A DNA stretch of 64,000 nucleotides from Gammaproteobacteria bacterium (GTDB lineage Bacteria; Pseudomonadota; Gammaproteobacteria; Burkholderiales; Nitrosomonadaceae), in contig JAUIIB010000001.1 in the NCBI GenBank assembly GCA_030431985.1, positions 62,001 through 126,000 of the forward strand, given 5' to 3'. A program made the translations under genes and the position numbers. The number at the start of each line of letters is the position of its first letter. The first letter of the stretch is position 1. Under the pieces are notes generated by a model. It ran no database searches, had not been told where the DNA came from, and saw nothing but the letters and a program-made list of their open reading frames with translations. Shown in pieces: positions 1 to 64,000 of this stretch.

Positions 1-1
1 A

Positions 2-382
2 ATGTCGAAAATTTTATTTAAGCTGCACGGTGTTCCAGATGATGAAGCCGATGATGTACGTGCATTGCTTGCTGATAATGATATTGATTTTTATGAAACG
101 TCGGCGGGTAACTGGGGTGTTTCCATGCCAGCAATCTGGTTAAATGATGCAACGCAGTTTAATAAAGCCCGTGCGCTTATAGATGAATATCAGAGCGAGC
201 GAAGTACTAGAATGCGCGAAGAATACAATCGATTGAAACAGCTTGGAGCGCACAAAACGTTAATTGATACGATAAAAGAGAAGCCCGTTCAATTTATCCT
301 GCATTTAGCTGTTGCTGCGTTAGTGATCTATTTATCGATACGATTAGTGTTAGATATTAGCGAAATAAGTCCAAAAGAATAA
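2..382 (+). CDS. DUF6164 family membrane-anchored protein
   Basis: A 126-residue protein complete from its ATG at the window edge. The N-terminal half (residues about 1-65, opening MSKILFKLHGVPDDEADDV and containing a YETSAGNWGVS stretch) matches what I recall of the DUF6164 family, small proteobacterial proteins of unknown function with a ferredoxin-like or signal-transducing-like N-terminal fold. A single hydrophobic segment at about residues 95-118 would anchor the C-terminus in the inner membrane. No catalytic motif is visible. It lies 68 bp upstream of a cytochrome P460 gene on the same strand, but that gene has its own ribosome site. Any upstream operon partner is outside the window. 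Confidence 0.75.
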   Translation: MSKILFKLHGVPDDEADDVRALLADNDIDFYETSAGNWGVSMPAIWLNDATQFNKARALIDEYQSERSTRMREEYNRLKQLGAHKTLIDTIKEKPVQFILHLAVAALVIYLSIRLVLDISEISPKE

Positions 383-450
383 TACAATTACACAAACTGA
401 TATAAAAGCAAAAATACTTTGTTTTAGATGATTATAAAAAGGAGCTTGTC

Positions 451-975
451 ATGAAAAATGTATTAAAAATTCTGGTTGCACTATTAGCTGTAACGCCATT
501 ATATGTTCATAGCGGGGGTGACCCTGAATATGTCGAATTTCCCGAAGATTATGACAAAGCGTTTACTCAATACGCTACGGCAAATCGCGCCAATCAAAAA
601 CAGGTGGCTAAATTGTATGCCAATGAAACTGCTATAGCCAGTTATCAAAAAAGCCAGAGAGGTGCGCCGGGCTCCGTTGTTGTAATGGAAATCTACAGTC
701 CCAAGACCGATGCAGAAGGAAAGCCCGTGCCTGGTGACGATGGTATTTTTGTCATTGATTCTCTGGCTGCCGTTGCTGTTATGGAAAAACGGGATGATTG
801 GAACGAAGCGTACCCGGTTGAGAACAGAGTCGGTAACTGGGGATTCGCTGTTTACAATCCAGATGGTACGGAAAAGAGCAATGATTTAAATTGCGTAGAG
901 TGTCATACACCGCTCTCAAGTCAAGATTATTTATTTACCTACCATAAATTGGTCGACTTCGTAAAGAATCACTAA
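451..975 (+). CDS. Cytochrome P460-family periplasmic c-type haem protein
   Basis: A 174-residue protein with an N-terminal signal peptide (about residues 1-21, hydrophobic core LKILVALLAVTPLYV) and one c-type haem motif CVECH at residues 148-152 near the C-terminus, the usual position in the cytochrome P460 / cytochrome c'-beta family. In ammonia oxidisers true P460 oxidises hydroxylamine or NO-related substrates in the periplasm and carries a lysine-haem cross-link. The related c'-beta proteins lack it and bind NO. I cannot decide between them from sequence alone. A strong AAAGGAG sits 6 bases before the ATG. A second family member lies at 48048-48653 and shares only the general plan, so they are not a recent duplication. 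Confidence 0.85.
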   Translation: MKNVLKILVALLAVTPLYVHSGGDPEYVEFPEDYDKAFTQYATANRANQKQVAKLYANETAIASYQKSQRGAPGSVVVMEIYSPKTDAEGKPVPGDDGIFVIDSLAAVAVMEKRDDWNEAYPVENRVGNWGFAVYNPDGTEKSNDLNCVECHTPLSSQDYLFTYHKLVDFVKNH

Positions 976-1120
976 TCTGTAGTGTTGTCTTCAGGGCTTG
1001 AAGCAGGTTATTCATCGACCTGGCTGTCATGTATTACTTGCTTTGGGCTGAGATGGATTCGCGTGGTTGTTGTGGGTTTTGTGATTACGGAAGAGAGTAA
1101 AGCAAATTAAACAATCGAGA

Positions 1121-1438
1121 ATGAAACCGGAGAACATTTTTTTAGTACAGTCCGTTGACCTGAAGAAAGAGGTGTTTGACGTATTAATTGACGATCCAAG
1201 GGTAACTATTGAAAGAATCGTTTCTAAAGGCCATCGATCTCCAGAAAACGGTTGGTACGATCAGGAAAAGAATGAATGGGTGATGGTGCTTAGGGGAAAA
1301 GCGGAGCTTACTTTCTTTGACCAGACTATCATGTGCCTAGGTGCCGGAGATTATGTTCATATTCCGCCTCATACAAAGCACCGGGTCAGTTGGACTGACC
1401 CTGATCTGGAAACCTTATGGCTGGCAGTACATTATTAG
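1121..1438 (+). CDS. Small cupin-domain protein
   Basis: A 105-residue single-domain protein. Residues about 40-100 carry the cupin pattern: an E-WVMVLRGKAEL strand pair (first motif, the histidines of the classical HxH replaced or displaced) and a PPHTKHRVSW stretch with two histidines (second motif). Such single cupins bind a metal and may be isomerases, dioxygenases or sensors. The substrate cannot be told here. It has no signal peptide, so it is cytoplasmic. It stands alone between the P460 gene and the oppositely oriented rpmE. Confidence 0.75.
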   Translation: MKPENIFLVQSVDLKKEVFDVLIDDPRVTIERIVSKGHRSPENGWYDQEKNEWVMVLRGKAELTFFDQTIMCLGAGDYVHIPPHTKHRVSWTDPDLETLWLAVHY

Positions 1439-1620
1439 CTGGAATGACTGCGGTTGGCGAGACATAACGGCCTGATTGCCACAAAAAGTCCAAAAACCCG
1501 GGCTGATAGATTAGCCTGATGTGCGCACCAACGGATTTTGATGGATTGGGCTTAATCTATTGTAATACCCGTTACTATGTTTCTGAAAACTACAGAACGT
1601 TAGCGGCCAGTGTGGTAAAG

Positions 1621-1857
1621 CTAAGAAGCGGCCTTATTGCTGTTACGTTTGGGGATTTGAGTGCCGTATTTCTGACGGAATTTTTCGACGCGACCTGCTG
1701 TATCAACAATTTTTTGTTTGCCGGTGTAAAAAGGATGGCAAACTGAGCAAACCTCAATGCTCAATGCCTTGCCAAGCGTTGAGCGTGTTTTGAATTCATT
1801 ACCACAGCTGCATGTGACGGTTATTTCCTGGTAATCAGGATGGATATCTGCTCTCAT
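1621..1857 (-). CDS. rpmE: 50S ribosomal protein L31, zinc-binding type
   Basis: 78 residues starting [16 protein letters not shown], typical of bacterial L31. It is the zinc-containing (C+) form: cysteines at 16, 18, 37 and 40 supply the ligand set. L31 bridges the two ribosomal subunits and is lost or replaced by a C- paralogue on zinc starvation in some bacteria. No paralogue is seen in this window. The reading frame on the opposite strand (1519-1746) is a shadow of this gene. It is transcribed away from dksA, with 424 bp between them. Confidence 0.95.
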
Positions 1858-2281
1858 AGATGTTCTAAGTCCTTGCGCGCGTGCGCCTTAAATTGCTGTA
1901 TTACGAGATAGTATAAAAGCCGAGCATTATCCTTTAATATTCATATCAGTGCAACTTTTGAATTGTATCGTGTCTTATAAGCATTGCAATAATCGTTAAC
2001 AGTATATAGTGATATGCTATACAGGCGCATGTTTTATAAGTTAATGGTTGACATGAGCCGCATTCTTCTGCGAGATTATGGTTAAAAAGACACTGTTGTC
2101 CAAAAATACTTTGGCAATATGAAAAGGGAGCGAGTAAATTATAAGCATGGAGATAAGTGGATGTTGCAATGATAAAAATAAATTGTTGTATAATATTTTG
2201 TTAAATCGCAATCTGTTTTTGAAGTCTTTGTTTCAATTTTGATACCTGCAAAGGATTGGAAAATTTTTAGGAGCATTCAAG
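1858..2281. other. Intergenic region between divergent rpmE and dksA
   Basis: 424 bp without a convincing gene. It must hold the rpmE promoter on the minus strand and the dksA promoter on the plus strand. The right part is AT-rich and carries a perfect TATAAT about 90 bases before dksA. A TTGACA at 2048-2053 has no good partner box at the right distance. Confidence 0.6.
2164..2194 (+). promoter_or_regulatory. Putative sigma-70 promoter of dksA
   Basis: TTGCAA at 2164-2169 and a perfect TATAAT at 2189-2194, with a 19-base spacer (slightly long). Transcription would start near 2201, giving a leader of roughly 80 bases before the dksA ATG. Confidence 0.45.
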
Positions 2282-2704
2282 ATGCCAGAATTACAAAACA
2301 AAGTTGTTGCGTCTTACGAGCCCAAAGAGGGTGAAGATTATATGAGTCCAGAGCAGCTTGATTATTTTCGCAAGATACTGGAAGGTATGAAAATTGAATT
2401 GGGTCAGGATATTGACCGGGCTGTACATACCATGCAGGACGAAGCGACTGTCTTTGCGGACCCAAATGATCGGGCAAGCCAGGAATCTGATATGACACTT
2501 GAATTGCGAAACCGTGATCGTGAGCGCAAACTGATCAAAAAAATAGACGAAATCATTGCTAAAATCGATTCCAAAGATTACGGCTATTGCGAAAGTTGTG
2601 GCATCGAGATTGGGTTGAAACGCCTGGAAGCGCGTCCCACGGCAACACTGTGTATTGACTGTAAGACGCTGGATGAAATCCGGGAAAAACAGATGGCAAA
2701 ATAG
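2282..2704 (+). CDS. dksA: RNA polymerase-binding transcription factor DksA
   Basis: A 140-residue protein of the DksA/TraR family. The long coiled coil (about residues 20-95) has the acidic tip DPNDRASQESD with the two aspartates that reach into the RNA polymerase secondary channel. A four-cysteine zinc finger follows (C103, C106, C124, C127). With ppGpp it lowers rRNA transcription and activates amino-acid promoters. GGAG lies 8-9 bases before the ATG. The gene is followed closely by the convergent cbbY. Confidence 0.95.
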   Translation: MPELQNKVVASYEPKEGEDYMSPEQLDYFRKILEGMKIELGQDIDRAVHTMQDEATVFADPNDRASQESDMTLELRNRDRERKLIKKIDEIIAKIDSKDYGYCESCGIEIGLKRLEARPTATLCIDCKTLDEIREKQMAK

Positions 2705-2727
2705 CGATTGCCGCAGTTAGGCCGACA

Positions 2728-3522
2728 TTAACTGCTTTCTTTGACTATTTTTTCTAGTATTTGTGTATCTACCCAATTTTTGTCAAAATTAATTGAGCCG
2801 TTCGAAATTTGTTTAAAATGTTGTTCGGGATCACCTAAATCCGACAGTATGGCTGCAGCGCCATCAAAGTTCTGTTCGCAGGTGTAATTATTGATTGTAA
2901 TTAGGGTTGCCAGACTGGCTGCACGCGCGGCCAACAACCCATTCTCAGAATCTTCTACTGCAATACACTCGCTTGGTTCAAGTCCCAATTTGTCAAGAAC
3001 CCAGAGATATATATCGGGCGCGGGTTTTTTCTGTGGAACGATGTCGCCAGCGCCAATAACATCAAATAATCCCAGCGCCTGTTTACCCAATGCAGATTCT
3101 AATAGATAAGTTACATTTTCTGGTGTCGTGGTGGTTGCAATCGCGATTTTAATACCTTTGTCGCGCAATTCATAAATAAGGCGTTTTACACCGGGCCGCA
3201 ACGGAATATCGCCGCGTTCCATAAGTTGTTTGAAATGGCTGGTTTTGGTCTTATGGAGACTGGCAATCCATTCATCCAGATTGGGTCTGTCCAGTTCCTC
3301 TGGCATATAATGCTCGATATAAAAACGGATTCGCTCTTTGCCACCCGTAATTTTCAGTAGCTTACCGTACAGTGGAATATCCCAATCCCAGGTTAAACCA
3401 AATTCTTTGAATGCGGCGTTAAAGGCCGGACGATGGCCGTCCTGTTCGGTATCCGCCAGCGTGCCATCGACGTCAAATAGGACTGCTTTAAGTGATCGTG
3501 TATGTGTATTGATAGTGTGCAT
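2728..3522 (-). CDS. cbbY: CbbY-like HAD phosphatase (xylulose-1,5-bisphosphate phosphatase)
   Basis: 264 residues of the HAD superfamily, subfamily CbbY. Motif I FDVDGTLADTE has the nucleophile D17 and D19. The TGGKERI loop of the cap domain is characteristic of CbbY. Motif II is IATTTT, motif III lies at the KKPAP stretch and motif IV is VEDSENG. CbbY removes xylulose-1,5-bisphosphate, a misfire product that blocks RuBisCO, so it should work with the cbbLSX operon at 50-53 kb although the two are about 47 kb apart. It starts 6 bases after the threonylcarbamoyl-AMP synthase stop, so the two probably share a transcript. Confidence 0.85.
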   Translation of the reverse strand: MHTINTHTRSLKAVLFDVDGTLADTEQDGHRPAFNAAFKEFGLTWDWDIPLYGKLLKITGGKERIRFYIEHYMPEELDRPNLDEWIASLHKTKTSHFKQLMERGDIPLRPGVKRLIYELRDKGIKIAIATTTTPENVTYLLESALGKQALGLFDVIGAGDIVPQKKPAPDIYLWVLDKLGLEPSECIAVEDSENGLLAARAASLATLITINNYTCEQNFDGAAAILSDLGDPEQHFKQISNGSINFDKNWVDTQILEKIVKESS

Positions 3523-3528
3523 AGTGAT

Positions 3529-4542
3529 TTATTTGTGTGATTGACTTGCGCGCTGTAGGCGATCTGATACGGCGAGCCAGTCTGGCAGCGCGGGTGGTGT
3601 TTCCACTAGGATATAGTCGCATGCCGTCTGATCGTATTGGTGGAGCGTTGCATAGAGGCACTTGCCATAATTGACTGGATCACGGGGCATGCGAACATGT
3701 TCGATATGGGTGCTGCTGAATTCAGACGTGTCGATTTCAGACCACGTGATAACGACCGGACGGAAATTCTGCTGGGCAAGTTGATGTGCAGTTTGCAACA
3801 GTTTAGACGCTTGATGTAATTGAAGTGGCGTAGTGGGTGCATAATGTGCCGGTAGCGCGCCAGGTACGCGTATGGATGAGGCGTTGTTTTTGATAACGGC
3901 GACAGGCTGATTTACGATTGATTCAATAGCGGAAACAGAGATGCCCCCGGGCCTGAGTACGGCAATATCTTCGTGTTTAAAGGCGATAATCGTACTTTCC
4001 AAGCCTACTTCGCAGTCACCGCCGTCCAGTATCATATCGACTTTTCCATATAAAGCAGCGTGTACATGCGCAGCTGTTGTGGGGCTGATTCTGCCGTAGA
4101 GGTTTGCTGAAGGTGCTGCAACCGCTTTATCGGGGTTGATCATTCTAAGCAGTGCCTGTGCTACGGGGTGTGCCGGGATTCGTATGCCGATGGTGTCCTG
4201 TCCCCCGGTGACATCGTTAGAAATTTTCGAGCTGCGTTTCAGGATTAATGTTAAAGGTCCTGGCCAGAATCGCTCTGCCAGTAATCTTGCAGGTTCCGGA
4301 ATATCCAGCGCCCAATGTTCCAATTGAGCAATATTGCCAATATGTACAATGAGCGGATGATTTGCCGGGCGTTGCTTAATGTTATAAACACGTTTAACTG
4401 CCACAGGATTAGTGGCATCTGCACCCAATCCGTAGACGGTTTCTGTAGGAAATGCTACAACGCCGCCGGTATTCAACAATTCGGCAGCTGCGGCAATTTG
4501 CTCCAGTTTCTCGGGATTGATTTTTTCTTCATGTGACATCAT
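3529..4542 (-). CDS. tsaC: L-threonylcarbamoyladenylate synthase, long Sua5-type
   Basis: 337 residues. The N-terminal YrdC domain (about residues 15-205) contains GGVVAFPTETVYGLGADA, the KQRPANHPL substrate loop and PSANLYGRISPT. A C-terminal Sua5 domain follows after an SIRVPGALPAHYAP linker. The enzyme makes threonylcarbamoyl-AMP from threonine, bicarbonate and ATP for the t6A37 modification of ANN-decoding tRNAs. The long form with a Sua5 domain differs from the short E. coli TsaC. It is first in a two-gene minus-strand unit with cbbY. Two adjacent ATGs leave the exact start open by one codon. Confidence 0.92.
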   Translation of the reverse strand: MMSHEEKINPEKLEQIAAAAELLNTGGVVAFPTETVYGLGADATNPVAVKRVYNIKQRPANHPLIVHIGNIAQLEHWALDIPEPARLLAERFWPGPLTLILKRSSKISNDVTGGQDTIGIRIPAHPVAQALLRMINPDKAVAAPSANLYGRISPTTAAHVHAALYGKVDMILDGGDCEVGLESTIIAFKHEDIAVLRPGGISVSAIESIVNQPVAVIKNNASSIRVPGALPAHYAPTTPLQLHQASKLLQTAHQLAQQNFRPVVITWSEIDTSEFSSTHIEHVRMPRDPVNYGKCLYATLHQYDQTACDYILVETPPALPDWLAVSDRLQRASQSHK

Positions 4543-4711
4543 GCTGTATTATACGCTATACCATTTTCTTGCAACGATAATCGAAAATGTTTCGTTTACG
4601 CGTTTCCAGGATTTTTATTCGTATGGATCAGGATATAATTATATCTAAACGGAGTCTGACCATGCTATTGGACGGATTGCGCTATCGTATTAACGTTAAA
4701 AGAGAAAACAG

Positions 4712-4954
4712 ATGATTACATCAGAAACAATTAAAACTCAAATTGAAACTGGGCTGCCATGCGAATTGGTACGGGTTGAGGGTGATGACGGATACCATTT
4801 TCAGGCCGTTATCGTCAGTCCTGAATTTAGAGGCAAACGCATGATTCAGCAACATCAGCTCGTTTATCGTGCGCTGGGCGATAAGATGAAACAGGAAATT
4901 CATGCCTTGTCGATGAAAACCTTTACGCCTGAGGAATGGGCGGACAATACTTGA
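4712..4954 (+). CDS. ibaG: BolA-family protein, IbaG-like
   Basis: 80 residues with the BolA fold signature: a DDGYHFQAVIVSPEF core with the conserved histidine and a RMIQQHQLVYRALGDKM helix. The tail HALSMKTFTPEEWAD is close to the E. coli IbaG C-terminus, which favours IbaG over BolA proper. These proteins partner monothiol glutaredoxins in Fe-S cluster trafficking. It is a single gene divergent from the Sua5 gene. Confidence 0.85.
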   Translation: MITSETIKTQIETGLPCELVRVEGDDGYHFQAVIVSPEFRGKRMIQQHQLVYRALGDKMKQEIHALSMKTFTPEEWADNT

Positions 4955-5137
4955 AGTAATACAGTGAGAAATTATTGAAGAGTGCGGCGGTGTTGTTTTA
5001 GGGTAAAGATTGTCGTTTCAGGGGTTTTATTTCAATAGAAATAGTTATGGAACAGTATGTTGTGGGATTGGTGATGACTTAAGAAATGGTGGTGTTGGCC
5101 GATATAAGTAGTGTGGTCATAGACTGTTCTGAAAGAC

Positions 5138-5761
5138 ATGGAAATTCATCATGCTGGTGCTTTTCTCAATGCACAGCTATTTACACACAGAGAAAAAAGT
5201 GCAACGCAGCCTGCCAAGCTGGAGGACGCCAAGGCCGTTTCGCGTGGCGGCGAGCGGCCTTCACCGGAATCCAATGCACAGTCCGGCAGTAAATTGCTCG
5301 AAGATCCCGCAATACAGCGCCAGTTGAGCGAATTGCGTGCCAGAGACCGTGAAGTCCGTGCGCATGAAATGGCGCATGTGGCGGCCGGCGCGGGTTTGAT
5401 TACCGGTGGCCCCACGTATGAATATCAGCGGGGGCCGGACAACAGGTTATATGCTGTCGGTGGGGAAGTGCAGATCGATACTTCCGGTGTTCCCGGCGAT
5501 CCGGAGGCGACACTGGAAAAAGCGCTGCAAATCCAACGCGCCGCACTGGCACCGGCAGAACCTTCGGCGCAGGACCGGGCGGTAGCCATGTCTGCTGCAA
5601 CTATGGCAGCCGAAGCGCGAGTAGAGCTGAACATTCAACGCAATGAAACTGAAGATAAGTCCGAAACAAATTCCAGATTTACCCGGGCGCATGACGCGTA
5701 CCGCGCCGTTGCTGAAAGTGACCAGTCTCACAGCACACAACTGATTGATCTGGTCGCTTAG
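5138..5761 (+). CDS. SprA-related putative zinc metalloprotease
   Basis: 207 residues. A zinc-protease-like HEMAH motif occupies residues 76-80, preceded by a charged helix (LSELRARDREVRA). The following GPTYEYQRGPDNRLYAVGGEV and DTSGVPGDPEATL stretches are the conserved core of the SprA-related family (also called CJM1_0395 family putative metalloprotease). The N-terminal 50 residues and the tail are low in conserved features. No signal peptide is seen. The family function is not known. The base composition is more GC-rich than the neighbours. It stands alone. Confidence 0.75.
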   Translation: MEIHHAGAFLNAQLFTHREKSATQPAKLEDAKAVSRGGERPSPESNAQSGSKLLEDPAIQRQLSELRARDREVRAHEMAHVAAGAGLITGGPTYEYQRGPDNRLYAVGGEVQIDTSGVPGDPEATLEKALQIQRAALAPAEPSAQDRAVAMSAATMAAEARVELNIQRNETEDKSETNSRFTRAHDAYRAVAESDQSHSTQLIDLVA

Positions 5762-6173
5762 TTCGAATTTAATCACATCAATTAAGTTTATTCGCAAGCT
5801 TTACCGAATTTTCTCTGTTCAACCACTTTTGTATCCTGTATCTTGTTTGTCCAAAACGCCTGTTCACTGCTCATTTGTCAATACTGTTTTCTGTACGATA
5901 TGCTCAACTGTCAAATACCGACAATAAGGCGGGAATGGGTTTGGTCGTATCGGTAGTGGTTCGGTACAAATACAGTGCAAAGTTATAAATTTGTAATATA
6001 ACTGGGTTACAATTGAAATAACGTAAACTGTTTATCGGCAGAGTGATTGTATCGCTTCCCGAGAGTGGTTTACGTTGTATTGTTGAGCGATAACATGGCA
6101 GCAACATCACTCGAGCCAGGTGAATGTTATGTTGTCAATATTTTTTGATTCACTTTAAATGGAGAAAATTTAT
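5762..6173. other. Gene-free leader region before nitrosocyanin
   Basis: 412 bp with no convincing reading frame on either strand. It should contain the nitrosocyanin promoter. I see several AT-rich boxes (for example near 5985-6013) but none with a convincing pair at proper spacing. Just before the gene, GGAGAA at 6161-6166 forms its ribosome site. Confidence 0.5.
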
Positions 6174-6593
6174 ATGATAAAAATGACTCAAGCCATCTGT
6201 ATGAGTCTGGTACTCGCATTGTTGCTTGCAGCGGGTGTTGCACAAGCTGGCGGGGAAAAGAGCTTTACAATTGTCATGAATGCATATGATACTGATATTC
6301 CTGAGCTAAACGTGGAAGGTGTTACTGTTAAAAACATCCGCGCATTTAATGTTCTGAACGAACCTGAAACGATTGCCGTGCATAAAGGCGATAAAGTGAA
6401 AATTACCGTAGAAAACAAGTCGCCTATCAGCGAAGGCTTGTCGATTGATGCATATGGTATTCAGGAAGTGATCAAAGCGGGTGAAACAAAAACCATTTCC
6501 TTCACAGCTGATAAAGCAGGTGCTTTCACCATCTGGTGCCAGCTTCATCCTAAAAACATCCATCTGCCCGGTACTTTAAACGTTATCGACTAA
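6174..6593 (+). CDS. ncyA: Nitrosocyanin (red copper protein)
   Basis: 139 residues: a signal peptide (1-25, ending in AQA) and a single cupredoxin domain. All four copper ligands of Nitrosomonas europaea nitrosocyanin (Glu60, Cys95, His98, His103 of the mature protein) have counterparts at the same spacing: E87, C122, H125 and H130 of the precursor. The last three form CQLHPKNIH. The protein is a homotrimeric periplasmic red copper protein, highly expressed in ammonia oxidisers, of unproved function in ammonia or NO metabolism. An in-frame ATG at 6159 lies inside the ribosome site GGAGAA, so 6174 is the better start. A strong terminator follows, so it is a one-gene unit. Confidence 0.95.
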
Positions 6594-6661
6594 AAGGCAG
6601 CGATGAAATCTGTACGGCAGGAATAAGTGCGGATTTCAGTCGGCGATGTTGAGTACTCTGA

Positions 6662-6690
6662 AATGGCCGGGTTCCACCGGCCATTTTTAT
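6662..6690 (+). terminator. Intrinsic terminator of the nitrosocyanin gene
   Basis: Perfect 9-bp stem aatggccgg / ccggccatt around a 6-base loop, running into a T tract. It is 69 bases past the ncyA stop. The remaining 218 bp up to 6908 show no gene. Confidence 0.85.
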
Positions 6691-6908
6691 TATCAAACAA
6701 ATGCAGTAGATCGGCCCGTCGAGGCACAAAGCCCCACTAAGAAAGGTAATTTTGTTTCATGATGCTATTAAACTATCTAAAGCAAGTAAGAAGTTAATAT
6801 GCAATAGTCTGAGCAAAACGAAAATCAGCGCGTTTATTTATGGACCGAATTGTCTTGTGATATGCTCGATCAATGTCGAGCTGAATCAATGATTAATGTG
6901 GATCGTTT

Positions 6909-7808
6909 ATGTGGCAGAACAAAGAGGTTTATATCGTCGGTACGTCGTATTCTGGGTCAACTTTTCTGTCTAATTTACTGAATGCCCACCCCAAAATTTT
7001 TTCGGTTGGCGAGCTTTCCGGTTGGTTCGATGATTTTGATTTCGGTATAAACGATGCGTTTTGTCCGGTTTGTGCAACAGAAGGCCAGCGTTGTCCCGTA
7101 TTTAATGATGAATTTAAAACAGTCATCCAGCAGACGCACAAAGAGCAGGTCATTTCTCTGATTAGAAAAGCTGTGGGAAAGCCGGTTATTGTTGATAGCT
7201 CTAAATTTCCAAGCTGGTTCGATCATTATTTTAGTCATAAGGTGGCGGTACATGGTGCTCATTCATGGCGTTACCGTTTTTGGCGAAGCCGGGTCAGAGT
7301 GATTATACTTGCAAGATCACCTTTTGCATTTTTTGCCAGTGTCAGAAGGCGTGAGAAACTGAGTACGCGGGCGACCAAATTACAGTGGATAACCTGCTAT
7401 GAAAATGCTCTGAAGATGTGCGAAAAATACAACGTGCCTTTCCGCACGCTGCGCTTCGAACAACTCCTGATAGAACCTGAAGCTACGGTGAAACAGCTGT
7501 GTCGCTGGATCGGAGTGCGTTATCACCCGAAAATGCTGCAATTTTGGGAGATTCCTGTTCATAGCTTAGGCGGAAATGCAGGAGCCTATATGTGGTACAA
7601 GAGTTTTAGAGAAAAAGGTCAGTTTGCAACTAAGGGTGATCAGAAGCGTGCGCAAGAATATGCGGACCGGCAGTTCTCAGTGGAAAAAACCAACAGCTGG
7701 CGCCATTTACTTTCTCGCCGGGAGATTAATGCAGTGTTGCGAGACCAAGCTGTAGTGCATACAGCTGAGAAGCTCGGTTATGATTTAAACGCATTGATCA
7801 GCGTATGA
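6909..7808 (+). CDS. Sulfotransferase-family protein
   Basis: 299 residues. A 5'-phosphosulfate-binding loop of the PAPS-dependent sulfotransferases is at about residues 11-24 (GTSYSGSTFLSNLL). An RVIILARSPFAFFASVRRRE stretch near residue 130 matches the 3'-phosphate-binding RxxRxxxxS region. The bulk of the C-terminus fits the sulfotransferase 3 type. It could sulfate a surface glycan or lipid, but the acceptor cannot be told. Four cysteines between residues 52 and 66 (CPVC, QRCPV) could bind a metal. No good ribosome site is visible before the ATG. It stands alone. Confidence 0.75.
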   Translation: MWQNKEVYIVGTSYSGSTFLSNLLNAHPKIFSVGELSGWFDDFDFGINDAFCPVCATEGQRCPVFNDEFKTVIQQTHKEQVISLIRKAVGKPVIVDSSKFPSWFDHYFSHKVAVHGAHSWRYRFWRSRVRVIILARSPFAFFASVRRREKLSTRATKLQWITCYENALKMCEKYNVPFRTLRFEQLLIEPEATVKQLCRWIGVRYHPKMLQFWEIPVHSLGGNAGAYMWYKSFREKGQFATKGDQKRAQEYADRQFSVEKTNSWRHLLSRREINAVLRDQAVVHTAEKLGYDLNALISV

Positions 7809-7833
7809 AGGTGCTATCTTGGTTTTTAGGGTG

Positions 7834-8610
7834 TTAAGCAGCAGGTTTAATTAAATGAACAATATACATCCGGTCTTCAAATTTTAGTACCTTTTCATGG
7901 TAACGGTTGTCAAGCTCGGCAATACCGGCCTCGATCACACCGTCGGACAGGTTTCTCAGATTCGACATAAATCGTTGACGCAACAATTCAAAATAATGCT
8001 GTTTGGCGATTTCGACATTAAAACTGAAATGCGTTAACTGCGTTTCCATCTGACAGCCTTGACCCAGTGCGACTACATCTTGGTAATGAATTTGTTCCTG
8101 TCTAAATGAATCCTGTCCTTGTGTAAACATCGGAATGGTAATTTCGGGTGGCATCATCAGCACCAGTGCGCGGCCGTTCGGTTTCAGGCATCGACGGATC
8201 TCCCAAAGCAATGGTTTTCTTGTTGCCGTGTCAATACAGTGAAACACCTGCTTTAAAATAATACCGTCATAATGTGCGTCAGGCTTGTTTTTGAGGTAAG
8301 TCAGTGCTTCTGTCTGGAATAATATTACACCGCTATGAGTTGGTGCTTCATGAATGGTCTCGGAAATATCGATACCCTCTATAGGGTGTTTCAGGATGTT
8401 TGACGTGGCAAGTTTTATAGTGATATTGGCTCTGCCGCAGCCGATATCGAGAATCCGGCTTTCAGATTTGATCTGCAAACATTCAGAGAGCACATTGGCC
8501 GCATAAGCGATGTATGCTTCTGAAGCAATCCAGCTCTCAAGGTCCCAGTTGGGGCAAGTAACATCCATATGAAGATTTTTATTGTTGAATAATATAACTG
8601 GGATGAGCAT
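7834..8610 (-). CDS. Class I SAM-dependent methyltransferase
   Basis: 258 residues. Motif I ILDIGCGRANITIKLA (about residues 54-70) is the SAM-binding glycine loop. The acidic residue of motif II is in IEGIDISE, and motif IV is YDGIILKQVFHCID. The substrate is unknown. The start is uncertain: a second in-frame ATG at 8568 (MDVTCPNWDLE) would remove 14 residues, and neither start has a clear ribosome site. It follows the outer-membrane protein gene by 34 bp on the same strand, so the two may be cotranscribed. Confidence 0.75.
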   Translation of the reverse strand: MLIPVILFNNKNLHMDVTCPNWDLESWIASEAYIAYAANVLSECLQIKSESRILDIGCGRANITIKLATSNILKHPIEGIDISETIHEAPTHSGVILFQTEALTYLKNKPDAHYDGIILKQVFHCIDTATRKPLLWEIRRCLKPNGRALVLMMPPEITIPMFTQGQDSFRQEQIHYQDVVALGQGCQMETQLTHFSFNVEIAKQHYFELLRQRFMSNLRNLSDGVIEAGIAELDNRYHEKVLKFEDRMYIVHLIKPAA

Positions 8611-8644
8611 AACATCGAATAGTCAGCTCATACGGTAAGTTTTA

Positions 8645-9472
8645 CTAAAACCGCCAGGATAATCCGGCGCCTGTTAACAAATCATCAGACCCATGATTCA
8701 GGCCGGTACCGACGCGTGCGTCGACCTGCAGATGATAAGTGAGTTGGTAGACTAAACCGGTTTGCACGAAGTGCGTATCCTGGATTGCTCGCTCAACGGG
8801 ATATAAGCCGAAGTATTCGACGAATCCTGACAGCGAGCTGGCAAGGTTAACACCTAAACCTAGCGATGAGGAGAATCGGGCGAAGCGTTTGTTTTTAGTA
8901 CTCGCACCGCCAACATTAGCCGTACCAAATGCAGAAAGTGTGTCATTGAATGCATATGACATGACGGCCTGTAATTCAGGATTGACGTGATTCGACGTGA
9001 TATTCTTGTCTCCAGTAGGAATGAAAAGCCGACCGACAACGGTAAATTGCGGTATCCATTTGCTTTGCTGAATGACTTGTTTTTTAAATCCCAAGGCTAG
9101 GTCGTTCAGGCCGTTAACTTTGTTTCCATGGTTGATATAGACCTGAGTAGGCCATTCTATCCGCGCCTCGAATGTTTCTGTGAGTCCGATACGAACCAGA
9201 GTTTCTGGAAAAGCATGTGTTGTGACATCGGGGTTTTTATCGTCGTAAGTAAAGGTATACCCCGTTTCAAATTGAACGTGCCCTTTAGGAACTGTCGTGA
9301 CATTCGGGCTGAACGAAGGCCGGTCTGTTGAGATAGGCCCGGTAAATGGAGCGGCTTCTCCGAAGGGCCAGGGCAAAGACCTATTGGATTCATCACTGGG
9401 TTTTTGCGCTGGGCTGTAAGTGCACCAAGTCAGTAACATTAAACTGACACAGATTTTTATCGTTGAATTCAT
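8645..9472 (-). CDS. Outer-membrane transporter-like protein (Phenol_MetA_deg family)
   Basis: 275 residues from the chosen ATG, which begins a normal signal peptide (NSTIKICVSLMLLTWC). An upstream in-frame ATG at 9499 would add nine residues with acidic character before it. The mature part opens with GPISTDRPSFSPN and has alternating beta strands ending in an aromatic WRF, the pattern of outer-membrane beta barrels in the family Pfam calls Phenol_MetA_deg, usually annotated only as transporter. A cysteine near the end of the hydrophobic stretch is not a convincing lipobox. Substrate unknown. Confidence 0.7.
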   Translation of the reverse strand: MNSTIKICVSLMLLTWCTYSPAQKPSDESNRSLPWPFGEAAPFTGPISTDRPSFSPNVTTVPKGHVQFETGYTFTYDDKNPDVTTHAFPETLVRIGLTETFEARIEWPTQVYINHGNKVNGLNDLALGFKKQVIQQSKWIPQFTVVGRLFIPTGDKNITSNHVNPELQAVMSYAFNDTLSAFGTANVGGASTKNKRFARFSSSLGLGVNLASSLSGFVEYFGLYPVERAIQDTHFVQTGLVYQLTYHLQVDARVGTGLNHGSDDLLTGAGLSWRF

Positions 9473-9654
9473 GGATGGTATTGGTGCATCAAATGTCATT
9501 TCTCAGGTTTAAATGCATACAGTCAGTATGTCGGTTGGATTAAGTATTGTAAAGCCTGGCTTGGGAAAAGGCGATACACCGAATTAAACCCGTTTGTCAT
9601 GACAGTATTGCAGGGAACGCAGAGAGAATTTCAAGGGAATTCCGATTTTTAAAT

Positions 9655-9684
9655 TTGGCTTAATAAACAATCAGCTGGTATAAT
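9655..9684 (+). promoter_or_regulatory. Putative typA promoter with extended -10
   Basis: TTGGCT at 9655-9660, an 18-base spacer, and TATAAT at 9679-9684 preceded by TGG, an extended -10 element. The predicted start lies about 43 bases before the typA ATG. Confidence 0.6.
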
Positions 9685-9733
9685 TCCGCCCCATCGGAAA
9701 ATCCGTAACCGTTTATTTTTGAGGAAAAACTGT

Positions 9734-11545
9734 ATGTCCCGTTCAATCCGTAATATTGCGATTATCGCTCATGTTGATCATGGCAAAACCACGCTGGTCG
9801 ATAAGCTCTTACATCAGGCGGGAACATTTGCGGCGCATCAGCAAATTTCCGAGCGTGTGATGGACTCCAACGATTTGGAACGTGAGCGCGGTATTACGAT
9901 TTTGTCCAAAAACTGCGCAATTGAGTACGCGGGTATTCATATCAATATTGTCGATACGCCAGGACATGCCGATTTTGGCGGGGAAGTGGAGCGCGTGTTA
10001 TCGATGGTGGATGGCGTGCTGCTACTCGTTGATGCGGTGGAGGGACCGATGCCGCAAACACGATTTGTAACCCGAAAAGCACTGGCACTGGGACTGAATC
10101 CAATTGTTGTGGTCAATAAGGTCGATCGGCCGGGTGCACGTCCGGACTGGGTGATTGATCAAACATTCGATTTGTTTGACAAATTGGGTGCCGATGACAA
10201 GCAGCTTGATTTTCCGGTAGTGTACGCATCGGCCTTGAATGGCTATGCTTCTCTGGATACCCGCGAGCCAGGCGACGACATGCGTCCGTTGTTTGATGTG
10301 ATTATCGATCATGTACAAGCCCCTGAAGGCGACCCAGATGAGCCGCTGCAACTGCAAATCAGTACTTTGGATTATTCGAGTTTTGTCGGGCGTATCGGAG
10401 TCGGGCGGATTCGGCGTGGGCGACTGAAACCCGGTCAGGAAGTTATGGTGATGACGGGTGAAAACGTTGCTAAAAAAAAGGTGAATCAGGTGCTTTGTTT
10501 TCATGGGCTTGAACGGGTTCAGATGACTGAGGCGATGGCTGGTGATATCGTGCTAATTAATGGTATTGAAGAACTCAGTATTGGTACGACTATAGCTGAT
10601 ACTGATCAGCCTGAGGCATTGCCTATCAGTATGGTTGATGAACCAACGATATCGATGACGTTTCAGGTCAATACATCACCGTTTGCCGGTCAGGAAGGTA
10701 AATTTGTAACCAGTCGTCAGCTGCGTGAGCGATTGGAGAAAGAACTGTTGACGAATGTTGCCTTGCGTATGGAAGAAACTGGCGATACCGACGCGTTTTT
10801 GGTTTCTGGACGCGGTGAATTGCACCTGACTATTTTGCTTGAAAATATGCGTCGTGAAGGTTATGAACTGGCCGTGTCGCGTCCCAGTGTTGTGGTGCGT
10901 GAAATCGACGGTGAAAAATGCGAGCCGTTTGAAATGTTGACGGTTGATGTAGAGGAAGACCATCAGGGCGCTGTGATGGAAGCACTGGGAGAACGGCGCG
11001 GCGAATTGCAGGACATGGTTTCCGATGGTAAAGGGCGAGCGCGGTTGGACTATCGCATTCCGGCGCGTGGCTTGATCGGTTTTCAATCAGATTTTTTGAC
11101 GATGACGCGCGGCACGGGCTTGATCAGTCATGTATTTGATGAGTTTGCGCCAAAGCGCTCGGACATTGCACCGCGTAAGAATGGCGTATTGATATCGGGC
11201 GAGCATGGCGAAGCTGTGGCTTATGCACTATGGAAACTGCAGGAGCGGGGCCGTATGTTTGTCAATCCGGGCGATAAACTGTATGAAGGCATGGTGATCG
11301 GTATTCACAGTCGAGATAATGACTTGGTAGTTAATCCTATTAAAGGCAAACAGCTGACCAATTTTCGTGCATCAGGAACCGACGAAGCGGTGACATTGAC
11401 CCCGCCAATACAATTGACACTGGAATCGGCCATTGAGTTTATCGCAGATGATGAGTTGGTTGAAATTACCCCCAAATCCATACGTATCCGCAAGCGGTTG
11501 CTATTGGAGCATGAACGAAAGCGCGCCTCGCGGGTAGCGGCCTAA
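9734..11545 (+). CDS. typA: Translational GTPase TypA/BipA
   Basis: 603 residues. G1 is AHVDHGKTT and the effector region follows in ERERGITI. G3 is DTPGHADF and G4 is [12 protein letters not shown]. Domains III and V and the TypA-specific C-terminal domain ([17 protein letters not shown]) are all present. It is a ribosome-associated GTPase needed under stress and for late 50S assembly. The ATG at 9734 follows GAGGAAAA. An in-frame TTG at 9719 would lie upstream of that ribosome site and is rejected. Confidence 0.96.
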
Positions 11546-11637
11546 GGTTATCTGTAAGTAGGAGTAGGGAACACAGATCAAAGTCGTTGGGAGAATATAA
11601 ACAGTAGGTAAGCCCTTGTCAGTTCTCATGTTTGATC

Positions 11638-11666
11638 TTGACAAGCCTGTGACTCAAGGGCAAAAT
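11638..11666 (+). promoter_or_regulatory. Putative promoter of the CAU tRNA
   Basis: A perfect TTGACA at 11638-11643, 17-base spacer, then CAAAAT at 11661-11666 (four of six positions of the -10 consensus). The start would be near 11673, about 16 bases before the mature tRNA 5' end. Confidence 0.6.
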
Positions 11667-11688
11667 GCTGCCTCTTATCTTTGCGCGT

Positions 11689-11764
11689 GGCGAATTAGCT
11701 CAGTGGTTAGAGCAGCGGAATCATAATCCGTTGGTCCGGGGTTCAAATCCCTGATTCGCCACCA
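11689..11764 (+). tRNA. tRNA with CAU anticodon, probably tRNA-Ile2 (lysidine type), else tRNA-Met
   Basis: A 76-base cloverleaf: acceptor GGCGAAT pairs ATTCGCC, the anticodon loop ATCATAA gives CAT at 11722-11724, and the encoded end is ACCA. The D-loop AGTGGTTA and the variable region TTGGTC match my memory of E. coli ileX (tRNA-Ile2, C34 changed to lysidine by TilS) more than elongator tRNA-Met. It is not the initiator, because the first pair G1-C72 is matched. Confidence 0.93.
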
Positions 11765-11824
11765 TCTTAACTATGTATTGTCTTTTTTATTTGAATTACC
11801 ATAAATGGTGTGTTCTGAAGTAAA

Positions 11825-12184
11825 ATGAACAAAAGGCGCGTGATTACATACGTGGTCTTTATCATACTAGTTTGTATGATCAGTTATGGCTATGCGCAGG
11901 CGGTCAGGAATTTTTCTGTGGACAGTCAGTTCGGCAGATTAAAGTCTCATGCCTATCCGGAATTTAGAATTGACAAAAAGAAATTAATTATGGGAATGGG
12001 CGGACAAATTCGTGATGCTAACAATCTCTTGATCCTGCCTACAATGTTGGAGAAAAATCGTCATAGGGGTTATGTCCGCTATCAGATTGACAATATGGGT
12101 CTTTTGCATCGTATTTGGTTCTTAACGCCTGAAGAAATCAAACTGGCTAAGGCCGAAGAAAAACTTCGCAAGAACGCAAAGTAG
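11825..12184 (+). CDS. Uncharacterised exported or membrane-anchored protein
   Basis: 119 residues, not recognised. Residues about 6-25 are hydrophobic (VITYVVFIILVCMISYGYA, then AQA) and read as a signal peptide or an N-terminal anchor. The rest is basic and contains a predicted short beta region and a charged helical tail (TPEEIKLAKAEEKLRKNAK). It lies 60 bp after the tRNA and 37 bp before miaB on the same strand, but nothing ties it to either functionally. Confidence 0.65.
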   Translation: MNKRRVITYVVFIILVCMISYGYAQAVRNFSVDSQFGRLKSHAYPEFRIDKKKLIMGMGGQIRDANNLLILPTMLEKNRHRGYVRYQIDNMGLLHRIWFLTPEEIKLAKAEEKLRKNAK

Positions 12185-12221
12185 ATGACAGTCCTGCATT
12201 ATTTTTTTGTTTGCCTTTGTC

Positions 12222-13550
12222 GTGAGTAAGAAACTTTATATTAAAACGTTTGGCTGCCAGATGAATGAGTATGATTCGGATAAAATGGCCGACGTACTGC
12301 ACGCTGCGCATGACATGGAATCTACAGATGACCCGGCTCAAGCCGACGTGATTTTGTTTAACACCTGTTCGGTGCGTGAAAAAGCTCAGGAAAAGGTTTT
12401 TCATGATCTCGGTCGAGTCAAGCACCTGAAAACCGGTAATCCCAGCTTACTTATCGGTGTTGGTGGATGTGTGGCCAGCCAGGAAGGCCGGGCAATAGTA
12501 AGTCGTGCGCCGTTTGTGGATATCGTTTTTGGTCCGCAAACCCTGCACCGCTTGCCGCAATTGATTGATGAGCGCCGAGCAACAGGACTATCTCAAGTTG
12601 ACGTTACATTTCCGGAAATTGAAAAATTTGATCATTTACCACCGGCGCGCACCGAAGGTGCAACGGCGTTTGTTTCAATTATGGAGGGTTGCAGTAAGTA
12701 TTGCAGTTTCTGCGTTGTACCTTATACGCGAGGCGAGGAGGTCTCCCGGCCACTGATAGATGTTTTAACCGAAATCGCAGTACTCGCCGACCAGGGTGTC
12801 AAGGAAGTTACATTGCTCGGACAGAATGTAAACGCGTATTTGGGCGTCATGGATGACGGGGAGATCGCCGATTTTACAATGTTGTTAGAATGTATTCATG
12901 ACATTCCTGGTATTGAACGCATTCGTTACACCACATCGCACCCCAAAGAATTTACCAAGCGTTTGACCGAAGCGTACAGCATGTTGCCGAAACTCGTCAG
13001 CCATTTGCATTTGCCGGTACAGTCGGGTTCGGATCGCGTGCTGGCTGCGATGAAACGTGGCTACAGTGTGCTTGAATACAAATCGATTGTGCGTAGATTG
13101 AGAGCTATACGCCCGGATATTTCATTATCTTCGGATTTTATTGTCGGCTTTCCGGGAGAAACACAAGACGATTTTGAGGCGACATTGCAGCTTGTCGAAG
13201 AAGTGGACTTTGATGACTCGTTTAGTTTTATTTATAGTGCACGTCCGGGTACGCCGGCGGCCGATTTAGTTGATAATACGTCACACTCGGTAAAATTGGA
13301 GCGATTACAGCAGCTGCAAGCTCAGATAAGTCAGCAGTCACGAAAAATAAGTCAGCGTATGGTCGGAAGTACGCAACGTATTCTGGTTGAAGGTACTTCG
13401 AAAAAAAATGCTGATGAATTTTCTGGCCGTACGGATAATAATCGTGTAGTTAATTTTGCCGGAAATAAAGATATGATTGGTCGGTTTATTGACGTTCAGA
13501 TCGTTGATGCGTTACCGCATTCTTTGCGCGGCGAAGTAATAGGTGCATAA
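12222..13550 (+). CDS. miaB: tRNA-2-methylthio-N6-dimethylallyladenosine synthase MiaB
   Basis: 442 residues from a GTG start. The N-terminal UPF0004 domain begins [17 protein letters not shown], with its cluster cysteines in [14 protein letters not shown] and GGCVA. The radical-SAM motif CSKYCSFC sits in the middle, and a TRAM domain closes the protein. It adds the methylthio group to A37 of tRNAs reading U-starting codons. The GTG at 12222 gives the N-terminus that aligns with E. coli MiaB. A TTG at 12207 would add five residues, and no clear ribosome site supports either. It precedes the phoH-ybeY-corC block, as in many proteobacteria. Confidence 0.96.
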
Positions 13551-13617
13551 AAAATGTGCATTTTGCTTGCAATGTTGACGTTGTGCTGAGAGAATCGGGG
13601 TGTCTTGATAGTATTAT

Positions 13618-14619
13618 TTGACATTGAAACAGAAACCTATAGAGATCTCATTTACACCTGCAGATAACCAACGGCTGGCGAATTTGTGTGGTGCGCTTGA
13701 CGAAAATCTGAAACAAGTCGAAACGGCCTTAGATGTAACGATTTCCCGGCGTGGGGAACGTTTTAGTCTGCACGGTAAATCGGATCAGACACAGCTCGCT
13801 GCACAGGTTTTAAAGCAGTTTTACAATCAATCCCGCCAACATTTAAGTCTTGAGCAAATTCAGCTCGGTCTTATAGAGGTTAAGAATCCTGGAAAAAGCA
13901 AAAAACAGAATAACCAGGGCGACTTGTCCGAGTTAGATAAAGATTCGCCGGTATTAATGACGCGGCGTACCAACTTGTACGGACGCACGCAACGTCAGGC
14001 ACAATACCTGAAACAAATTCAGAATCACGATATTACGTTCGCTATCGGTCCTGCTGGAACGGGTAAAACCTATCTGGCGGTTGCCAGTGCTGTAGATGCA
14101 TTGGAACGTGAGCAGGTTACGCGTCTGGTGCTAGTTAGACCAGCGGTTGAAGCTGGTGAACGTTTGGGTTTTTTGCCGGGGGATATGACGCAGAAAGTGG
14201 ACCCTTATCTGCGACCGCTTTACGATGCGTTGTATGATTTAATGGGTTTTGACAAAACCAGTAAACAGTTTGATCGCCAGGTTATAGAAATTGCCCCGCT
14301 TGCTTTTATGCGTGGGCGTACATTGAATCAATCATTCGTTATTCTGGATGAAGCGCAAAACACGACGCCGGAGCAGATGAAAATGTTTCTGACTCGAATT
14401 GGGTTTGGTTCGAAGGCGGTAATCACCGGCGATATTACCCAGATTGATTTGCCGAAGCATCAGAAAAGCGGTTTGACCGAGGTTAAAGAAGTGCTTAAAA
14501 ATATTCGTGGTATTGCTTTTACCCATTTTGGTTCGGAAGATGTTGTACGGCATCCGCTCGTTCAACGTATTGTCGACGCTTATGAGAAGCACGATCAGAA
14601 AAAGCAAAATACCGAATGA
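13618..14619 (+). CDS. ybeZ: PhoH-like ATPase (YbeZ)
   Basis: 333 residues. An N-terminal KH-like segment comes first (about 1-90). The PhoH ATPase domain follows with Walker A GPAGTGKTY near residue 145 and Walker B FVILDEAQN. YbeZ acts with the endoribonuclease YbeY in rRNA maturation and ribosome quality control. The best-fitting start is a TTG at 13618 that directly follows an AT-rich stretch. No ATG exists in the N-terminal part without losing the conserved region. ybeY follows 21 bp downstream. Confidence 0.92.
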   Translation: MTLKQKPIEISFTPADNQRLANLCGALDENLKQVETALDVTISRRGERFSLHGKSDQTQLAAQVLKQFYNQSRQHLSLEQIQLGLIEVKNPGKSKKQNNQGDLSELDKDSPVLMTRRTNLYGRTQRQAQYLKQIQNHDITFAIGPAGTGKTYLAVASAVDALEREQVTRLVLVRPAVEAGERLGFLPGDMTQKVDPYLRPLYDALYDLMGFDKTSKQFDRQVIEIAPLAFMRGRTLNQSFVILDEAQNTTPEQMKMFLTRIGFGSKAVITGDITQIDLPKHQKSGLTEVKEVLKNIRGIAFTHFGSEDVVRHPLVQRIVDAYEKHDQKKQNTE

Positions 14620-14640
14620 ATTTGCGAAATTTAGTTGACG

Positions 14641-15108
14641 ATGCGACAGTCTTTTAGACTTGTCGTACAATATGCCGTGGAGAACGTACTGTCCGTGGAA
14701 TTGCCAACTCGCAGTCAATTGAGGCGCTGGGTAAAGCTGACGTTGGAGCAGGAAGCAGAGGTTGTTATCCGCTTTGTAACCGTAGCAGAAGGGCGTGGTT
14801 TAAATCGTCGCTATCGGGGCAAGGATTACGCAACTAATGTTCTGACTTTTGTTTATGACGACACCGATCCGCTATCGGGGGATATTGTGCTATGTGTGCC
14901 CGTAATCAATCAAGAAGCACGGCAACAGCATAAGTCACTTACGGCGCATTGTGCACATCTGGTCATACATGGTATTTTACATTTACAAGGTTATGATCAT
15001 GTTGAGGACGATGAGGCAATGCTTATGGAAAGCAGGGAAACAGCAATCTTGGCACGGCTTGGCATTCAAGATCCTTACGCGGAATTTCCATCCTTAATGA
15101 CAGATTAG
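14641..15108 (+). CDS. ybeY: Endoribonuclease YbeY
   Basis: 155 residues with the zinc-binding motif H-x3-H-x5-H in the stretch HGILHLQGYDH (near residue 112), plus the family's NVLTFVYDD region. YbeY is a single-strand endoribonuclease for 16S rRNA 3' maturation and ribosome quality control. The ATG at 14641 is preferred to a TTG six bases upstream. It lies between ybeZ and the CorC gene in the usual order. Confidence 0.94.
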   Translation: MRQSFRLVVQYAVENVLSVELPTRSQLRRWVKLTLEQEAEVVIRFVTVAEGRGLNRRYRGKDYATNVLTFVYDDTDPLSGDIVLCVPVINQEARQQHKSLTAHCAHLVIHGILHLQGYDHVEDDEAMLMESRETAILARLGIQDPYAEFPSLMTD

Positions 15109-15160
15109 CGTATTGAATTTAATTTTAATATGTATCTTATCAATTACTTATCAATGAAAT

Positions 15161-16012
15161 ATGGACGACCCCTCGCCTAAAACGGGTTGGCTTGAGCGTG
15201 TTAGTTCGATGCTCATGCGTGAACCCGAAGACCGGAAGCAACTGATCACTTTGTTACATTCTGCTTTTGAACGCAATTTGCTCGATTCGGACGCCCTTAG
15301 TATGATCGAGGGTGTTATGCAGGTATCTGAAATGCAGGCGCGGGATATTATGGTTCCGCGTTCTCAAATGGACGTCATCGATATCAGCCAGAAGCCAGAC
15401 GAGTTCATCCCATTTGTTATTGAAACCGCCCATTCACGTTTTCCCGTAACTGAAGGGTGTGAAGATAATGTGATTGGTATTCTACTGGCGAAGGATTTGC
15501 TGCGTTACTATGCAAGCGAAGAAGAATTTAATCTGCGCGATATGCTGCGTCCAGTTGTTTTTATTCCCGAATCAAAGCAATTGAATATCTTATTGAAGGA
15601 TTTTCGTAAAAACAGGAATCATATTGCCATTGTTGTGAATGAATATGGCGGTGTTGCGGGGTTGATAACCATCGAAGATGTGCTCGAGCAGATAGTTGGT
15701 GAAATCGAGGATGAATATGATTTCGATGAAGATGAAGATAACATTGTTCAGGAAGAGGTAAACAGTTATCGAATCAAAGCGATAACGGAAATTAATAATT
15801 TTAATGAAATTGTGGGGACCCAATTCGGTGATGAGGATTACGATACAGTCGGTGGATTGGTGCTCAGCAAGTTTGGGCGATTGCCAAGCCGAGACGAATC
15901 TATTGTTATCGATGATTTCAGATTTACGGTGTTAAGCGCAGATAGCCGCAGGCTATATATACTGAAAGTTGAAAAAATTGTGCCCGAGCCTGATCTTATT
16001 ACAGGTCATTAA
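15161..16012 (+). CDS. ybeX: CorC/YbeX-type CBS-domain protein
   Basis: 283 residues: an N-terminal helix, two CBS domains (about 60-190, including MVPRSQMDVIDI, ITIEDVLEQIVGEIEDEYD) and a C-terminal CorC_HlyC transporter-associated domain. There is no membrane segment, so it is the soluble YbeX/CorC type linked to magnesium homeostasis and ribosome metabolism. It completes the ybeZ-ybeY-ybeX unit. Here recJ follows in place of the lnt gene found in E. coli. Confidence 0.92.
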   Translation: MDDPSPKTGWLERVSSMLMREPEDRKQLITLLHSAFERNLLDSDALSMIEGVMQVSEMQARDIMVPRSQMDVIDISQKPDEFIPFVIETAHSRFPVTEGCEDNVIGILLAKDLLRYYASEEEFNLRDMLRPVVFIPESKQLNILLKDFRKNRNHIAIVVNEYGGVAGLITIEDVLEQIVGEIEDEYDFDEDEDNIVQEEVNSYRIKAITEINNFNEIVGTQFGDEDYDTVGGLVLSKFGRLPSRDESIVIDDFRFTVLSADSRRLYILKVEKIVPEPDLITGH

Positions 16013-16061
16013 AATAATGAGCCTTCTTTTATCGTGTGATTTGGAAAATAGAACCCGATAA

Positions 16062-17825
16062 ATGTCGAAAATTACCACGCGTTCATTTGACTCCCAGGCA
16101 TTTGATACATTACGTCGCAGCGGACTCTCGCCGATTCTGGCGCGGATTTATGCTGCACGTGGTATAGCAAGTTCAGCGCAGCTTGAAACGGCTCTGGCGC
16201 GTCTGATTTCCTTTGATCAATTCAAAAATATCGATCAAATGGCCTGTTTATTGGCTGATGCGATTGAAGCTGAAAAACGCTTACTCATTATTGCCGATTA
16301 TGATTCTGACGGTGCAACCGCCTGTGCCGTGGGGATTCGAATCTTACAGAAATTCGGTGCTGTTGTTGATTACCTGGTGCCCAATCGTTTTGAATTTGGT
16401 TATGGTCTGACACCTGAAATTGTTCATCTTGCACATACTACCCGGCAGCCGGACATGTTGATTACGGTGGATAATGGTATTGCAAGTGTCGATGGCGTGC
16501 AAAAGGCTAAATCACTAGGTATGGATGTGCTGATTACCGACCACCATTTGCCAGGTGATGAACTACCCGATGCAACGTCCATTATCAACCCCAACCAACC
16601 CGGCTGTACGTTTCCAAGCAAGAGTATTGCTGGTGTAGGCGTTATTTTCTACCTTATGCTGGCGTTACGCGTGGAACTGCGGAAACGAGGTGCATTTAAA
16701 AATAAACAGGAACCCAATTTGGCGAGTTATTTGGATCTGGTTGCGCTCGGAACGGTAGCTGATGTCGTTAAGCTTGATGGCAATAATCGAATTCTGGTAC
16801 AGCAAGGCCTGAAACGTATTCAACAGGGTTTGGCGTGTGCAGGCATTCAAGCACTATTGAATGTTGCGGGACGTAAAATGCGACAAACAACGACATACGA
16901 TTTGGGGTTTATTCTAGGGCCACGGTTAAATGCTGCCGGTCGTCTTGATGATATGTCGTTGGGCATTGAATGTCTGATTACTGATGATATGGCTAAAGCT
17001 GTAGATATCGCACGGCAATTGGATACACTGAATGTCCAACGCCGTGAAATCGAATCAAACATGCAGGATGACGCATTGTCAAAGCTTGAAGATTTATTGC
17101 ATGCAGAACGTGCGCAAATTCAGAGTACCTATAGTGTATGTTTGTTCGATCACAATTGGCATCAGGGTGTAATAGGAATTCTAGCATCGCGCATTAAGGA
17201 TAAGTATCATCGCCCTGTTATAATTTTTGCGCCGGGTTCTGATGGTGAAATGAAGGGTTCCGGGCGTTCGATTCCAGGTTTTCATTTGCGTGATGCATTA
17301 GATCTGGTCTCCAAGCGTTTCCCAGGGCTTATTGTTAAATTTGGGGGTCATGCTGCTGCAGCCGGTTTAACGATTCATATCGATTGTTTTGAGGAGTTTT
17401 GTAAAGCATTCGAAACGGTAGCACAGCTTCTGTTGACAGAAAAAGACATGACACGAATTATTGAAACAGACGGTGATTTGAACGAATCAGAGATGAATAT
17501 GGAATTGGCACAACATTTAACGCACCAGGTCTGGGGGCAAGGATTTCCACAACCGACTTTTAATGCGAGTTTTTGTGTCGAGAGTCAGCGTGTTGTTGGT
17601 GAGAAGCATTTAAAACTGAAACTTAAAAAAGAATCTTCTAACGGTGAAACAATACCGGTATCCAATCACACTACCTATGATGCAATTTTGTTTTTTCATA
17701 ATGAACCGCTGCCTGATGTGATCGACGCTGTTTATCGGCTGCAGATCAATGAATTTAACGGTCGGAAGTCTCTGCAATTATTGCTGGAGCACTGGTCGCA
17801 AGTAGAGGTGCAAACAGTTAGCTGA
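16062..17825 (+). CDS. recJ: Single-stranded-DNA-specific exonuclease RecJ
   Basis: 587 residues of the DHH phosphoesterase family. Motif I is DYDSDGATA, motif II is ITVDNGIAS, and motif III is TDHHLPGDELP. The DHHA1 domain has KFGGHAAAAGLTI, and an OB-fold tail follows. It degrades 5' single-stranded ends in recombination and mismatch repair. The length matches the family. It starts 49 bp after ybeX and is convergent with the L,D-transpeptidase gene. Confidence 0.96.
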   Translation: MSKITTRSFDSQAFDTLRRSGLSPILARIYAARGIASSAQLETALARLISFDQFKNIDQMACLLADAIEAEKRLLIIADYDSDGATACAVGIRILQKFGAVVDYLVPNRFEFGYGLTPEIVHLAHTTRQPDMLITVDNGIASVDGVQKAKSLGMDVLITDHHLPGDELPDATSIINPNQPGCTFPSKSIAGVGVIFYLMLALRVELRKRGAFKNKQEPNLASYLDLVALGTVADVVKLDGNNRILVQQGLKRIQQGLACAGIQALLNVAGRKMRQTTTYDLGFILGPRLNAAGRLDDMSLGIECLITDDMAKAVDIARQLDTLNVQRREIESNMQDDALSKLEDLLHAERAQIQSTYSVCLFDHNWHQGVIGILASRIKDKYHRPVIIFAPGSDGEMKGSGRSIPGFHLRDALDLVSKRFPGLIVKFGGHAAAAGLTIHIDCFEEFCKAFETVAQLLLTEKDMTRIIETDGDLNESEMNMELAQHLTHQVWGQGFPQPTFNASFCVESQRVVGEKHLKLKLKKESSNGETIPVSNHTTYDAILFFHNEPLPDVIDAVYRLQINEFNGRKSLQLLLEHWSQVEVQTVS

Positions 17826-17889
17826 CATCATTGCGACAGCTGGGCAAAGAGATTTGGTATGACACGTTTTTGTTTTGTTTTTTGTAAAA

Positions 17890-18852
17890 TTAATCAACTG
17901 ATTGCGTACGCGAGATTAAAACAGGCATTCCTTTCTTTTCCTGAATAGCCTTTTCAAGTGCTTCATGGTCGATTTCGAAATCGATGGACAGATGTTTTAG
18001 GCTTTTCTTGGTTTTTAGGAATTCGTTAAGCGTTTCATGAACGGTTTCCGGATAATTGGTGTATTTTGTATTATCTTCTTCCAGTGGCGGATGGAGTTCA
18101 ATATAGAGTTGATCGAGTAACCAGCCAAATTTGATGGGTTGATTGATAATATTGACCTGAGTGCCAATTGGTACCTTATCAAATAAATTCTCGATATCTT
18201 CGGGATACAACCGAATGCAGCCTGATGAAACACGCATACCGACGCCATAGGGTTTAATCGTTCCATGGATAAGATAACTGCCTGAGCCGATGCTCAATCG
18301 CATCGCATAACGGCCCAATGGATTGTCAGGTCCGGGTGGAACAATGTCGGGAAGTGGCGGGTCACCATTTGCAATTCTGTTTTTTTTGATCGATTCAGGT
18401 GGAATCCAGGTTGGATCTTTCCTTTTCTCGGTAATTTTTGATAATCCCAAGGGAGTTTCCCAGTCCATGCGGCCAATGCCAATTGGGAAAGTCATAACTG
18501 TCGGTGTGCCATTCTTTTTGGATTTTGGGAAATAATAAAGTCGCATTTCAGGTAAATTTATGATCAGTCCTTTACGCGCGACTTGTGGAAAAATATGTCT
18601 GCTGGGGAGGACCACTTTCGAACCATCATCAGGCATCCAGCGATCGATGTCAGGGTTAGCGAGTACAATTTCTGTTTGCCCAATGTCGTAGACGCGAGCG
18701 ATATCCAGCAATGTGTCTTTCCGGCCAGCTTGTGTTGTGCGTATTTGACCAAAAAGATCAATGTGTGCGGGTGGCAACATCCATGTTTCGGCCAGTGCGG
18801 CTTGAAATGAGAAATTAGAAGTAATTAGAAGCAGCAACAAATATCTATACAT
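17890..18852 (-). CDS. L,D-transpeptidase (YkuD domain) with LysM
   Basis: 320 residues with a signal peptide (1-21, ending ALA). A LysM-like peptidoglycan-binding segment is at about 42-84. The YkuD domain has the catalytic triad pattern H196 (HGT), C212 and R214 in SSGCIRL. It would form 3-3 peptidoglycan cross-links or attach proteins to the wall in the periplasm. The arrangement resembles the ErfK/YbiS/YnhG group. A lysine- and glutamate-rich C-terminus extends past the domain. It is a single gene. Confidence 0.92.
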   Translation of the reverse strand: MYRYLLLLLITSNFSFQAALAETWMLPPAHIDLFGQIRTTQAGRKDTLLDIARVYDIGQTEIVLANPDIDRWMPDDGSKVVLPSRHIFPQVARKGLIINLPEMRLYYFPKSKKNGTPTVMTFPIGIGRMDWETPLGLSKITEKRKDPTWIPPESIKKNRIANGDPPLPDIVPPGPDNPLGRYAMRLSIGSGSYLIHGTIKPYGVGMRVSSGCIRLYPEDIENLFDKVPIGTQVNIINQPIKFGWLLDQLYIELHPPLEEDNTKYTNYPETVHETLNEFLKTKKSLKHLSIDFEIDHEALEKAIQEKKGMPVLISRTQSVD

Positions 18853-19107
18853 AAGCTATTCTCGCCTGCAGATGGAAGAGCGCGATAGTGTGAATGACCG
18901 CGAAATGATAACTGATTTTTTTTGTTTAAAACAGATGAAGATGTAGATCTTATATTGGTTCAGCTAGCCAATATTCATCTAAATTTATAGAGATTTTGTT
19001 AAAAGACAGGGTGTAATGCACTGTTTATGGGTCTTTAATAATATGATGATATAACCGCAGTAGCGCAGGAGTGAAGTAAAACGAGATAGTGGTGGATTTG
19101 TGAGATA

Positions 19108-19139
19108 GGCTGGACCCGTGAATCAAAGCGGGCCCAGCC
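19108..19139 (-). terminator. Strong hairpin after the 85-residue exported protein gene
   Basis: An 11-bp stem with one G-U wobble on the transcribed strand, arms at 19108-19118 and 19129-19139 around a 10-base loop, six bases past the stop codon of the minus-strand gene. No good T tract follows, so it may be a weak terminator or an mRNA 3' stabiliser. Confidence 0.55.
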
Positions 19140-19145
19140 AATTAA

Positions 19146-19403
19146 TTAATCAGCGACAGGAATTTTTGCGTCAGCTACAATTTTATTTGCTTTGGCGCAT
19201 TTTACTCTGACGATCTTACCGTCTTTTGTTTGGCTGTGACTTTTGACCGTATCCGTTGGTTTTTTATCTCGACAGGCTCTCCAGTTCAGGATGTCTTCAG
19301 CTGAAACTGGTGTTAATTCTGATTCCAGATTTCCACTGGCCATCACTGTGGCTGAGCTTAATACAAGCGTAGCAGCGCATGCGGCAATTAAAATTTTTCT
19401 CAT
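19146..19403 (-). CDS. Small periplasmic protein of unknown function
   Basis: 85 residues, not recognised. A signal peptide is clear (1-22, ending VMA). The mature part has two cysteines (in WRACRDK and VKCAK) that could form a disulfide, and the stretch TKDGKIVRVKCAKANKIVADA. A strong ribosome site (AGGAGAGAGG) precedes the ATG, and a hairpin follows the stop, which argues for a real, expressed monocistronic gene. Confidence 0.7.
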   Translation of the reverse strand: MRKILIAACAATLVLSSATVMASGNLESELTPVSAEDILNWRACRDKKPTDTVKSHSQTKDGKIVRVKCAKANKIVADAKIPVAD

Positions 19404-19887
19404 TTTCGTTCCTCTCTCCTTGATTGGTTTTTTTAATTACTCTATTCTGCCTGAATATTATCGAGGTGAATCACTTATATCAAGTTTTAGCATGTATTGC
19501 GATTCAGAGTAATAATATTTCTTAAACAAAACAAACTAACTGTTTCTTAGATGTTTAGCTGTTAGACAGCCAACCAACTACACAAGGCTAATATTATCAC
19601 TCCACTGAATAGCAGTCTAGGTGTAGCTTAGGCTTTATCAAAAATAACAGTATGACGGATAGAATAAGGTAGATCAGGGGCTTTAGACTGTCGCACTGGC
19701 TGGAGAGGTTTGAAAGTATAAAAAGAAAAGCGATACACTATTAGGGAGTGCCGTCACGCTCCTCGAGTTTGCTTTTCGAACAAAATTATTGGTGTTCATG
19801 TTCCGTTCCTTGAATATGTTTTAAATAGATGAAAAATTGAATAAAGAGAATAAAAATCTTAAAGTTTGAATTGAATGCTTGATCAGT
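19404..19887. other. Gene-free region between divergent genes
   Basis: 484 bp, AT-rich, with no reading frame I can support. It holds the ribosome site and presumably the promoter of the minus-strand 85-residue gene at its left end. An imperfect hairpin around 19745-19762 (ggagtg / cgctcc, one wobble) is too weak to name. Confidence 0.5.
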
Positions 19888-20361
19888 ATGAATGATGAAA
19901 TGTCGGTTTGGAAACCCCATGTAACTGTTGCGGCAGTCGTTGAGCAAGATGAAAAATTTTTGCTGGTTGAAGAAAATATTTTGCCCGGAAGAATGACGCA
20001 ATTTAATCAGCCTGCCGGACATTTAGAAGCGGGTGAGTCGTTAATAGAGGCTACTGTTCGGGAAACATTGGAGGAGACAGGGTATTTATTCACACCGGAG
20101 TGGCTTGTAGGTGTCTATCGTTGGCACGCCTGTGATAATGATACGACCTATTTCCGTTTTGCTTTTTCAGGCAGCGTTTCTAATTCTGGTCCTGATCCGG
20201 ATTTTGTTCGTGAGCCCTGTATAGTGAGTGCCGACTGGTACGACATGTCACAAATTAAAGCGTTGGAAATGCGTCATCGGAGTCCACTTGTTTTGCGATG
20301 CATTCAGGATTACGTTGCGGCCAAGCGCTATCCTTTAGAATTGCTAACGCACTATAATTAG
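19888..20361 (+). CDS. NUDIX hydrolase, NudJ-like
   Basis: 157 residues from the ATG at 19888 (a further ATG at 19900 is also possible). The Nudix box runs from GHLEAGES through RETLEETG with every consensus residue. The N-terminus [11 protein letters not shown] and the partner mnmA directly downstream (one base between the stop and its ATG) are as for E. coli NudJ, the HMP-PP and nucleoside di- and triphosphatase next to mnmA. This supports NudJ-like identity, though the substrate is inference. Confidence 0.88.
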
Positions 20362-20362
20362 A

Positions 20363-21442
20363 ATGAGTAAAAAACATGTAGTCGTGGGTATGTCGGGTGG
20401 CGTTGATTCGTCAGTAGCTGCTTACTTACTCAAGCAACAGGGTTATGCCGTCACCGGTTTATTTATGAAAAACTGGGAAGATGACGATACCGACACGCAT
20501 TGTACTTCACGTCAGGATTTTCTTGACGCGGCTTCGGTGGCGGATCTGTTGGATATTCCTTTTGAAGCAGTAAACTTTTCAGAGGCCTACAAAGAGCGCG
20601 TGTTCTCGAATTTTTTAGCGGAATACCGGGCCGGACGTACGCCGAATCCGGATGTGCTATGTAATGCCGAAATCAAGTTTAAGGCATTTCTTGAACATGC
20701 TTTGCAGTTAGGGGCTGATTATATTGCGACCGGTCATTATGCTCAGATACGTGAGTTTAATGGCGTATTCCAGTTACTTAAAGGCGAAGACGGTACCAAA
20801 GACCAAAGTTATTTTCTATACCGTTTGAATCAGGAACAGCTCGCTAATGCACTATTCCCGATTGGTCATTTGTATAAACGTGAAGTACGAAAAATAGCGC
20901 GAGATCTTAAGCTTCCGAATTCAACGAAAAAGGACAGTACCGGCATATGCTTTATCGGAGAGCGGCCATTTCGGGAATTTTTGAGCCGGTATCTGCCGCG
21001 CGAACCTGGTGATATTCAAACGTCCGATGGTACGGTTGTCGGCAAGCATCTTGGCTTGATGTATTACACCATTGGACAAAGACAGGGGCTTGGCATTGGA
21101 GGTACGCGAACAGGTGCAGACTGTCCCTGGTTTGTCTGTGGTAAAGATATGGACAACAATGTGTTGATCGTGGTGCAGGGTCATGATCATCCCAGATTAC
21201 TGCAATCGTCGGTTAAGGCTTTGGATTTAACCTGGATAAGCAATGAAGAGCCGCACTGTGACTGGGTTTATGGTGCAAAAACCCGTTACCGTCAATCTGA
21301 TGCGCCGTGCACCATAGCTCATGTTAGTGATGGACATTGTCAGATTGATTTTGCACAAAGCCAATGGGCAATAACGCCGGGTCAATCTGTAGTGGTTTAT
21401 GAAAGTAACGTTTGCTTGGGCGGCGGTATTATTGGTGAATAA
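20363..21442 (+). CDS. mnmA: tRNA-specific 2-thiouridylase MnmA
   Basis: 359 residues. The PP-loop [12 protein letters not shown] sits at residues about 9-20. The two catalytic cysteines are in [12 protein letters not shown] and [10 protein letters not shown]. It makes 2-thiouridine at position 34 of Lys, Glu and Gln tRNAs. The start lies one base after the NUDIX stop, so translation is likely coupled. Confidence 0.97.
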
Positions 21443-21513
21443 ATGAATGGTTGCTTGTTTTTTGAAAGCTAAAACAAGTTTTATTGAATATGAACAATAG
21501 GTTGGGATGTTGA

Positions 21514-21930
21514 ATGTTGAGGCGATTTGTAATATTGTGGTTACTGACTTGCTGTGTAAATATGGTAAATGCGGCAGAGCAAAATATTCTCGAGGCCGTT
21601 GAGGGTAGTTCGCGTGCTTGGCTTGAATTGAACGATAAGGGGCGGTACGCAGAGAGTTGGAATGCGGCGGCTCAATATTTGCGGCAGCAGTTTACCGAAT
21701 CCGAATGGATTGAAAACGTTGGTGAAATCAGGAAACCGCTTGGAGCGAAGAAAGACCGGTATATTGCAACAGCCGGTCATGCAACAAGCCTATCTGGATT
21801 TCCGGACGGTGAATATGTTGTAGTTCAATTTTATACCACATTTGAAAACCGAACATTAGCGCTGGAGACAGTTACGCTAGCTAAAGGTGAGGATGCTGTA
21901 TGGCGGGTTGCTGATTACACGATTAAATGA
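21514..21930 (+). CDS. DUF4019-domain exported protein
   Basis: 138 residues with a short signal peptide (about 1-20, ending VNA). The mature part follows the DUF4019 pattern: an SSRAWLELNDKGRYAESWNAAA helix and a YVVVQFYTTFENR strand near the end. Function unknown. It stands 71 bp after mnmA and 69 bp before another exported protein gene. Confidence 0.75.
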   Translation: MLRRFVILWLLTCCVNMVNAAEQNILEAVEGSSRAWLELNDKGRYAESWNAAAQYLRQQFTESEWIENVGEIRKPLGAKKDRYIATAGHATSLSGFPDGEYVVVQFYTTFENRTLALETVTLAKGEDAVWRVADYTIK

Positions 21931-21999
21931 ACGGTATTAATAGCTTGTAAAATCAGATAATTTAATCATTATTTGTAAAATAAAGCATGAGGAGGCAGG

Positions 22000-22899
22000 A
22001 TGAGAGAAGTTAAAGGTGTTTTAAAAAATACGACCAGAATACTAGTTTTGGTAGCTTGTTTAACAGGTGTGGTGTTGAGTATCAGCCCCGTTTCCGCTGC
22101 AACGACAAACGAGATCGAGACGGTACTGAATTGGGCGGAAAGCAATTTTCCAGAATTGTTTCCAAATCATCGGACAACTCAAATGGTTGCGCCTTGGGCG
22201 TTCAGATTTTATCCATCCACTGGCATTTACGTGGGTATCCGTGATGATGACGTATTTGTACTGGGAGGTCCATGGGGGCTTGATAGTCCTACCCGCGTCG
22301 GTTCGGTACCCGCCTTTCTAGCTCAAATACAAGGCTCGGGCGGAGATGGCAGTGTTCCGGCATGTAGTGATGTTGTGGATATTCCGGCAGGTATGGTGAT
22401 TACGCAAAATGGCAATGTGGTTAATATCACAACGAACGGACAATGTATCAATATACCTAATCCCGAAAACGCAAATTTTTGCGAGCCGCCAGCGCCACCA
22501 CAGCCAACCGGTATTTCTGTGTTGAGTACAACTAGCAACACATCATTCGAGACAACAGGAATAACCATAGATTTACCGGGTTTCCCGAATCCACTGGATT
22601 CATTTGCCCAGAATATATCCAGTTGTATTATTAATGCGCCGGCAGAAGCAGTTAATTCTGTGGTGAATAGTAATATCTGCTTTGATGTGACCGACCAGTT
22701 TTCCTCTATACCTAGCGGGTTCGGTGTCACTGTTACTCCTCCGGTAACTATCGCAACAATTTCTACGAGTACCAGTCAACAGGTTTCCGACTGTTTTGCA
22801 ACAAATGCAACAAGTATTTCCGATGTTTTTACGGGTGAGACTTGGGTGAATGTGAATGGTAGTTTTGTACCGAGTACGGATTTGGGGTCGAGCTTCTAG
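22000..22899 (+). CDS. Large secreted protein of unknown function
   Basis: 299 residues with a signal peptide (about 1-33, ending VSA). Residues about 36-110 form a small module with NWAESNFPELFP, a YPSTGIYVGIRDDDVFVLGG core and RVGSVPAFLAQ, which I recall at the ends of various betaproteobacterial secreted proteins, unnamed. The remainder is rich in Thr, Ser, Asn and Pro with eight spaced cysteines, likely disulfide-bonded outside the cytoplasm. A GAGG ribosome site precedes the ATG, and a good terminator follows. Confidence 0.65.
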   Translation: MREVKGVLKNTTRILVLVACLTGVVLSISPVSAATTNEIETVLNWAESNFPELFPNHRTTQMVAPWAFRFYPSTGIYVGIRDDDVFVLGGPWGLDSPTRVGSVPAFLAQIQGSGGDGSVPACSDVVDIPAGMVITQNGNVVNITTNGQCINIPNPENANFCEPPAPPQPTGISVLSTTSNTSFETTGITIDLPGFPNPLDSFAQNISSCIINAPAEAVNSVVNSNICFDVTDQFSSIPSGFGVTVTPPVTIATISTSTSQQVSDCFATNATSISDVFTGETWVNVNGSFVPSTDLGSSF

Positions 22900-22958
22900 T
22901 TTGTGTTTTTGAAGTTACGATACAGGTTTTGTTTTGTAGCATTCTGTATTTCGATGAG

Positions 22959-24388
<1,430 letters not shown>

Positions 24389-24584
24389 TAGTTTGTACAC
24401 ACTCATGACAACTCTCCTCTTAGGCGCTGTTGCAATTGATAAATATTTCTATCTTATTGAGATATCGCAAAGTGTTTTCGGATAAATGCTTGATAAACGC
24501 ACGTTATTTCAATGAATAATCAACAGCTTTAGTTGTTTGTATCTATTTATTTTGCAAAAATAATAAAAATTTTTCTGCAAATCT

Positions 24585-24612
24585 CTTGAAGTTCAGATAA
24601 TCGCCCCAATGA
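24585..24612 (+). promoter_or_regulatory. Sigma-32-type heat-shock promoter of grpE
   Basis: CTTGAA at 24585-24590, 13-base spacer, then CCCCAATGA from 24604, very close to the sigma-32 consensus (CTTGAAA, 13-14 bases, CCCCATNT). It lies about 27 bases before the grpE start codon, so the leader is short. Confidence 0.75.
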
Positions 24613-24638
24613 TCATAAGATAATCACTAGGAGGTATG

Positions 24639-25247
24639 ATGCAAAATCCACAGAATCCGGAAGATACACAACCGCCTGAGTCTGAGGCACTAAATAATAA
24701 CCAGGATACCGGGTCGTCCGAAGGCGTTGATGAAGCGACACAGGTATCGCAGGAAGATGCAGCTCAACAGACGCCCGAGTCGGTTCCCGATTTGGAAGAA
24801 TTGTTGAGAACAGCTGAGCAGAAGGCTGCTGAGCATTATGATGCCTGGGTACGTGCAAAAGCGGAAACTGAAAATATTCGAAAACGTGCTCAATCCGATG
24901 TTGCCAATGCACACAAGTTTGCCGTTGAAAATTTTTCTACCGAATTGTTGACGGTTATGGATAGCCTGGATGCTGCATTAGCGGTTGAAAACGCCAGCGT
25001 TGAAGATTTCAAAAACGGTATGGAATTAACGCAAAAACAATTGACGACTGTATTTAACAAATTCAATATCGAAATGATTAATCCGGAGGGTGAGAAGTTT
25101 GATCCCCACCAGCATCAAGCGATGAGTACTGTCGAATCTGAATTGCAACCCAATACCGTTGTGCAGGTTATGCAAAAAGGCTACAAATTACACGACAGAA
25201 TAATCCGTCCGGCGCTTGTGATGGTCGCTAAGGCAAAAGATGCCTGA
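24639..25247 (+). CDS. grpE: Nucleotide exchange factor GrpE
   Basis: 202 residues from the second of two adjacent ATGs. AGGAGG ends at 24634, only one base before the ATG at 24636, so 24639 is the better-spaced start. An acidic, glutamine-rich N-terminal tail (1-50) is followed by the long paired helix (LLRTAEQKAAEHYDAWVRAK) and the beta domain ending in LHDRIIRPALVMVAK. It releases ADP from DnaK. First gene of the grpE-dnaK-dnaJ unit. Confidence 0.95.
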   Translation: MQNPQNPEDTQPPESEALNNNQDTGSSEGVDEATQVSQEDAAQQTPESVPDLEELLRTAEQKAAEHYDAWVRAKAETENIRKRAQSDVANAHKFAVENFSTELLTVMDSLDAALAVENASVEDFKNGMELTQKQLTTVFNKFNIEMINPEGEKFDPHQHQAMSTVESELQPNTVVQVMQKGYKLHDRIIRPALVMVAKAKDA

Positions 25248-25319
25248 TTCAGCTTGAAATTTGATAAAACATCTCCATTTATCTACTAGTTCATAGATTT
25301 TTTTTATAAGGATATAAAC

Positions 25320-27245
25320 ATGGCAAAAGTTATCGGTATCGACCTGGGGACGACTAATTCCTGTGTGGCGATAATGGAAAACGGCAAGCCCAAGGTCATA
25401 GAAAATGCGGAAGGCACACGCACAACCCCCTCGATTGTGGCTTATACGGAGGATAATGAAATTTTAGTGGGTGCATCTGCAAAGCGGCAGGCTGTTACCA
25501 ATCCGCAGAATACACTATTTGCGGTAAAGCGTTTGATTGGCCGGCGTTTTGATGAGGATATGGTGCAAAAAGATATAGACATGGTGCCCTATAAAATCAT
25601 CAAGGCCAGTAACAACGACGCCTGGGTTGAAGTGCGCGATAAAAAAATAGCGCCACCGGAGGTCTCAGCCCAGGTACTTAAAAAAATGAAAAAGACCGCA
25701 GAGGATTATCTCGGAGAATCCGTGACTGAGGCGGTAATCACGGTTCCGGCCTATTTTAATGATTCGCAGCGTCAGGCGACTAAAGATGCCGGTAAGATTG
25801 CCGGCCTGGAGGTAAAGCGTATTATCAATGAGCCGACTGCTGCTGCTTTGGCTTTCGGTTTGGATAAAAAGGAAGGTGATCGCAAAATTGCTGTGTATGA
25901 TCTTGGCGGCGGTACTTTTGATATCTCTATTATCGAAATTGCCGAGGTTGAAGGTGAACATCAATTTGAGGTGTTAGCGACTAATGGCGATACTTTCTTA
26001 GGGGGCGAGGATTTCGATTCGCGTGTTATCGGCTATCTCGTCGATGAGTTTAAGAAAGAGAATGGTATTGATCTGAAACAGGATATGTTGGCGTTGCAGC
26101 GTTTGAAAGATGCTGCAGAGAAAACCAAAATCGAGCTATCTTCGAGCCAGCAGACAGAAGTCAATTTGCCCTACATCACAGCGGACTCAAGCGGTCCGAA
26201 ACATATGGCGATCAAAATTACGCGGGCTAAACTTGAGAGTTTGGTTGAAGAACTGATTGAGCGTACTGTTGAGCCTTGCCGTACCGCGATGAAGGATGCA
26301 GGTGTATCGGCTTCTGAGATTGACGACGTGATTCTGGTTGGTGGGCAAAGCCGCATGCCTAAGGTTCAGGAAAAAGTTAAAGAAATTTTTGGCAAAGAAC
26401 CGCGCAAAGACGTAAATCCAGATGAAGCCGTTGCTGTAGGTGCTGCAATCCAGGGTGGTGTATTGCAAGGGGATGTTCAGGATGTGCTGTTGCTTGACGT
26501 TACACCGCTGTCGTTGGGTATTGAAACCTTGGGTGGCGTGATGACCAAATTGATTACTAAAAATACGACAGTGCCCACCAAAGCGCAGCAGGTTTTTTCT
26601 ACTGCAGATGACAATCAAACGGCTGTGACCATTCATGTGTTACAGGGCGAACGTGAAATGTCTTCCGGTAACAAGAGCCTGGGCCAGTTTAATTTGACGG
26701 ACATTCCGCCGGCGCCACGTGGTATGCCTCAGATTGAGGTGACTTTCGATATCGATGCGAATGGTATTTTGCATGTTTCGGCGAAGGATAAAGCGACTGG
26801 TAAGGAAAATAAAATTAAAATCCAGGCTAGCTCAGGTTTATCCGAGGAAGAAATAGAACGTATGGTCAAAGATGCTGAAGCGCATGCCGAAGAAGACCAA
26901 AAACTGATGGAGCTGGTTTCCAGCCGTAATCAGTGCGATGCCATTATTCATTCTGTGAGAAAATCGCTGGATGAGCATGGCGATCAACTGGATGGCGACG
27001 AAAAATCGAAGATCGAGGCCGCGCTTAAGGATGCTGAAGAAGCATTGAAATCGGATAATAAAGAAGAGATCGATGCAAAAACCCAGGCATTGACAGAGGC
27101 TTCGCATAAGCTGGCCGAAAAAATGTATCAGAACCATGAGCAGGCTCAGCCCGATAGTGGTGAATCGTCTTCAGACAGCAATGAGAAAACGGTAGAAGGT
27201 GATGTGGTCGATGCTGAATTTGAGGAAGTGAAAGACAAGAAGTAA
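25320..27245 (+). CDS. dnaK: Chaperone protein DnaK (Hsp70)
   Basis: 641 residues. The phosphate-1 loop [12 protein letters not shown] opens the ATPase domain, and the [20 protein letters not shown] and LVGGQSRMP signatures follow. The substrate-binding domain begins after [17 protein letters not shown]. The acidic C-terminal tail ends EEVKDKK. AAGGA precedes the ATG. It lies 72 bp after grpE. Confidence 0.98.
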
Positions 27246-27265
27246 TTTTGTTTTTGACATGTCAG

Positions 27266-27313
27266 GCGCAGAGCACGAGAAAATAGCATTATTCACTTTC
27301 TCGTGCTCTGCGC
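27266..27313 (+). terminator. Long perfect hairpin between dnaK and dnaJ
   Basis: A 17-bp perfect stem (arms 27266-27282 and 27297-27313, core agagcacgaga) around a 14-base loop, 20 bases after the dnaK stop and 82 before dnaJ. Only a weak T stretch (TTTGGTG) follows, so it may be a partial terminator or a processing and stability element that lowers dnaJ relative to dnaK. Confidence 0.65.
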
Positions 27314-27395
27314 TTTGGTGTTTGATCAAACCGGGAATAAGAAAAAGCAGAATAAGGATTGGAATTCATACTAGGTATGGTGGCAAAAATTAATT

Positions 27396-28508
27396 ATGGC
27401 TAAACGCGATTATTATGAAATACTCGGCGTCAATCGGGACGCTGATGACAGTACGCTGAAAAAAGCATATCGTAAACTGGCGATGAAACATCATCCCGAT
27501 AGAAATGCGGGGGATGCGAAGTCTGAAGAGGCGTTCAAAGAAGCCAAGGAAGCCTACGAAGTATTGTCCGATCCGAATAAGCGTGCCGCCTATGATCAAT
27601 TTGGCCATGCCGGTGTTGATGCAGGTAGCATGGGCGGTGGTGGAAATGCCCAAGGTTTTGCAGATGCATTTGGTGATATTTTTGGCGATCTTTTTGGTGG
27701 GCGTACCGGTCGTTCCAATGTGCACAGAGGCTCGGATTTAAGATTTAGCCTTGAGATTACATTGGAGCAGGCTGCCCGGGGTACTGAGAAGAAAATTAAT
27801 ATTCCTAAATTAGATCAATGCGACGTGTGTCATGGCAAAGGGAGCAAGCCCGGGAGTGAACCCAAGACATGTCCGACTTGCCACGGTCATGGTCAGGTCA
27901 GAATGCAGCAGGGTTTTTTCTCGATACAGCAAACTTGCCCGAAATGTCATGGCAACGGCAAAATAATTACTGATCCGTGTACGTCTTGTCAGGGTACGGG
28001 GCGTGTAAAACGACATAAAACGCTTAACGTCAAAATACCGATGGGTGTAGATGACGGTGACCGAATTCGTATTGCAGGGGAAGGTGAAGCAGGTGTCAAT
28101 GGTGGGCCTCCAGGAGATCTTCATGTCGTCATTCATTTGGCATCGCACACCGTTTTCGACCGCGATGGTGATCATCTGCATTGTGAGATTCCTATCAGCT
28201 ATACAACAGCTGCATTAGGCGGCGAGATTGAAGTGCCGACCTTAGAAGGACACGCTAAGATTAAGGTGCCGGCCGAAACACAGACAGGTAAAATCTTTCG
28301 CTTGCGGGGTAAAGGAATTCAAGGCGTGCGCAGTCAGAGCAAGGGGGATTTACTATGTCATGTTGTTATTGAAACACCCGTTAAACTCACTACCCGCCAA
28401 AGGGAATTACTGGAAGAGCTTGAATCTATCAGTCAGAAGGACAACTCACGACATAGTCCACGTGCAAAATCATGGATGGATAAAGCGCGCGAATTTTTCT
28501 CAGACTAA
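27396..28508 (+). CDS. dnaJ: Chaperone protein DnaJ
   Basis: 370 residues: a J domain with HPD (KHHPDRNAG, about residue 32), a Gly/Phe-rich linker ([21 protein letters not shown]), and four CxxCxGxG zinc repeats ([32 protein letters not shown]). The substrate-binding C-terminal domain ends the protein. It stimulates DnaK ATPase and delivers substrate. The ribosome site is poor. Confidence 0.97.
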
Positions 28509-28556
28509 GCTTCCGTCAACAGACGTCATTAACAGTCTCCAATAGGCACGTAACCG

Positions 28557-29765
28557 ATGCTATTCATGTGTAAACAGCGCATATCACGGTTACGGGTTCC
28601 GTTTATCTGTTGTTTGCTGATCATGCCGTTATGGACTGCTACGCTCGGCCACGGTGCGATCTTTGGCGATGTTATTGACCGTATTAAGGGAAAAAAAAGT
28701 AACGAAGCACCGCAAGCCGATTCTAATACGGATCAAGCACCCGTTGGATTGACCCTGGAACAATACAGGGCGGGATTAAAACGTCTGGAAAAAGAGGTGG
28801 AGGCGCGTTTTGTCAAAGCGCTTGCAGGCAAGCAACGGCCTCCGGAATTGGAATCCCAGTTAAGTGCCATTCAAACCCGTTTGCAGAACATTGAGCAAGG
28901 TTATCGGATTCATATCGAAGATTTACAAAAACGCATTGAACATCTGGACGCCATTCGTAACCAAGTATCGGATCAATTGTTGAATCAAACCCGGCATGCG
29001 CTGGCCAACGACGATCACGTGCGGGCCGAACGATTATTGCTTCAGATGGAAGCACAGTCCGCTGGTGATAATCTTGTCGTGGCAGAAACGCATTACCAGC
29101 GTTGTCAGATCGCCAAAGATACCATGCGTTATCGACTTGCTTTAACGTTGTGCGAGCGTTCTACGCAAATTGCCCCTGACAGTATGAGCTACCTGTCTGA
29201 ACTCGCTGGTCTGGCACAGACGTTGGGCGAGTATGAACAGGCTATTGCGGTTTATGAACAGGTACTCGCCCATTCTCTCGAAAATTATGGCAAAGATCAT
29301 CCCGCTGTGGCAATTAGCCGTAATAATTTAGGCACGGTCTGGGATGCGCTGGGCGAGTATAAAAAAGCCATTGGTTATTATGAACAGGCACTGGACAGCG
29401 ACATTAGGACTTATGGCGAGCATCATCCTGAAGTAGCGGTTGACCATAATAATTTGGGTATGGCCTGGTACGAGTTGGGTGAATATAAAAACGCCATTCT
29501 CCATCTCGAACAGGCGTTGGCTAGTGATATCAAAACTTACGGAACAGACCATCTGCAAGTAGCAACCTACCATAACAATCTGGCCGGGGCTTGGTATAGG
29601 CTGGGTGACTATAAGAAATCCCATGATCACTTGGAACATGCATTGAAGATTTTTGAGAACGTTTTAGGCGAAAATCACCCAAATACCAAAGGTGTTCGGG
29701 CAAATTATCAGCAGATACAGTTGGATATGCTCGGTTCGGAAAAAAAATCCGGTTCGGTTGAATAA
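28557..29765 (+). CDS. Exported tetratricopeptide-repeat protein
   Basis: 402 residues. An N-terminal signal or anchor sequence (about 10-32), then a basic and low-complexity linker, a coiled-coil-prone helix (about 65-140) and a C-terminal array of 42-residue TPR units of the kinesin-light-chain type. The repeats with DH/HHPEVA and NNLG-WY-LGEYK are at about 225-390. At least four units are plain. Such proteins bind peptides or partner proteins. The target is unknown. It starts 48 bp after dnaJ, so read-through from the heat-shock unit is possible. Confidence 0.75.
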   Translation: MLFMCKQRISRLRVPFICCLLIMPLWTATLGHGAIFGDVIDRIKGKKSNEAPQADSNTDQAPVGLTLEQYRAGLKRLEKEVEARFVKALAGKQRPPELESQLSAIQTRLQNIEQGYRIHIEDLQKRIEHLDAIRNQVSDQLLNQTRHALANDDHVRAERLLLQMEAQSAGDNLVVAETHYQRCQIAKDTMRYRLALTLCERSTQIAPDSMSYLSELAGLAQTLGEYEQAIAVYEQVLAHSLENYGKDHPAVAISRNNLGTVWDALGEYKKAIGYYEQALDSDIRTYGEHHPEVAVDHNNLGMAWYELGEYKNAILHLEQALASDIKTYGTDHLQVATYHNNLAGAWYRLGDYKKSHDHLEHALKIFENVLGENHPNTKGVRANYQQIQLDMLGSEKKSGSVE

Positions 29766-29799
29766 TAGGGGGATAATACTGATCCAGTTGATTGATGAC

Positions 29800-29865
29800 A
29801 CCTTTGCTTTCTCGAACAGTAATCTCATGACGGGGAAATTCTACATCTTTGACATTTAACCGCAT
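29800..29865 (-). pseudogene. Remnant of a tyrosine recombinase (integron-integrase-like)
   Basis: A 22-codon stretch reading MRLNVKDVEFPRHEITVRES resembles the integron-integrase and site-specific recombinase block usually written LRLRVKDVDF followed by EITVRDGKG. Similarity ends abruptly on both sides: upstream an in-frame stop and the TTTAAG repeats, downstream the end of the TPR gene. No catalytic arginine, HxxR or tyrosine survives. Assignment rests on this one block. Confidence 0.45.
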
Positions 29866-29873
29866 ATATTCTA

Positions 29874-29897
29874 TTTAAGTTTAAGTTTAAGTTTAAG
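29874..29897. repeat. Four tandem copies of TTTAAG
   Basis: Perfect hexamer array of four units next to the integrase remnant. On the minus strand it codes a Leu-Lys run in a short frame that stops right after. It is the sort of array made by replication slippage. Confidence 0.85.
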
Positions 29898-30487
29898 TTG
29901 GCTTTGTACCTGATCCAAAGGAAGAAGCTTATTCTCAATAGCTGAGTTCATCTGATTTATTTGTGGGTATAACAAATTTTGTTATGATAAGAATTTAGTT
30001 GACGTATTATCACTAAATAGGTGAAATGCGAAGTCGAGGTCGGAAGATTGAGAGGGATTTTGCAATGAGATTGAGGCTATGGTTTGCGAAAACTTACTCG
30101 GATTACAAAAAAGCATCCATTGCCTGTAAATGATTCCGAAGGCAGCCGAGAAGCAAATCATGTGTGCCGTGATTATTCGGCCATGAGTGAAACTAAATAT
30201 CAATCTTGCCTTCAAGGCTTCTACCGATCAAAAAATCGAGAGTAAAGCTGAAAGTGCGCCTGCTATGCCGATGAATGTGTGGAGTATCAGGGGGTTGAAA
30301 AACAAGCTTGCCTCAGCATTACACAACATTTGGAAACATGTGCGACGGAGTGTTTTCGATAATGGCAGCAAAGCAAAAAGGTGGTGGTACTTAACAAGGC
30401 ATTCAAGCTGCACATACCAGTGGGGTCAGGCTCCGTCCTTTTTCTTCTCATTCCCTGCTATTTTTCCAATTTCTGGCTATTTCTCCC

Positions 30488-30934
30488 ATGAAGACATATA
30501 CGAGATCTGATGCTGCAATCGCTAATTTAACGGCAGAGCAATACCGTGTGACACAACAGAGTGGTACTGAGCGGCCAGGTACGGGGGAACTGCTCTATAA
30601 TGATGAGCCTGGTATTTATGTAGATATTGTGTCGGGCGAGCCGTTGTTCGCATCATCGGATAAGTTCGAATCCGGTTGCGGCTGGCCCAGTTTTACCAAA
30701 CCTATCGAACCTGATAACGTTAGCGAGTTGCACGATTCCAGTCATGGTATGATCCGTACGGAGGTTCGCTCGACTCATGCTGACAGTCATCTGGGTCATG
30801 TTTTTCCGGATGGTCCAGTTGACCGGGGTGGTCTTCGCTACTGTATCAACTCGGCTTCGTTACGTTTCATTCACCGTAATGACATGGAAGCCGAAGGCTA
30901 TGGCAAATATCTCAATCAGGTAGAGGAAAAGTGA
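30488..30934 (+). CDS. msrB: Peptide methionine-(R)-S-oxide reductase MsrB
   Basis: 148 residues. SGCGWPSF and the catalytic RYCINSASL motif are both present. These hold the only two cysteines, so it is the zinc-free type with a resolving Cys in the first motif. It reduces the R form of methionine sulfoxide. No signal peptide, so cytoplasmic. Its stop overlaps the msrA start by one base (TGATG), so both stereoisomer reductases are made together. Confidence 0.95.
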
Positions 30935-31446
30935 TGGCACAGGAGCGTGCGGTATTGGCTGGTGGTTGCTTTTGGGGCATGCAGGATTTAATTCGGAAGC
31001 TGCCGGGAGTGGAAAATACCCGCGTGGGTTACACGGGCGGTGATGTTCCGAATGCCACTTACCGAAACCACGGTAGTCATGCCGAGGGCATCGAAATTTT
31101 TTTTAATCCGGGAGAAATTTCGTATCGGCGTATTCTTGAATATTTCTTCCAAATCCATAATCCAACTACGTTAAACCGGCAGGGCAATGACCGGGGCACG
31201 TCTTATCGCTCGGCAATTTATTACGTTGACGAAAAGCAAAAACAAGTCGCTCTTGATACCATCGCTGATGTCAACGCATCCGGTCTATGGCCGGGAAAAG
31301 TAGTTACCGAAGTTGTTCCTGTCAGCGATTTCTGGGAGGCGGAACCCGAGCACCAGGACTACCTCGAGCGTTATCCTCATGGTTATACTTGTCATTATCC
31401 ACGTCCCAACTGGGTATTGCCGCATTATACTGAGACTGAGAAATAG
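30934..31446 (+). CDS. msrA: Peptide methionine-(S)-S-oxide reductase MsrA
   Basis: 170 residues with the catalytic GGCFWG motif at about 10-15, and the family blocks [16 protein letters not shown] and [12 protein letters not shown]. It reduces the S form of methionine sulfoxide. The ATG at 30934 follows GAGGAAAA inside the end of msrB. A GTG three bases earlier is less likely. Confidence 0.96.
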
Positions 31447-31584
31447 GCTGTAGGTATAAGTTTACAAACGGTTCAACTGGATTTTCCATGTGTGTGTACT
31501 GGAGGGTATTGTTCTGCTGGCAAAATGCACACATGGGTGTTTGGACGAAAAGAGTAGAATGGCTAATTATCAGTACGCGAAGTC

Positions 31585-31989
31585 ATGAATGAATTTATCA
31601 TCGAAGAGTACAAATCCCTAATTGCAGAAATACAGACTTTGATGGTTGAAGCAAGGCAGCTTGAGCTTTACTGTGCCGGTGCTGTTGCTGCCATGTATTC
31701 TTGGTTTTTGACTTCGAATGTATCAGTGGCGTTGGCTTGGTTTTTACCCGTTGTTATTCCCATTCTTGGTTTGTTGCGTTCGTGGGCGCTATATGAAAGA
31801 GTCAGGCAAATGTCGGCTTATGTTCGAAAGACGGAGTCTTATTGCTTGTCTAACGAGATATGTATTGAAGGCTGGGAGAATAGTTACCAGAAAATCAGGG
31901 AGCATGGACTGACGCCTACTGGAATCCTGTTTTGGGCATTCTTACTATTGTTGTGTTTAATCGTGCCATTTCTCTTTGGTGGAAATTAA
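31585..31989 (+). CDS. Small membrane protein of unknown function
   Basis: 134 residues, not recognised. An N-terminal amphipathic helix (about 1-28) is followed by two close membrane segments (about 29-66) and a third at the C-terminus (about 111-131). A charged cytoplasmic loop lies between. The plan resembles unnamed small membrane proteins with an EYxxLxxEI start. It is an isolated gene after msrA. Confidence 0.6.
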   Translation: MNEFIIEEYKSLIAEIQTLMVEARQLELYCAGAVAAMYSWFLTSNVSVALAWFLPVVIPILGLLRSWALYERVRQMSAYVRKTESYCLSNEICIEGWENSYQKIREHGLTPTGILFWAFLLLLCLIVPFLFGGN

Positions 31990-32100
31990 TCGCGACGCTA
32001 AAAGCACATGAAGGATAATGGTAAATTGTTCGCCTTAAGTCAGTATATTAGCGGAATGTATTGATGACTGGATTTTAGGTTGAATGTTAAGTTGAGATGC

Positions 32101-32142
32101 CATTCTGCCTAGGCTCCAATGGGAAATGTCATAGGCAGAATG
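32101..32142. repeat. Inverted repeat with 11-bp arms
   Basis: Perfect arms cattctgccta / taggcagaatg around a 20-base centre, 18 bases past the stop of the small minus-strand exported protein. No T tract follows on either strand. It may be a 3' stem-loop of that mRNA or a protein-binding site. Confidence 0.6.
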
Positions 32143-32159
32143 TCGGTCTGACCTACGAC

Positions 32160-32324
32160 TTATTTGTTTATCGAGTTTTTCGATGTGTCCATCGTAGACT
32201 GGCTTGTGGCAATGCCAATTCGGCCGTCACCATTACTCATGTTGTGGCTTGCGGCCACCCATGAGCTTCCAAGGAGTAGTGAAGCAAGAATACTGGTAAT
32301 AAAGAATAATTTGGTCTGTTTCAT
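32160..32324 (-). CDS. Small exported protein, 54 residues
   Basis: A short frame opening MKQTKLFFITSILASLLLGS, a clear signal peptide cleaved about residue 25 (WVAAS). The mature peptide is only about 29 residues, Ser/Thr/Asn-rich and without cysteine. AGAGGAA lies 7 bases before the ATG, an excellent ribosome site, which with the signal sequence makes the gene credible. A plus-strand frame covering the same bases (32164-32403) lacks both. Function unknown. Confidence 0.65.
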   Translation of the reverse strand: MKQTKLFFITSILASLLLGSSWVAASHNMSNGDGRIGIATSQSTMDTSKNSINK

Positions 32325-32562
32325 TGGTTTTCCTCTAAGCTGGTTTGTGAAATTTTCAATAATTCATGGGTGTGCATCGAATTTGTTTGATCAATTCAAC
32401 TAAACACGTTGCCAGTTTAAGAAAAAGCGGTGAATGAATCTGTGAGATTTCACACAGATCGGTGAAATTCAACTGTGTGTCTTAAAGCGGGGTGACGTTG
32501 CATCATAGAAATACCGGGTATGTCGTATAACCGGAATTGGAATTATAATATGACTGATTTAG

Positions 32563-33216
32563 TCAATAAAACGATGGCAAAGACATGCCCATCCATACCA
32601 AAATCAATACGATCATGGTAATACCAATACCAATTGTACCGACAATCATACCTATTAGAATGGTAATCCCATCTTTACTCAATAGTCCTAGCGACATAAT
32701 AAGAATGCCCCAGCCAGGAGGAAAATTGGTGAGAGGGATGGGCAGCGATATCGATAAGGCGAAGACAAATGAAAAGATACCGATGATGCGTTCCCAGGTA
32801 TGGACACTGATATAGGTCAAGCGCGGCTGCAGGCGTTTCTCGATTTTTTTAAGCCAAGGATTGGCTTTCGTGATGAGTTTTTCCAGATTTGCACGTTTGA
32901 TTTTTTTCTTTGCAATCCACTGGGGTAACCAGGGCGATTGCATGCCGATGATCATCTGCAATGAAAAAATAAATAACGGAATAGAAAAAAAGGTGGTATA
33001 ACCTGGCGGTACCGGTATCGGAAGACAAAGCGGGAGTGAAGCGATTGCCAGTAAAATACCGAATCCCCGTTCATGGAGTGAATTCTTAATTTCTCCTATC
33101 GCTATGGTGTCGCCCCGAAAAACAACGACTACGGTTTCCAATAATTCGGAGGTAGGACGTTCTTTAGTATTGCTGTGTGTGGATAGATTGTTATTATTAT
33201 TAGGTTGAGTGCTCAT
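32563..33216 (-). CDS. ExoD-family membrane protein
   Basis: 217 residues. After a polar Asn-rich N-terminus comes the ExoD pattern GDTIAIGEIKNSLHERGFGILLAIASLPLCLP, broken by a GYTTFFSIPLF segment, and a hydrophobic C-terminal half with three or four membrane spans (FSFVFALSISLPIPLTNFPP and on). ExoD was named from exopolysaccharide and alkali tolerance in rhizobia. Its activity is not settled. It stands alone. Confidence 0.85.
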   Translation of the reverse strand: MSTQPNNNNNLSTHSNTKERPTSELLETVVVVFRGDTIAIGEIKNSLHERGFGILLAIASLPLCLPIPVPPGYTTFFSIPLFIFSLQMIIGMQSPWLPQWIAKKKIKRANLEKLITKANPWLKKIEKRLQPRLTYISVHTWERIIGIFSFVFALSISLPIPLTNFPPGWGILIMSLGLLSKDGITILIGMIVGTIGIGITMIVLILVWMGMSLPSFY

Positions 33217-33334
33217 GGGTGTGTCCTTGAATTTTCAGTCTATCTTTCCAGATAAACGGCACATTATGGCTTTACGACAAGGAGCTAACCTCCAGGTGTT
33301 AAATTATTATTAAAATTTGGATGTTATCATGGCA

Positions 33335-34558
33335 TTATTCATAGCGTAATGCGTCAACAGGTTTAAGCGAAGCGGCTTTTCTTGCGGGATAAAAACCAAA
33401 AAAAATACCAACTACCGAGGCAAACAAAAACGCCATTAAAACCATATTTAATGTAATAACAACCAGCATATCAATGGCCTGGCTGATAATCCATGCTCCT
33501 CCAATCCCTAGCAATACGCCGATTGTCCCGCCCATAAAACAAATCATAATGGCTTCCAGGAGAAATTGTGTCAGAATATCTCGCTGATTAGCTCCCACAG
33601 CCATGCGTATACCGATTTCACGTGTACGCTCGGTGACAGATACCAGCATGATATTCATAATGCCGATGCCGCCGACAAGTAATGAAATCGAAGCGATGGC
33701 ACCCAGAACAATAGATAGAATTTTTGCTGTGCCGGTGGCAACATCGGCGATAGCCGTCAAATTACGAACAGTGAAATCGTTTTCCATGCCGTCGGAGATG
33801 CGGTGACGCTGACGGAGTAGCTGGTTGATTTCGATTTCAGCTTCTTCCATCATGCTGGAAGATTCTCCCTGAACCAGCATATATCGAATGGAGCCGGGAA
33901 ACTGGCTCCCGGTAATCTGTCGCTCGCAAGTGGTAATGGGTATAAAAACATTGTCGTCTTGATCGCGGCCGCTCAGACTTTGTCCTTTGGCAGCAAGTAC
34001 ACCTACAACAAGAAAGGGCCGATTGGTGATACGGATCGTTTTGCCCACCGGGTTAACCGGACCAAATAAATTAATGGCTGTCATGGCGCCCAATACGGCC
34101 ACACGCGCGGCCGAACGGACGTCGGATTCGGAAAAGATTGACCCATCTTCGATGGTCCAGTTACCGACCGAAAAATAATCTGGCGTAGTTCCGGTAATTG
34201 CTGCACTCCAGTTTTTTGCTCCGAAATTGAGTTGTGCCGTACTGCTGATTACCGGTCCGGTCGCATTGATTAAAGATAATTCGGCAATCGCTTTTGCATC
34301 GTTGATGGTTAGCGTTTTAACACTGCCGCTGCCGAAGCTGAAGCCACCAGATGATGTTGCTCCCGGCACGACGATGAACAAATTACTGCCCATCGTTTCG
34401 ATGGACTGATTGATTTTTGTTTGCGCGCCTTGCCCAATGGATAGCATCAGAACAACTGCCGCTACACCGATAATCATGCCGAGCATTGTCAATCCGGTCC
34501 GCAAGCGATTCATACGCAAGGCACCCAGTGCTTCTCCAATAATGGTTACAAAATTCAT
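33335..34558 (-). CDS. MacB-type ABC transporter permease
   Basis: 407 residues: one N-terminal membrane span (about 20-42), a MacB periplasmic core domain (about 45-250), and three C-terminal spans of the FtsX domain (about 285-400, with RTREIGIRMAVGANQRDI). This is the mechanotransmission type of permease, which works on substrates in the periplasm instead of carrying them across the inner membrane. It is the third gene of a minus-strand unit with the adaptor and ATPase. Confidence 0.9.
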   Translation of the reverse strand: MNFVTIIGEALGALRMNRLRTGLTMLGMIIGVAAVVLMLSIGQGAQTKINQSIETMGSNLFIVVPGATSSGGFSFGSGSVKTLTINDAKAIAELSLINATGPVISSTAQLNFGAKNWSAAITGTTPDYFSVGNWTIEDGSIFSESDVRSAARVAVLGAMTAINLFGPVNPVGKTIRITNRPFLVVGVLAAKGQSLSGRDQDDNVFIPITTCERQITGSQFPGSIRYMLVQGESSSMMEEAEIEINQLLRQRHRISDGMENDFTVRNLTAIADVATGTAKILSIVLGAIASISLLVGGIGIMNIMLVSVTERTREIGIRMAVGANQRDILTQFLLEAIMICFMGGTIGVLLGIGGAWIISQAIDMLVVITLNMVLMAFLFASVVGIFFGFYPARKAASLKPVDALRYE

Positions 34559-34649
34559 GTGTTGCTGGGGTCAAGAATCGGCCACAGTGTGTCGTGATTC
34601 TTTCCAATATGCTCCTGAAAAGCTATAAAATTAATTGCACAAAAAAGCA

Positions 34650-35426
34650 TCATACAACTGAGTCCGGTGTTTCCTCAAGTATTTGATTGCCATCATAAAC
34701 AATACCCCCGTCCTTAATCCGTATCAGTCTGTCGGCGTAAGCGGAGATTTCATTTTCATGAGTTACCAGTACAATTGTTATCCCTTGTTTACTATTGAGC
34801 TGCTTAAATAACGCCATTATATCCTTACTGGTTTGTGTATCGAGATTACCCGTTGGCTCATCGGCAAGAATAAGTGGTGGCTGATTAATCAATGCACGGC
34901 TGATTGCAATCCGTTGTTGCTGTCCACCGGATAATTGATTGGGGTAGTGCTGGGAAAATTTTTCCATACCAATACGTTCGAGTTGTTCGATTGCTTTTTG
35001 GCGGCTGATGGCACGGTTCTCACCGGCATACAATAGCGGCGTTGCAACGTTATCCAGGGCAGTTATGCGTTTTAGCAGATTAAATCCCTGAAAGACAAAA
35101 CCAATGTGACGATTGCGCAGGTGGGCAAGTGCATTGTTTGGTAGCGTGGCTACATTCTTGCCATTCAGCCAATAGTTGCCACTTGTTGGTGTATCTAAGC
35201 AACCCAGAATGTTCATCAATGTTGATTTGCCCGAACCGGAATGACCCATGATCGCGACAAACTCACCTTTTTCAATACGCAAATCGATATGATGTAGCAC
35301 TTTGTGCTCTATCGTCTTGCCGTCTACGCCCACGAGCTGGTAGTTTTTGTGCAGCTGCTCAATTTGGACTAAAGTGGAAGATACAGGCATTGAGATGGAG
35401 TTGGAGTCGCGCGTTTTTGTGTACAT
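34650..35426 (-). CDS. MacB-type ABC transporter ATP-binding protein
   Basis: 258 residues with Walker A GHSGSGKST, signature LSGGQQQR, Walker B LILADEPTGNLD and the switch histidine in LVTHE, all intact. Its ATG overlaps the adaptor stop by one base (TGATG). A later in-frame ATG at 35390 gives a LolD-like N-terminus, but the overlap favours the first. It powers the permease at 33335-34558. In MacB itself these are one polypeptide; here they are separate. Confidence 0.92.
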   Translation of the reverse strand: MYTKTRDSNSISMPVSSTLVQIEQLHKNYQLVGVDGKTIEHKVLHHIDLRIEKGEFVAIMGHSGSGKSTLMNILGCLDTPTSGNYWLNGKNVATLPNNALAHLRNRHIGFVFQGFNLLKRITALDNVATPLLYAGENRAISRQKAIEQLERIGMEKFSQHYPNQLSGGQQQRIAISRALINQPPLILADEPTGNLDTQTSKDIMALFKQLNSKQGITIVLVTHENEISAYADRLIRIKDGGIVYDGNQILEETPDSVV

Positions 35427-36574
35427 CAGAACATTCTGAGTCTGAATTTTGATTCCCCGTCTTGCTGATCTCTTTTTTCACGGATAATGACACGATCATT
35501 TGTTTGAACATTACCAGCGGTAATTTCCGTAAAGTGGCCGTCGGTAATACCCGTTGTGATAGGCGTTATGACTGGCTGTTCGTCGACCAGTTTATAGATG
35601 GTAGATTGGCCATCTTGTGTTGCGGGTTGCCGGTTTTTGTCGGTATTTGTGGTGCTATCCTTGGGTTGGAAACGTAATGCTGCATTGGATACACGTAAAA
35701 CATTGTGCCGCTGATTGACGACAAAATGAATATTTGCTGTCATACCCGGTAACAGTGAACCGTCGTCGTTATTAACCATCGCAACAACATTGTAAGTGAC
35801 GACATTCTCCTGAATAGTGGGATTAAGGCGAACTTGTTTGACAGTGCCGACATACGTGATGTTCGGATAAGCGTCAACGGTAAAGTTAATGGGTTGATCA
35901 ATATGTAATAAGCCGATATCGGCTTCAGCAACGCTGATGTTGATTTGCATTTCACGTAAATCTTTGGCGATCTGAAATAACACGGGTGTTTGAAAATTGG
36001 CGGCAACAGTCTGTCCAAGATCGACATCGCGTGCGATGACGACCCCTGATATCGGGGATTTGATGATGCTGTAATTCAAATTGGCACGATCTCTTTCGAC
36101 CTGTGCTTTGCTAACTATGAGCTGGGCGCGTGCTGCATCGTGTTCTTGTCTGACGATTTCCAGTGCCTCAACCGAGATAAAGCCCTGGGTGAATAATTGA
36201 TGATGGCGTTTTAGCTTATTATCCTGAATGTTGTATTGGGTTTGTGCACTTTGCAAATTGGCTTTGGATTGCTCTAGTTGTGCTTGCAATAACGCGGGAT
36301 CCAGTTCTGCCAGAATCTGACCGGTTTCGACTTGGTCGTTAAAATCAGCATGCAATTTGGCGACAGTGCCTGAAACCTGCGTACCGACGTTGACGAGCAC
36401 AACGGGTGTGAGCGTACCATTTGCGGAAATGGTATGGACGATGTCGCCATGGCTTAGTGTTTGCGTCAGATAAACGTTGGTGGGGGAATCGTTTTCGTTC
36501 TGTGTGTACCAATAGATTACGGCCGTAATGGCGAGTATTGAAATTACATATGTCGTGGTGTTTCGAATAAACAT
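35426..36574 (-). CDS. MacA-like periplasmic adaptor of an ABC efflux system
   Basis: 382 residues with one N-terminal membrane anchor (about 5-24), a lipoyl half-motif (about 60-90), a helical hairpin (about 95-160), the second lipoyl half (INYSIIKSPISGVVIARDVDLGQTVA region) and a beta-barrel domain. This is the membrane-fusion family plan. With the ATPase and permease downstream it would connect to a TolC-like outer-membrane channel. No such channel gene is in the operon. Confidence 0.92.
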   Translation of the reverse strand: MFIRNTTTYVISILAITAVIYWYTQNENDSPTNVYLTQTLSHGDIVHTISANGTLTPVVLVNVGTQVSGTVAKLHADFNDQVETGQILAELDPALLQAQLEQSKANLQSAQTQYNIQDNKLKRHHQLFTQGFISVEALEIVRQEHDAARAQLIVSKAQVERDRANLNYSIIKSPISGVVIARDVDLGQTVAANFQTPVLFQIAKDLREMQINISVAEADIGLLHIDQPINFTVDAYPNITYVGTVKQVRLNPTIQENVVTYNVVAMVNNDDGSLLPGMTANIHFVVNQRHNVLRVSNAALRFQPKDSTTNTDKNRQPATQDGQSTIYKLVDEQPVITPITTGITDGHFTEITAGNVQTNDRVIIREKRDQQDGESKFRLRMF

Positions 36575-36908
36575 GAGTACCGGAAATTGTGAAAGTTACA
36601 GGCTAGGCTTATGGCTGAAATGTGATGACAGGGTTATATGCGTAAACAGTTTAAGGCGTACAGATTTAATGAGCTTTGCTCAATGTTACTATGATTGTAC
36701 TTACGGATTAATATGAAATTGAGACAGAACATGATGATGTGGGTTCATCGGACCAGGTAAGGCTGCTGGGTTAATTTGTATGGCTCAGTCAAATAAAATG
36801 TACTGAAACTCGATGTGTTTATAGTCAACTGTTCCATCAATTGTTAAAATTAAGTCCTTAGCATTTATATAAGAAATACTTAACTTTACAATAATACTAG
36901 GATTGTTC
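36575..36908. other. Divergent intergenic region before the aminotransferase
   Basis: 334 bp, AT-rich at the right end, no gene seen. It separates the minus-strand efflux operon from the plus-strand aminotransferase. A TACAAT at 36887-36892 may be a -10 box, but no convincing -35 lies at proper distance. Confidence 0.45.
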
Positions 36909-38126
36909 ATGTCAATTGAAGATTTTCGCTCTCAAAAAAAAATAACAACATTTATTCCGCCTCAACGTATTTTAATGGGCCCCGGGCCATCTGATACCCA
37001 TCATCGTGTCCTCTCGGCTTTGGCACGTCCTACGCTGGGTCATCTGGATCCTGTTTTTGCCGAGATGATGGAAGAAATTAAAGATTTGTTGCGGTATGCA
37101 TTCCAGACTAAAAACAAAATGACGTTTCCGGTTTCCGCTCCCGGTTCCGTGGGTATGGAGATGTGTTTTGTCAATATGGTTGAGCCGGGTGATAAAGTGG
37201 TGATTTGTCGCAACGGTGTTTTTGGTACACGCATGATTGAAAACGTTGAGCGTCATGGTGGTGTGGCTGTTGTTGTTGATGACAAGTGGGGTGAACCTGT
37301 CGATCCACAGAAAGTTGAGGATACCTTAAAGCAACATCCAGATACTAAAATTTTAGCATTCGTTCACGCTGAAACCTCAACCGGCGTGTTATCTGACGCT
37401 AAAACTTTGTGCGAAATCGCGCAGCGTCATGATTGCCTGACAATTATGGATACGGTTACCTCATTGGGTGGATCGCCTATCAAGGTTGATGAGTGGGGTG
37501 TTGACGCAATTTACTCCGGTAGCCAAAAGTGTCTCTCGTGTCCACCTGGATTGTCGCCAGTCAGTTTTTCCGAGCGGGTAACCGAGCAGGTTAAAAACCG
37601 CAAAGTAAAAGTGAATAGTTGGTTTATGGATATCAACCTGTTGTTGGGTTACTGGGGGTCCTCGACACGGACATACCATCATACCGCGCCGACCAATGCA
37701 TTGTATGCTTTGCATGAGTCGCTGGTGATGCTTTATGAAGAAGGGTTGGAGCATTCCTGGGCGCGTCATCAACGCAATCACGAGGCGCTCAAAGCAGGTT
37801 TTGAGACGATGGGAATCCGGTATGTGGTTGATGAGAAATACCGCCTGCCTCAGTTGAACTCAGTCTATATTCCAACGGGCATCGATGATAAGGCGGTACG
37901 CGATAAGCTGCTTGATGAATACAGCCTTGAAATCGGTGCCGGACTGGGGGATTTTGCCGGGAAGGTGTGGCGTTTTGGCCTGATGGGAACATCCTGCAGA
38001 GTTGAAAATGTATTGTTTTGTCTCAATGCTCTGGAGAAGGTGTTGTCCGATATGGGAATGAATCTGGAGCGGGGTGCTGCGGAGTCAGTTGCTCATAAGA
38101 GTTACGCCGCCAACTCTATGTACTAA
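36909..38126 (+). CDS. Class V aminotransferase, serine/alanine-glyoxylate type
   Basis: 405 residues from the ATG at 36909. Family marks are LMGPGPSDTHHRVLSA at the N-terminus, AETSTGVL, the PLP aspartate region TIMDTVTSLGG, and the PLP lysine K207 in YSGSQKCL followed by PPGLSPVSFS. Members transaminate glyoxylate with alanine or serine. In an autotroph with RuBisCO this would recycle glyoxylate from phosphoglycolate. Single gene with a strong terminator. Donor preference cannot be read from sequence. Confidence 0.88.
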   Translation: MSIEDFRSQKKITTFIPPQRILMGPGPSDTHHRVLSALARPTLGHLDPVFAEMMEEIKDLLRYAFQTKNKMTFPVSAPGSVGMEMCFVNMVEPGDKVVICRNGVFGTRMIENVERHGGVAVVVDDKWGEPVDPQKVEDTLKQHPDTKILAFVHAETSTGVLSDAKTLCEIAQRHDCLTIMDTVTSLGGSPIKVDEWGVDAIYSGSQKCLSCPPGLSPVSFSERVTEQVKNRKVKVNSWFMDINLLLGYWGSSTRTYHHTAPTNALYALHESLVMLYEEGLEHSWARHQRNHEALKAGFETMGIRYVVDEKYRLPQLNSVYIPTGIDDKAVRDKLLDEYSLEIGAGLGDFAGKVWRFGLMGTSCRVENVLFCLNALEKVLSDMGMNLERGAAESVAHKSYAANSMY

Positions 38127-38149
38127 AGGTTGTTTTAAAATTATGATAA

Positions 38150-38181
38150 AGAGGAAACGTCTTTAACGTTTCCTCTGTTTT
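38150..38181 (+). terminator. Intrinsic terminator of the aminotransferase gene
   Basis: Perfect 11-bp stem agaggaaacgt / acgtttcctct with a 5-base loop, then GTTTTG, 24 bases past the stop. Confidence 0.88.
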
Positions 38182-38269
38182 GGCTGAGTATCGGGTCGTT
38201 TCCTGCATGATTAAGTAGCAAGCGTCAGGATGGCTCTGATAAGAATAATAAACCAGGGATGATCCGGTT

Positions 38270-39265
38270 ATGATACTTGTGGATTCTCCTCTATCCGTTG
38301 TTGCCGCAGCGCTGTTGGCTTTCTGTGTGTCCTACTGTTTTATCATTTGGATCGTAAACTGGAAGACTGCAGTGGTTCTGGATTACCCTAATTCAAGATC
38401 ATTACATACCGACCCTGTACCGCGTGTAGGCGGTGTAGGACTACTATTTGGTGTCGTGTCGGCTTGGCTGGTTTTTTCAGCTAATCTCCCTGTTTTCGTC
38501 TGGTTAGGTGTCAGTGTATTAGCGGGCGTTTCAATTGTAGATGACATCTGGGAAGTGCCGGTTGGGTATCGTTTAACCGTGCATCTGTTTGTCGTGCTGG
38601 GATCCTGTATTTGGCTTTTGTTAGATACACAAGGTTGGCTGTACGTGATATTCAGTACGTTGATTGTTGTGTGGATATCAAATCTGTTTAACTTTATGGA
38701 TGGTTCTGACGGATTGGCAGGCGGTATGATACTCATCGGTTTTGGCTGCTATGGATTGGTAGCTATTTTAAGTGGAGATACTGGCTTTGCTCTGGTTAAT
38801 TTTTCGATTGCCGGGGCTTCGCTAGGATTTTTGTTTCATAATTTTTATCCGGCACGTGTCTTTTTAGGCGATGTAGGTGCGGTGCCGCTGGGCTATCTGG
38901 CCGCAGTAATGGGTTTGTTGGGATGGATAAACGGCCTGTGGTCATTATGGGTTCCGCTATTGATTTTTTCACCGTTTATTGCTGATGCAACGGTTACATT
39001 GCTAAAACGCTTGCTACGTGGTGAGAAAATCTGGCTGGCGCATTGTGAACATTACTATCAGCGTATGGTAAGAAGTGGGTTGGGGCACAAACGTACAGCA
39101 TTGTTTGGATACAGTCTTATGCTTGTTTCGGGTGCTAGTGCAATTTGGGTAAACGAGCGAGAAATCATAATTCAGTTTATTATGGTTGTTATTTGGGGAC
39201 TGGTTTATTTGGGGTTGATGTTAATGGCGGATTTTGGCGAGCGGCCCGATTCGGGTAAACGTTAA
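38270..39265 (+). CDS. WecA-like polyprenyl-phosphate glycosylphosphotransferase (GT4/MraY family)
   Basis: 331 residues with about ten membrane segments. Family motifs are LDYPNSRSLHTDPVPRVGG near residue 45, NLFNFMDGSDGLAGG (the NFMDGxDGL acidic metal site), and FLGDVGAVPLGYLA. It transfers a sugar-1-phosphate onto undecaprenyl phosphate in the inner membrane, the first step of an O-antigen or exopolysaccharide unit. Its stop is one base before the ATG of the dehydratase gene, so the two are an operon. Confidence 0.92.
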   Translation: MILVDSPLSVVAAALLAFCVSYCFIIWIVNWKTAVVLDYPNSRSLHTDPVPRVGGVGLLFGVVSAWLVFSANLPVFVWLGVSVLAGVSIVDDIWEVPVGYRLTVHLFVVLGSCIWLLLDTQGWLYVIFSTLIVVWISNLFNFMDGSDGLAGGMILIGFGCYGLVAILSGDTGFALVNFSIAGASLGFLFHNFYPARVFLGDVGAVPLGYLAAVMGLLGWINGLWSLWVPLLIFSPFIADATVTLLKRLLRGEKIWLAHCEHYYQRMVRSGLGHKRTALFGYSLMLVSGASAIWVNEREIIIQFIMVVIWGLVYLGLMLMADFGERPDSGKR

Positions 39266-39266
39266 A

Positions 39267-41144
39267 ATGTTTGGTAACAAGTACGGTATACGTTCGATAA
39301 TTGCATTTATCCACGATCTGGTTGCGGTGGTGGCTGCATGGTCGTTTGCATTTTTATTTTATGTTAATTTTAATGTTGCCGCCGTACCGTTTGACTTGTT
39401 GCTCGATTTGATGTCCTGGATACTGCCTGTACAGGCTGTTATCTTTTTGTGGTTGGGCTTATATAGGGGGTTGTGGCGTTACGCTAGTCTTCCTGATGTG
39501 AAACGTATTACAGTTACGGTGGCATTAAGCGCAGTCATCGTTAGCGGTATTTTCTGGCAGCTTGATTTCCTGAACGTGGTGCCGCATGCAGTCAATGTAC
39601 TGGCACCCATTTTGTTGCTATTGATTATGGGTGGCAGCAGGTTAATTTATCGTGCATGGAAGGAACGTCGTTTATACAGTCTTGAAAATTATGAAGGTAA
39701 GCTGGCAATTATCCTGGGTGCTGGCAATACCGCCGTCAATCTCGTTAAAGATCTGGCCAGCAGCCGTGATTGGCATGTGGTCGGCATGCTGGATGACGAC
39801 CCAAGAAAACTAGGAACACGCTTGCATGGTGTGCGTGTTCTGGGCGGGATTGATGATTTGCCGCACTGGGTGCATAAATTAAATGCGGGTCACGTCATCA
39901 TAGCGATGCCATCCTTGTCACACCGGTTACGTCGCCATATTCTGGAGATGTGCTCGGAAATAGGAATTAAAGCATTGACTGTACCTTCCTATCAAGATCT
40001 TATCAATGGTAAAACGACCGTTTCCCAAATTCGAGAGATACGGCTGGATGACTTGCTGGGCAGGGCGCCGGTTGTGCTTGATGATGAAGGGTTACATGGA
40101 CTGTTGACCGGAAAGACGATCCTGGTTACAGGTGCCGGTGGTTCTATCGGGGCTGAGCTATGCCGGCAGATTATTGCGTTCCAGCCGGCGCAGCTAGTAT
40201 TGTTTGAGCGTAATGAATATGCACTGTATTGCGTTCAGGAGGAGTTTCAAGCAAGTTTTCCAGGTACAAAAATGTCATTTGTAATCGGTGACGTTAAAGA
40301 TAGTGCCCGGTTGGAACAGCTGTTTCAACAATTCAGGCCGACGGTCGTGTTTCATGCGGCTGCCTATAAACATGTACCCTTGATGGAGCATGAGAACGCC
40401 TGGCAGGCTGTGTTGAACAATGTCATGGGTACTTATGTGTTAGCGAGTACGGCAATTCGTTTTGAAGTAAAAAAATTCGTGCTAGTTTCTACCGACAAGG
40501 CAGTGAATCCTGTCAATATCATGGGGGCGAGTAAACGGCTGGCAGAGATGGTTTGTCAGGCTGTGCAGCAGTCGATCAAGAATCACAAACAGATCACATG
40601 CTTTGTTATGGTGCGCTTTGGCAATGTGTTGGGCAGTGCCGGCAGTGTTATACCGAAGTTTCGTCAGCAGATCACTCACGGCGGACCGATAACAGTTACC
40701 CATCCAGAAATGACACGTTATTTCATGTCTATTCCGGAAGCAGCGCAGCTGGTTTTACAGGCGGGTTTGATGGGTGGGCTGAAAGGTGGAGGAGAGATTT
40801 TTGTAATGGATATGGGTGATCCAGTCAAGATTATTGACCTTGCACGCGATATGATCCGTTTGTCCGGTTTGGGAGAAGATGATATTCGTATCGTTTATAC
40901 AGGATTGCGTCCGGGAGAAAAATTACATGAAGAATTGCTCTCTGCTAATGAAAATACGGTACCCACACCCCATACCAAGCTTCGTATTGCTCAAGCACCT
41001 GAAGTAAATGAGCAGTGGTTAACTGCTTTTGTAGAGCGTTTTGAAAAAATTGAGGCGTTAAGCGACAAAGATGCCCGTGAGGAACTTACAAAATGGGTGC
41101 CGGAATATTCGCCGAATGGCGAAGCGCTGTACGAACAATTATGA
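39267..41144 (+). CDS. Membrane-bound nucleotide-sugar 4,6-dehydratase (CapD/WbpM type)
   Basis: 625 residues from the ATG just after the WecA-like stop. Four N-terminal membrane spans (about 1-120) are followed by a CoA-binding-like Rossmann domain (AIILGAGNTAVNL) and the catalytic short-chain dehydrogenase domain with TGAGGSIGAELCRQI, the STDKAVNPVN block and MVRFGNVLGS. Such enzymes convert UDP-GlcNAc to 4-keto-6-deoxy sugars (for example QuiNAc or FucNAc precursors). The gene ends 6 bases into the convergent ABC-like gene. Confidence 0.93.
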   Translation: MFGNKYGIRSIIAFIHDLVAVVAAWSFAFLFYVNFNVAAVPFDLLLDLMSWILPVQAVIFLWLGLYRGLWRYASLPDVKRITVTVALSAVIVSGIFWQLDFLNVVPHAVNVLAPILLLLIMGGSRLIYRAWKERRLYSLENYEGKLAIILGAGNTAVNLVKDLASSRDWHVVGMLDDDPRKLGTRLHGVRVLGGIDDLPHWVHKLNAGHVIIAMPSLSHRLRRHILEMCSEIGIKALTVPSYQDLINGKTTVSQIREIRLDDLLGRAPVVLDDEGLHGLLTGKTILVTGAGGSIGAELCRQIIAFQPAQLVLFERNEYALYCVQEEFQASFPGTKMSFVIGDVKDSARLEQLFQQFRPTVVFHAAAYKHVPLMEHENAWQAVLNNVMGTYVLASTAIRFEVKKFVLVSTDKAVNPVNIMGASKRLAEMVCQAVQQSIKNHKQITCFVMVRFGNVLGSAGSVIPKFRQQITHGGPITVTHPEMTRYFMSIPEAAQLVLQAGLMGGLKGGGEIFVMDMGDPVKIIDLARDMIRLSGLGEDDIRIVYTGLRPGEKLHEELLSANENTVPTPHTKLRIAQAPEVNEQWLTAFVERFEKIEALSDKDAREELTKWVPEYSPNGEALYEQL

Positions 41145-42800
41145 CTGGTATTCTGTAACTTGGCCGTTGTTAAATAAGAAAATACGGTCAATAGGGTGCT
41201 TAATGGCGGGGATCGAGTCCAACAGGATAATTGTGGTGGGTTTATTCACTAGAGTGGCCAAAACTTGATTTAAGTCGGTCTGGTTTGGTTGCAACCATAA
41301 GTTGTCTAGAATCAGGATGGTTGGGTTCTTAAGTAATGCCCGAGAAATGTCAATCTTTTGTCGTTGTAGACAGGTGAGGCCAGGGCCGTTCGGGCTAATA
41401 TATGTTTGTAGTCCGTTGGGCATTTCCCGCACGAAAGCGGTTACTCCAACAGCCTGGGAAACGGCGGTGATATTGGCTTCATGTGCACATGCAGTATAGC
41501 CATAGGCAATATTGCCGGCAATCGTATCGCTCATGATGACAGGGTCATGCGAAACAATAGCGAAATGTGTGAACAGATCAGTATGCTTGATTATTTCAAT
41601 CGGTATATCGTCAAATAGTATTTGACCGGTTTTGGGCTTCTGGAAGCCTAATAGTAAATCAATCAGCAATGATCGCATTTTCTGACACTTACAAACGAAT
41701 GCGATCGTTTCATTGGGTTTGATCTCTAAATCAAGCGTGTACGGCAACATTCCATCTGTGCTTTGATTTAAAAAACTGGCATGTTTGAAAGCAAGTTTAC
41801 CTTGCGCCTTGGTTAATTCTGTTTTTTCTTGCTCGCTTATTGCAGGTTGATCCAGTAATTGAAAGATCTGTTGTAAATGCTTTTTTGTATCTTGGAATGA
41901 TTGAGGTAAGCCAGCCATTCTATTGATGGGAGCAATGAGTAGTAATGCAGCAGCAGCAAAAGCGGCAAACTGGTCAGCTGTAAATTGATCTCTGAGCGCC
42001 ATCTGAATCATCAGATACGTAATTGCTGTAGCAATTAAGAGCGTGATCAATTGACAGACTGTTGCGATGAATGCGCTATAGTTGGCGCGATTCGCATTAC
42101 TATTTTGCTCGGATTGCAGCATAGCTTTTAAATGCTGGTATTCCTGATTCTGTGCGCCATGAAGTCTGATTAGCTTGGCATATTTGGTCAAATGCTGTAG
42201 CTGCGTGATTAAGGGTAACGAATCGGGCTGATTAGAGTTTACGCTTATATGACGATGTTTTTGAACGATATGTTGCATAATCAAGGTGAATGGAATCAGT
42301 AGTGCAAAAAGTCCTGCAAAATCTTTGTTGAGCCAGCTCAAGCAGAGTACCAGGACGATGATGATCAGCGTGTCACGTACCAGGATGCTTAGCATTTGAG
42401 TGATTGACCCGGCAATTTCGTTGATTTGAAATAATGCGTTTTTAGTAACCTGATTTGTATCAAAGTATCGCTGCTGATGTATGGGTAGGTTAACTATCAC
42501 GTCAAATAGTGAGGTGCAGAGTTGAGTGCTAAGACAATGACATGCTTTTCGCGTTAGAACACGACTGAAATAACTGGCGAAACCGCGAATGAGTATCAGT
42601 GCTGTAAATACCAGCAGGGTGTTTTGTATGGTGATGATGTTTTTTTCTAAAAAGGCGGCGGATAGTGTTTGCTGAACCAGTAATGGTATGACTGCGTGAG
42701 AAATGGCGATGATTACGAGTATGAAAGATATTTGAATAAAAATTGCGTTACAGGGTGAGGTATTTTTTATCAGTCGTTTGTAGTTGTGTATGTGAATCAT
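41139..42800 (-). CDS. MsbA-like ABC membrane protein with degenerate nucleotide-binding domain
   Basis: 553 residues from the ATG at 42800 (an in-frame TTG at 42845 adds 15). The N-terminal part has five or six membrane spans of an ABC exporter. The C-terminal 190 residues align along the whole length with an MsbA-type nucleotide-binding domain, yet every working motif is lost. The P-loop reads VCKCQKMRS in place of VGxSGSGKS (41670-41693). The Q-loop Gln is His (41549). LSGGQ is LTCLQ (41364-41378). Walker B ends LDN, not LDE (41301-41318). The H-loop His is Asp (near 41219). Structural residues around them (DTIAGNIAYGY, QRQKIDISRALL, ILILD) are kept, and there is no stop or frameshift. So it is probably a pseudo-ATPase, or a very young pseudogene. 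It sits in a polysaccharide locus. Confidence 0.8.
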   Translation of the reverse strand: MIHIHNYKRLIKNTSPCNAIFIQISFILVIIAISHAVIPLLVQQTLSAAFLEKNIITIQNTLLVFTALILIRGFASYFSRVLTRKACHCLSTQLCTSLFDVIVNLPIHQQRYFDTNQVTKNALFQINEIAGSITQMLSILVRDTLIIIVLVLCLSWLNKDFAGLFALLIPFTLIMQHIVQKHRHISVNSNQPDSLPLITQLQHLTKYAKLIRLHGAQNQEYQHLKAMLQSEQNSNANRANYSAFIATVCQLITLLIATAITYLMIQMALRDQFTADQFAAFAAAALLLIAPINRMAGLPQSFQDTKKHLQQIFQLLDQPAISEQEKTELTKAQGKLAFKHASFLNQSTDGMLPYTLDLEIKPNETIAFVCKCQKMRSLLIDLLLGFQKPKTGQILFDDIPIEIIKHTDLFTHFAIVSHDPVIMSDTIAGNIAYGYTACAHEANITAVSQAVGVTAFVREMPNGLQTYISPNGPGLTCLQRQKIDISRALLKNPTILILDNLWLQPNQTDLNQVLATLVNKPTTIILLDSIPAIKHPIDRIFLFNNGQVTEYQS

Positions 42801-42819
42801 AACATTAGGAAGAGTCTGT

Positions 42820-43098
42820 TTGGCAGATACTGTTTTAATAATCAATAAAAGTGTTGGTCGCTATCCGGAGTTGCAGTCGGTCAATATTTTAAGTCAGTTG
42901 CTGCAATTCAGCTCTCATGTCAACGCGTATGAATATAGTACAATGTTTTTTGTGCGGCAATATTCAGTCGATCAGATAGAAAAAAGCTGTGTCACGATGG
43001 CTGACGAAATTGCTGTCTACTGTCAGTGGCCGGTTAACAGAGTGAATTCGATAGATATGCCTAAGATTTGCCAATTGAACGGGGTACACAAACAGTGA
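42820..43098 (+). CDS. Possible small protein upstream of rfbA
   Basis: 92 residues from a TTG start with AGGAAG 7 bases before it, divergent from the ABC-like gene. Not recognised; no signal peptide, membrane span or motif. It ends in a GTGA overlap with a possible GTG start of rfbA (43095), which suggests translational coupling. Support is modest: the start codon is weak and I know no family. Confidence 0.42.
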
Positions 43099-44024
43099 GC
43101 GTAACAGCACCGCAATTTGCAGAAAATCATGCGGAGTATAAGGTGGATCGAAGAAAGGGTATCGTGTTGGCGGGGGGGTCAGGTACGCGGCTTTATCCCG
43201 TTACGCATGTGGTCTCCAAGCAGTTGTTGCCTGTTTTTGATAAACCGATGGTGTATTATCCGCTGAGTACTTTGATGCTGGCAGGTATTCGCGATCTACT
43301 TGTAATATCGACGCCGTCGGATATTGTACATTATGAACGGTTGCTCGGTGATGGGCGGCAGTGGGGATTAAATATCGCCTATGCAGTTCAACCTGTGCCA
43401 GGCGGGCTGGCGCAGGCATTCTTAATAGGCGAGTCATTTATTGATGGTAATTATTCGGCGCTCGTTTTAGGTGATAACATTTTTTATGGTCACGATCTCG
43501 ATCGTTTATTGAGCAACGCCATGATGCGCGCTGCAGGTGCAAGTATTTTCGCCTACCATGTCCAGGATCCAAAACGTTACGGTGTCGTTGAGTTTGATGC
43601 ATATGGACGCGCGGTCAATCTTGAAGAAAAGCCGACAAATCCGAAATCTAACTATGCAGTGACAGGTTTGTATTTTTATGATCAACAGGTTGTCGACTAT
43701 GCGAAAAGTATTCGCCCTTCCGGTCGTGGTGAATTGGAAATTACCGATATTAACCAGATTTACTTGGAACAGTCATCACTCCATGTTGAAATTATGGACC
43801 GGGGTTATGCCTGGTTGGATACTGGAACTCATGAATCATTGCTGGAGGCAGGTCATTTTGTCGCTACGATTGAACATCGGCAAGGTCTGAAAATAGCGTG
43901 CCCCGAAGAAATTGCCTTCAGACAGGGCTGGATTGACGCCGAACAGCTGGAGGCGTTGGCGATGCGTTTGGATAAAAACGGTTATGGACAGTATCTACTG
44001 CAGGTCTTAAAACAAAAAAATTGA
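43095..44024 (+). CDS. rfbA: Glucose-1-phosphate thymidylyltransferase
   Basis: 309 residues from GTG 43095, or 293 from GTG 43143, which has GGAG before it and gives the usual short N-terminus just before [16 protein letters not shown]. Motifs: the nucleotidyl-transfer loop [29 protein letters not shown], and the metal and substrate block [12 protein letters not shown]. It makes dTDP-glucose, the first step to dTDP-rhamnose. rfbC follows 10 bp downstream; rfbB and rfbD are not in the window. Confidence 0.94.
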
Positions 44025-44034
44025 GTTTTGACTG

Positions 44035-44586
44035 ATGCTTGCGACACATTTGGCTATTCCTGATGTTTATTTATTACAACCGGAAGTATTCGGCGATGCA
44101 CGGGGATTTTTTTTTGAAAGTTTTAATCAGCGTAAGTTTGAGCTGGCAATTGGCAGGCAAGTATCATTTGTACAAAGCAATCACTCTCGTTCTGTCAGGC
44201 ATGTACTGCGTGGATTGCATTACCAGATTAAGCAGCCGCAGGGTAAGCTGGTGCGTGTGGTTGTGGGTGAAGTATTTGATGTTGCGGTCGATTTGCGCCA
44301 ATCTTCTGCAACATTCGGTCAATGGGTAGGTGAAAGATTAAGCGCCGAAAATAAGCGGCAACTGTGGGTGCCGGCCGGTTTTGCGCATGGATTTGTTGTG
44401 CTGTCTGATTATGCGGAATTTCTATACCAGACTACAGACTATTGGGCACCTGAATATGAGCGCTGTATTCTTTGGAACGATCCGACGCTTGATATTGACT
44501 GGCCTATCGGTTCTACGCCAGTTTTGTCCGAAAAGGATGCTTTGGGCAAACCGTTTGCATCGGCCGAAGTCTATGAAGAAATGTGA
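44035..44586 (+). CDS. rfbC: dTDP-4-dehydrorhamnose 3,5-epimerase
   Basis: 183 residues. RmlC cupin-fold signature: FFESFNQRKF, NHSRSVRHVLRGLHYQ with the catalytic histidine, GKLVRVVVGEVFDVAVDLR, and WVPAGFAHGFVVLSD. It epimerises dTDP-4-keto-6-deoxyglucose at C3 and C5. It pairs with rfbA. The separate 4,6-dehydratase at 39267 acts on a different sugar class. Confidence 0.95.
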   Translation: MLATHLAIPDVYLLQPEVFGDARGFFFESFNQRKFELAIGRQVSFVQSNHSRSVRHVLRGLHYQIKQPQGKLVRVVVGEVFDVAVDLRQSSATFGQWVGERLSAENKRQLWVPAGFAHGFVVLSDYAEFLYQTTDYWAPEYERCILWNDPTLDIDWPIGSTPVLSEKDALGKPFASAEVYEEM

Positions 44587-44601
44587 TAACCGGGGTATTT
44601 A

Positions 44602-45954
44602 ATGGCTAAGCAGAAATCAGTTTATGTCTGTACGGCTTGCGGCGGACAAACATTGAAATGGCAAGGTCAATGTCCGCACTGCCAAATGTGGAATACGCTG
44701 ACTGAGACAGTCGCCGAAAAACCGGCTTCACGTTTCAGCCCGGTGTCGGGGAAAAGTCAGGTGCAAAATCTGAGCGAAATTGAGGCACTGGAAGAACCCA
44801 GGTATGTGACTGGCATTTCAGAGCTTGATCGAGTACTTGGTGGGGGCCTTGTGCGCGGGGGAGTGGTATTACTGGGTGGTGATCCGGGAATCGGAAAGTC
44901 CACTTTGTTGCTTCAGGCGTTGTCGAATCTCTCCATGCACCGGCAGGTAATGTATGTGAGTGGCGAGGAATCGGCGCAGCAGGTAGCCTTACGCGCTAAA
45001 CGCCTGGCATCGAATGTGCAGACAATACCCCTGTTTGCAGAAATTCAGCTGGAAACCATTTTGGCTACTTTAGGGGAACATAAGCCTGAAGTTGCAGTTA
45101 TCGATTCCATTCAAACGATTTATTCGGAGGCGCTGCAATCTGCGCCAGGCTCTGTAGCACAGGTAAGAGAATGCGCCGCGCAATTGACGCGATTGGCTAA
45201 ATCCAGTGGTACCACCGTTATACTCGTCGGTCATGTGACTAAGGAAGGCGCATTGGCCGGGCCGCGTGTGTTAGAGCATATGGTTGATACCGTTTTGTAT
45301 TTTGAAGGCGATATGCATTCCAGCTTTCGTTTGATACGTGCATTCAAGAACCGTTATGGAGCGGTGAATGAACTGGGTGTATTTGCTATGAGTGAGAAAG
45401 GATTGCGTGAGGTCAGAAATCCATCGGCATTGTTTTTATCGCATCACGACAGGCAGGTTTCCGGTTCTTGCATCATGGTAACCCAGGAGGGTACACGTCC
45501 GTTATTGGTTGAGATACAGGCGTTGGTCGATGAGGCGCGGGCGCCGCATCCCAAACGATTGAGCGTCGGCCTGGAGCAGAACCGGCTGGCGATGCTGTTG
45601 GCGGTTTTACATCGTCATGCCGGTATTCCATGTTTTGATCAAGATGTGTTTGTGAATGCGGTAGGCGGCGTAAAAATTACTGAACCGGGTGCGGATCTTG
45701 CAATATTGTTGGCTGTTGTGTCGTCTTTGAAAAACAAGCCACTTTTGGAAAAAACGGTGGTTATCGGTGAAGTTGGCTTGGCCGGAGAAGTACGTCCGGT
45801 TCAGCGTGGTCAGGAACGTTTAAAAGAAGCGGAGAAACTAGGTTTTAAACGTGCAATCATCCCGTTGTCGAATAAGCCTAAACTGTCAATTGGCGATATT
45901 GACGTTATTCCCGTCGGAAGAATCAGTGAAGCGGTTACCCGGATGTATGTCTAG
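44602..45954 (+). CDS. radA: DNA repair protein RadA
   Basis: 450 residues. A four-cysteine zinc finger opens the protein (CTACGGQTLKWQGQCPHC), followed by a RecA-like ATPase with Walker A GGDPGIGKST, the RadA-specific KNRYG motif, and a Lon-like C-terminal domain. It drives branch migration in recombination. It lies 15 bp after rfbC, and its end overlaps the next gene by 8 bases. Confidence 0.96.
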   Translation: MAKQKSVYVCTACGGQTLKWQGQCPHCQMWNTLTETVAEKPASRFSPVSGKSQVQNLSEIEALEEPRYVTGISELDRVLGGGLVRGGVVLLGGDPGIGKSTLLLQALSNLSMHRQVMYVSGEESAQQVALRAKRLASNVQTIPLFAEIQLETILATLGEHKPEVAVIDSIQTIYSEALQSAPGSVAQVRECAAQLTRLAKSSGTTVILVGHVTKEGALAGPRVLEHMVDTVLYFEGDMHSSFRLIRAFKNRYGAVNELGVFAMSEKGLREVRNPSALFLSHHDRQVSGSCIMVTQEGTRPLLVEIQALVDEARAPHPKRLSVGLEQNRLAMLLAVLHRHAGIPCFDQDVFVNAVGGVKITEPGADLAILLAVVSSLKNKPLLEKTVVIGEVGLAGEVRPVQRGQERLKEAEKLGFKRAIIPLSNKPKLSIGDIDVIPVGRISEAVTRMYV

Positions 45955-46813
45955 GCTGCATAGTGCTGTAGTGCGTTTTTTCTATGAGGCGGACAGAAAG
46001 ACGCGAGTGCGGCTATGGCTGTTGATTGTTTTATCTATCATCGTTACATTGCTGGCCACAATAGTTCCGCCAGTTCCGCAACCCCATAGTTATCATCAGT
46101 TTGCCGATCAACGTAACTTACTCGGTATTCCGAATTTTATGAACGTAACGTCGAATCTGGCATTTCTATTGAGCGGATTAGCGGGATTGGTGTTACTGTG
46201 GTATGCGAAAAAAGTGTCGAGTAAACCTGCCGGACAGCAAAGGTTTATGACAATAGTTGAATACTGGCCCTATCTGGTATTGTTTATAAGCGTGGCAATG
46301 GTTGCGCCCGGTTCTGCGTATTATCATTGGGAGCCGAATAATGTTAGTTTACTCTGGGATAGACTGCCGATTGCCGTGGGTGTTGGGGCTTTGCTGGCGG
46401 CGGTTCTATCTGAACGAATAAACCCCATGTTTGGATTATGGGCATTGCCTGTGCTCGTTATTATGGGCGCTGGCAGTGTTATATATTGGTTCTGGAGTGA
46501 ACAGCAGGGGTACGGCAATTTAAATTATTATATTGTCGTTCAGTTTTATTCGTTGCTGCTGATCGTACTATTCAGTCTGTTGCAGCCTTCCCATTATAAT
46601 CGGGGAGGAGACATTTACGTGGCTGTCGGTTTATATGCGACCGCTAAGCTTGCGGAAATATTCGATCAGCAAATCTTTGATTTAGGTGGGGTTGTCAGCG
46701 GACATACAATAAAGCATCTGCTCGCAGCATTGGCAATTCTTTGGATTGTCCGAATGCTGCTGAAAAGAAAAATTGTCGTAGCTTTCGACGAGGTGCATCC
46801 GCTACAAGAATAA
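45947..46813 (+). CDS. Ceramidase-like integral membrane protein
   Basis: 288 residues starting inside the end of radA. Seven or so membrane segments. Features of the alkaline ceramidase / CREST hydrolase superfamily are DQRNLLGIPNFMNVTSNLAFLLSG at the N-terminus, a Ser/His stretch SAYYHWEPNN with a following WDRLPI Asp, and GHTIKHLLAALA with HxxxH near the C-terminus, the likely zinc ligands. It would hydrolyse a lipid amide or related bond in the membrane; the substrate is unknown. Confidence 0.75.
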   Translation: MSRLHSAVVRFFYEADRKTRVRLWLLIVLSIIVTLLATIVPPVPQPHSYHQFADQRNLLGIPNFMNVTSNLAFLLSGLAGLVLLWYAKKVSSKPAGQQRFMTIVEYWPYLVLFISVAMVAPGSAYYHWEPNNVSLLWDRLPIAVGVGALLAAVLSERINPMFGLWALPVLVIMGAGSVIYWFWSEQQGYGNLNYYIVVQFYSLLLIVLFSLLQPSHYNRGGDIYVAVGLYATAKLAEIFDQQIFDLGGVVSGHTIKHLLAALAILWIVRMLLKRKIVVAFDEVHPLQE

Positions 46814-46914
46814 CGACCGAATCGGTAATTTGCCGTAAGGCATGCCTTAAGCATTGTTTTGACGGCCTTATTGCAGGCAAAAGCTTGGGGAATACTTGAA
46901 AGGAATTTTTGATG

Positions 46915-47865
46915 TTATGTGTGCGTTGCCGATTGGCGGCTTTCAGCATACAGACACAGAAGCTCAATGGCTATCTGTGCTGCTGCAAGTGCTGTGATCT
47001 CAGCGTGGTCATACGCGGGTGCAACTTCGACAATATCCATACCTACGAGATTAATACCGATAAGCTCCCGGATAATGCTCAATATTTGAAAAGTGGATAA
47101 ACCACCGGGTACGGGTGTGCCGGTGCCAGGCGCAAAAGCAGGATCCAGACAGTCTATATCTACTGTGATGTAGACTGGCGAATCTTTTGCGCGTTCGAGA
47201 ATCAGATTTGCAATATGTTTGCCCGATGTTTGATGCACGTCTGCTGCCGAAAGAATATGAAACCCCAGCGTATCGTCATTAGTGGTACGAATACCGATTT
47301 GTGTTGAAGATGCCGGGTTTATAATGCCTTCTTGTGCAGCGTGGTAGAACATTGTGCCATGATTAACATCGCCACTGTTTGAGGGCCAGGTATCCGTATG
47401 TGCATCGAAATGAATCAGGCTAATGGGCCCGTGAACTGCGGCGTGTGCCCGCAGGCTTGGATAAGAGATAAAATGGTCTCCGCCGAGTATGAGTGCGGCA
47501 ACTCCTGCATTAACGATACTTGCAATATGAGATTCAATATGCGAAATATTCAGTAAATTTTCGCTTGTAAGCTCACAATCGCCATAGTCAGCTACATGTA
47601 AAGCTGCAAACGGGTCTTGTTTCCAAGGCCATGGGCGTTCCCATGCCAGAGATAGTGAGGCGTTGCGGATAGCACGCGGTCCCAGACGGGCTCCTGAGCG
47701 GTTAGTGGTGGCGATATCCAGAGGAACGCCCGTTACTGCCAGGTCAACATTGCTCAAGTTAGCCCGAAATGGTGTGCGAAAAAAACTGACTGCTCCACCA
47801 AAACTAGGCGTATGTGACATCCCCTGACCGAGTTTGCCTCGAAATCCACTGTCCCAGCTGCTCAC
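46915..47865 (-). CDS. speB: Agmatinase / ureohydrolase
   Basis: 316 residues of the arginase fold. Mn-binding motifs are GGDHFISYP, IHFDAHTDTW and VDIDCLDPAFAPGTGTP, with all the usual His and Asp residues. The GAR-GPRAIR N-terminal block and EVAPAYD near the end fit agmatinase (agmatine to putrescine and urea) better than arginase. A related guanidino substrate cannot be excluded. A large palindrome lies 45 bases upstream of the start. Confidence 0.88.
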   Translation of the reverse strand: MSSWDSGFRGKLGQGMSHTPSFGGAVSFFRTPFRANLSNVDLAVTGVPLDIATTNRSGARLGPRAIRNASLSLAWERPWPWKQDPFAALHVADYGDCELTSENLLNISHIESHIASIVNAGVAALILGGDHFISYPSLRAHAAVHGPISLIHFDAHTDTWPSNSGDVNHGTMFYHAAQEGIINPASSTQIGIRTTNDDTLGFHILSAADVHQTSGKHIANLILERAKDSPVYITVDIDCLDPAFAPGTGTPVPGGLSTFQILSIIRELIGINLVGMDIVEVAPAYDHAEITALAAAQIAIELLCLYAESRQSATHT

Positions 47866-47909
47866 AAAATTTCCTTATGGTCAGTTGTCATTATTTAACT
47901 TCATTATTT

Positions 47910-47942
47910 ATTGATTTAATTAACTGAGTTAATTAAATCAAT
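47910..47942. repeat. 33-bp palindrome upstream of speB
   Basis: Perfect 15-bp arms attgatttaattaac / gttaattaaatcaat around TGA. It is AT-only apart from the G and C bases in the arms, with no T tract after it, and lies between the stop of the P460 gene and the speB start, both on the minus strand. It may act as an operator for speB or as a 3' stem-loop of the P460 mRNA. Confidence 0.7.
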
Positions 47943-48047
47943 ATAATCTTGGAACTTAAAAGAAGATGAGACGGCGTAAAACGTGCCGCCCCATTACTAT
48001 ACCCGCTACAGGCCGTAGAATTACAGTGCTGCAGTAGAATAATCCTA

Positions 48048-48653
48048 CTACTTAGACGGTTGTACACCTGAGATGCCGGTTGCTTTAGCGGCTCTCAATA
48101 CGGGGTAAAACTGGGTAAAAACAAGATCGTCTTTGGCGTTGGCTTTATGGCATGCCGCGCATTCTTCGGTGGGTAAGTTTTTGGCTGCTGTGACCAGTTC
48201 CATATCCGGTACATAAAAAATATAATAACCCCAGTTGCCCGGTTCTTCTGCGTAACGTTTGGAATCTTTAACCGATGCCTCCAGACCAATATAATCGCCC
48301 ATGAAGTAACCGTTACCGCTGCCAGGGCCTTTGCGCTCGCCAACACTGATAAGTTCTTTGACGGTCATGGCGCCATCTCGAAATTCACCCGTTTTCTTCC
48401 AGTGCGCAAAACTGTCTGGATCGAGATAGACCGTACGGATTTCAGTAAAGGGCGCGTTACCTTCGTTCAGTTCATTCGGCGTGACCTGTGTACCCACCAT
48501 AACCCACTCACGGTAATTTTGCGGCAATAACAGTTCGCCGTCATTATTATATTTTGCCGGTCCGGCGGCAAATGTCGTACTTAACGTGGCTCCCAATGTC
48601 AGTAATGTTACAAAAGTCAGTGTTGTATACTTCAGTAAGTATTTGAACTTCAT
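48048..48653 (-). CDS. Cytochrome P460-family periplasmic c-type haem protein (second copy)
   Basis: 201 residues: a signal peptide (about 1-29, ending TFAAG), then a P460-family beta domain and the haem motif CAACH at residues 165-169. Unlike the copy at 451-975 it has a longer C-terminal tail (32 residues after CAACH), and its mid-part reads YREWVMVGTQVTPNEL, a pattern I recall in many P460-like proteins outside ammonia oxidisers. Whether it carries the lysine cross-link of true P460 cannot be told. AAGGAA precedes the ATG. It lies downstream of cbbR on the same strand with a 305-bp gap. Confidence 0.85.
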   Translation of the reverse strand: MKFKYLLKYTTLTFVTLLTLGATLSTTFAAGPAKYNNDGELLLPQNYREWVMVGTQVTPNELNEGNAPFTEIRTVYLDPDSFAHWKKTGEFRDGAMTVKELISVGERKGPGSGNGYFMGDYIGLEASVKDSKRYAEEPGNWGYYIFYVPDMELVTAAKNLPTEECAACHKANAKDDLVFTQFYPVLRAAKATGISGVQPSK

Positions 48654-48958
48654 TTAAATTCCTTTTTTCTTATTAAAGTGATTATCTAAGTACAGCAATT
48701 TAATTTGGCATAAACCGGTTACAATTGCATCCGGGAGAATAACCCATGTCATTATGGTGTGGAGGCTCCCCATGCCGGTTTTGTATTGTACTGATTTGCC
48801 GGGTTCGCGCAACGTATGACTGTTGTTTATTTGGGATGGCTTCCGGCGCAGATTGTTGTGATGAAAATGGAGCTTTAATCCCTTCATGCTGTCTCCATTT
48901 ACCCTATTTAATAGCTAAGCAGTTATTTCTTGTCTTTCTGAAGATTTGGGTGATAACT
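48654..48958. other. Intergenic region between cbbR and the second P460 gene
   Basis: 305 bp with no supported gene; both flanking genes run leftward. It should hold the P460 promoter at its left end, where the ribosome site AAGGAA is seen. Short frames here on either strand have no start context. Confidence 0.5.
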
Positions 48959-49915
48959 TCAGCCTCTGGGTAATGCAGTCCGGTTGTATTTTACTTTCGT
49001 GTTAATGCCGGATGAATCGGTTAAATACTTAGGAGCTTGTTTTAAATAGCCCAGAAAAGCTTCTGCAACGACTGATAACTTTTTGTCGGATAAATAGGCG
49101 TAATGCCAGTGGCGTTCGATTGGGAAACCAACGACATCGAGTACGGCCAGCTGCCCGAAAGGCGTATCAAGCGCCAGTGTGTGGCGTGACAGGATTGACA
49201 ACCCCAGGCCACTGATTACCGCCTGCTTGATTGCCTCGTTGCTGCCCAACTCCATGCGGATGTTTAACTTTAATTCATGTTTTGAGAAAATGCGCTCAGT
49301 TGCAATACGTGTCCCGGAGCCTTGCTCACGCAGTAAAAAGGGTTCTTCGGCGATTCGCTTGAGCGATATCTTCTTTTTGTTGACAAGCGGATGGTCGACA
49401 GGGGCAAGAACTACCAGCGGGTTATCCAGGAATGCTTCTGAGACGGTGTCAATCTCTTTGGGCGGCTGGCCGAGAATATAGAGATCATCCTGATTGTTGA
49501 TGAGTCTTTCCAAGGCATGTTCGCGATTGGTGACTTTTAAAGAGACATCAATACCCGGGTACTGTTTGCAAAACATACCCAGCAGTCGCGGCGCAAAGTA
49601 TTTGGCGGTGGTGACAACGGCCAGTTTGAGTTTGCCTGCTTTTAGTCCCTTCATATCTGCCACGGCCATTTCAAAATGTTCGAAGTGCTCGAATACGCTG
49701 TGGCAGGTTTGATAGAGTTTTCGTCCGGCCTCAGTCAGATAAATTTTTTTTCCAATTTGATCGAATAGCGGTAAACCCACCTCGTCGGTCAGTTTCTTAA
49801 TTTGCATCGACACGGTGGGTTGTGTCAAAAACAATTCTTCTGCAGCGCGGGTAAAACTGCCAAGCCGGGCAATCGATTCGAATACCTCTAATTGGCGCAA
49901 TGTACTGTGGCGCAT
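48959..49915 (-). CDS. cbbR: LysR-type regulator CbbR
   Basis: 318 residues. The N-terminal winged helix-turn-helix (MRHSTLRQLEVFESIARLG, then TRAAEELFLTQPTVSMQIKKL) is followed by the two-lobed effector domain of CbbR-type LysR proteins (LKLAVVTTAKYFAPRLLG). It is divergent from cbbL with 187 bp between, the classical CbbR arrangement; CbbR senses RuBP or NADPH and activates the Calvin-cycle operon. It probably represses itself. Confidence 0.95.
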   Translation of the reverse strand: MRHSTLRQLEVFESIARLGSFTRAAEELFLTQPTVSMQIKKLTDEVGLPLFDQIGKKIYLTEAGRKLYQTCHSVFEHFEHFEMAVADMKGLKAGKLKLAVVTTAKYFAPRLLGMFCKQYPGIDVSLKVTNREHALERLINNQDDLYILGQPPKEIDTVSEAFLDNPLVVLAPVDHPLVNKKKISLKRIAEEPFLLREQGSGTRIATERIFSKHELKLNIRMELGSNEAIKQAVISGLGLSILSRHTLALDTPFGQLAVLDVVGFPIERHWHYAYLSDKKLSVVAEAFLGYLKQAPKYLTDSSGINTKVKYNRTALPRG

Positions 49916-49932
49916 TGTATACTCCTTAATAT

Positions 49933-49948
49933 ATAGATATATATCTAT
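49933..49948. promoter_or_regulatory. Palindromic site near cbbR, possible CbbR operator
   Basis: Perfect 16-bp palindrome atagatatatatctat, 18-33 bases upstream of the cbbR start codon. Its location between divergent cbbR and cbbL suits autorepression by CbbR. Confidence 0.5.
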
Positions 49949-49969
49949 TCTTTGTATAAGAAAGTTTTA

Positions 49970-49985
49970 TTATCATCTATGATAA
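49970..49985. promoter_or_regulatory. Second dyad in the cbbR-cbbL gap, LysR T-N11-A type
   Basis: Arms ttatcat / atgataa around CT. The T at 49973 and A at 49985 give the T-N11-A pattern of LysR-type recognition sites. It is 118-133 bases upstream of cbbL, where a CbbR activation site is expected. Confidence 0.55.
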
Positions 49986-50090
49986 TTATATACCATAATC
50001 CGGATATCTGCTTTTTAATACTTTTTTGAATGTAATTTTCCAAGATTCATATTCTTAAAGTTAACTGAGTGGGTATGTGTTTTTAATTAA

Positions 50091-51578
<1,488 letters not shown>

Positions 51579-51600
51579 CCAGGCAGAGGAGAAAATTATT

Positions 51601-52035
51601 ATGATGACCAATTCAGGCAACAAGCTAACACAAGGGCAGTTTTCTTTTTTACCACCGTTAACCGATGAACAGATCTCAAAACAGATCAAATATGCACTGA
51701 AAAACAATTGGGCAATCGGGATTGAATATACCGATGATCCGCATCCTCGTAATACTTATTGGGAAATGTTTGGCAACCCTATGTTTGATTTAAGGGATCC
51801 GGCCGGAATTCTGATGGAGATCAATAACTGTCGTAAAATATTTTCTAGCCATTATGTTCGTGTGACTGCATTTGATTCGACACGTGGGGTTGAAAGTCTG
51901 AAGATGTCCTACATTGTAAACCGGCCCAAGAAAGAGCCTGGTTTTGGCCTGGTACGTCAGGAAGGTGAGGGGCGTTTGGTCAGGTATACGATTCATTCCT
52001 ATGCGACCGACAAGTCTGAAGGTGAACGCTACTAG
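51601..52035 (+). CDS. cbbS: RuBisCO small subunit, red-type
   Basis: 144 residues from the ATG 9 bases after GAGGAG. Typical small-subunit blocks: [13 protein letters not shown] at the N-terminus, [30 protein letters not shown] in the middle, and the red-type C-terminal beta extension ([19 protein letters not shown]). A GTG at 51571 inside the end of cbbL would add 10 residues before the ribosome site and is rejected. It lies 22 bp after cbbL. Confidence 0.97.
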
Positions 52036-52040
52036 TTCAT

Positions 52041-52074
52041 AAAGCTCTCTCTTCTTTTTTGAAAAGAGAGCTTT
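52041..52074 (+). promoter_or_regulatory. Stem-loop between cbbS and cbbX
   Basis: 10-bp stem aaagctctct / agagagcttt just 5 bases after the cbbS stop; the loop holds a T-rich run. It is followed by TTG, not a long T tract. It could be a partial terminator or a processing site that keeps CbbX far below CbbLS levels. A TTG frame start at 52059 lies in the loop and is therefore unlikely for cbbX. Confidence 0.65.
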
Positions 52075-52088
52075 TGAATATTAATGAG

Positions 52089-53060
52089 ATGAAAGCTAAA
52101 GTAGATTCAATTATTTTAGCGTATCTTGCGGGGGTAAAAATGCCTAAGCAAACTAAAAAGGAAACGACCGCCGGTCAAGTTTCAGTTAATCTGGATGCGG
52201 AGTTTCGCAAATCAAATATCCATGAGGTTCTGGATAAGCTGGATCGTGAGCTGATCGGCCTGAAGCCTGTTAAAACCAGAATTAATGAGACAGCCGCATT
52301 GTTACTGGTCGACCGTGTTCGCAAACAACTGGAATTGTCTGCTGGTGCGCCCAGCTTGCATATGTGTTTTACAGGTAATCCGGGTACCGGGAAAACAACT
52401 GTTGCATTGAGAATATCGGAAATTCTACACCGGCTGGGTTATGTGCGTGAAGGTCATTTGGTCTCGGTAACGCGCGACGACCTGGTAGGGCAGTATATTG
52501 GACATACGGCACCCAAAACCAAAGAAGTAATTAAGAAAGCAATGGGTGGGGTTTTATTTATTGACGAAGCCTATTATTTATATAAGCCGGAAAATGAGCG
52601 TGACTATGGCGCAGAGTCTATTGAGATTTTGCTGCAAATTATGGAGAATAATCGTGAAGATCTAGTGGTCATTCTGGCAGGTTATAAAGACAGGATGAAT
52701 AAATTTTTCAACAGTAATCCTGGTATGCGTTCACGTATTGCACATCACATTGATTTTCCGGATTATGGTGTTGACGAGTTGCTTGCAATTGCCAATCTGA
52801 TGCTGGCGGAACAAAATTATAAGTTCAGTGCCGATGGTGAGAAAGTGTTTCGTGAATATATTCAGTTGCGTATGAAACTCGAGCATTTTGCCAATGCACG
52901 TTCGATGCGTAACGCCTTGGACAGAGCGCGTTTGAGGCAGGCTAACCGGCTATTTGCCGGGAATAAGAAGTCGTTAACAAAAATCGATCTGATGACGCTA
53001 GAGCCAGATGATATTTTAGCCAGCCGTGTTTTTCAGGAAGGAAAACTTGATGATAATTAA
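52089..53060 (+). CDS. cbbX: CbbX, red-type RuBisCO activase (AAA+)
   Basis: 323 residues from the ATG at 52089; a later ATG at 52140 (MPKQTKK) gives 306, nearer the usual size, and no ribosome site settles it. The AAA+ core has Walker [10 protein letters not shown], Walker [14 protein letters not shown], the QYIGHT pore loop region and [16 protein letters not shown] sensor 2. It pulls the RuBisCO large-subunit C-terminus to release sugar-phosphate inhibitors. It is the third gene of cbbLSX. Confidence 0.95.
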
Positions 53061-53185
53061 TTATTTACATAATGTTTTGAATCAACTGAAAATAAAACAG
53101 GTGAGGTGCGGTTGCTGTTAGAGCTCGAAAAATGAATCTGGCCTTCAATTACTCAATGTTGTAAACCCATCGTTTCAGCATACGC

Positions 53186-54313
53186 TTATTCCGATATAAG
53201 ATGCTCGATCAAACGCTCAAAATACACCATACCGACGTATGGTCCAGAGGTACGGCAGCAGACGATGGGATCGAAACGGTTTTGCCTGGGGCGGCGTAAC
53301 GCAAGACGTAGCGCCTCTGCGATCGGAACAGTCGGTGTAACCGTTAAAATGGGTTGTGGTATATGGCAATCCATATCATGATCTTCACGCCGATAAATAT
53401 ATCTTGGGCATTTACGGTGATCGACTGCGATGACATATAACGTATCGGAGTCCGTTTCGAAAGCATTTTTTACTTGTGAATGTTCAGTCGTCTCTATCAG
53501 AACCGGTATCTGCTCAATAAGGCGGACAATCAAATCATGGATACTGCGAGTACGGCTACGTTCCTGCAAATGTTCGACAATCGCTTCCGGCAATTTTACC
53601 CAGGTGGGTGTTGGATGCGCTAAACAATAGCCTTGACCAAGCGGCACTTGCAAAGTCACCAGTGCATCCAGCTGATCAAGATGCTCGATCCCTTCAGCGA
53701 TAATCCATGCATCTACTTGGTCGCCTAATTCCCCGAGTAAGCGCACAACGCCGCGCCCGAGCTCGGTGTTCAGGTCATTTTCCAGAAACCCGCGATCCAA
53801 TTTAATAAAGTCAGGGCGCAACTTAAGTATATGGCGTAAACTGGCATAGCCTGCTCCTGCATCGTCGATAGCAAAAAAACCGCCATTGCGGCGAATGACG
53901 TCGACAACACTCTTTAGAAATACATAGTCGTTTATCGGCTCATGCTCAGTCAATTCAAACACCAGCTTGGAGCAGTCATTCTTGTCTAAAAGTGTGTAGG
54001 TGCATTTATCAAGAAATGCATTTGGACCAATATTTACACTCAGAAACGTATCCTTGGGTAGGGTGTCGCGTACAGCGAAGATTTTCTCGAGAATTCTTAA
54101 TTCAATTTGAATATCAACCTTGTACGCGTGAGCCAATTTAAAAAGGGCTTCCGAGGAAAATCCTTCAAAACGGCTGAGGGCCTCGTAACCGGCTATCACA
54201 CCATGTTGCAGGTCGACAATAGGTTGAAAAACAAAATGATGTAAAGAAGTATCTGCGAGAATCAGGTTGAGCGCTTTTTCACTTGCTTTTAACTGATCCG
54301 ACTGATCACTCAT
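53186..54313 (-). CDS. EAL-domain cyclic-di-GMP phosphodiesterase with C-terminal CBS-like region
   Basis: 375 residues. EAL domain (about 20-260) with YEALSRF (E44), NIGPN, the ELTEHE acidic motif, the metal aspartates in DDAGAGY, KLDRGF, and AEGIE, so all catalytic residues look intact. The C-terminal 110 residues carry an ITVTPTVPIAEALRLAL stretch that resembles a CBS sensory domain. It should degrade c-di-GMP. Its ATG overlaps the DUF1059 stop by four bases (ATGA). Confidence 0.9.
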   Translation of the reverse strand: MSDQSDQLKASEKALNLILADTSLHHFVFQPIVDLQHGVIAGYEALSRFEGFSSEALFKLAHAYKVDIQIELRILEKIFAVRDTLPKDTFLSVNIGPNAFLDKCTYTLLDKNDCSKLVFELTEHEPINDYVFLKSVVDVIRRNGGFFAIDDAGAGYASLRHILKLRPDFIKLDRGFLENDLNTELGRGVVRLLGELGDQVDAWIIAEGIEHLDQLDALVTLQVPLGQGYCLAHPTPTWVKLPEAIVEHLQERSRTRSIHDLIVRLIEQIPVLIETTEHSQVKNAFETDSDTLYVIAVDHRKCPRYIYRREDHDMDCHIPQPILTVTPTVPIAEALRLALRRPRQNRFDPIVCCRTSGPYVGMVYFERLIEHLISE

Positions 54314-54486
54314 TCAAGTTCTCTGATTTTAGCCCTAACTAATTTCAAAACATCGTCACTGATATCCGTAAGCTTATGATCAACTTTGGCGTGATCAATG
54401 ACTTTGTGAAGAATTTCTTCTTCGGTCTGGCCTTCAAATGTTGTTGTACAGCCCGGAATTACGTCTTTGCAACTGAAACTTTTCAT
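54310..54486 (-). CDS. DUF1059 small protein
   Basis: 58 residues from the ATG 7 bases after GGAGG. The DUF1059 pattern (MKSFSCKDVIPGC, then TEEEILHKVIDHAKVDH) has two cysteines and histidines suited to metal binding. Function is unknown. A longer upstream frame to 54642 is open but lacks a ribosome site. It is translationally coupled to the EAL gene, a possible sensor or partner of it. Confidence 0.85.
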   Translation of the reverse strand: MKSFSCKDVIPGCTTTFEGQTEEEILHKVIDHAKVDHKLTDISDDVLKLVRAKIRELE

Positions 54487-54767
54487 TTGCTTACCTCCAA
54501 ATTCAGCTATCGGGTCAAACATTTGTCGTTCATGCAGGTTCGTTTTTTCGAAACCAAAACTTGTTGGTCCAGTATAACATCTTAAAAAAGAAATTAACTT
54601 GATGAAGAATAAGTGCCTGATATTACAGATTGAATGACACATGGCTCGCTACGGTTTAAGACAGTATAACCGGAGATTGTGGATACCGAGGGAATTAGCT
54701 GTTTGCTGTGCATCGTCGTTTGTTCGTAATTGCTGGATTCAATTCCATTAAATGGATACAACATAGG

Positions 54768-55376
54768 CTACGTTACCCACTGTGCCCGAACCTGTTCACG
54801 ATTCAGAGCCAGCCACTGTAATGCAATGATGGCGCTGGCCGAATTGATTTTTCCTGATTCTAAGTACTGCAGAGCAGTGTTTAGTGCGACGACATGGACT
54901 TTAATATCTTCGCCTTCGTCTTGGATGCCGTAAATACCGCCAGCGAGTGTAGTATCAACATGGCCGCAAAATAATGCGATACGTTCCGTCATGCCGCCGG
55001 GGCTGACTAAATATTCATAGAGCGGTATTAAATCGGTAATTTCACAGCCGGCCTCTTCTACGCTTTCGCGTTTAACCACGCCTTCAGAAGTTTCACTACT
55101 TTCAACAATGCCGGCGACAATTTCCAACAACCATGGCCCGCCAGGCGCATCCAGCGCACCTATCCGGAATTGTTCAATCAAAAGTACTTCGTCCCTGATC
55201 GGGTCGTAAGGCAAGACTGCCGCTGCATGACCACGCTCAAATAATTCGCGTGTGATCGGATCGCTCCAGCAGCCGTTAAACAGACGATGACGCAAACGAT
55301 AGTGGTCGATACGAAAAAATCCTTTATAGCGAGTTGTTTGCTCAAGTATGTGAACGTCATCTCGATTCATCAGCAT
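54768..55376 (-). CDS. nudF: ADP-ribose pyrophosphatase
   Basis: 202 residues with the Nudix box G-IVESS-E-TSEGVVK-RE-SVEEAG at about 90-112 and the YPSPGG-like YLVSPGGMTE loop 15-20 residues later, the mark of the ADP-ribose pyrophosphatase group. It hydrolyses ADP-ribose to AMP and ribose-5-phosphate. The N-terminal domain of E. coli NudF (hydrophobic strands and PYDPIRDEVLLIEQFR) is there. Single gene. Confidence 0.93.
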   Translation of the reverse strand: MLMNRDDVHILEQTTRYKGFFRIDHYRLRHRLFNGCWSDPITRELFERGHAAAVLPYDPIRDEVLLIEQFRIGALDAPGGPWLLEIVAGIVESSETSEGVVKRESVEEAGCEITDLIPLYEYLVSPGGMTERIALFCGHVDTTLAGGIYGIQDEGEDIKVHVVALNTALQYLESGKINSASAIIALQWLALNREQVRAQWVT

Positions 55377-55600
55377 TGCTCCTCATTCTTCCAGTTACCG
55401 GTTAATAAAATGCAGTACGAGACTATGTGATAAAAACTATCGAAAGTGCAAAAATATAGTTATTGTTGATCAATAGAGCATTGCACATTTTTAAATCCCT
55501 TGCTAGATTTCGGTGTGCTGGGCATGGTGGTTATTGATTTGATTACCAGTGGGTATCGCTCTGAGATTGGATAGTTAATTTTTGCCTGAAAACACGGATC

Positions 55601-56506
55601 ATGAAAACGTTGAGTAATATTGTCGGTTACGCCATTCTGGGGAGCTTATTGAGTGTAATGACCGTTACAGCCTATGCCGATTCACCGGGTGCTGGTAACA
55701 AAAAATTTGGTATTGGTGCATTGGGTTATATCGAGCCGCGTTCCCGAGTTATTCGGGTTTCTCATAATGCCGGTCCAGAGGGCGCGAGAGTAGAACAGCT
55801 TTTTTTTCAGGAAGCGGATCAGGTTAAGTCGGGCGAGAAGCTTGCACTGCTTTCTGACAATAGCAAGAAATTTGCCGAAGTTGATGCTGCTAAAACCCGT
55901 ATTAAGGCGTTGGAAGCGCAGTTGGCTGCGGAAAGAGTGGCTTTGACATTTAATGAGAAAGAGTACCGGCGCTATGCCTCGTTATCTCAGCAATCAATGA
56001 CCACGGTTTCCCATGCGGAAAACAAACATCTGGCGTTTAAACAGTCGCAATTAAATGTCAAGCGTCTGCTGGCAGAAATCGAAAACGCCAAGTCGCAATT
56101 GATGATTGCGGAAGCAGAACTTGGCAATACGATAATTGTCGCCCCGATTAGCGGTACGGTTCTGAAAATTCTGGTGCGGCCGGGCGAGCGTATCCATGAC
56201 GGCGGGTTGCTGGAAATAGCGGATTTGACTGAACTGGACATTGTGGCGGAAATATATGAGTCAGATATGCCGAAGATTAAGGTGGGGCAGCACGCGCATA
56301 TCAACGCCGTCGGTTTTGCGCGTCAGTATAAAGCTACCGTCAGGGAACTGGGTTTTCAAGTTAAGAAAAATGACTTGAATGACACCGATCCGCTTGCAGA
56401 TAAGGATAACCGTATTGTCGAAGTACGTTTGACATTAGAAGCGGGTGCAGTAGATGATTTGAGGCATCAGATTTTTCGGCAGGTTTATGTTCAGATTGAG
56501 TCATGA
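55601..56506 (+). CDS. devB: DevB-like membrane-fusion protein of an ABC exporter
   Basis: 301 residues with a signal peptide or anchor (about 1-27). GALGYIEPRSRVIRVS opens the DevB pattern; lipoyl half-motifs flank a long helical hairpin (about 100-165), and a SGTVLKILVRPGERI block follows. In cyanobacteria DevBCA exports heterocyst glycolipids with TolC. The same exporter type is found in other phyla. Its stop overlaps devC by four bases (ATGA). Confidence 0.82.
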   Translation: MKTLSNIVGYAILGSLLSVMTVTAYADSPGAGNKKFGIGALGYIEPRSRVIRVSHNAGPEGARVEQLFFQEADQVKSGEKLALLSDNSKKFAEVDAAKTRIKALEAQLAAERVALTFNEKEYRRYASLSQQSMTTVSHAENKHLAFKQSQLNVKRLLAEIENAKSQLMIAEAELGNTIIVAPISGTVLKILVRPGERIHDGGLLEIADLTELDIVAEIYESDMPKIKVGQHAHINAVGFARQYKATVRELGFQVKKNDLNDTDPLADKDNRIVEVRLTLEAGAVDDLRHQIFRQVYVQIES

Positions 56507-57672
56507 GCATAATTAATGTTTGGCTTTTTCCTGCGCGCCTGGCCTGGCGTCAGCTCGTTCACGATCGTCCAAAAATGATTGCCGCAATCAGCGGGGTTTT
56601 ATTTGCCTGTGTGCTGGTGTTTATGCAGCTGGGCTTTAAGGATGCATTGTATGCCAGCGCGGCATCCATGCCATTGAAATTTGATGGCGACTTGTTCTTG
56701 ATTCATCGGCAGAGTGAGGCTATGTGGCGTCCGGCACAATTCGAACGCAGTGAATTAATACGTGCGCTCGGTCATCCTGCTGTTGCAGAGGTGATTCCAT
56801 TATATTTGTCGCTGGCTACTTTCAAAGCAATGGACACGCAAGTCAAGCGTACGTTAATGGTGTTTGGTTACGATCCCGATACCGATTTATTGAATGTTGA
56901 TGCAATAAAATCAATGAAGGTTGCGTTACGGGTTAAAGACACAGTCATGTTTGACGAATTTTCTCGTCCTGAATTTGGTCCTGTGGGGGAACAGTTGAAA
57001 GTCGGGCGAAACAGGACCGAGGTCAATGATTATAAGGTCAGGATTCTGGGTGTTTTCCAGTTGGGTATTTCGTTTGCGGCAGATGGTAATATTGTTACCA
57101 GCGATCAGAATTTTATGCGTATTTTCCCGAATAGAAGCATGGGATACATCGATGTTGGTGCGATACGGCTTCATCCAGGCACGGCAATTCAGCCGGTCAA
57201 GGCTGAGCTAAAGACCCTGTTAAATGACTTTGTAAAAATTTACACCTATGAAGAAATACTCGAGCACGAGCGGTTGTATTGGGAAAATGCGGCGCCGATT
57301 GGTTTTATCTTTAATTTCGGTACCGTCATGGGGCTCATTGTCGGCATGGTGATCGTTTATCAGATTTTATTCACTGAAATCACCAATTACCGGTTTGAGT
57401 TTGCTACGTTAAAAGCGATGGGGTATCAGCATCAGTATTTTGTGCGTATGGTATTTGCATCCGCTTTGATTTTGGCCATACTGGGTTTTGTGCCAGGGTT
57501 TGTGCTATCCAAAGGCTTGTATTATCTCGCTGAGTCTCAGATTTTTATCCCGATGCCCATGACACTGGAAAAAATCGTTACAGTTTTTATGTTTATCCTC
57601 TTCATGTGTGCGACTGCCGGTTTGCTGGCGATACATCGGCTAAAATCCGCTAATCCAGCAGATATGTTTTAA
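56503..57672 (+). CDS. devC: DevC-like ABC exporter permease
   Basis: 389 residues. One N-terminal span (about 25-47), a large periplasmic domain (about 48-270) and three C-terminal spans (about 275-380), the FtsX/MacB-like plan, but with the DevC-type stretch ARLAWRQLVHDRPKMIAAISGVLFACVLVFMQ at the start. It works with DevB and DevA. Confidence 0.85.
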   Translation: MSIINVWLFPARLAWRQLVHDRPKMIAAISGVLFACVLVFMQLGFKDALYASAASMPLKFDGDLFLIHRQSEAMWRPAQFERSELIRALGHPAVAEVIPLYLSLATFKAMDTQVKRTLMVFGYDPDTDLLNVDAIKSMKVALRVKDTVMFDEFSRPEFGPVGEQLKVGRNRTEVNDYKVRILGVFQLGISFAADGNIVTSDQNFMRIFPNRSMGYIDVGAIRLHPGTAIQPVKAELKTLLNDFVKIYTYEEILEHERLYWENAAPIGFIFNFGTVMGLIVGMVIVYQILFTEITNYRFEFATLKAMGYQHQYFVRMVFASALILAILGFVPGFVLSKGLYYLAESQIFIPMPMTLEKIVTVFMFILFMCATAGLLAIHRLKSANPADMF

Positions 57673-57676
57673 CTTT

Positions 57677-58348
57677 ATGGTGATTGCTGTGCACAACCTG
57701 AGCTATAGTTTCGGTAGTGGTACGCTGACACAGCCGGTTCTAAAAGGTGTCGACCTTGCCATTCATCAAGGCGAAATTGTCATTATGACCGGCCCATCTG
57801 GCTCTGGGAAAACAACGTTGCTTACAATCATCGGCGGTTTGCGACAAGCTTTAAATGGCAGTGTAGTGGTTTTGGGTGAGCAGCTGGTTAATAGCACCGA
57901 GAGAACTAAAGTGAGTATCCGACGTCAAACCGGTTATATTTTTCAGCAGCATAATCTGCTAAAATCCCTCACGGCGTTACAGAATGTCTGTATGACTCTG
58001 GAAATGCAGCATGATTTGACTGAATCCGAACGAAGCTGTCGTGCGCAAAAAATGCTTGAGGCGGTTGGATTAAAAGAGTGGTTGCATTATCTGCCGGAAT
58101 CGCTTTCCGGTGGGCAGCGACAGCGTGTTTCAATCGCTAGGGCGTTAGTAGGGCAACCTAAAATTGTACTGGCTGATGAACCGACGGCATCTTTGGATAG
58201 GCAAAGTGGTCATGAGGCCGTAGAGATTTTGAAACAACTTGCAAAAGTCTCGGATACGGCTATTCTGCTGGTTACGCATGATTACCGTATACTGGATATA
58301 GCGGATCGTGTCGTCGAATTGGAAGATGGTATGATTAAATCTGCTTAA
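57677..58348 (+). CDS. devA: DevA-like ABC exporter ATPase
   Basis: 223 residues with intact Walker A GPSGSGKTT, Q-loop, signature LSGGQRQRVS, Walker B VLADEPTASLD and H-loop LVTHD. It lies 4 bp after devC and completes the devBCA unit. The intact motifs contrast with the ABC-like protein at 41139-42800. Confidence 0.9.
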   Translation: MVIAVHNLSYSFGSGTLTQPVLKGVDLAIHQGEIVIMTGPSGSGKTTLLTIIGGLRQALNGSVVVLGEQLVNSTERTKVSIRRQTGYIFQQHNLLKSLTALQNVCMTLEMQHDLTESERSCRAQKMLEAVGLKEWLHYLPESLSGGQRQRVSIARALVGQPKIVLADEPTASLDRQSGHEAVEILKQLAKVSDTAILLVTHDYRILDIADRVVELEDGMIKSA

Positions 58349-58547
58349 ATCTGTGAAATTAATGCGTTATAATGCGCTTGAATATTTGTCCGAGATATTG
58401 TTTTTAATGACGTTGCCTACATATCGGATAGCATAAATTACATGGTTCGATGTTTATTCCACCCTGGAAATATGTTTTGCAGGCATCATGAAATGTCGTG
58501 TATTACAAGATGATACACGCCATTATTTATTTTTAAGGATTAGAAAT

Positions 58548-58670
58548 ATGAAGAAATTAGTTTTTGCTATCGTTGCATTAGTGTCTGCATTTGCTTTAAT
58601 GGCATGTTCTCCTTCTGCCCCTGAATCTCCTGATTCTGATAATTATGGTACAACTATCCAGCCAGAATAA
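58548..58670 (+). CDS. Very small lipoprotein
   Basis: 40 residues opening MKKLVFAIVALVSAFALMAC, a lipoprotein signal with lipobox LMAC at 17-20, giving a mature lipopeptide of 21 residues (PSAPESPDSDNYGTTIQPE part). AAGGA precedes the ATG at 58548; an upstream ATG at 58488 would bury the signal sequence and is rejected. A perfect TATAAT at 58368-58373 may be its promoter, and a terminator follows. Function unknown. Confidence 0.7.
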   Translation: MKKLVFAIVALVSAFALMACSPSAPESPDSDNYGTTIQPE

Positions 58671-59016
58671 GTTAATTGTGCCAGTAAAGCATTCATGAAA
58701 TTAGTGCGAAATTATGCACTGAAACGAATGTAGACTGGCATGATAACTGTTCAGGATTCGGTGGATCGGGGCCCATAAGGGCCTCGAATTTTTTAAGAAT
58801 TGCGTTGTTTTAAATGCAATTAGACATTCCCTCTAGCTTTTTCCAAATATGCTGTGTTTTCCAACACTGCACTTGCCCGGTATTTAGATTGCCGACAGTG
58901 GTTCCTCACTTTTGAATCTGCTTCTAATAAACTGAGATTCTGTTTAAAATGATATGCCGGTGTACGGGGCAAGGTATTTTTCCAACATAATTGACTGGAC
59001 CAATGCAGATTGATAG
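58671..59016. other. Gene-free region after the small lipoprotein
   Basis: 346 bp containing one terminator (58767-58794) and otherwise no supported gene or RNA. The right part leads into the GNAT gene, with no clear promoter. Confidence 0.55.
58767..58794 (+). terminator. Intrinsic terminator of the small lipoprotein gene
   Basis: 8-bp stem cggggccc / gggcctcg with one G-U wobble and an ATAA loop, followed by a run of six T. It is 97 bases past the stop. Confidence 0.8.
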
Positions 59017-59529
59017 ATGAAAAATCAATCGGCTTGTATTCTGCCGTTCACAAATTCAGACATATTGCCTGTTTCAAAGCTGGCCAGAATAATTTGGTTG
59101 CGGCAATATAGCGGCCTGCTCTCCGATGACCAGATTCATTATATGTTGGCACAACGTTACTGTCCGGCGTTGATTCATGCACAATTAGGCCAAGAGAATA
59201 TTTGGTGGCAGAAGCTGGTGCTGGACGAAAAGATAATCGGGTTTACGTGCTGTATGCGTACCGATTACGATGCGCTAAAGGTGGACAAACTCTATATCCA
59301 CCATGATCATCATCGCAAAGGTTTTGGCAGAATGTGTGTTGATAATGCGGTTAAACTGATGCAAAGAATCAATTGTCATCGACTTATTTTGACTGTCAAT
59401 AAACAAAACCATGCGGCTATTCATGCCTATCGGCGTTATGGATTTGAAATCTGCGGAGATAGTGTTATCGATATTGGCGGCGGCTTTTTTATGAACGACT
59501 ATTTGATGGCGATGCGTTTGCGCCATTAA
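59017..59529 (+). CDS. GNAT-family N-acetyltransferase
   Basis: 170 residues. The acetyl-CoA-binding stretch reads [18 protein letters not shown] (about 96-113), a variant of the R/QxxGxG/A motif, followed by NRLILTV-like IL-TVNK and [11 protein letters not shown], the usual C-terminal GNAT block. The substrate is unknown. It precedes dapF by 25 bp on the same strand. Confidence 0.85.
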
Positions 59530-59554
59530 TTTGAACAGGCAGTTTTATTTCCAG

Positions 59555-60382
59555 ATGAAATTTAAATTTACCAAAATGCACGGACTTGGCAACGATTTTG
59601 TTGTGATCGACTGCATCAATCAAAATATTGCGTTAAATCGGGAGCAAATTCGTTTTATAGCAGACCGGCATTTCGGCATTGGATGTGATCAGGTATTACT
59701 TGTTGAGCAGGCAACAAGTGAAGCTGATTTTTTTTATCGAATATTCAATGCCGATGGCGGAGAAGTAGAGCAATGCGGTAACGGTGCACGTTGTTTTGTA
59801 CGCTTTGTACACGATCATAACTTGACGCGAAAGAGACGGCTAAACGTCGAAACGCTTAGCGGCATAATTGCGCCCATACTAAGAGATGACGGAGAAGTGA
59901 CTGTAGATATGGGAACGCCAATCTTTGAGCCTGCCGAAGTGCCATTTGACGCCGAATACCAAGAGATGGTTTATCCACTTGATGTGCACGGAAAGATTGT
60001 TAAAATAAGTGTACTGTCAATGGGCAATCCTCATGCAGTTCAAGTTGTTGAAGACTTAGATGCGGCACCGGTTAGTAGTGAGGGTGCGCTGATAGAGTCG
60101 CACCCACGTTTTCCTGAGCGGGTGAATGTTGGGTTCATGCAGGTAATTGACCGTCATCAAATTCGCTTACGGGTATTTGAGCGGGGTGCAGGAGAGACGT
60201 TGGCATGCGGTACAGGTGCATGTGCGGCAGCAGTTACCGGAATCAGGTTGAATTTACTTGATTCACCAGTGTCAGTCAGTACACACGGTGGCGATTTGTC
60301 CATCAGTTGGGACGGCGAGGCAACGCCTGTTATGATGACTGGGCCTGCGGTAACCGTATTTGAAGGCGAAATTAACTTGTAA
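59555..60382 (+). CDS. dapF: Diaminopimelate epimerase
   Basis: 275 residues from the ATG at 59555, which gives the standard N-terminus [16 protein letters not shown]; a TTG at 59531 is rejected. The two catalytic cysteines are in [15 protein letters not shown] and [14 protein letters not shown]. It makes meso-DAP for lysine and peptidoglycan. It stands at the head of dapF-DUF484-xerC, the order known from E. coli. Confidence 0.96.
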
Positions 60383-60473
60383 CATAATGGTGGACTGCAA
60401 TTTTAGATATATCGGCGAGCAGTATTGTACATACGTTATATTGATCTTCATGATACTCCCTTAAGGAAAACTA

Positions 60474-61178
60474 ATGAAACCGAAAGATGTCGCGCAATAT
60501 CTTGCAAGTCACCCTGATTTTTTTAACGATTATCCCGATGTGTTGACTGATTTGCAGTTGCCGCATCCACAACAAGAAAAAGTCATTTCATTGCATGAAC
60601 GGCAGGCGATTGCTCTTAGAGATAAAAATAAAGTACTTCAGGAAAAGTTGTTGGAACTCATCAGCTTTGGCGAGGAAAATGATGCGATAGGGGAAAAACT
60701 GCACCGTTTGACTATTGCGCTTCTCACCGCCTATGATTTTGAAAGTTTTTTAACCGGACTTGGTTTTAGTCTTCGGGAAGATTTTGCCATTCCTCATTAT
60801 GTCATGCGACTTTGGGAACTAGGCTATGAAGATAGTGAGCATATTGAATTTTCGGCGGTTAGTGAAGATATTCACGCAATTGCAGCAAGCCTGACCCAGC
60901 CGTATTGCGGTAATCATGTGGCTGATGGGATCAGAGATCTGTTTATTGAAGATAATGAGCAATTAAAATCTTTTGCTATGATACCGCTTACGACTACGAA
61001 GCCAATCGGCTTGCTGATTCTGGCCAGCCCTGAAGCTGATCGTTTCTATACTGATATGGGTACGTTACATTTAAAAAGATTGAGTGAGGTGATTAGCGCA
61101 TCGGTTGCACGTAACGATCTGGCGAACACCTTTGTGCAGGATAATCAAAACAATCCATCGGATGGACAGTCGGTCTGA
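60474..61178 (+). CDS. DUF484 family protein
   Basis: 234 residues. The N-terminal VAQYLASHPDFFNDYPDVLTDLQLPH block is the DUF484 signature, followed by a helix and a GAF-like domain (about 80-220). The family is constantly found between dapF and xerC, as here, but its role is unknown. AAGGA precedes the ATG; its end overlaps xerC by 17 bases. Confidence 0.9.
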   Translation: MKPKDVAQYLASHPDFFNDYPDVLTDLQLPHPQQEKVISLHERQAIALRDKNKVLQEKLLELISFGEENDAIGEKLHRLTIALLTAYDFESFLTGLGFSLREDFAIPHYVMRLWELGYEDSEHIEFSAVSEDIHAIAASLTQPYCGNHVADGIRDLFIEDNEQLKSFAMIPLTTTKPIGLLILASPEADRFYTDMGTLHLKRLSEVISASVARNDLANTFVQDNQNNPSDGQSV

Positions 61179-62052
61179 GCGGCTTGCTGTCGCATTTAAT
61201 ACGCATCTTGAATGTGAACGCCGTCTATCAGGCCATACGTGCAGCAGTTACGCCCGCGATATTCAAATATTATTCGAGGCGCTCGCTTCAACGCCATTGG
61301 ATAAAGTCGAGCCACAGCATATTCGCCAAGTGGTTGCCCGTTTGCATGGCAAAGGATTGTCGGGTAGAAGCCTGGCTCGTATGTTGTCGGCCTGGCGCAG
61401 ATTTTATCATTACCTGATACGCGATCATCATTTTCATCATAATCCATGTACCGGAATACATGTACCCAAATCACCTAAAAAGCTGCCGCATGCATTGTCT
61501 CCGGACGAAGCTGCGCAATTGTTGGCGCCGCCAGCTATGGACCCTTTGGCAATACGTGATTGCGCCATATTTGAGTTGTTTTATTCGTCCGGACTCAGGC
61601 TGGCCGAGCTGGCACAACTCAAAATCGATGATGTGGATCTAATGGAAGGTATGGTGCGCGTAAAGGGCAAAGGTGGAAAGATGCGAATTGTTCCTGTTGG
61701 GAAAGTTGCGATTGCAGCGTTACAGCAATGGATGAACCACCATAAAGGGATGATCAGCCCTGGTGTCGATGCGTTGTTTCTGTCCAGACGCGGTCAGGCG
61801 ATCAGCCCAAGAACCATTGGTCACCGTTTGAAAATGCAGGGCATACGTCAGGGTATTCATAAAAATGTGCATCCACATATTCTGAGGCATTCCTGCGCGT
61901 CGCATTTGTTGCAATCCAGCGGCGATTTGCGCGCTGTTCAGGAAATGCTGGGGCATGCACATATTACGTCGACACAGGTTTATACCCATCTCGATTTTCA
62001 ACACTTGAGCCATGTTTACGATGCAGCACATCCCCGCGCCAAAAAGAAATAG
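61162..62052 (+). CDS. xerC: Tyrosine recombinase XerC
   Basis: 296 residues. SAM-like N-terminal domain, then the catalytic set: Arg in SSGLRLAELA, Lys in VKGKGGKMR, HxxR in HILRHSCASH, His in LGHAHI and the Tyr nucleophile in QVYTHLD. With XerD it resolves chromosome dimers at dif. No dif site is seen here. The start lies inside the DUF484 gene. Confidence 0.96.
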   Translation: MDSRSERLAVAFNTHLECERRLSGHTCSSYARDIQILFEALASTPLDKVEPQHIRQVVARLHGKGLSGRSLARMLSAWRRFYHYLIRDHHFHHNPCTGIHVPKSPKKLPHALSPDEAAQLLAPPAMDPLAIRDCAIFELFYSSGLRLAELAQLKIDDVDLMEGMVRVKGKGGKMRIVPVGKVAIAALQQWMNHHKGMISPGVDALFLSRRGQAISPRTIGHRLKMQGIRQGIHKNVHPHILRHSCASHLLQSSGDLRAVQEMLGHAHITSTQVYTHLDFQHLSHVYDAAHPRAKKK

Positions 62053-62067
62053 CTTTTAAAAAGATTT

Positions 62068-62093
62068 CTTGAAATTGTCGGCGAGCTCAATCT
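62068..62093 (+). promoter_or_regulatory. Possible sigma-32 promoter of hslVU
   Basis: A perfect CTTGAAA at 62068-62074 and a weak GCTCAATCT as -10, with a spacer shorter than usual (about 11 bases). A second candidate is a perfect TATAAT at 62140-62145, which has no good -35. hslVU is commonly under sigma-32, but this site is less convincing than the one before grpE. Confidence 0.4.
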
Positions 62094-62189
62094 GGGTACG
62101 CACAAATCCCGAGCCCGGAATGTATTGTTTTGAATAAGGTATAATATCCGTTTGTATGATTATCTAACACAAGAAAAACACAACATAAA

Positions 62190-62711
62190 ATGACAACAAT
62201 CGTATCAGCAAGACGTGGCAATCAGGTGGCACTGGGTGGAGACGGTCAGGTTACACTGGGAGCTGTCGTCGCTAAATCCAGCGCGCGTAAAGTACGCAGA
62301 CTTTATCATGACAAAATCCTGGCAGGTTTTGCGGGCGGTACCGCCGACGCATTTACGTTATTTGAACGTTTTGAAGGTAAGCTTGAGACGCACCAGGGTC
62401 ACTTAATGCGCTCTGCAGTGGAGCTTGCCAAAGACTGGCGCATGGATCGCATGCTGCGCCGGCTGGAAGCAATGCTTGTAGTTGCCAGTGAGGAAGCGAC
62501 ATTGATTATTACCGGTGCCGGTGATGTAGTGGAACCGGAAAACGGCCTTGCTGCGATTGGCAGTGGCGGTTCTTATGCGCAAGCTGCCGCACGGGCGCTT
62601 CTTGAAAATACTGAATTGCCGCCCAGAGAAATTGTCAGCAAGGCATTAACTATTGCCGGTGATTTGTGTATTTATACAAATCAAGAACATACTATTGAAA
62701 CTATTAATTGA
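62190..62711 (+). CDS. hslV: ATP-dependent protease subunit HslV
   Basis: 173 residues beginning [20 protein letters not shown], so the catalytic threonine T2 is exposed after removal of the initiator Met. The [17 protein letters not shown] block is typical. HslV is the proteolytic dodecamer driven by HslU. It lies 62 bp before hslU. Confidence 0.97.
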
Positions 62712-62773
62712 TACGCAGTAGTACACTATTTTTTGTGTATCGATACAACTACTCCACATTTAAACAATAAATT

Positions 62774-64000
62774 ATGTCTCAAATGACACCACAGGAAATT
62801 GTCCACGAACTGGACAAACATATTATTGGCCAGAATTCGGCCAAACGAGCGGTGGCTATTGCGCTCAGAAATCGCTGGCGTAGACAGCAAATCGCTGATC
62901 CATTGCGTCAGGAAATTACACCTAAAAATATTCTTATGATTGGCCCAACGGGTGTGGGCAAAACTGAAATTGCGCGCCGTCTTGCAAAACTTGCAAATGC
63001 GCCTTTTATAAAAATTGAAGCGACAAAATTTACCGAGGTCGGTTACGTCGGACGCGATGTGGATTCGATTATCCGAGATCTGGTCGAAACAGCCATTAAA
63101 CAGTCGCGAGAAATCGAAACCAGGAAAAAACAGCCGCTGGCAGAAGACCGTGCGGAAGAGCGAATACTTGATGCATTGCTGCCCCCTGCTCGTAATTTTG
63201 ATGCTGTTTCTGATACGGATGAACAGGACAATTCAACACGGCAAAAATTCCGTAAGAAGTTGCGTGAAGGCGATCTGGACGATAAAGAAATCGATATTGA
63301 AATCGCCGCTCCACGCGCTAATATGGAGATATTTGCACCGCCGGGCATGGAAGAATTGACTTCTCAGATTCAGGGTATGTTCCAAAATATGAGTAGTGAA
63401 AAAAAGCGAACACGCAAGCTGAATATCCGTGAAGCGAGAAAGTTGCTGATTGAAGAAGAAGCCGCAAAATTGGTTAACGATGAAGAGCTTAAACTCAGTG
63501 CCATTCAGAATGTTGAGCAGAACGGCATTGTTTTTCTTGATGAGATAGACAAAATAACCAGTCGTTCTGGCAATACATCGGGTGGCGATGTGTCGCGCCA
63601 GGGGGTGCAGCGCGATTTGCTGCCGTTGGTAGAGGGGACTACCGTATCAACTAAATACGGCATGATTAAAACGGATCATATTTTATTTGTTGCCAGTGGT
63701 GCGTTTCATTTGACCAAACCTTCTGATTTGATTCCCGAGCTGCAAGGGCGATTCCCCATTCGCGTGGAACTGACCAGCTTGAGTGTCAGCGATTTTGAGC
63801 AAATTCTAACAAATACCGATGCCTGTTTGACGCGTCAATATGAAGCGTTGTTGAAGACAGAAGGGATTATTCTCAAGTTTCTGCCGGAGGCGATTAAGCG
63901 CCTCGCAGAAATTGCTTTTTCCGTCAATAATAAAACCGAAAATATAGGTGCCAGACGTTTACATACGGTTATGGAAAGGTTGTTGGAAGATGTTTCATTT
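62774..64000 (+). CDS. hslU: ATP-dependent protease ATPase subunit HslU (partial, runs off the window)
   Basis: 409 codons from the ATG at 62774 to the window end, still open; the family length of about 440 suggests roughly 30-35 codons are missing. It starts [19 protein letters not shown], with Walker [10 protein letters not shown], the [10 protein letters not shown] pore loop, an I domain (about 110-230) and Walker [11 protein letters not shown]. The I domain lacks any break. The frame was read directly from the sequence because no stop is inside the window. Confidence 0.96.

Follow-up and report, generated by a model that had tools for sequence, protein, structure and literature searches.

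A gene in the 64,000-nucleotide stretch of Nitrosomonadaceae DNA analysed here (the window) encodes an MsbA-fold protein, P0001, that lacks Walker A, the Q-loop Gln, SGGQ, the catalytic Glu and the H-loop His. MsbA is the textbook ATP-driven flippase for lipid A, and the Nitrosomonadaceae are a globally important family, the Nitrosomonas family of ammonia-oxidising bacteria. The family genomes examined mostly keep such a motorless MsbA after what seems to be the loss of lipid A, the standard lipid of the outer membrane, together with the Lpt bridge and sphingolipid genes. The scaffold of an ABC exporter is thus separated from its ATPase. Why is an exporter kept without its motor? We consider it likely that this MsbA orthologue, dead as an ATPase, is retained for a non-catalytic role.

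The gene lies on the reverse strand (complement of 41139–42800) and was assigned from its ORF, profiles, motif alignment, trees and fold. Its frame is open from the ATG at 42800 through 553 codons and a stop. In profile searches P0001 scores above the gathering cut-offs of PF00664 and PF00005, and the ABC exporter fold spans its full length. Among the NCBIfam models TIGR02203 (MsbA) fits best, matched end to end at 263 bits and short of the curated cut-off of 602 bits. Alignment with E. coli MsbA, whose numbering we use for the substitutions, places CKCQKMRS (41670–41693, minus strand) at residues 376–383, in place of GRSGSGKS (consensus GxxGxGK[ST]), with K382 replaced by Arg. On the same strand, Q424 of the Q-loop is His (residue 418 of P0001; 41547–41549), LSGGQ is LTCLQ (41364–41378), D505-E506 of Walker B is D-N (41301–41306) and H537 of the H-loop is Asp (residue 528; 41217–41219). 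The initial annotation had described a full-length MsbA-like protein with all of these motifs replaced, and the alignment bears this out; the A-loop Tyr, beyond that list, is gone as well. Retained are D505, NIAYG, QRQK and ISRALL, and among the ATPase sites tested only the Walker B Asp is intact. The C-terminal portion does align with a nucleotide-binding domain (NBD), but over about 220 residues and not the 190 given originally.

Is this MsbA itself or a relative? Trees and locus both support orthology. One of the trees was built with the canonical rows thinned, and five long-branched paralogues fall inside its canonical set. The locus is shared with one of four outgroup loci, and that outgroup genome has an intact MsbA there. 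These two lines make P0001 the family's genuine MsbA orthologue, at the old msbA site. A stray paralogue, with the real MsbA elsewhere, is ruled out by the trees and by TIGR02203, which is above cut-off in none of the 31 genus genomes. Across the family, six of 125 genomes were tallied above that cut-off with nine candidates scored per genome, and the five listed (L069–L073) all have a broken Walker A. In the window's genome, a tandem ABC protein (on C23) totals 633 bits over its whole length by virtue of its two ABC units; it was not counted as above cut-off and is not borne out as the sixth case.

The gene was at first tied to its polysaccharide locus, with a possible part in EPS or O-antigen handling. 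Its convergent neighbour on the plus strand (39234–41144; PF02719), which we take to be a WbpM/CapD-like dehydratase, overlaps its 3′ end by 6 bases and serves as a syntenic marker, as does the presumably WecA-like glycosyltransferase at 38270–39265 (plus strand; PF00953). On the other side lies what we assume to be an RmlA-like nucleotidyltransferase (43068–44024, plus strand; PF00483), which adjoins the msbA orthologue in 7/10 other genus loci. Synteny with wbpM extends to 5/10 other genus loci and to neither of the two g26 loci, a limited reach that counts against a non-catalytic role. The polysaccharide locus does not hold as an explanation, the position being the old msbA site. It is the genome-wide context that is informative: the family is missing genes for lipid A synthesis.

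We compared one orthologue per genome for 62 of the 125 family genomes, leaving out L258 (a paralogue) and L257 (a duplicate of L133). None of the 62 matches the Walker A consensus and SGG is intact in two, as against an intact Walker A in 20/20 MsbAs of the order's other families. These 20 loci are a freer control than our 67 canonical rows, which were chosen as non-degenerate and owe their intact motifs partly to that choice; the patterns that retrieved the 80 loci behind the canonical set lay outside the motifs. At non-motif positions the NBD and the transmembrane domain (TMD) are conserved to the same degree as in active MsbA, judged against the canonical rows. Since Walker A is broken in 62/62 orthologues while the remaining sites are conserved in this way, the loss of motifs exceeds chance. 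Cys438 (41487–41489, minus strand; motif alignment) is present in 35/36 genus orthologues and in fewer than 20% of the 67 canonical rows, where G, E and Q are commonest. Two genomes, G003 and G019, have no clear MsbA copy, which counts against a non-catalytic role; both also lack LptF/G and serine palmitoyltransferase (SPT) matches and are probably gapped.

Could the protein be a slowly dying relic, functionless after lipid A loss and decaying under relaxed selection, its frame open only through slow decay? Over 20 orthologue pairs dN/dS is 0.14–0.30 and not near 1 (the set is without L081/L082, whose dS is 0, and a repeat of L010/L011; saturated-dS domain values were dropped for two pairs). 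Even at dS 0.08–0.16 the ratio is 0.23–0.29 (L016/L017, L075/L078, L091/L092). Frames are open in the orthologues examined, two of which run off contig ends, and the frame is still retained at a within-genus divergence down to about 28–45% identity. These values, with the near-constant Cys438 and the conserved non-motif NBD and TMD, argue against a relic. In its favour, the msbA orthologue has a dN/dS 2–5 times as high as rmlA, wbpM and radA, neighbouring genes compared over the same genome pairs, so that constraint is weaker than on those genes, and several basic residues of the lipid A path are gone in Nitrosomonas (R190, R238 and K243 from most rows). We judge such a relic quite unlikely. 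Three further observations count against a non-catalytic role. The first is the same elevation of dN/dS above the neighbours. The second is the partial retention of basic residues in Nitrosomonas (R78 68%, R148 47%, K299 44%, K215 100%) and in g27, which keeps R78, R148, R188, K243 and K299. The third is a profile match that crosses one stop in G015 and G066, yet the frames there are 554 and 574 aa long. As read from these alignments, the reading frame, the non-catalytic NBD and the TMD are under purifying selection. The initial annotation's view of a conserved full-length pseudo-ATPase, and not random decay, holds genus- and family-wide; its alternative, a young pseudogene, is ruled out by the open frames and the dN/dS range.

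Were the motifs lost once? A single origin is disfavoured: P0137, P0142 and P0156, three proteins without an assigned genome that are labelled Nitrosospira-type from the tree, have all catalytic motifs intact, lack only the A-loop Tyr and sit inside the degenerate Nitrosospira-type clade. If losses are irreversible, Walker A was lost at least five times, SGG six, the Q-loop Gln eight and the H-loop His nine times, counts that assume lost motifs are never rebuilt and for which forks under 80 were collapsed in favour of fewer losses. Many independent losses would fit a decaying relic, and parallel motif loss, which is also expected from disuse, counts against a non-catalytic role. When regain or gene transfer is allowed, the same tree needs only four changes in all. 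The motif-history trees left out 13 rows, most canonical rows and all but 10 earlier genus rows, and used 27 (first tree) or 26 (loss-count tree) of 120 added proteins. Because the three Nitrosospira-type proteins retain their motifs, the ATPase was probably eroded in parallel in several lineages and not by one change.

LpxC is found in 0/125 family genomes, compared with 57/58 other genomes of the order, and WaaA in one of the 125, a contaminated bin. LptD is present in 124/125, LptF/G in 121/125 and SPT in 120/125, the SPT census covering family genomes only. The window's genome has no LpxC, LpxA or WaaA matches; it carries an LpxK homologue and an SPT cluster that includes the associated ACP and ligase genes. 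As far as gene content goes, the family lacks the key lipid A genes, retains the Lpt bridge and carries sphingolipid genes; lipid A seems to have been lost and was probably replaced by sphingolipid. Might P0001 still be energised, through a non-canonical ATP site, and export some residual or alternative lipid A whose synthesis bypasses LpxC? The retained LptD and LptF/G, LpxK homologues above cut-off in 82/85 genus genomes, LpxA above cut-off in 8/23 g27 genomes and the three motif-bearing Nitrosospira-type proteins would be in keeping with this. The absence of LpxC and near-total absence of WaaA, the Walker A and SGG counts, the altered GGxGKT motif of LpxK in the 20 copies examined and the missing R190, R238 and K243 make it extremely unlikely.

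A degenerate subunit could also be the silent half of a heterodimer, paired with an active ABC half-exporter. A candidate is at hand, since an MsbA-related TIGR02204 exporter with intact motifs is encoded elsewhere in the window's genome (L003) and another in G009 (L059). Neither the window nor the family loci examined have an active ABC half-exporter gene next to the msbA orthologue, which answers the initial annotation's suggestion of a co-located active partner; the protein at 34650–35426 is presumably a MacB-type ABC, of a different kind from a possible partner half. In a heterodimer, a subunit that has lost Walker A as well as the signature would leave each of the two composite ATP sites incomplete. 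Heterodimeric exporters in which one site is degenerate do exist, and the cases in the excerpted text of PMC12038006 have one catalytically impaired site. We regard such pairing as very unlikely.

We therefore return to the non-catalytic role. The lineage would have stopped making lipid A, keeping the MsbA orthologue and the Lpt export bridge afterwards. Dead MsbA would then sit in the inner membrane as a non-hydrolysing, MsbA-like dimer and do a job that is independent of ATP, most likely a structural one or the passive handling (holding, gating or scrambling) of a lipid before Lpt extraction. That lipid may derive from ceramide or be of O-antigen type, and active flipping, if needed, could fall to another ABC exporter such as the catalytically intact TIGR02204 protein. 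Of the structural, regulatory or energy-independent lipid role first proposed, the sequences favour non-catalytic retention, while the exact role is something we infer; the specific lipid-handling role is rather unlikely. A fuller picture, which we think unlikely, is that the LPS export chain was given over to sphingolipids, with the ATP-free MsbA fold as a passive gate, scramblase or docking scaffold handing ceramide lipids to Lpt, and that the same shift made Nitrosomonas LpxK a second pseudoenzyme. Two questions become testable: what Lpt carries where LPS is absent, and by what route bacterial sphingolipids travel to the outer membrane, a point that the excerpted text of PMC11324152 gives as presently not known.

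How does P0001 compare with known systems? It resembles MsbA (TIGR02203) in fold, length class, tree position, conservation of the TMD and NBD scaffold and the locus of one outgroup genome. It differs in its lost motifs and bit score, in the absence of LpxC and WaaA from its genome and in the loss of several basic residues. Like the heterodimeric exporter MsRv1273c/72c, as described in part in PMC12038006, it is a subunit of ABC-exporter type whose catalytic motifs are broken; unlike it, P0001 lacks both Walker A and signature, has no adjoining partner and descends from MsbA. The Caulobacter CPG2 system, in the excerpt of PMC11324152, makes a sphingolipid outer membrane and has second versions of LptC/F/G. 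Its ceramide synthesis genes are shared here, and the same excerpt reports that at least 13 of the 17 CPG2 cluster genes have an orthologue in N. eutropha, where CC_1166 (a potential flippase) and CC_1168 (LptC2) have none; unlike that system, the Nitrosomonadaceae lack key lipid A genes and have a dead MsbA. The TIGR02204 exporter is, like P0001, an MsbA-like half-exporter of the same genome, but it sits elsewhere and its motifs are intact.

The initial annotation described the protein encoded on complement(41139-42800) as a 553-codon, MsbA-like ABC protein with its ATPase motifs destroyed. This observation is real, and wider than first stated, since such proteins were found in genomes read across four genera. 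A protein search against 61 genomes and a search of 125 Nitrosomonadaceae genomes with the MsbA model TIGR02203 returned orthologues in the genus of the window (g1) and in three more genera of the family (g26, g27 and g28). Among the first 37 g1 genomes, the protein search found the orthologue in 35; the two assemblies without it, G003 and G019, also have no LptF/G or serine palmitoyltransferase (SPT) match. A motif census read one orthologue per genome in 62 of the 125 genomes (g1 36/85, g27 15/23, g28 6/9, g26 5/8) and left out loci L257 and L258. The Walker A consensus occurs in none of the 62 orthologues, the signature SGG and the A-loop aromatic residue in two each, the Q-loop Gln in 11 and the H-loop His in 10. 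The Walker A Lys persists in 37, the Walker B Asp in 54 and the catalytic Glu in 54. A near-invariant Cys438, present in 35 of 36 genus orthologues read, may point to an altered interface.

Every one of the 20 top TIGR02203 loci outside the family but within the Burkholderiales (L039-L058) has an intact Walker A. We also fetched 80 named loci by patterns lying outside the motifs and judged degeneracy from their motif strings. Thirteen were degenerate; nine of them carry a Nitrosomonas title, one a Nitrosovibrio title and one a Nitrosospira title, and two are differently titled MAGs (L138, L141). In the remaining 67 the motifs survive, save in one truncated by a contig end, and none bears one of these three genus names, the genera to which named loci link the degenerate proteins. 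L141 (JAJCXN010000006.1) is a MAG contig titled Acidobacteriota with a Nitrosomonas-type pseudo-MsbA, probably mislabelled or misbinned.

Is the degenerate protein MsbA itself? Tree and locus indicate that it is. In the tree, a branch with SH-aLRT 100 separates the 69 degenerate rows from canonical MsbAs and five paralogues. The TIGR02203 cut-off is exceeded in 0 of 31 genus genomes, compared to 18 of 20 genomes of the order's other families. Of the 10 genus loci read besides the window, 5 have a wbpM-like gene next to pseudo-msbA and 7 an rmlA-like gene. The order receptor-sized gene, pseudo-msbA, wbpM, wecA recurs in three loci of g27 and one of g28; where Pfam was applied (L123, L126), it identified a TonB receptor both times. 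One of four outgroup loci (L130, genome G051) has TonB receptor, msbA and wbpM with an intact MsbA, and wbpM is absent beside pseudo-msbA in both g26 loci read.

Could the protein be a mere relic? Its dN/dS is 0.14-0.30 (20 distinct pairs); values for both domains were defined in 18 of these, and in 15 the NBD falls below the TMD. The neighbours rmlA, wbpM and radA give 0.03-0.09 (6 comparisons), 2-5 times below MsbA of the same genome pair; the protein is thus under constraint yet fast-evolving. At 50-70% overall identity, and with database proteins included in the g27 set, ex-motif sites are identical in 55% for g1 (78 pairs) and 42% for g27 (4347 pairs), versus 90% for canonical MsbA (1715 pairs). 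Away from these sites the NBD gives 63%, 65% and 64%, and the TMD 53%, 52% and 52%, respectively; these near-equal values indicate that the non-catalytic scaffold is conserved as much as in a working transporter, and are the strongest evidence against a relic.

A second protein search gave 3858 matches, of which 120 were listed, and motif reading brought out useful intermediates among them. Walker A, Q, SGG, DE and H all remain in the Nitrosospira-type MsbAs P0137, P0142 and P0156, which have lost only the A-loop Tyr; P0157 and P0162 keep Walker A and have lost Q. In a tree built without motif columns, the trio is nested in the degenerate Nitrosospira-type clade (fork supports from the family root 86, 100, 96, 98, 36 and 99). 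If motifs were never rebuilt, at least 5 losses of Walker A, 6 of SGG, 8 of Q and 9 of H are required; for Walker A, 4 changes are enough if regain or transfer is permitted. Parallel erosion in several lineages appears the likelier course, because rebuilding a P-loop should be harder than losing one.

The pseudo-ATPase descended from MsbA is common to the genomes read in four genera, and it accompanies the loss of the lipid A pathway, which could explain how the motor became dispensable. None of the 125 family genomes gave an LpxC match. It is present in 57 of 60 sampled genomes of the order, two of the three misses being the window's own genome and its congener G006, and in 57 of 58 outside the family. 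The single WaaA match among the 125 comes from a bin with 6% contamination, and the contig that bears this waaA has a second lpxK match too. LpxA exceeds its cut-off in 8 of 125 genomes, all g27; for one of these copies the alignment to solved LpxA is good. In these 8 of 23 g27 genomes (L101-L108) LpxA stands alone, LpxC being absent. Of the 85 genus genomes, 82 have an LpxK homologue over the cut-off; none was found in the 40 family genomes outside g1. The GGxGKT motif is altered in 20 of 20 copies read (L215, at G000:C40:10327-11259 in the window's genome; L097-L100; L216-L230): solved LpxK (4ehw) reads VGNLSVGGSGKT, one Nitrosomonas copy VDSLSVSDSGKT. Though over the lpxK cut-off, Nitrosomonas LpxK is, next to MsbA, another candidate for a pseudoenzyme of this pathway. 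Homologues of some Nitrosomonas species carry a Trm112-like C-terminal fusion.

LptD is present in 124 and LptF/G in 121 of 125 family genomes, and the export bridge is therefore retained. With E. coli BL21(DE3) SPT as query, 120 of 125 genomes gave a match of 51-56% identity; G066 reached only 34%, and four had no match. The contig that carries the window also has an aasR-cerR-acpR-spt cluster about 47 kb ahead of it (G000:C59:10576-14788), and the best matches of the cluster's spt product are solved serine palmitoyltransferases. For N. eutropha, PMC9386255 records aasR, acpR and spt; PMC11324152 reports orthologues of at least 13 of the 17 genes of the Caulobacter CPG2 cluster, without CC_1166 (a potential flippase) and CC_1168 (LptC2), and states that how sphingolipids reach the outer membrane is not known. 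Adjoining radA in the window, a membrane-type ORF (45851-46813, + strand) has a weak PF05875 Ceramidase match (26.7 bits, cut-off 32.5), curious for a sphingolipid maker; it stays near radA in several genus loci.

What might the protein do? R190, R238 and K243, which we take to be lipid A-path residues, are basic in 67/67 canonical rows, versus 3%, 3% and 18% of 34 Nitrosomonas rows; the latter partly keep R78 (68%), R148 (47%) and K299 (44%). The g27 rows keep R78, R148, R188, K243 and K299 and have mostly lost R190 and R238. The Nitrosomonas protein has therefore lost its ATP sites together with some of the charge that binds lipid A. The pseudo-MsbA may persist as a dimer that does not hydrolyse ATP and either serves a structural purpose or handles lipid passively. 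Pairing with an active half in a heterodimer is unlikely, because the pseudo-MsbA subunit would contribute neither Walker A nor signature. The best candidate for any residual ATP-driven flipping is a TIGR02204 MsbA-related exporter (L003:1408-3177, G000:C9), over cut-off and with motifs intact. A further ABC exporter (L005, L006; G000:C23), truncated by the contig end, has two ABC units in tandem within a single frame and scores 633 bits against TIGR02203 as a whole protein.

In the literature collection searched, none of the papers listed dealt with a dead MsbA in Nitrosomonadaceae. Lipid A loss was already known for N. europaea and N. multiformis, as Opiyo et al. 2010 (PMC3087551) reported only lpxK in the former and only lpxA in the latter; our results extend this loss from two species to the Nitrosomonadaceae.
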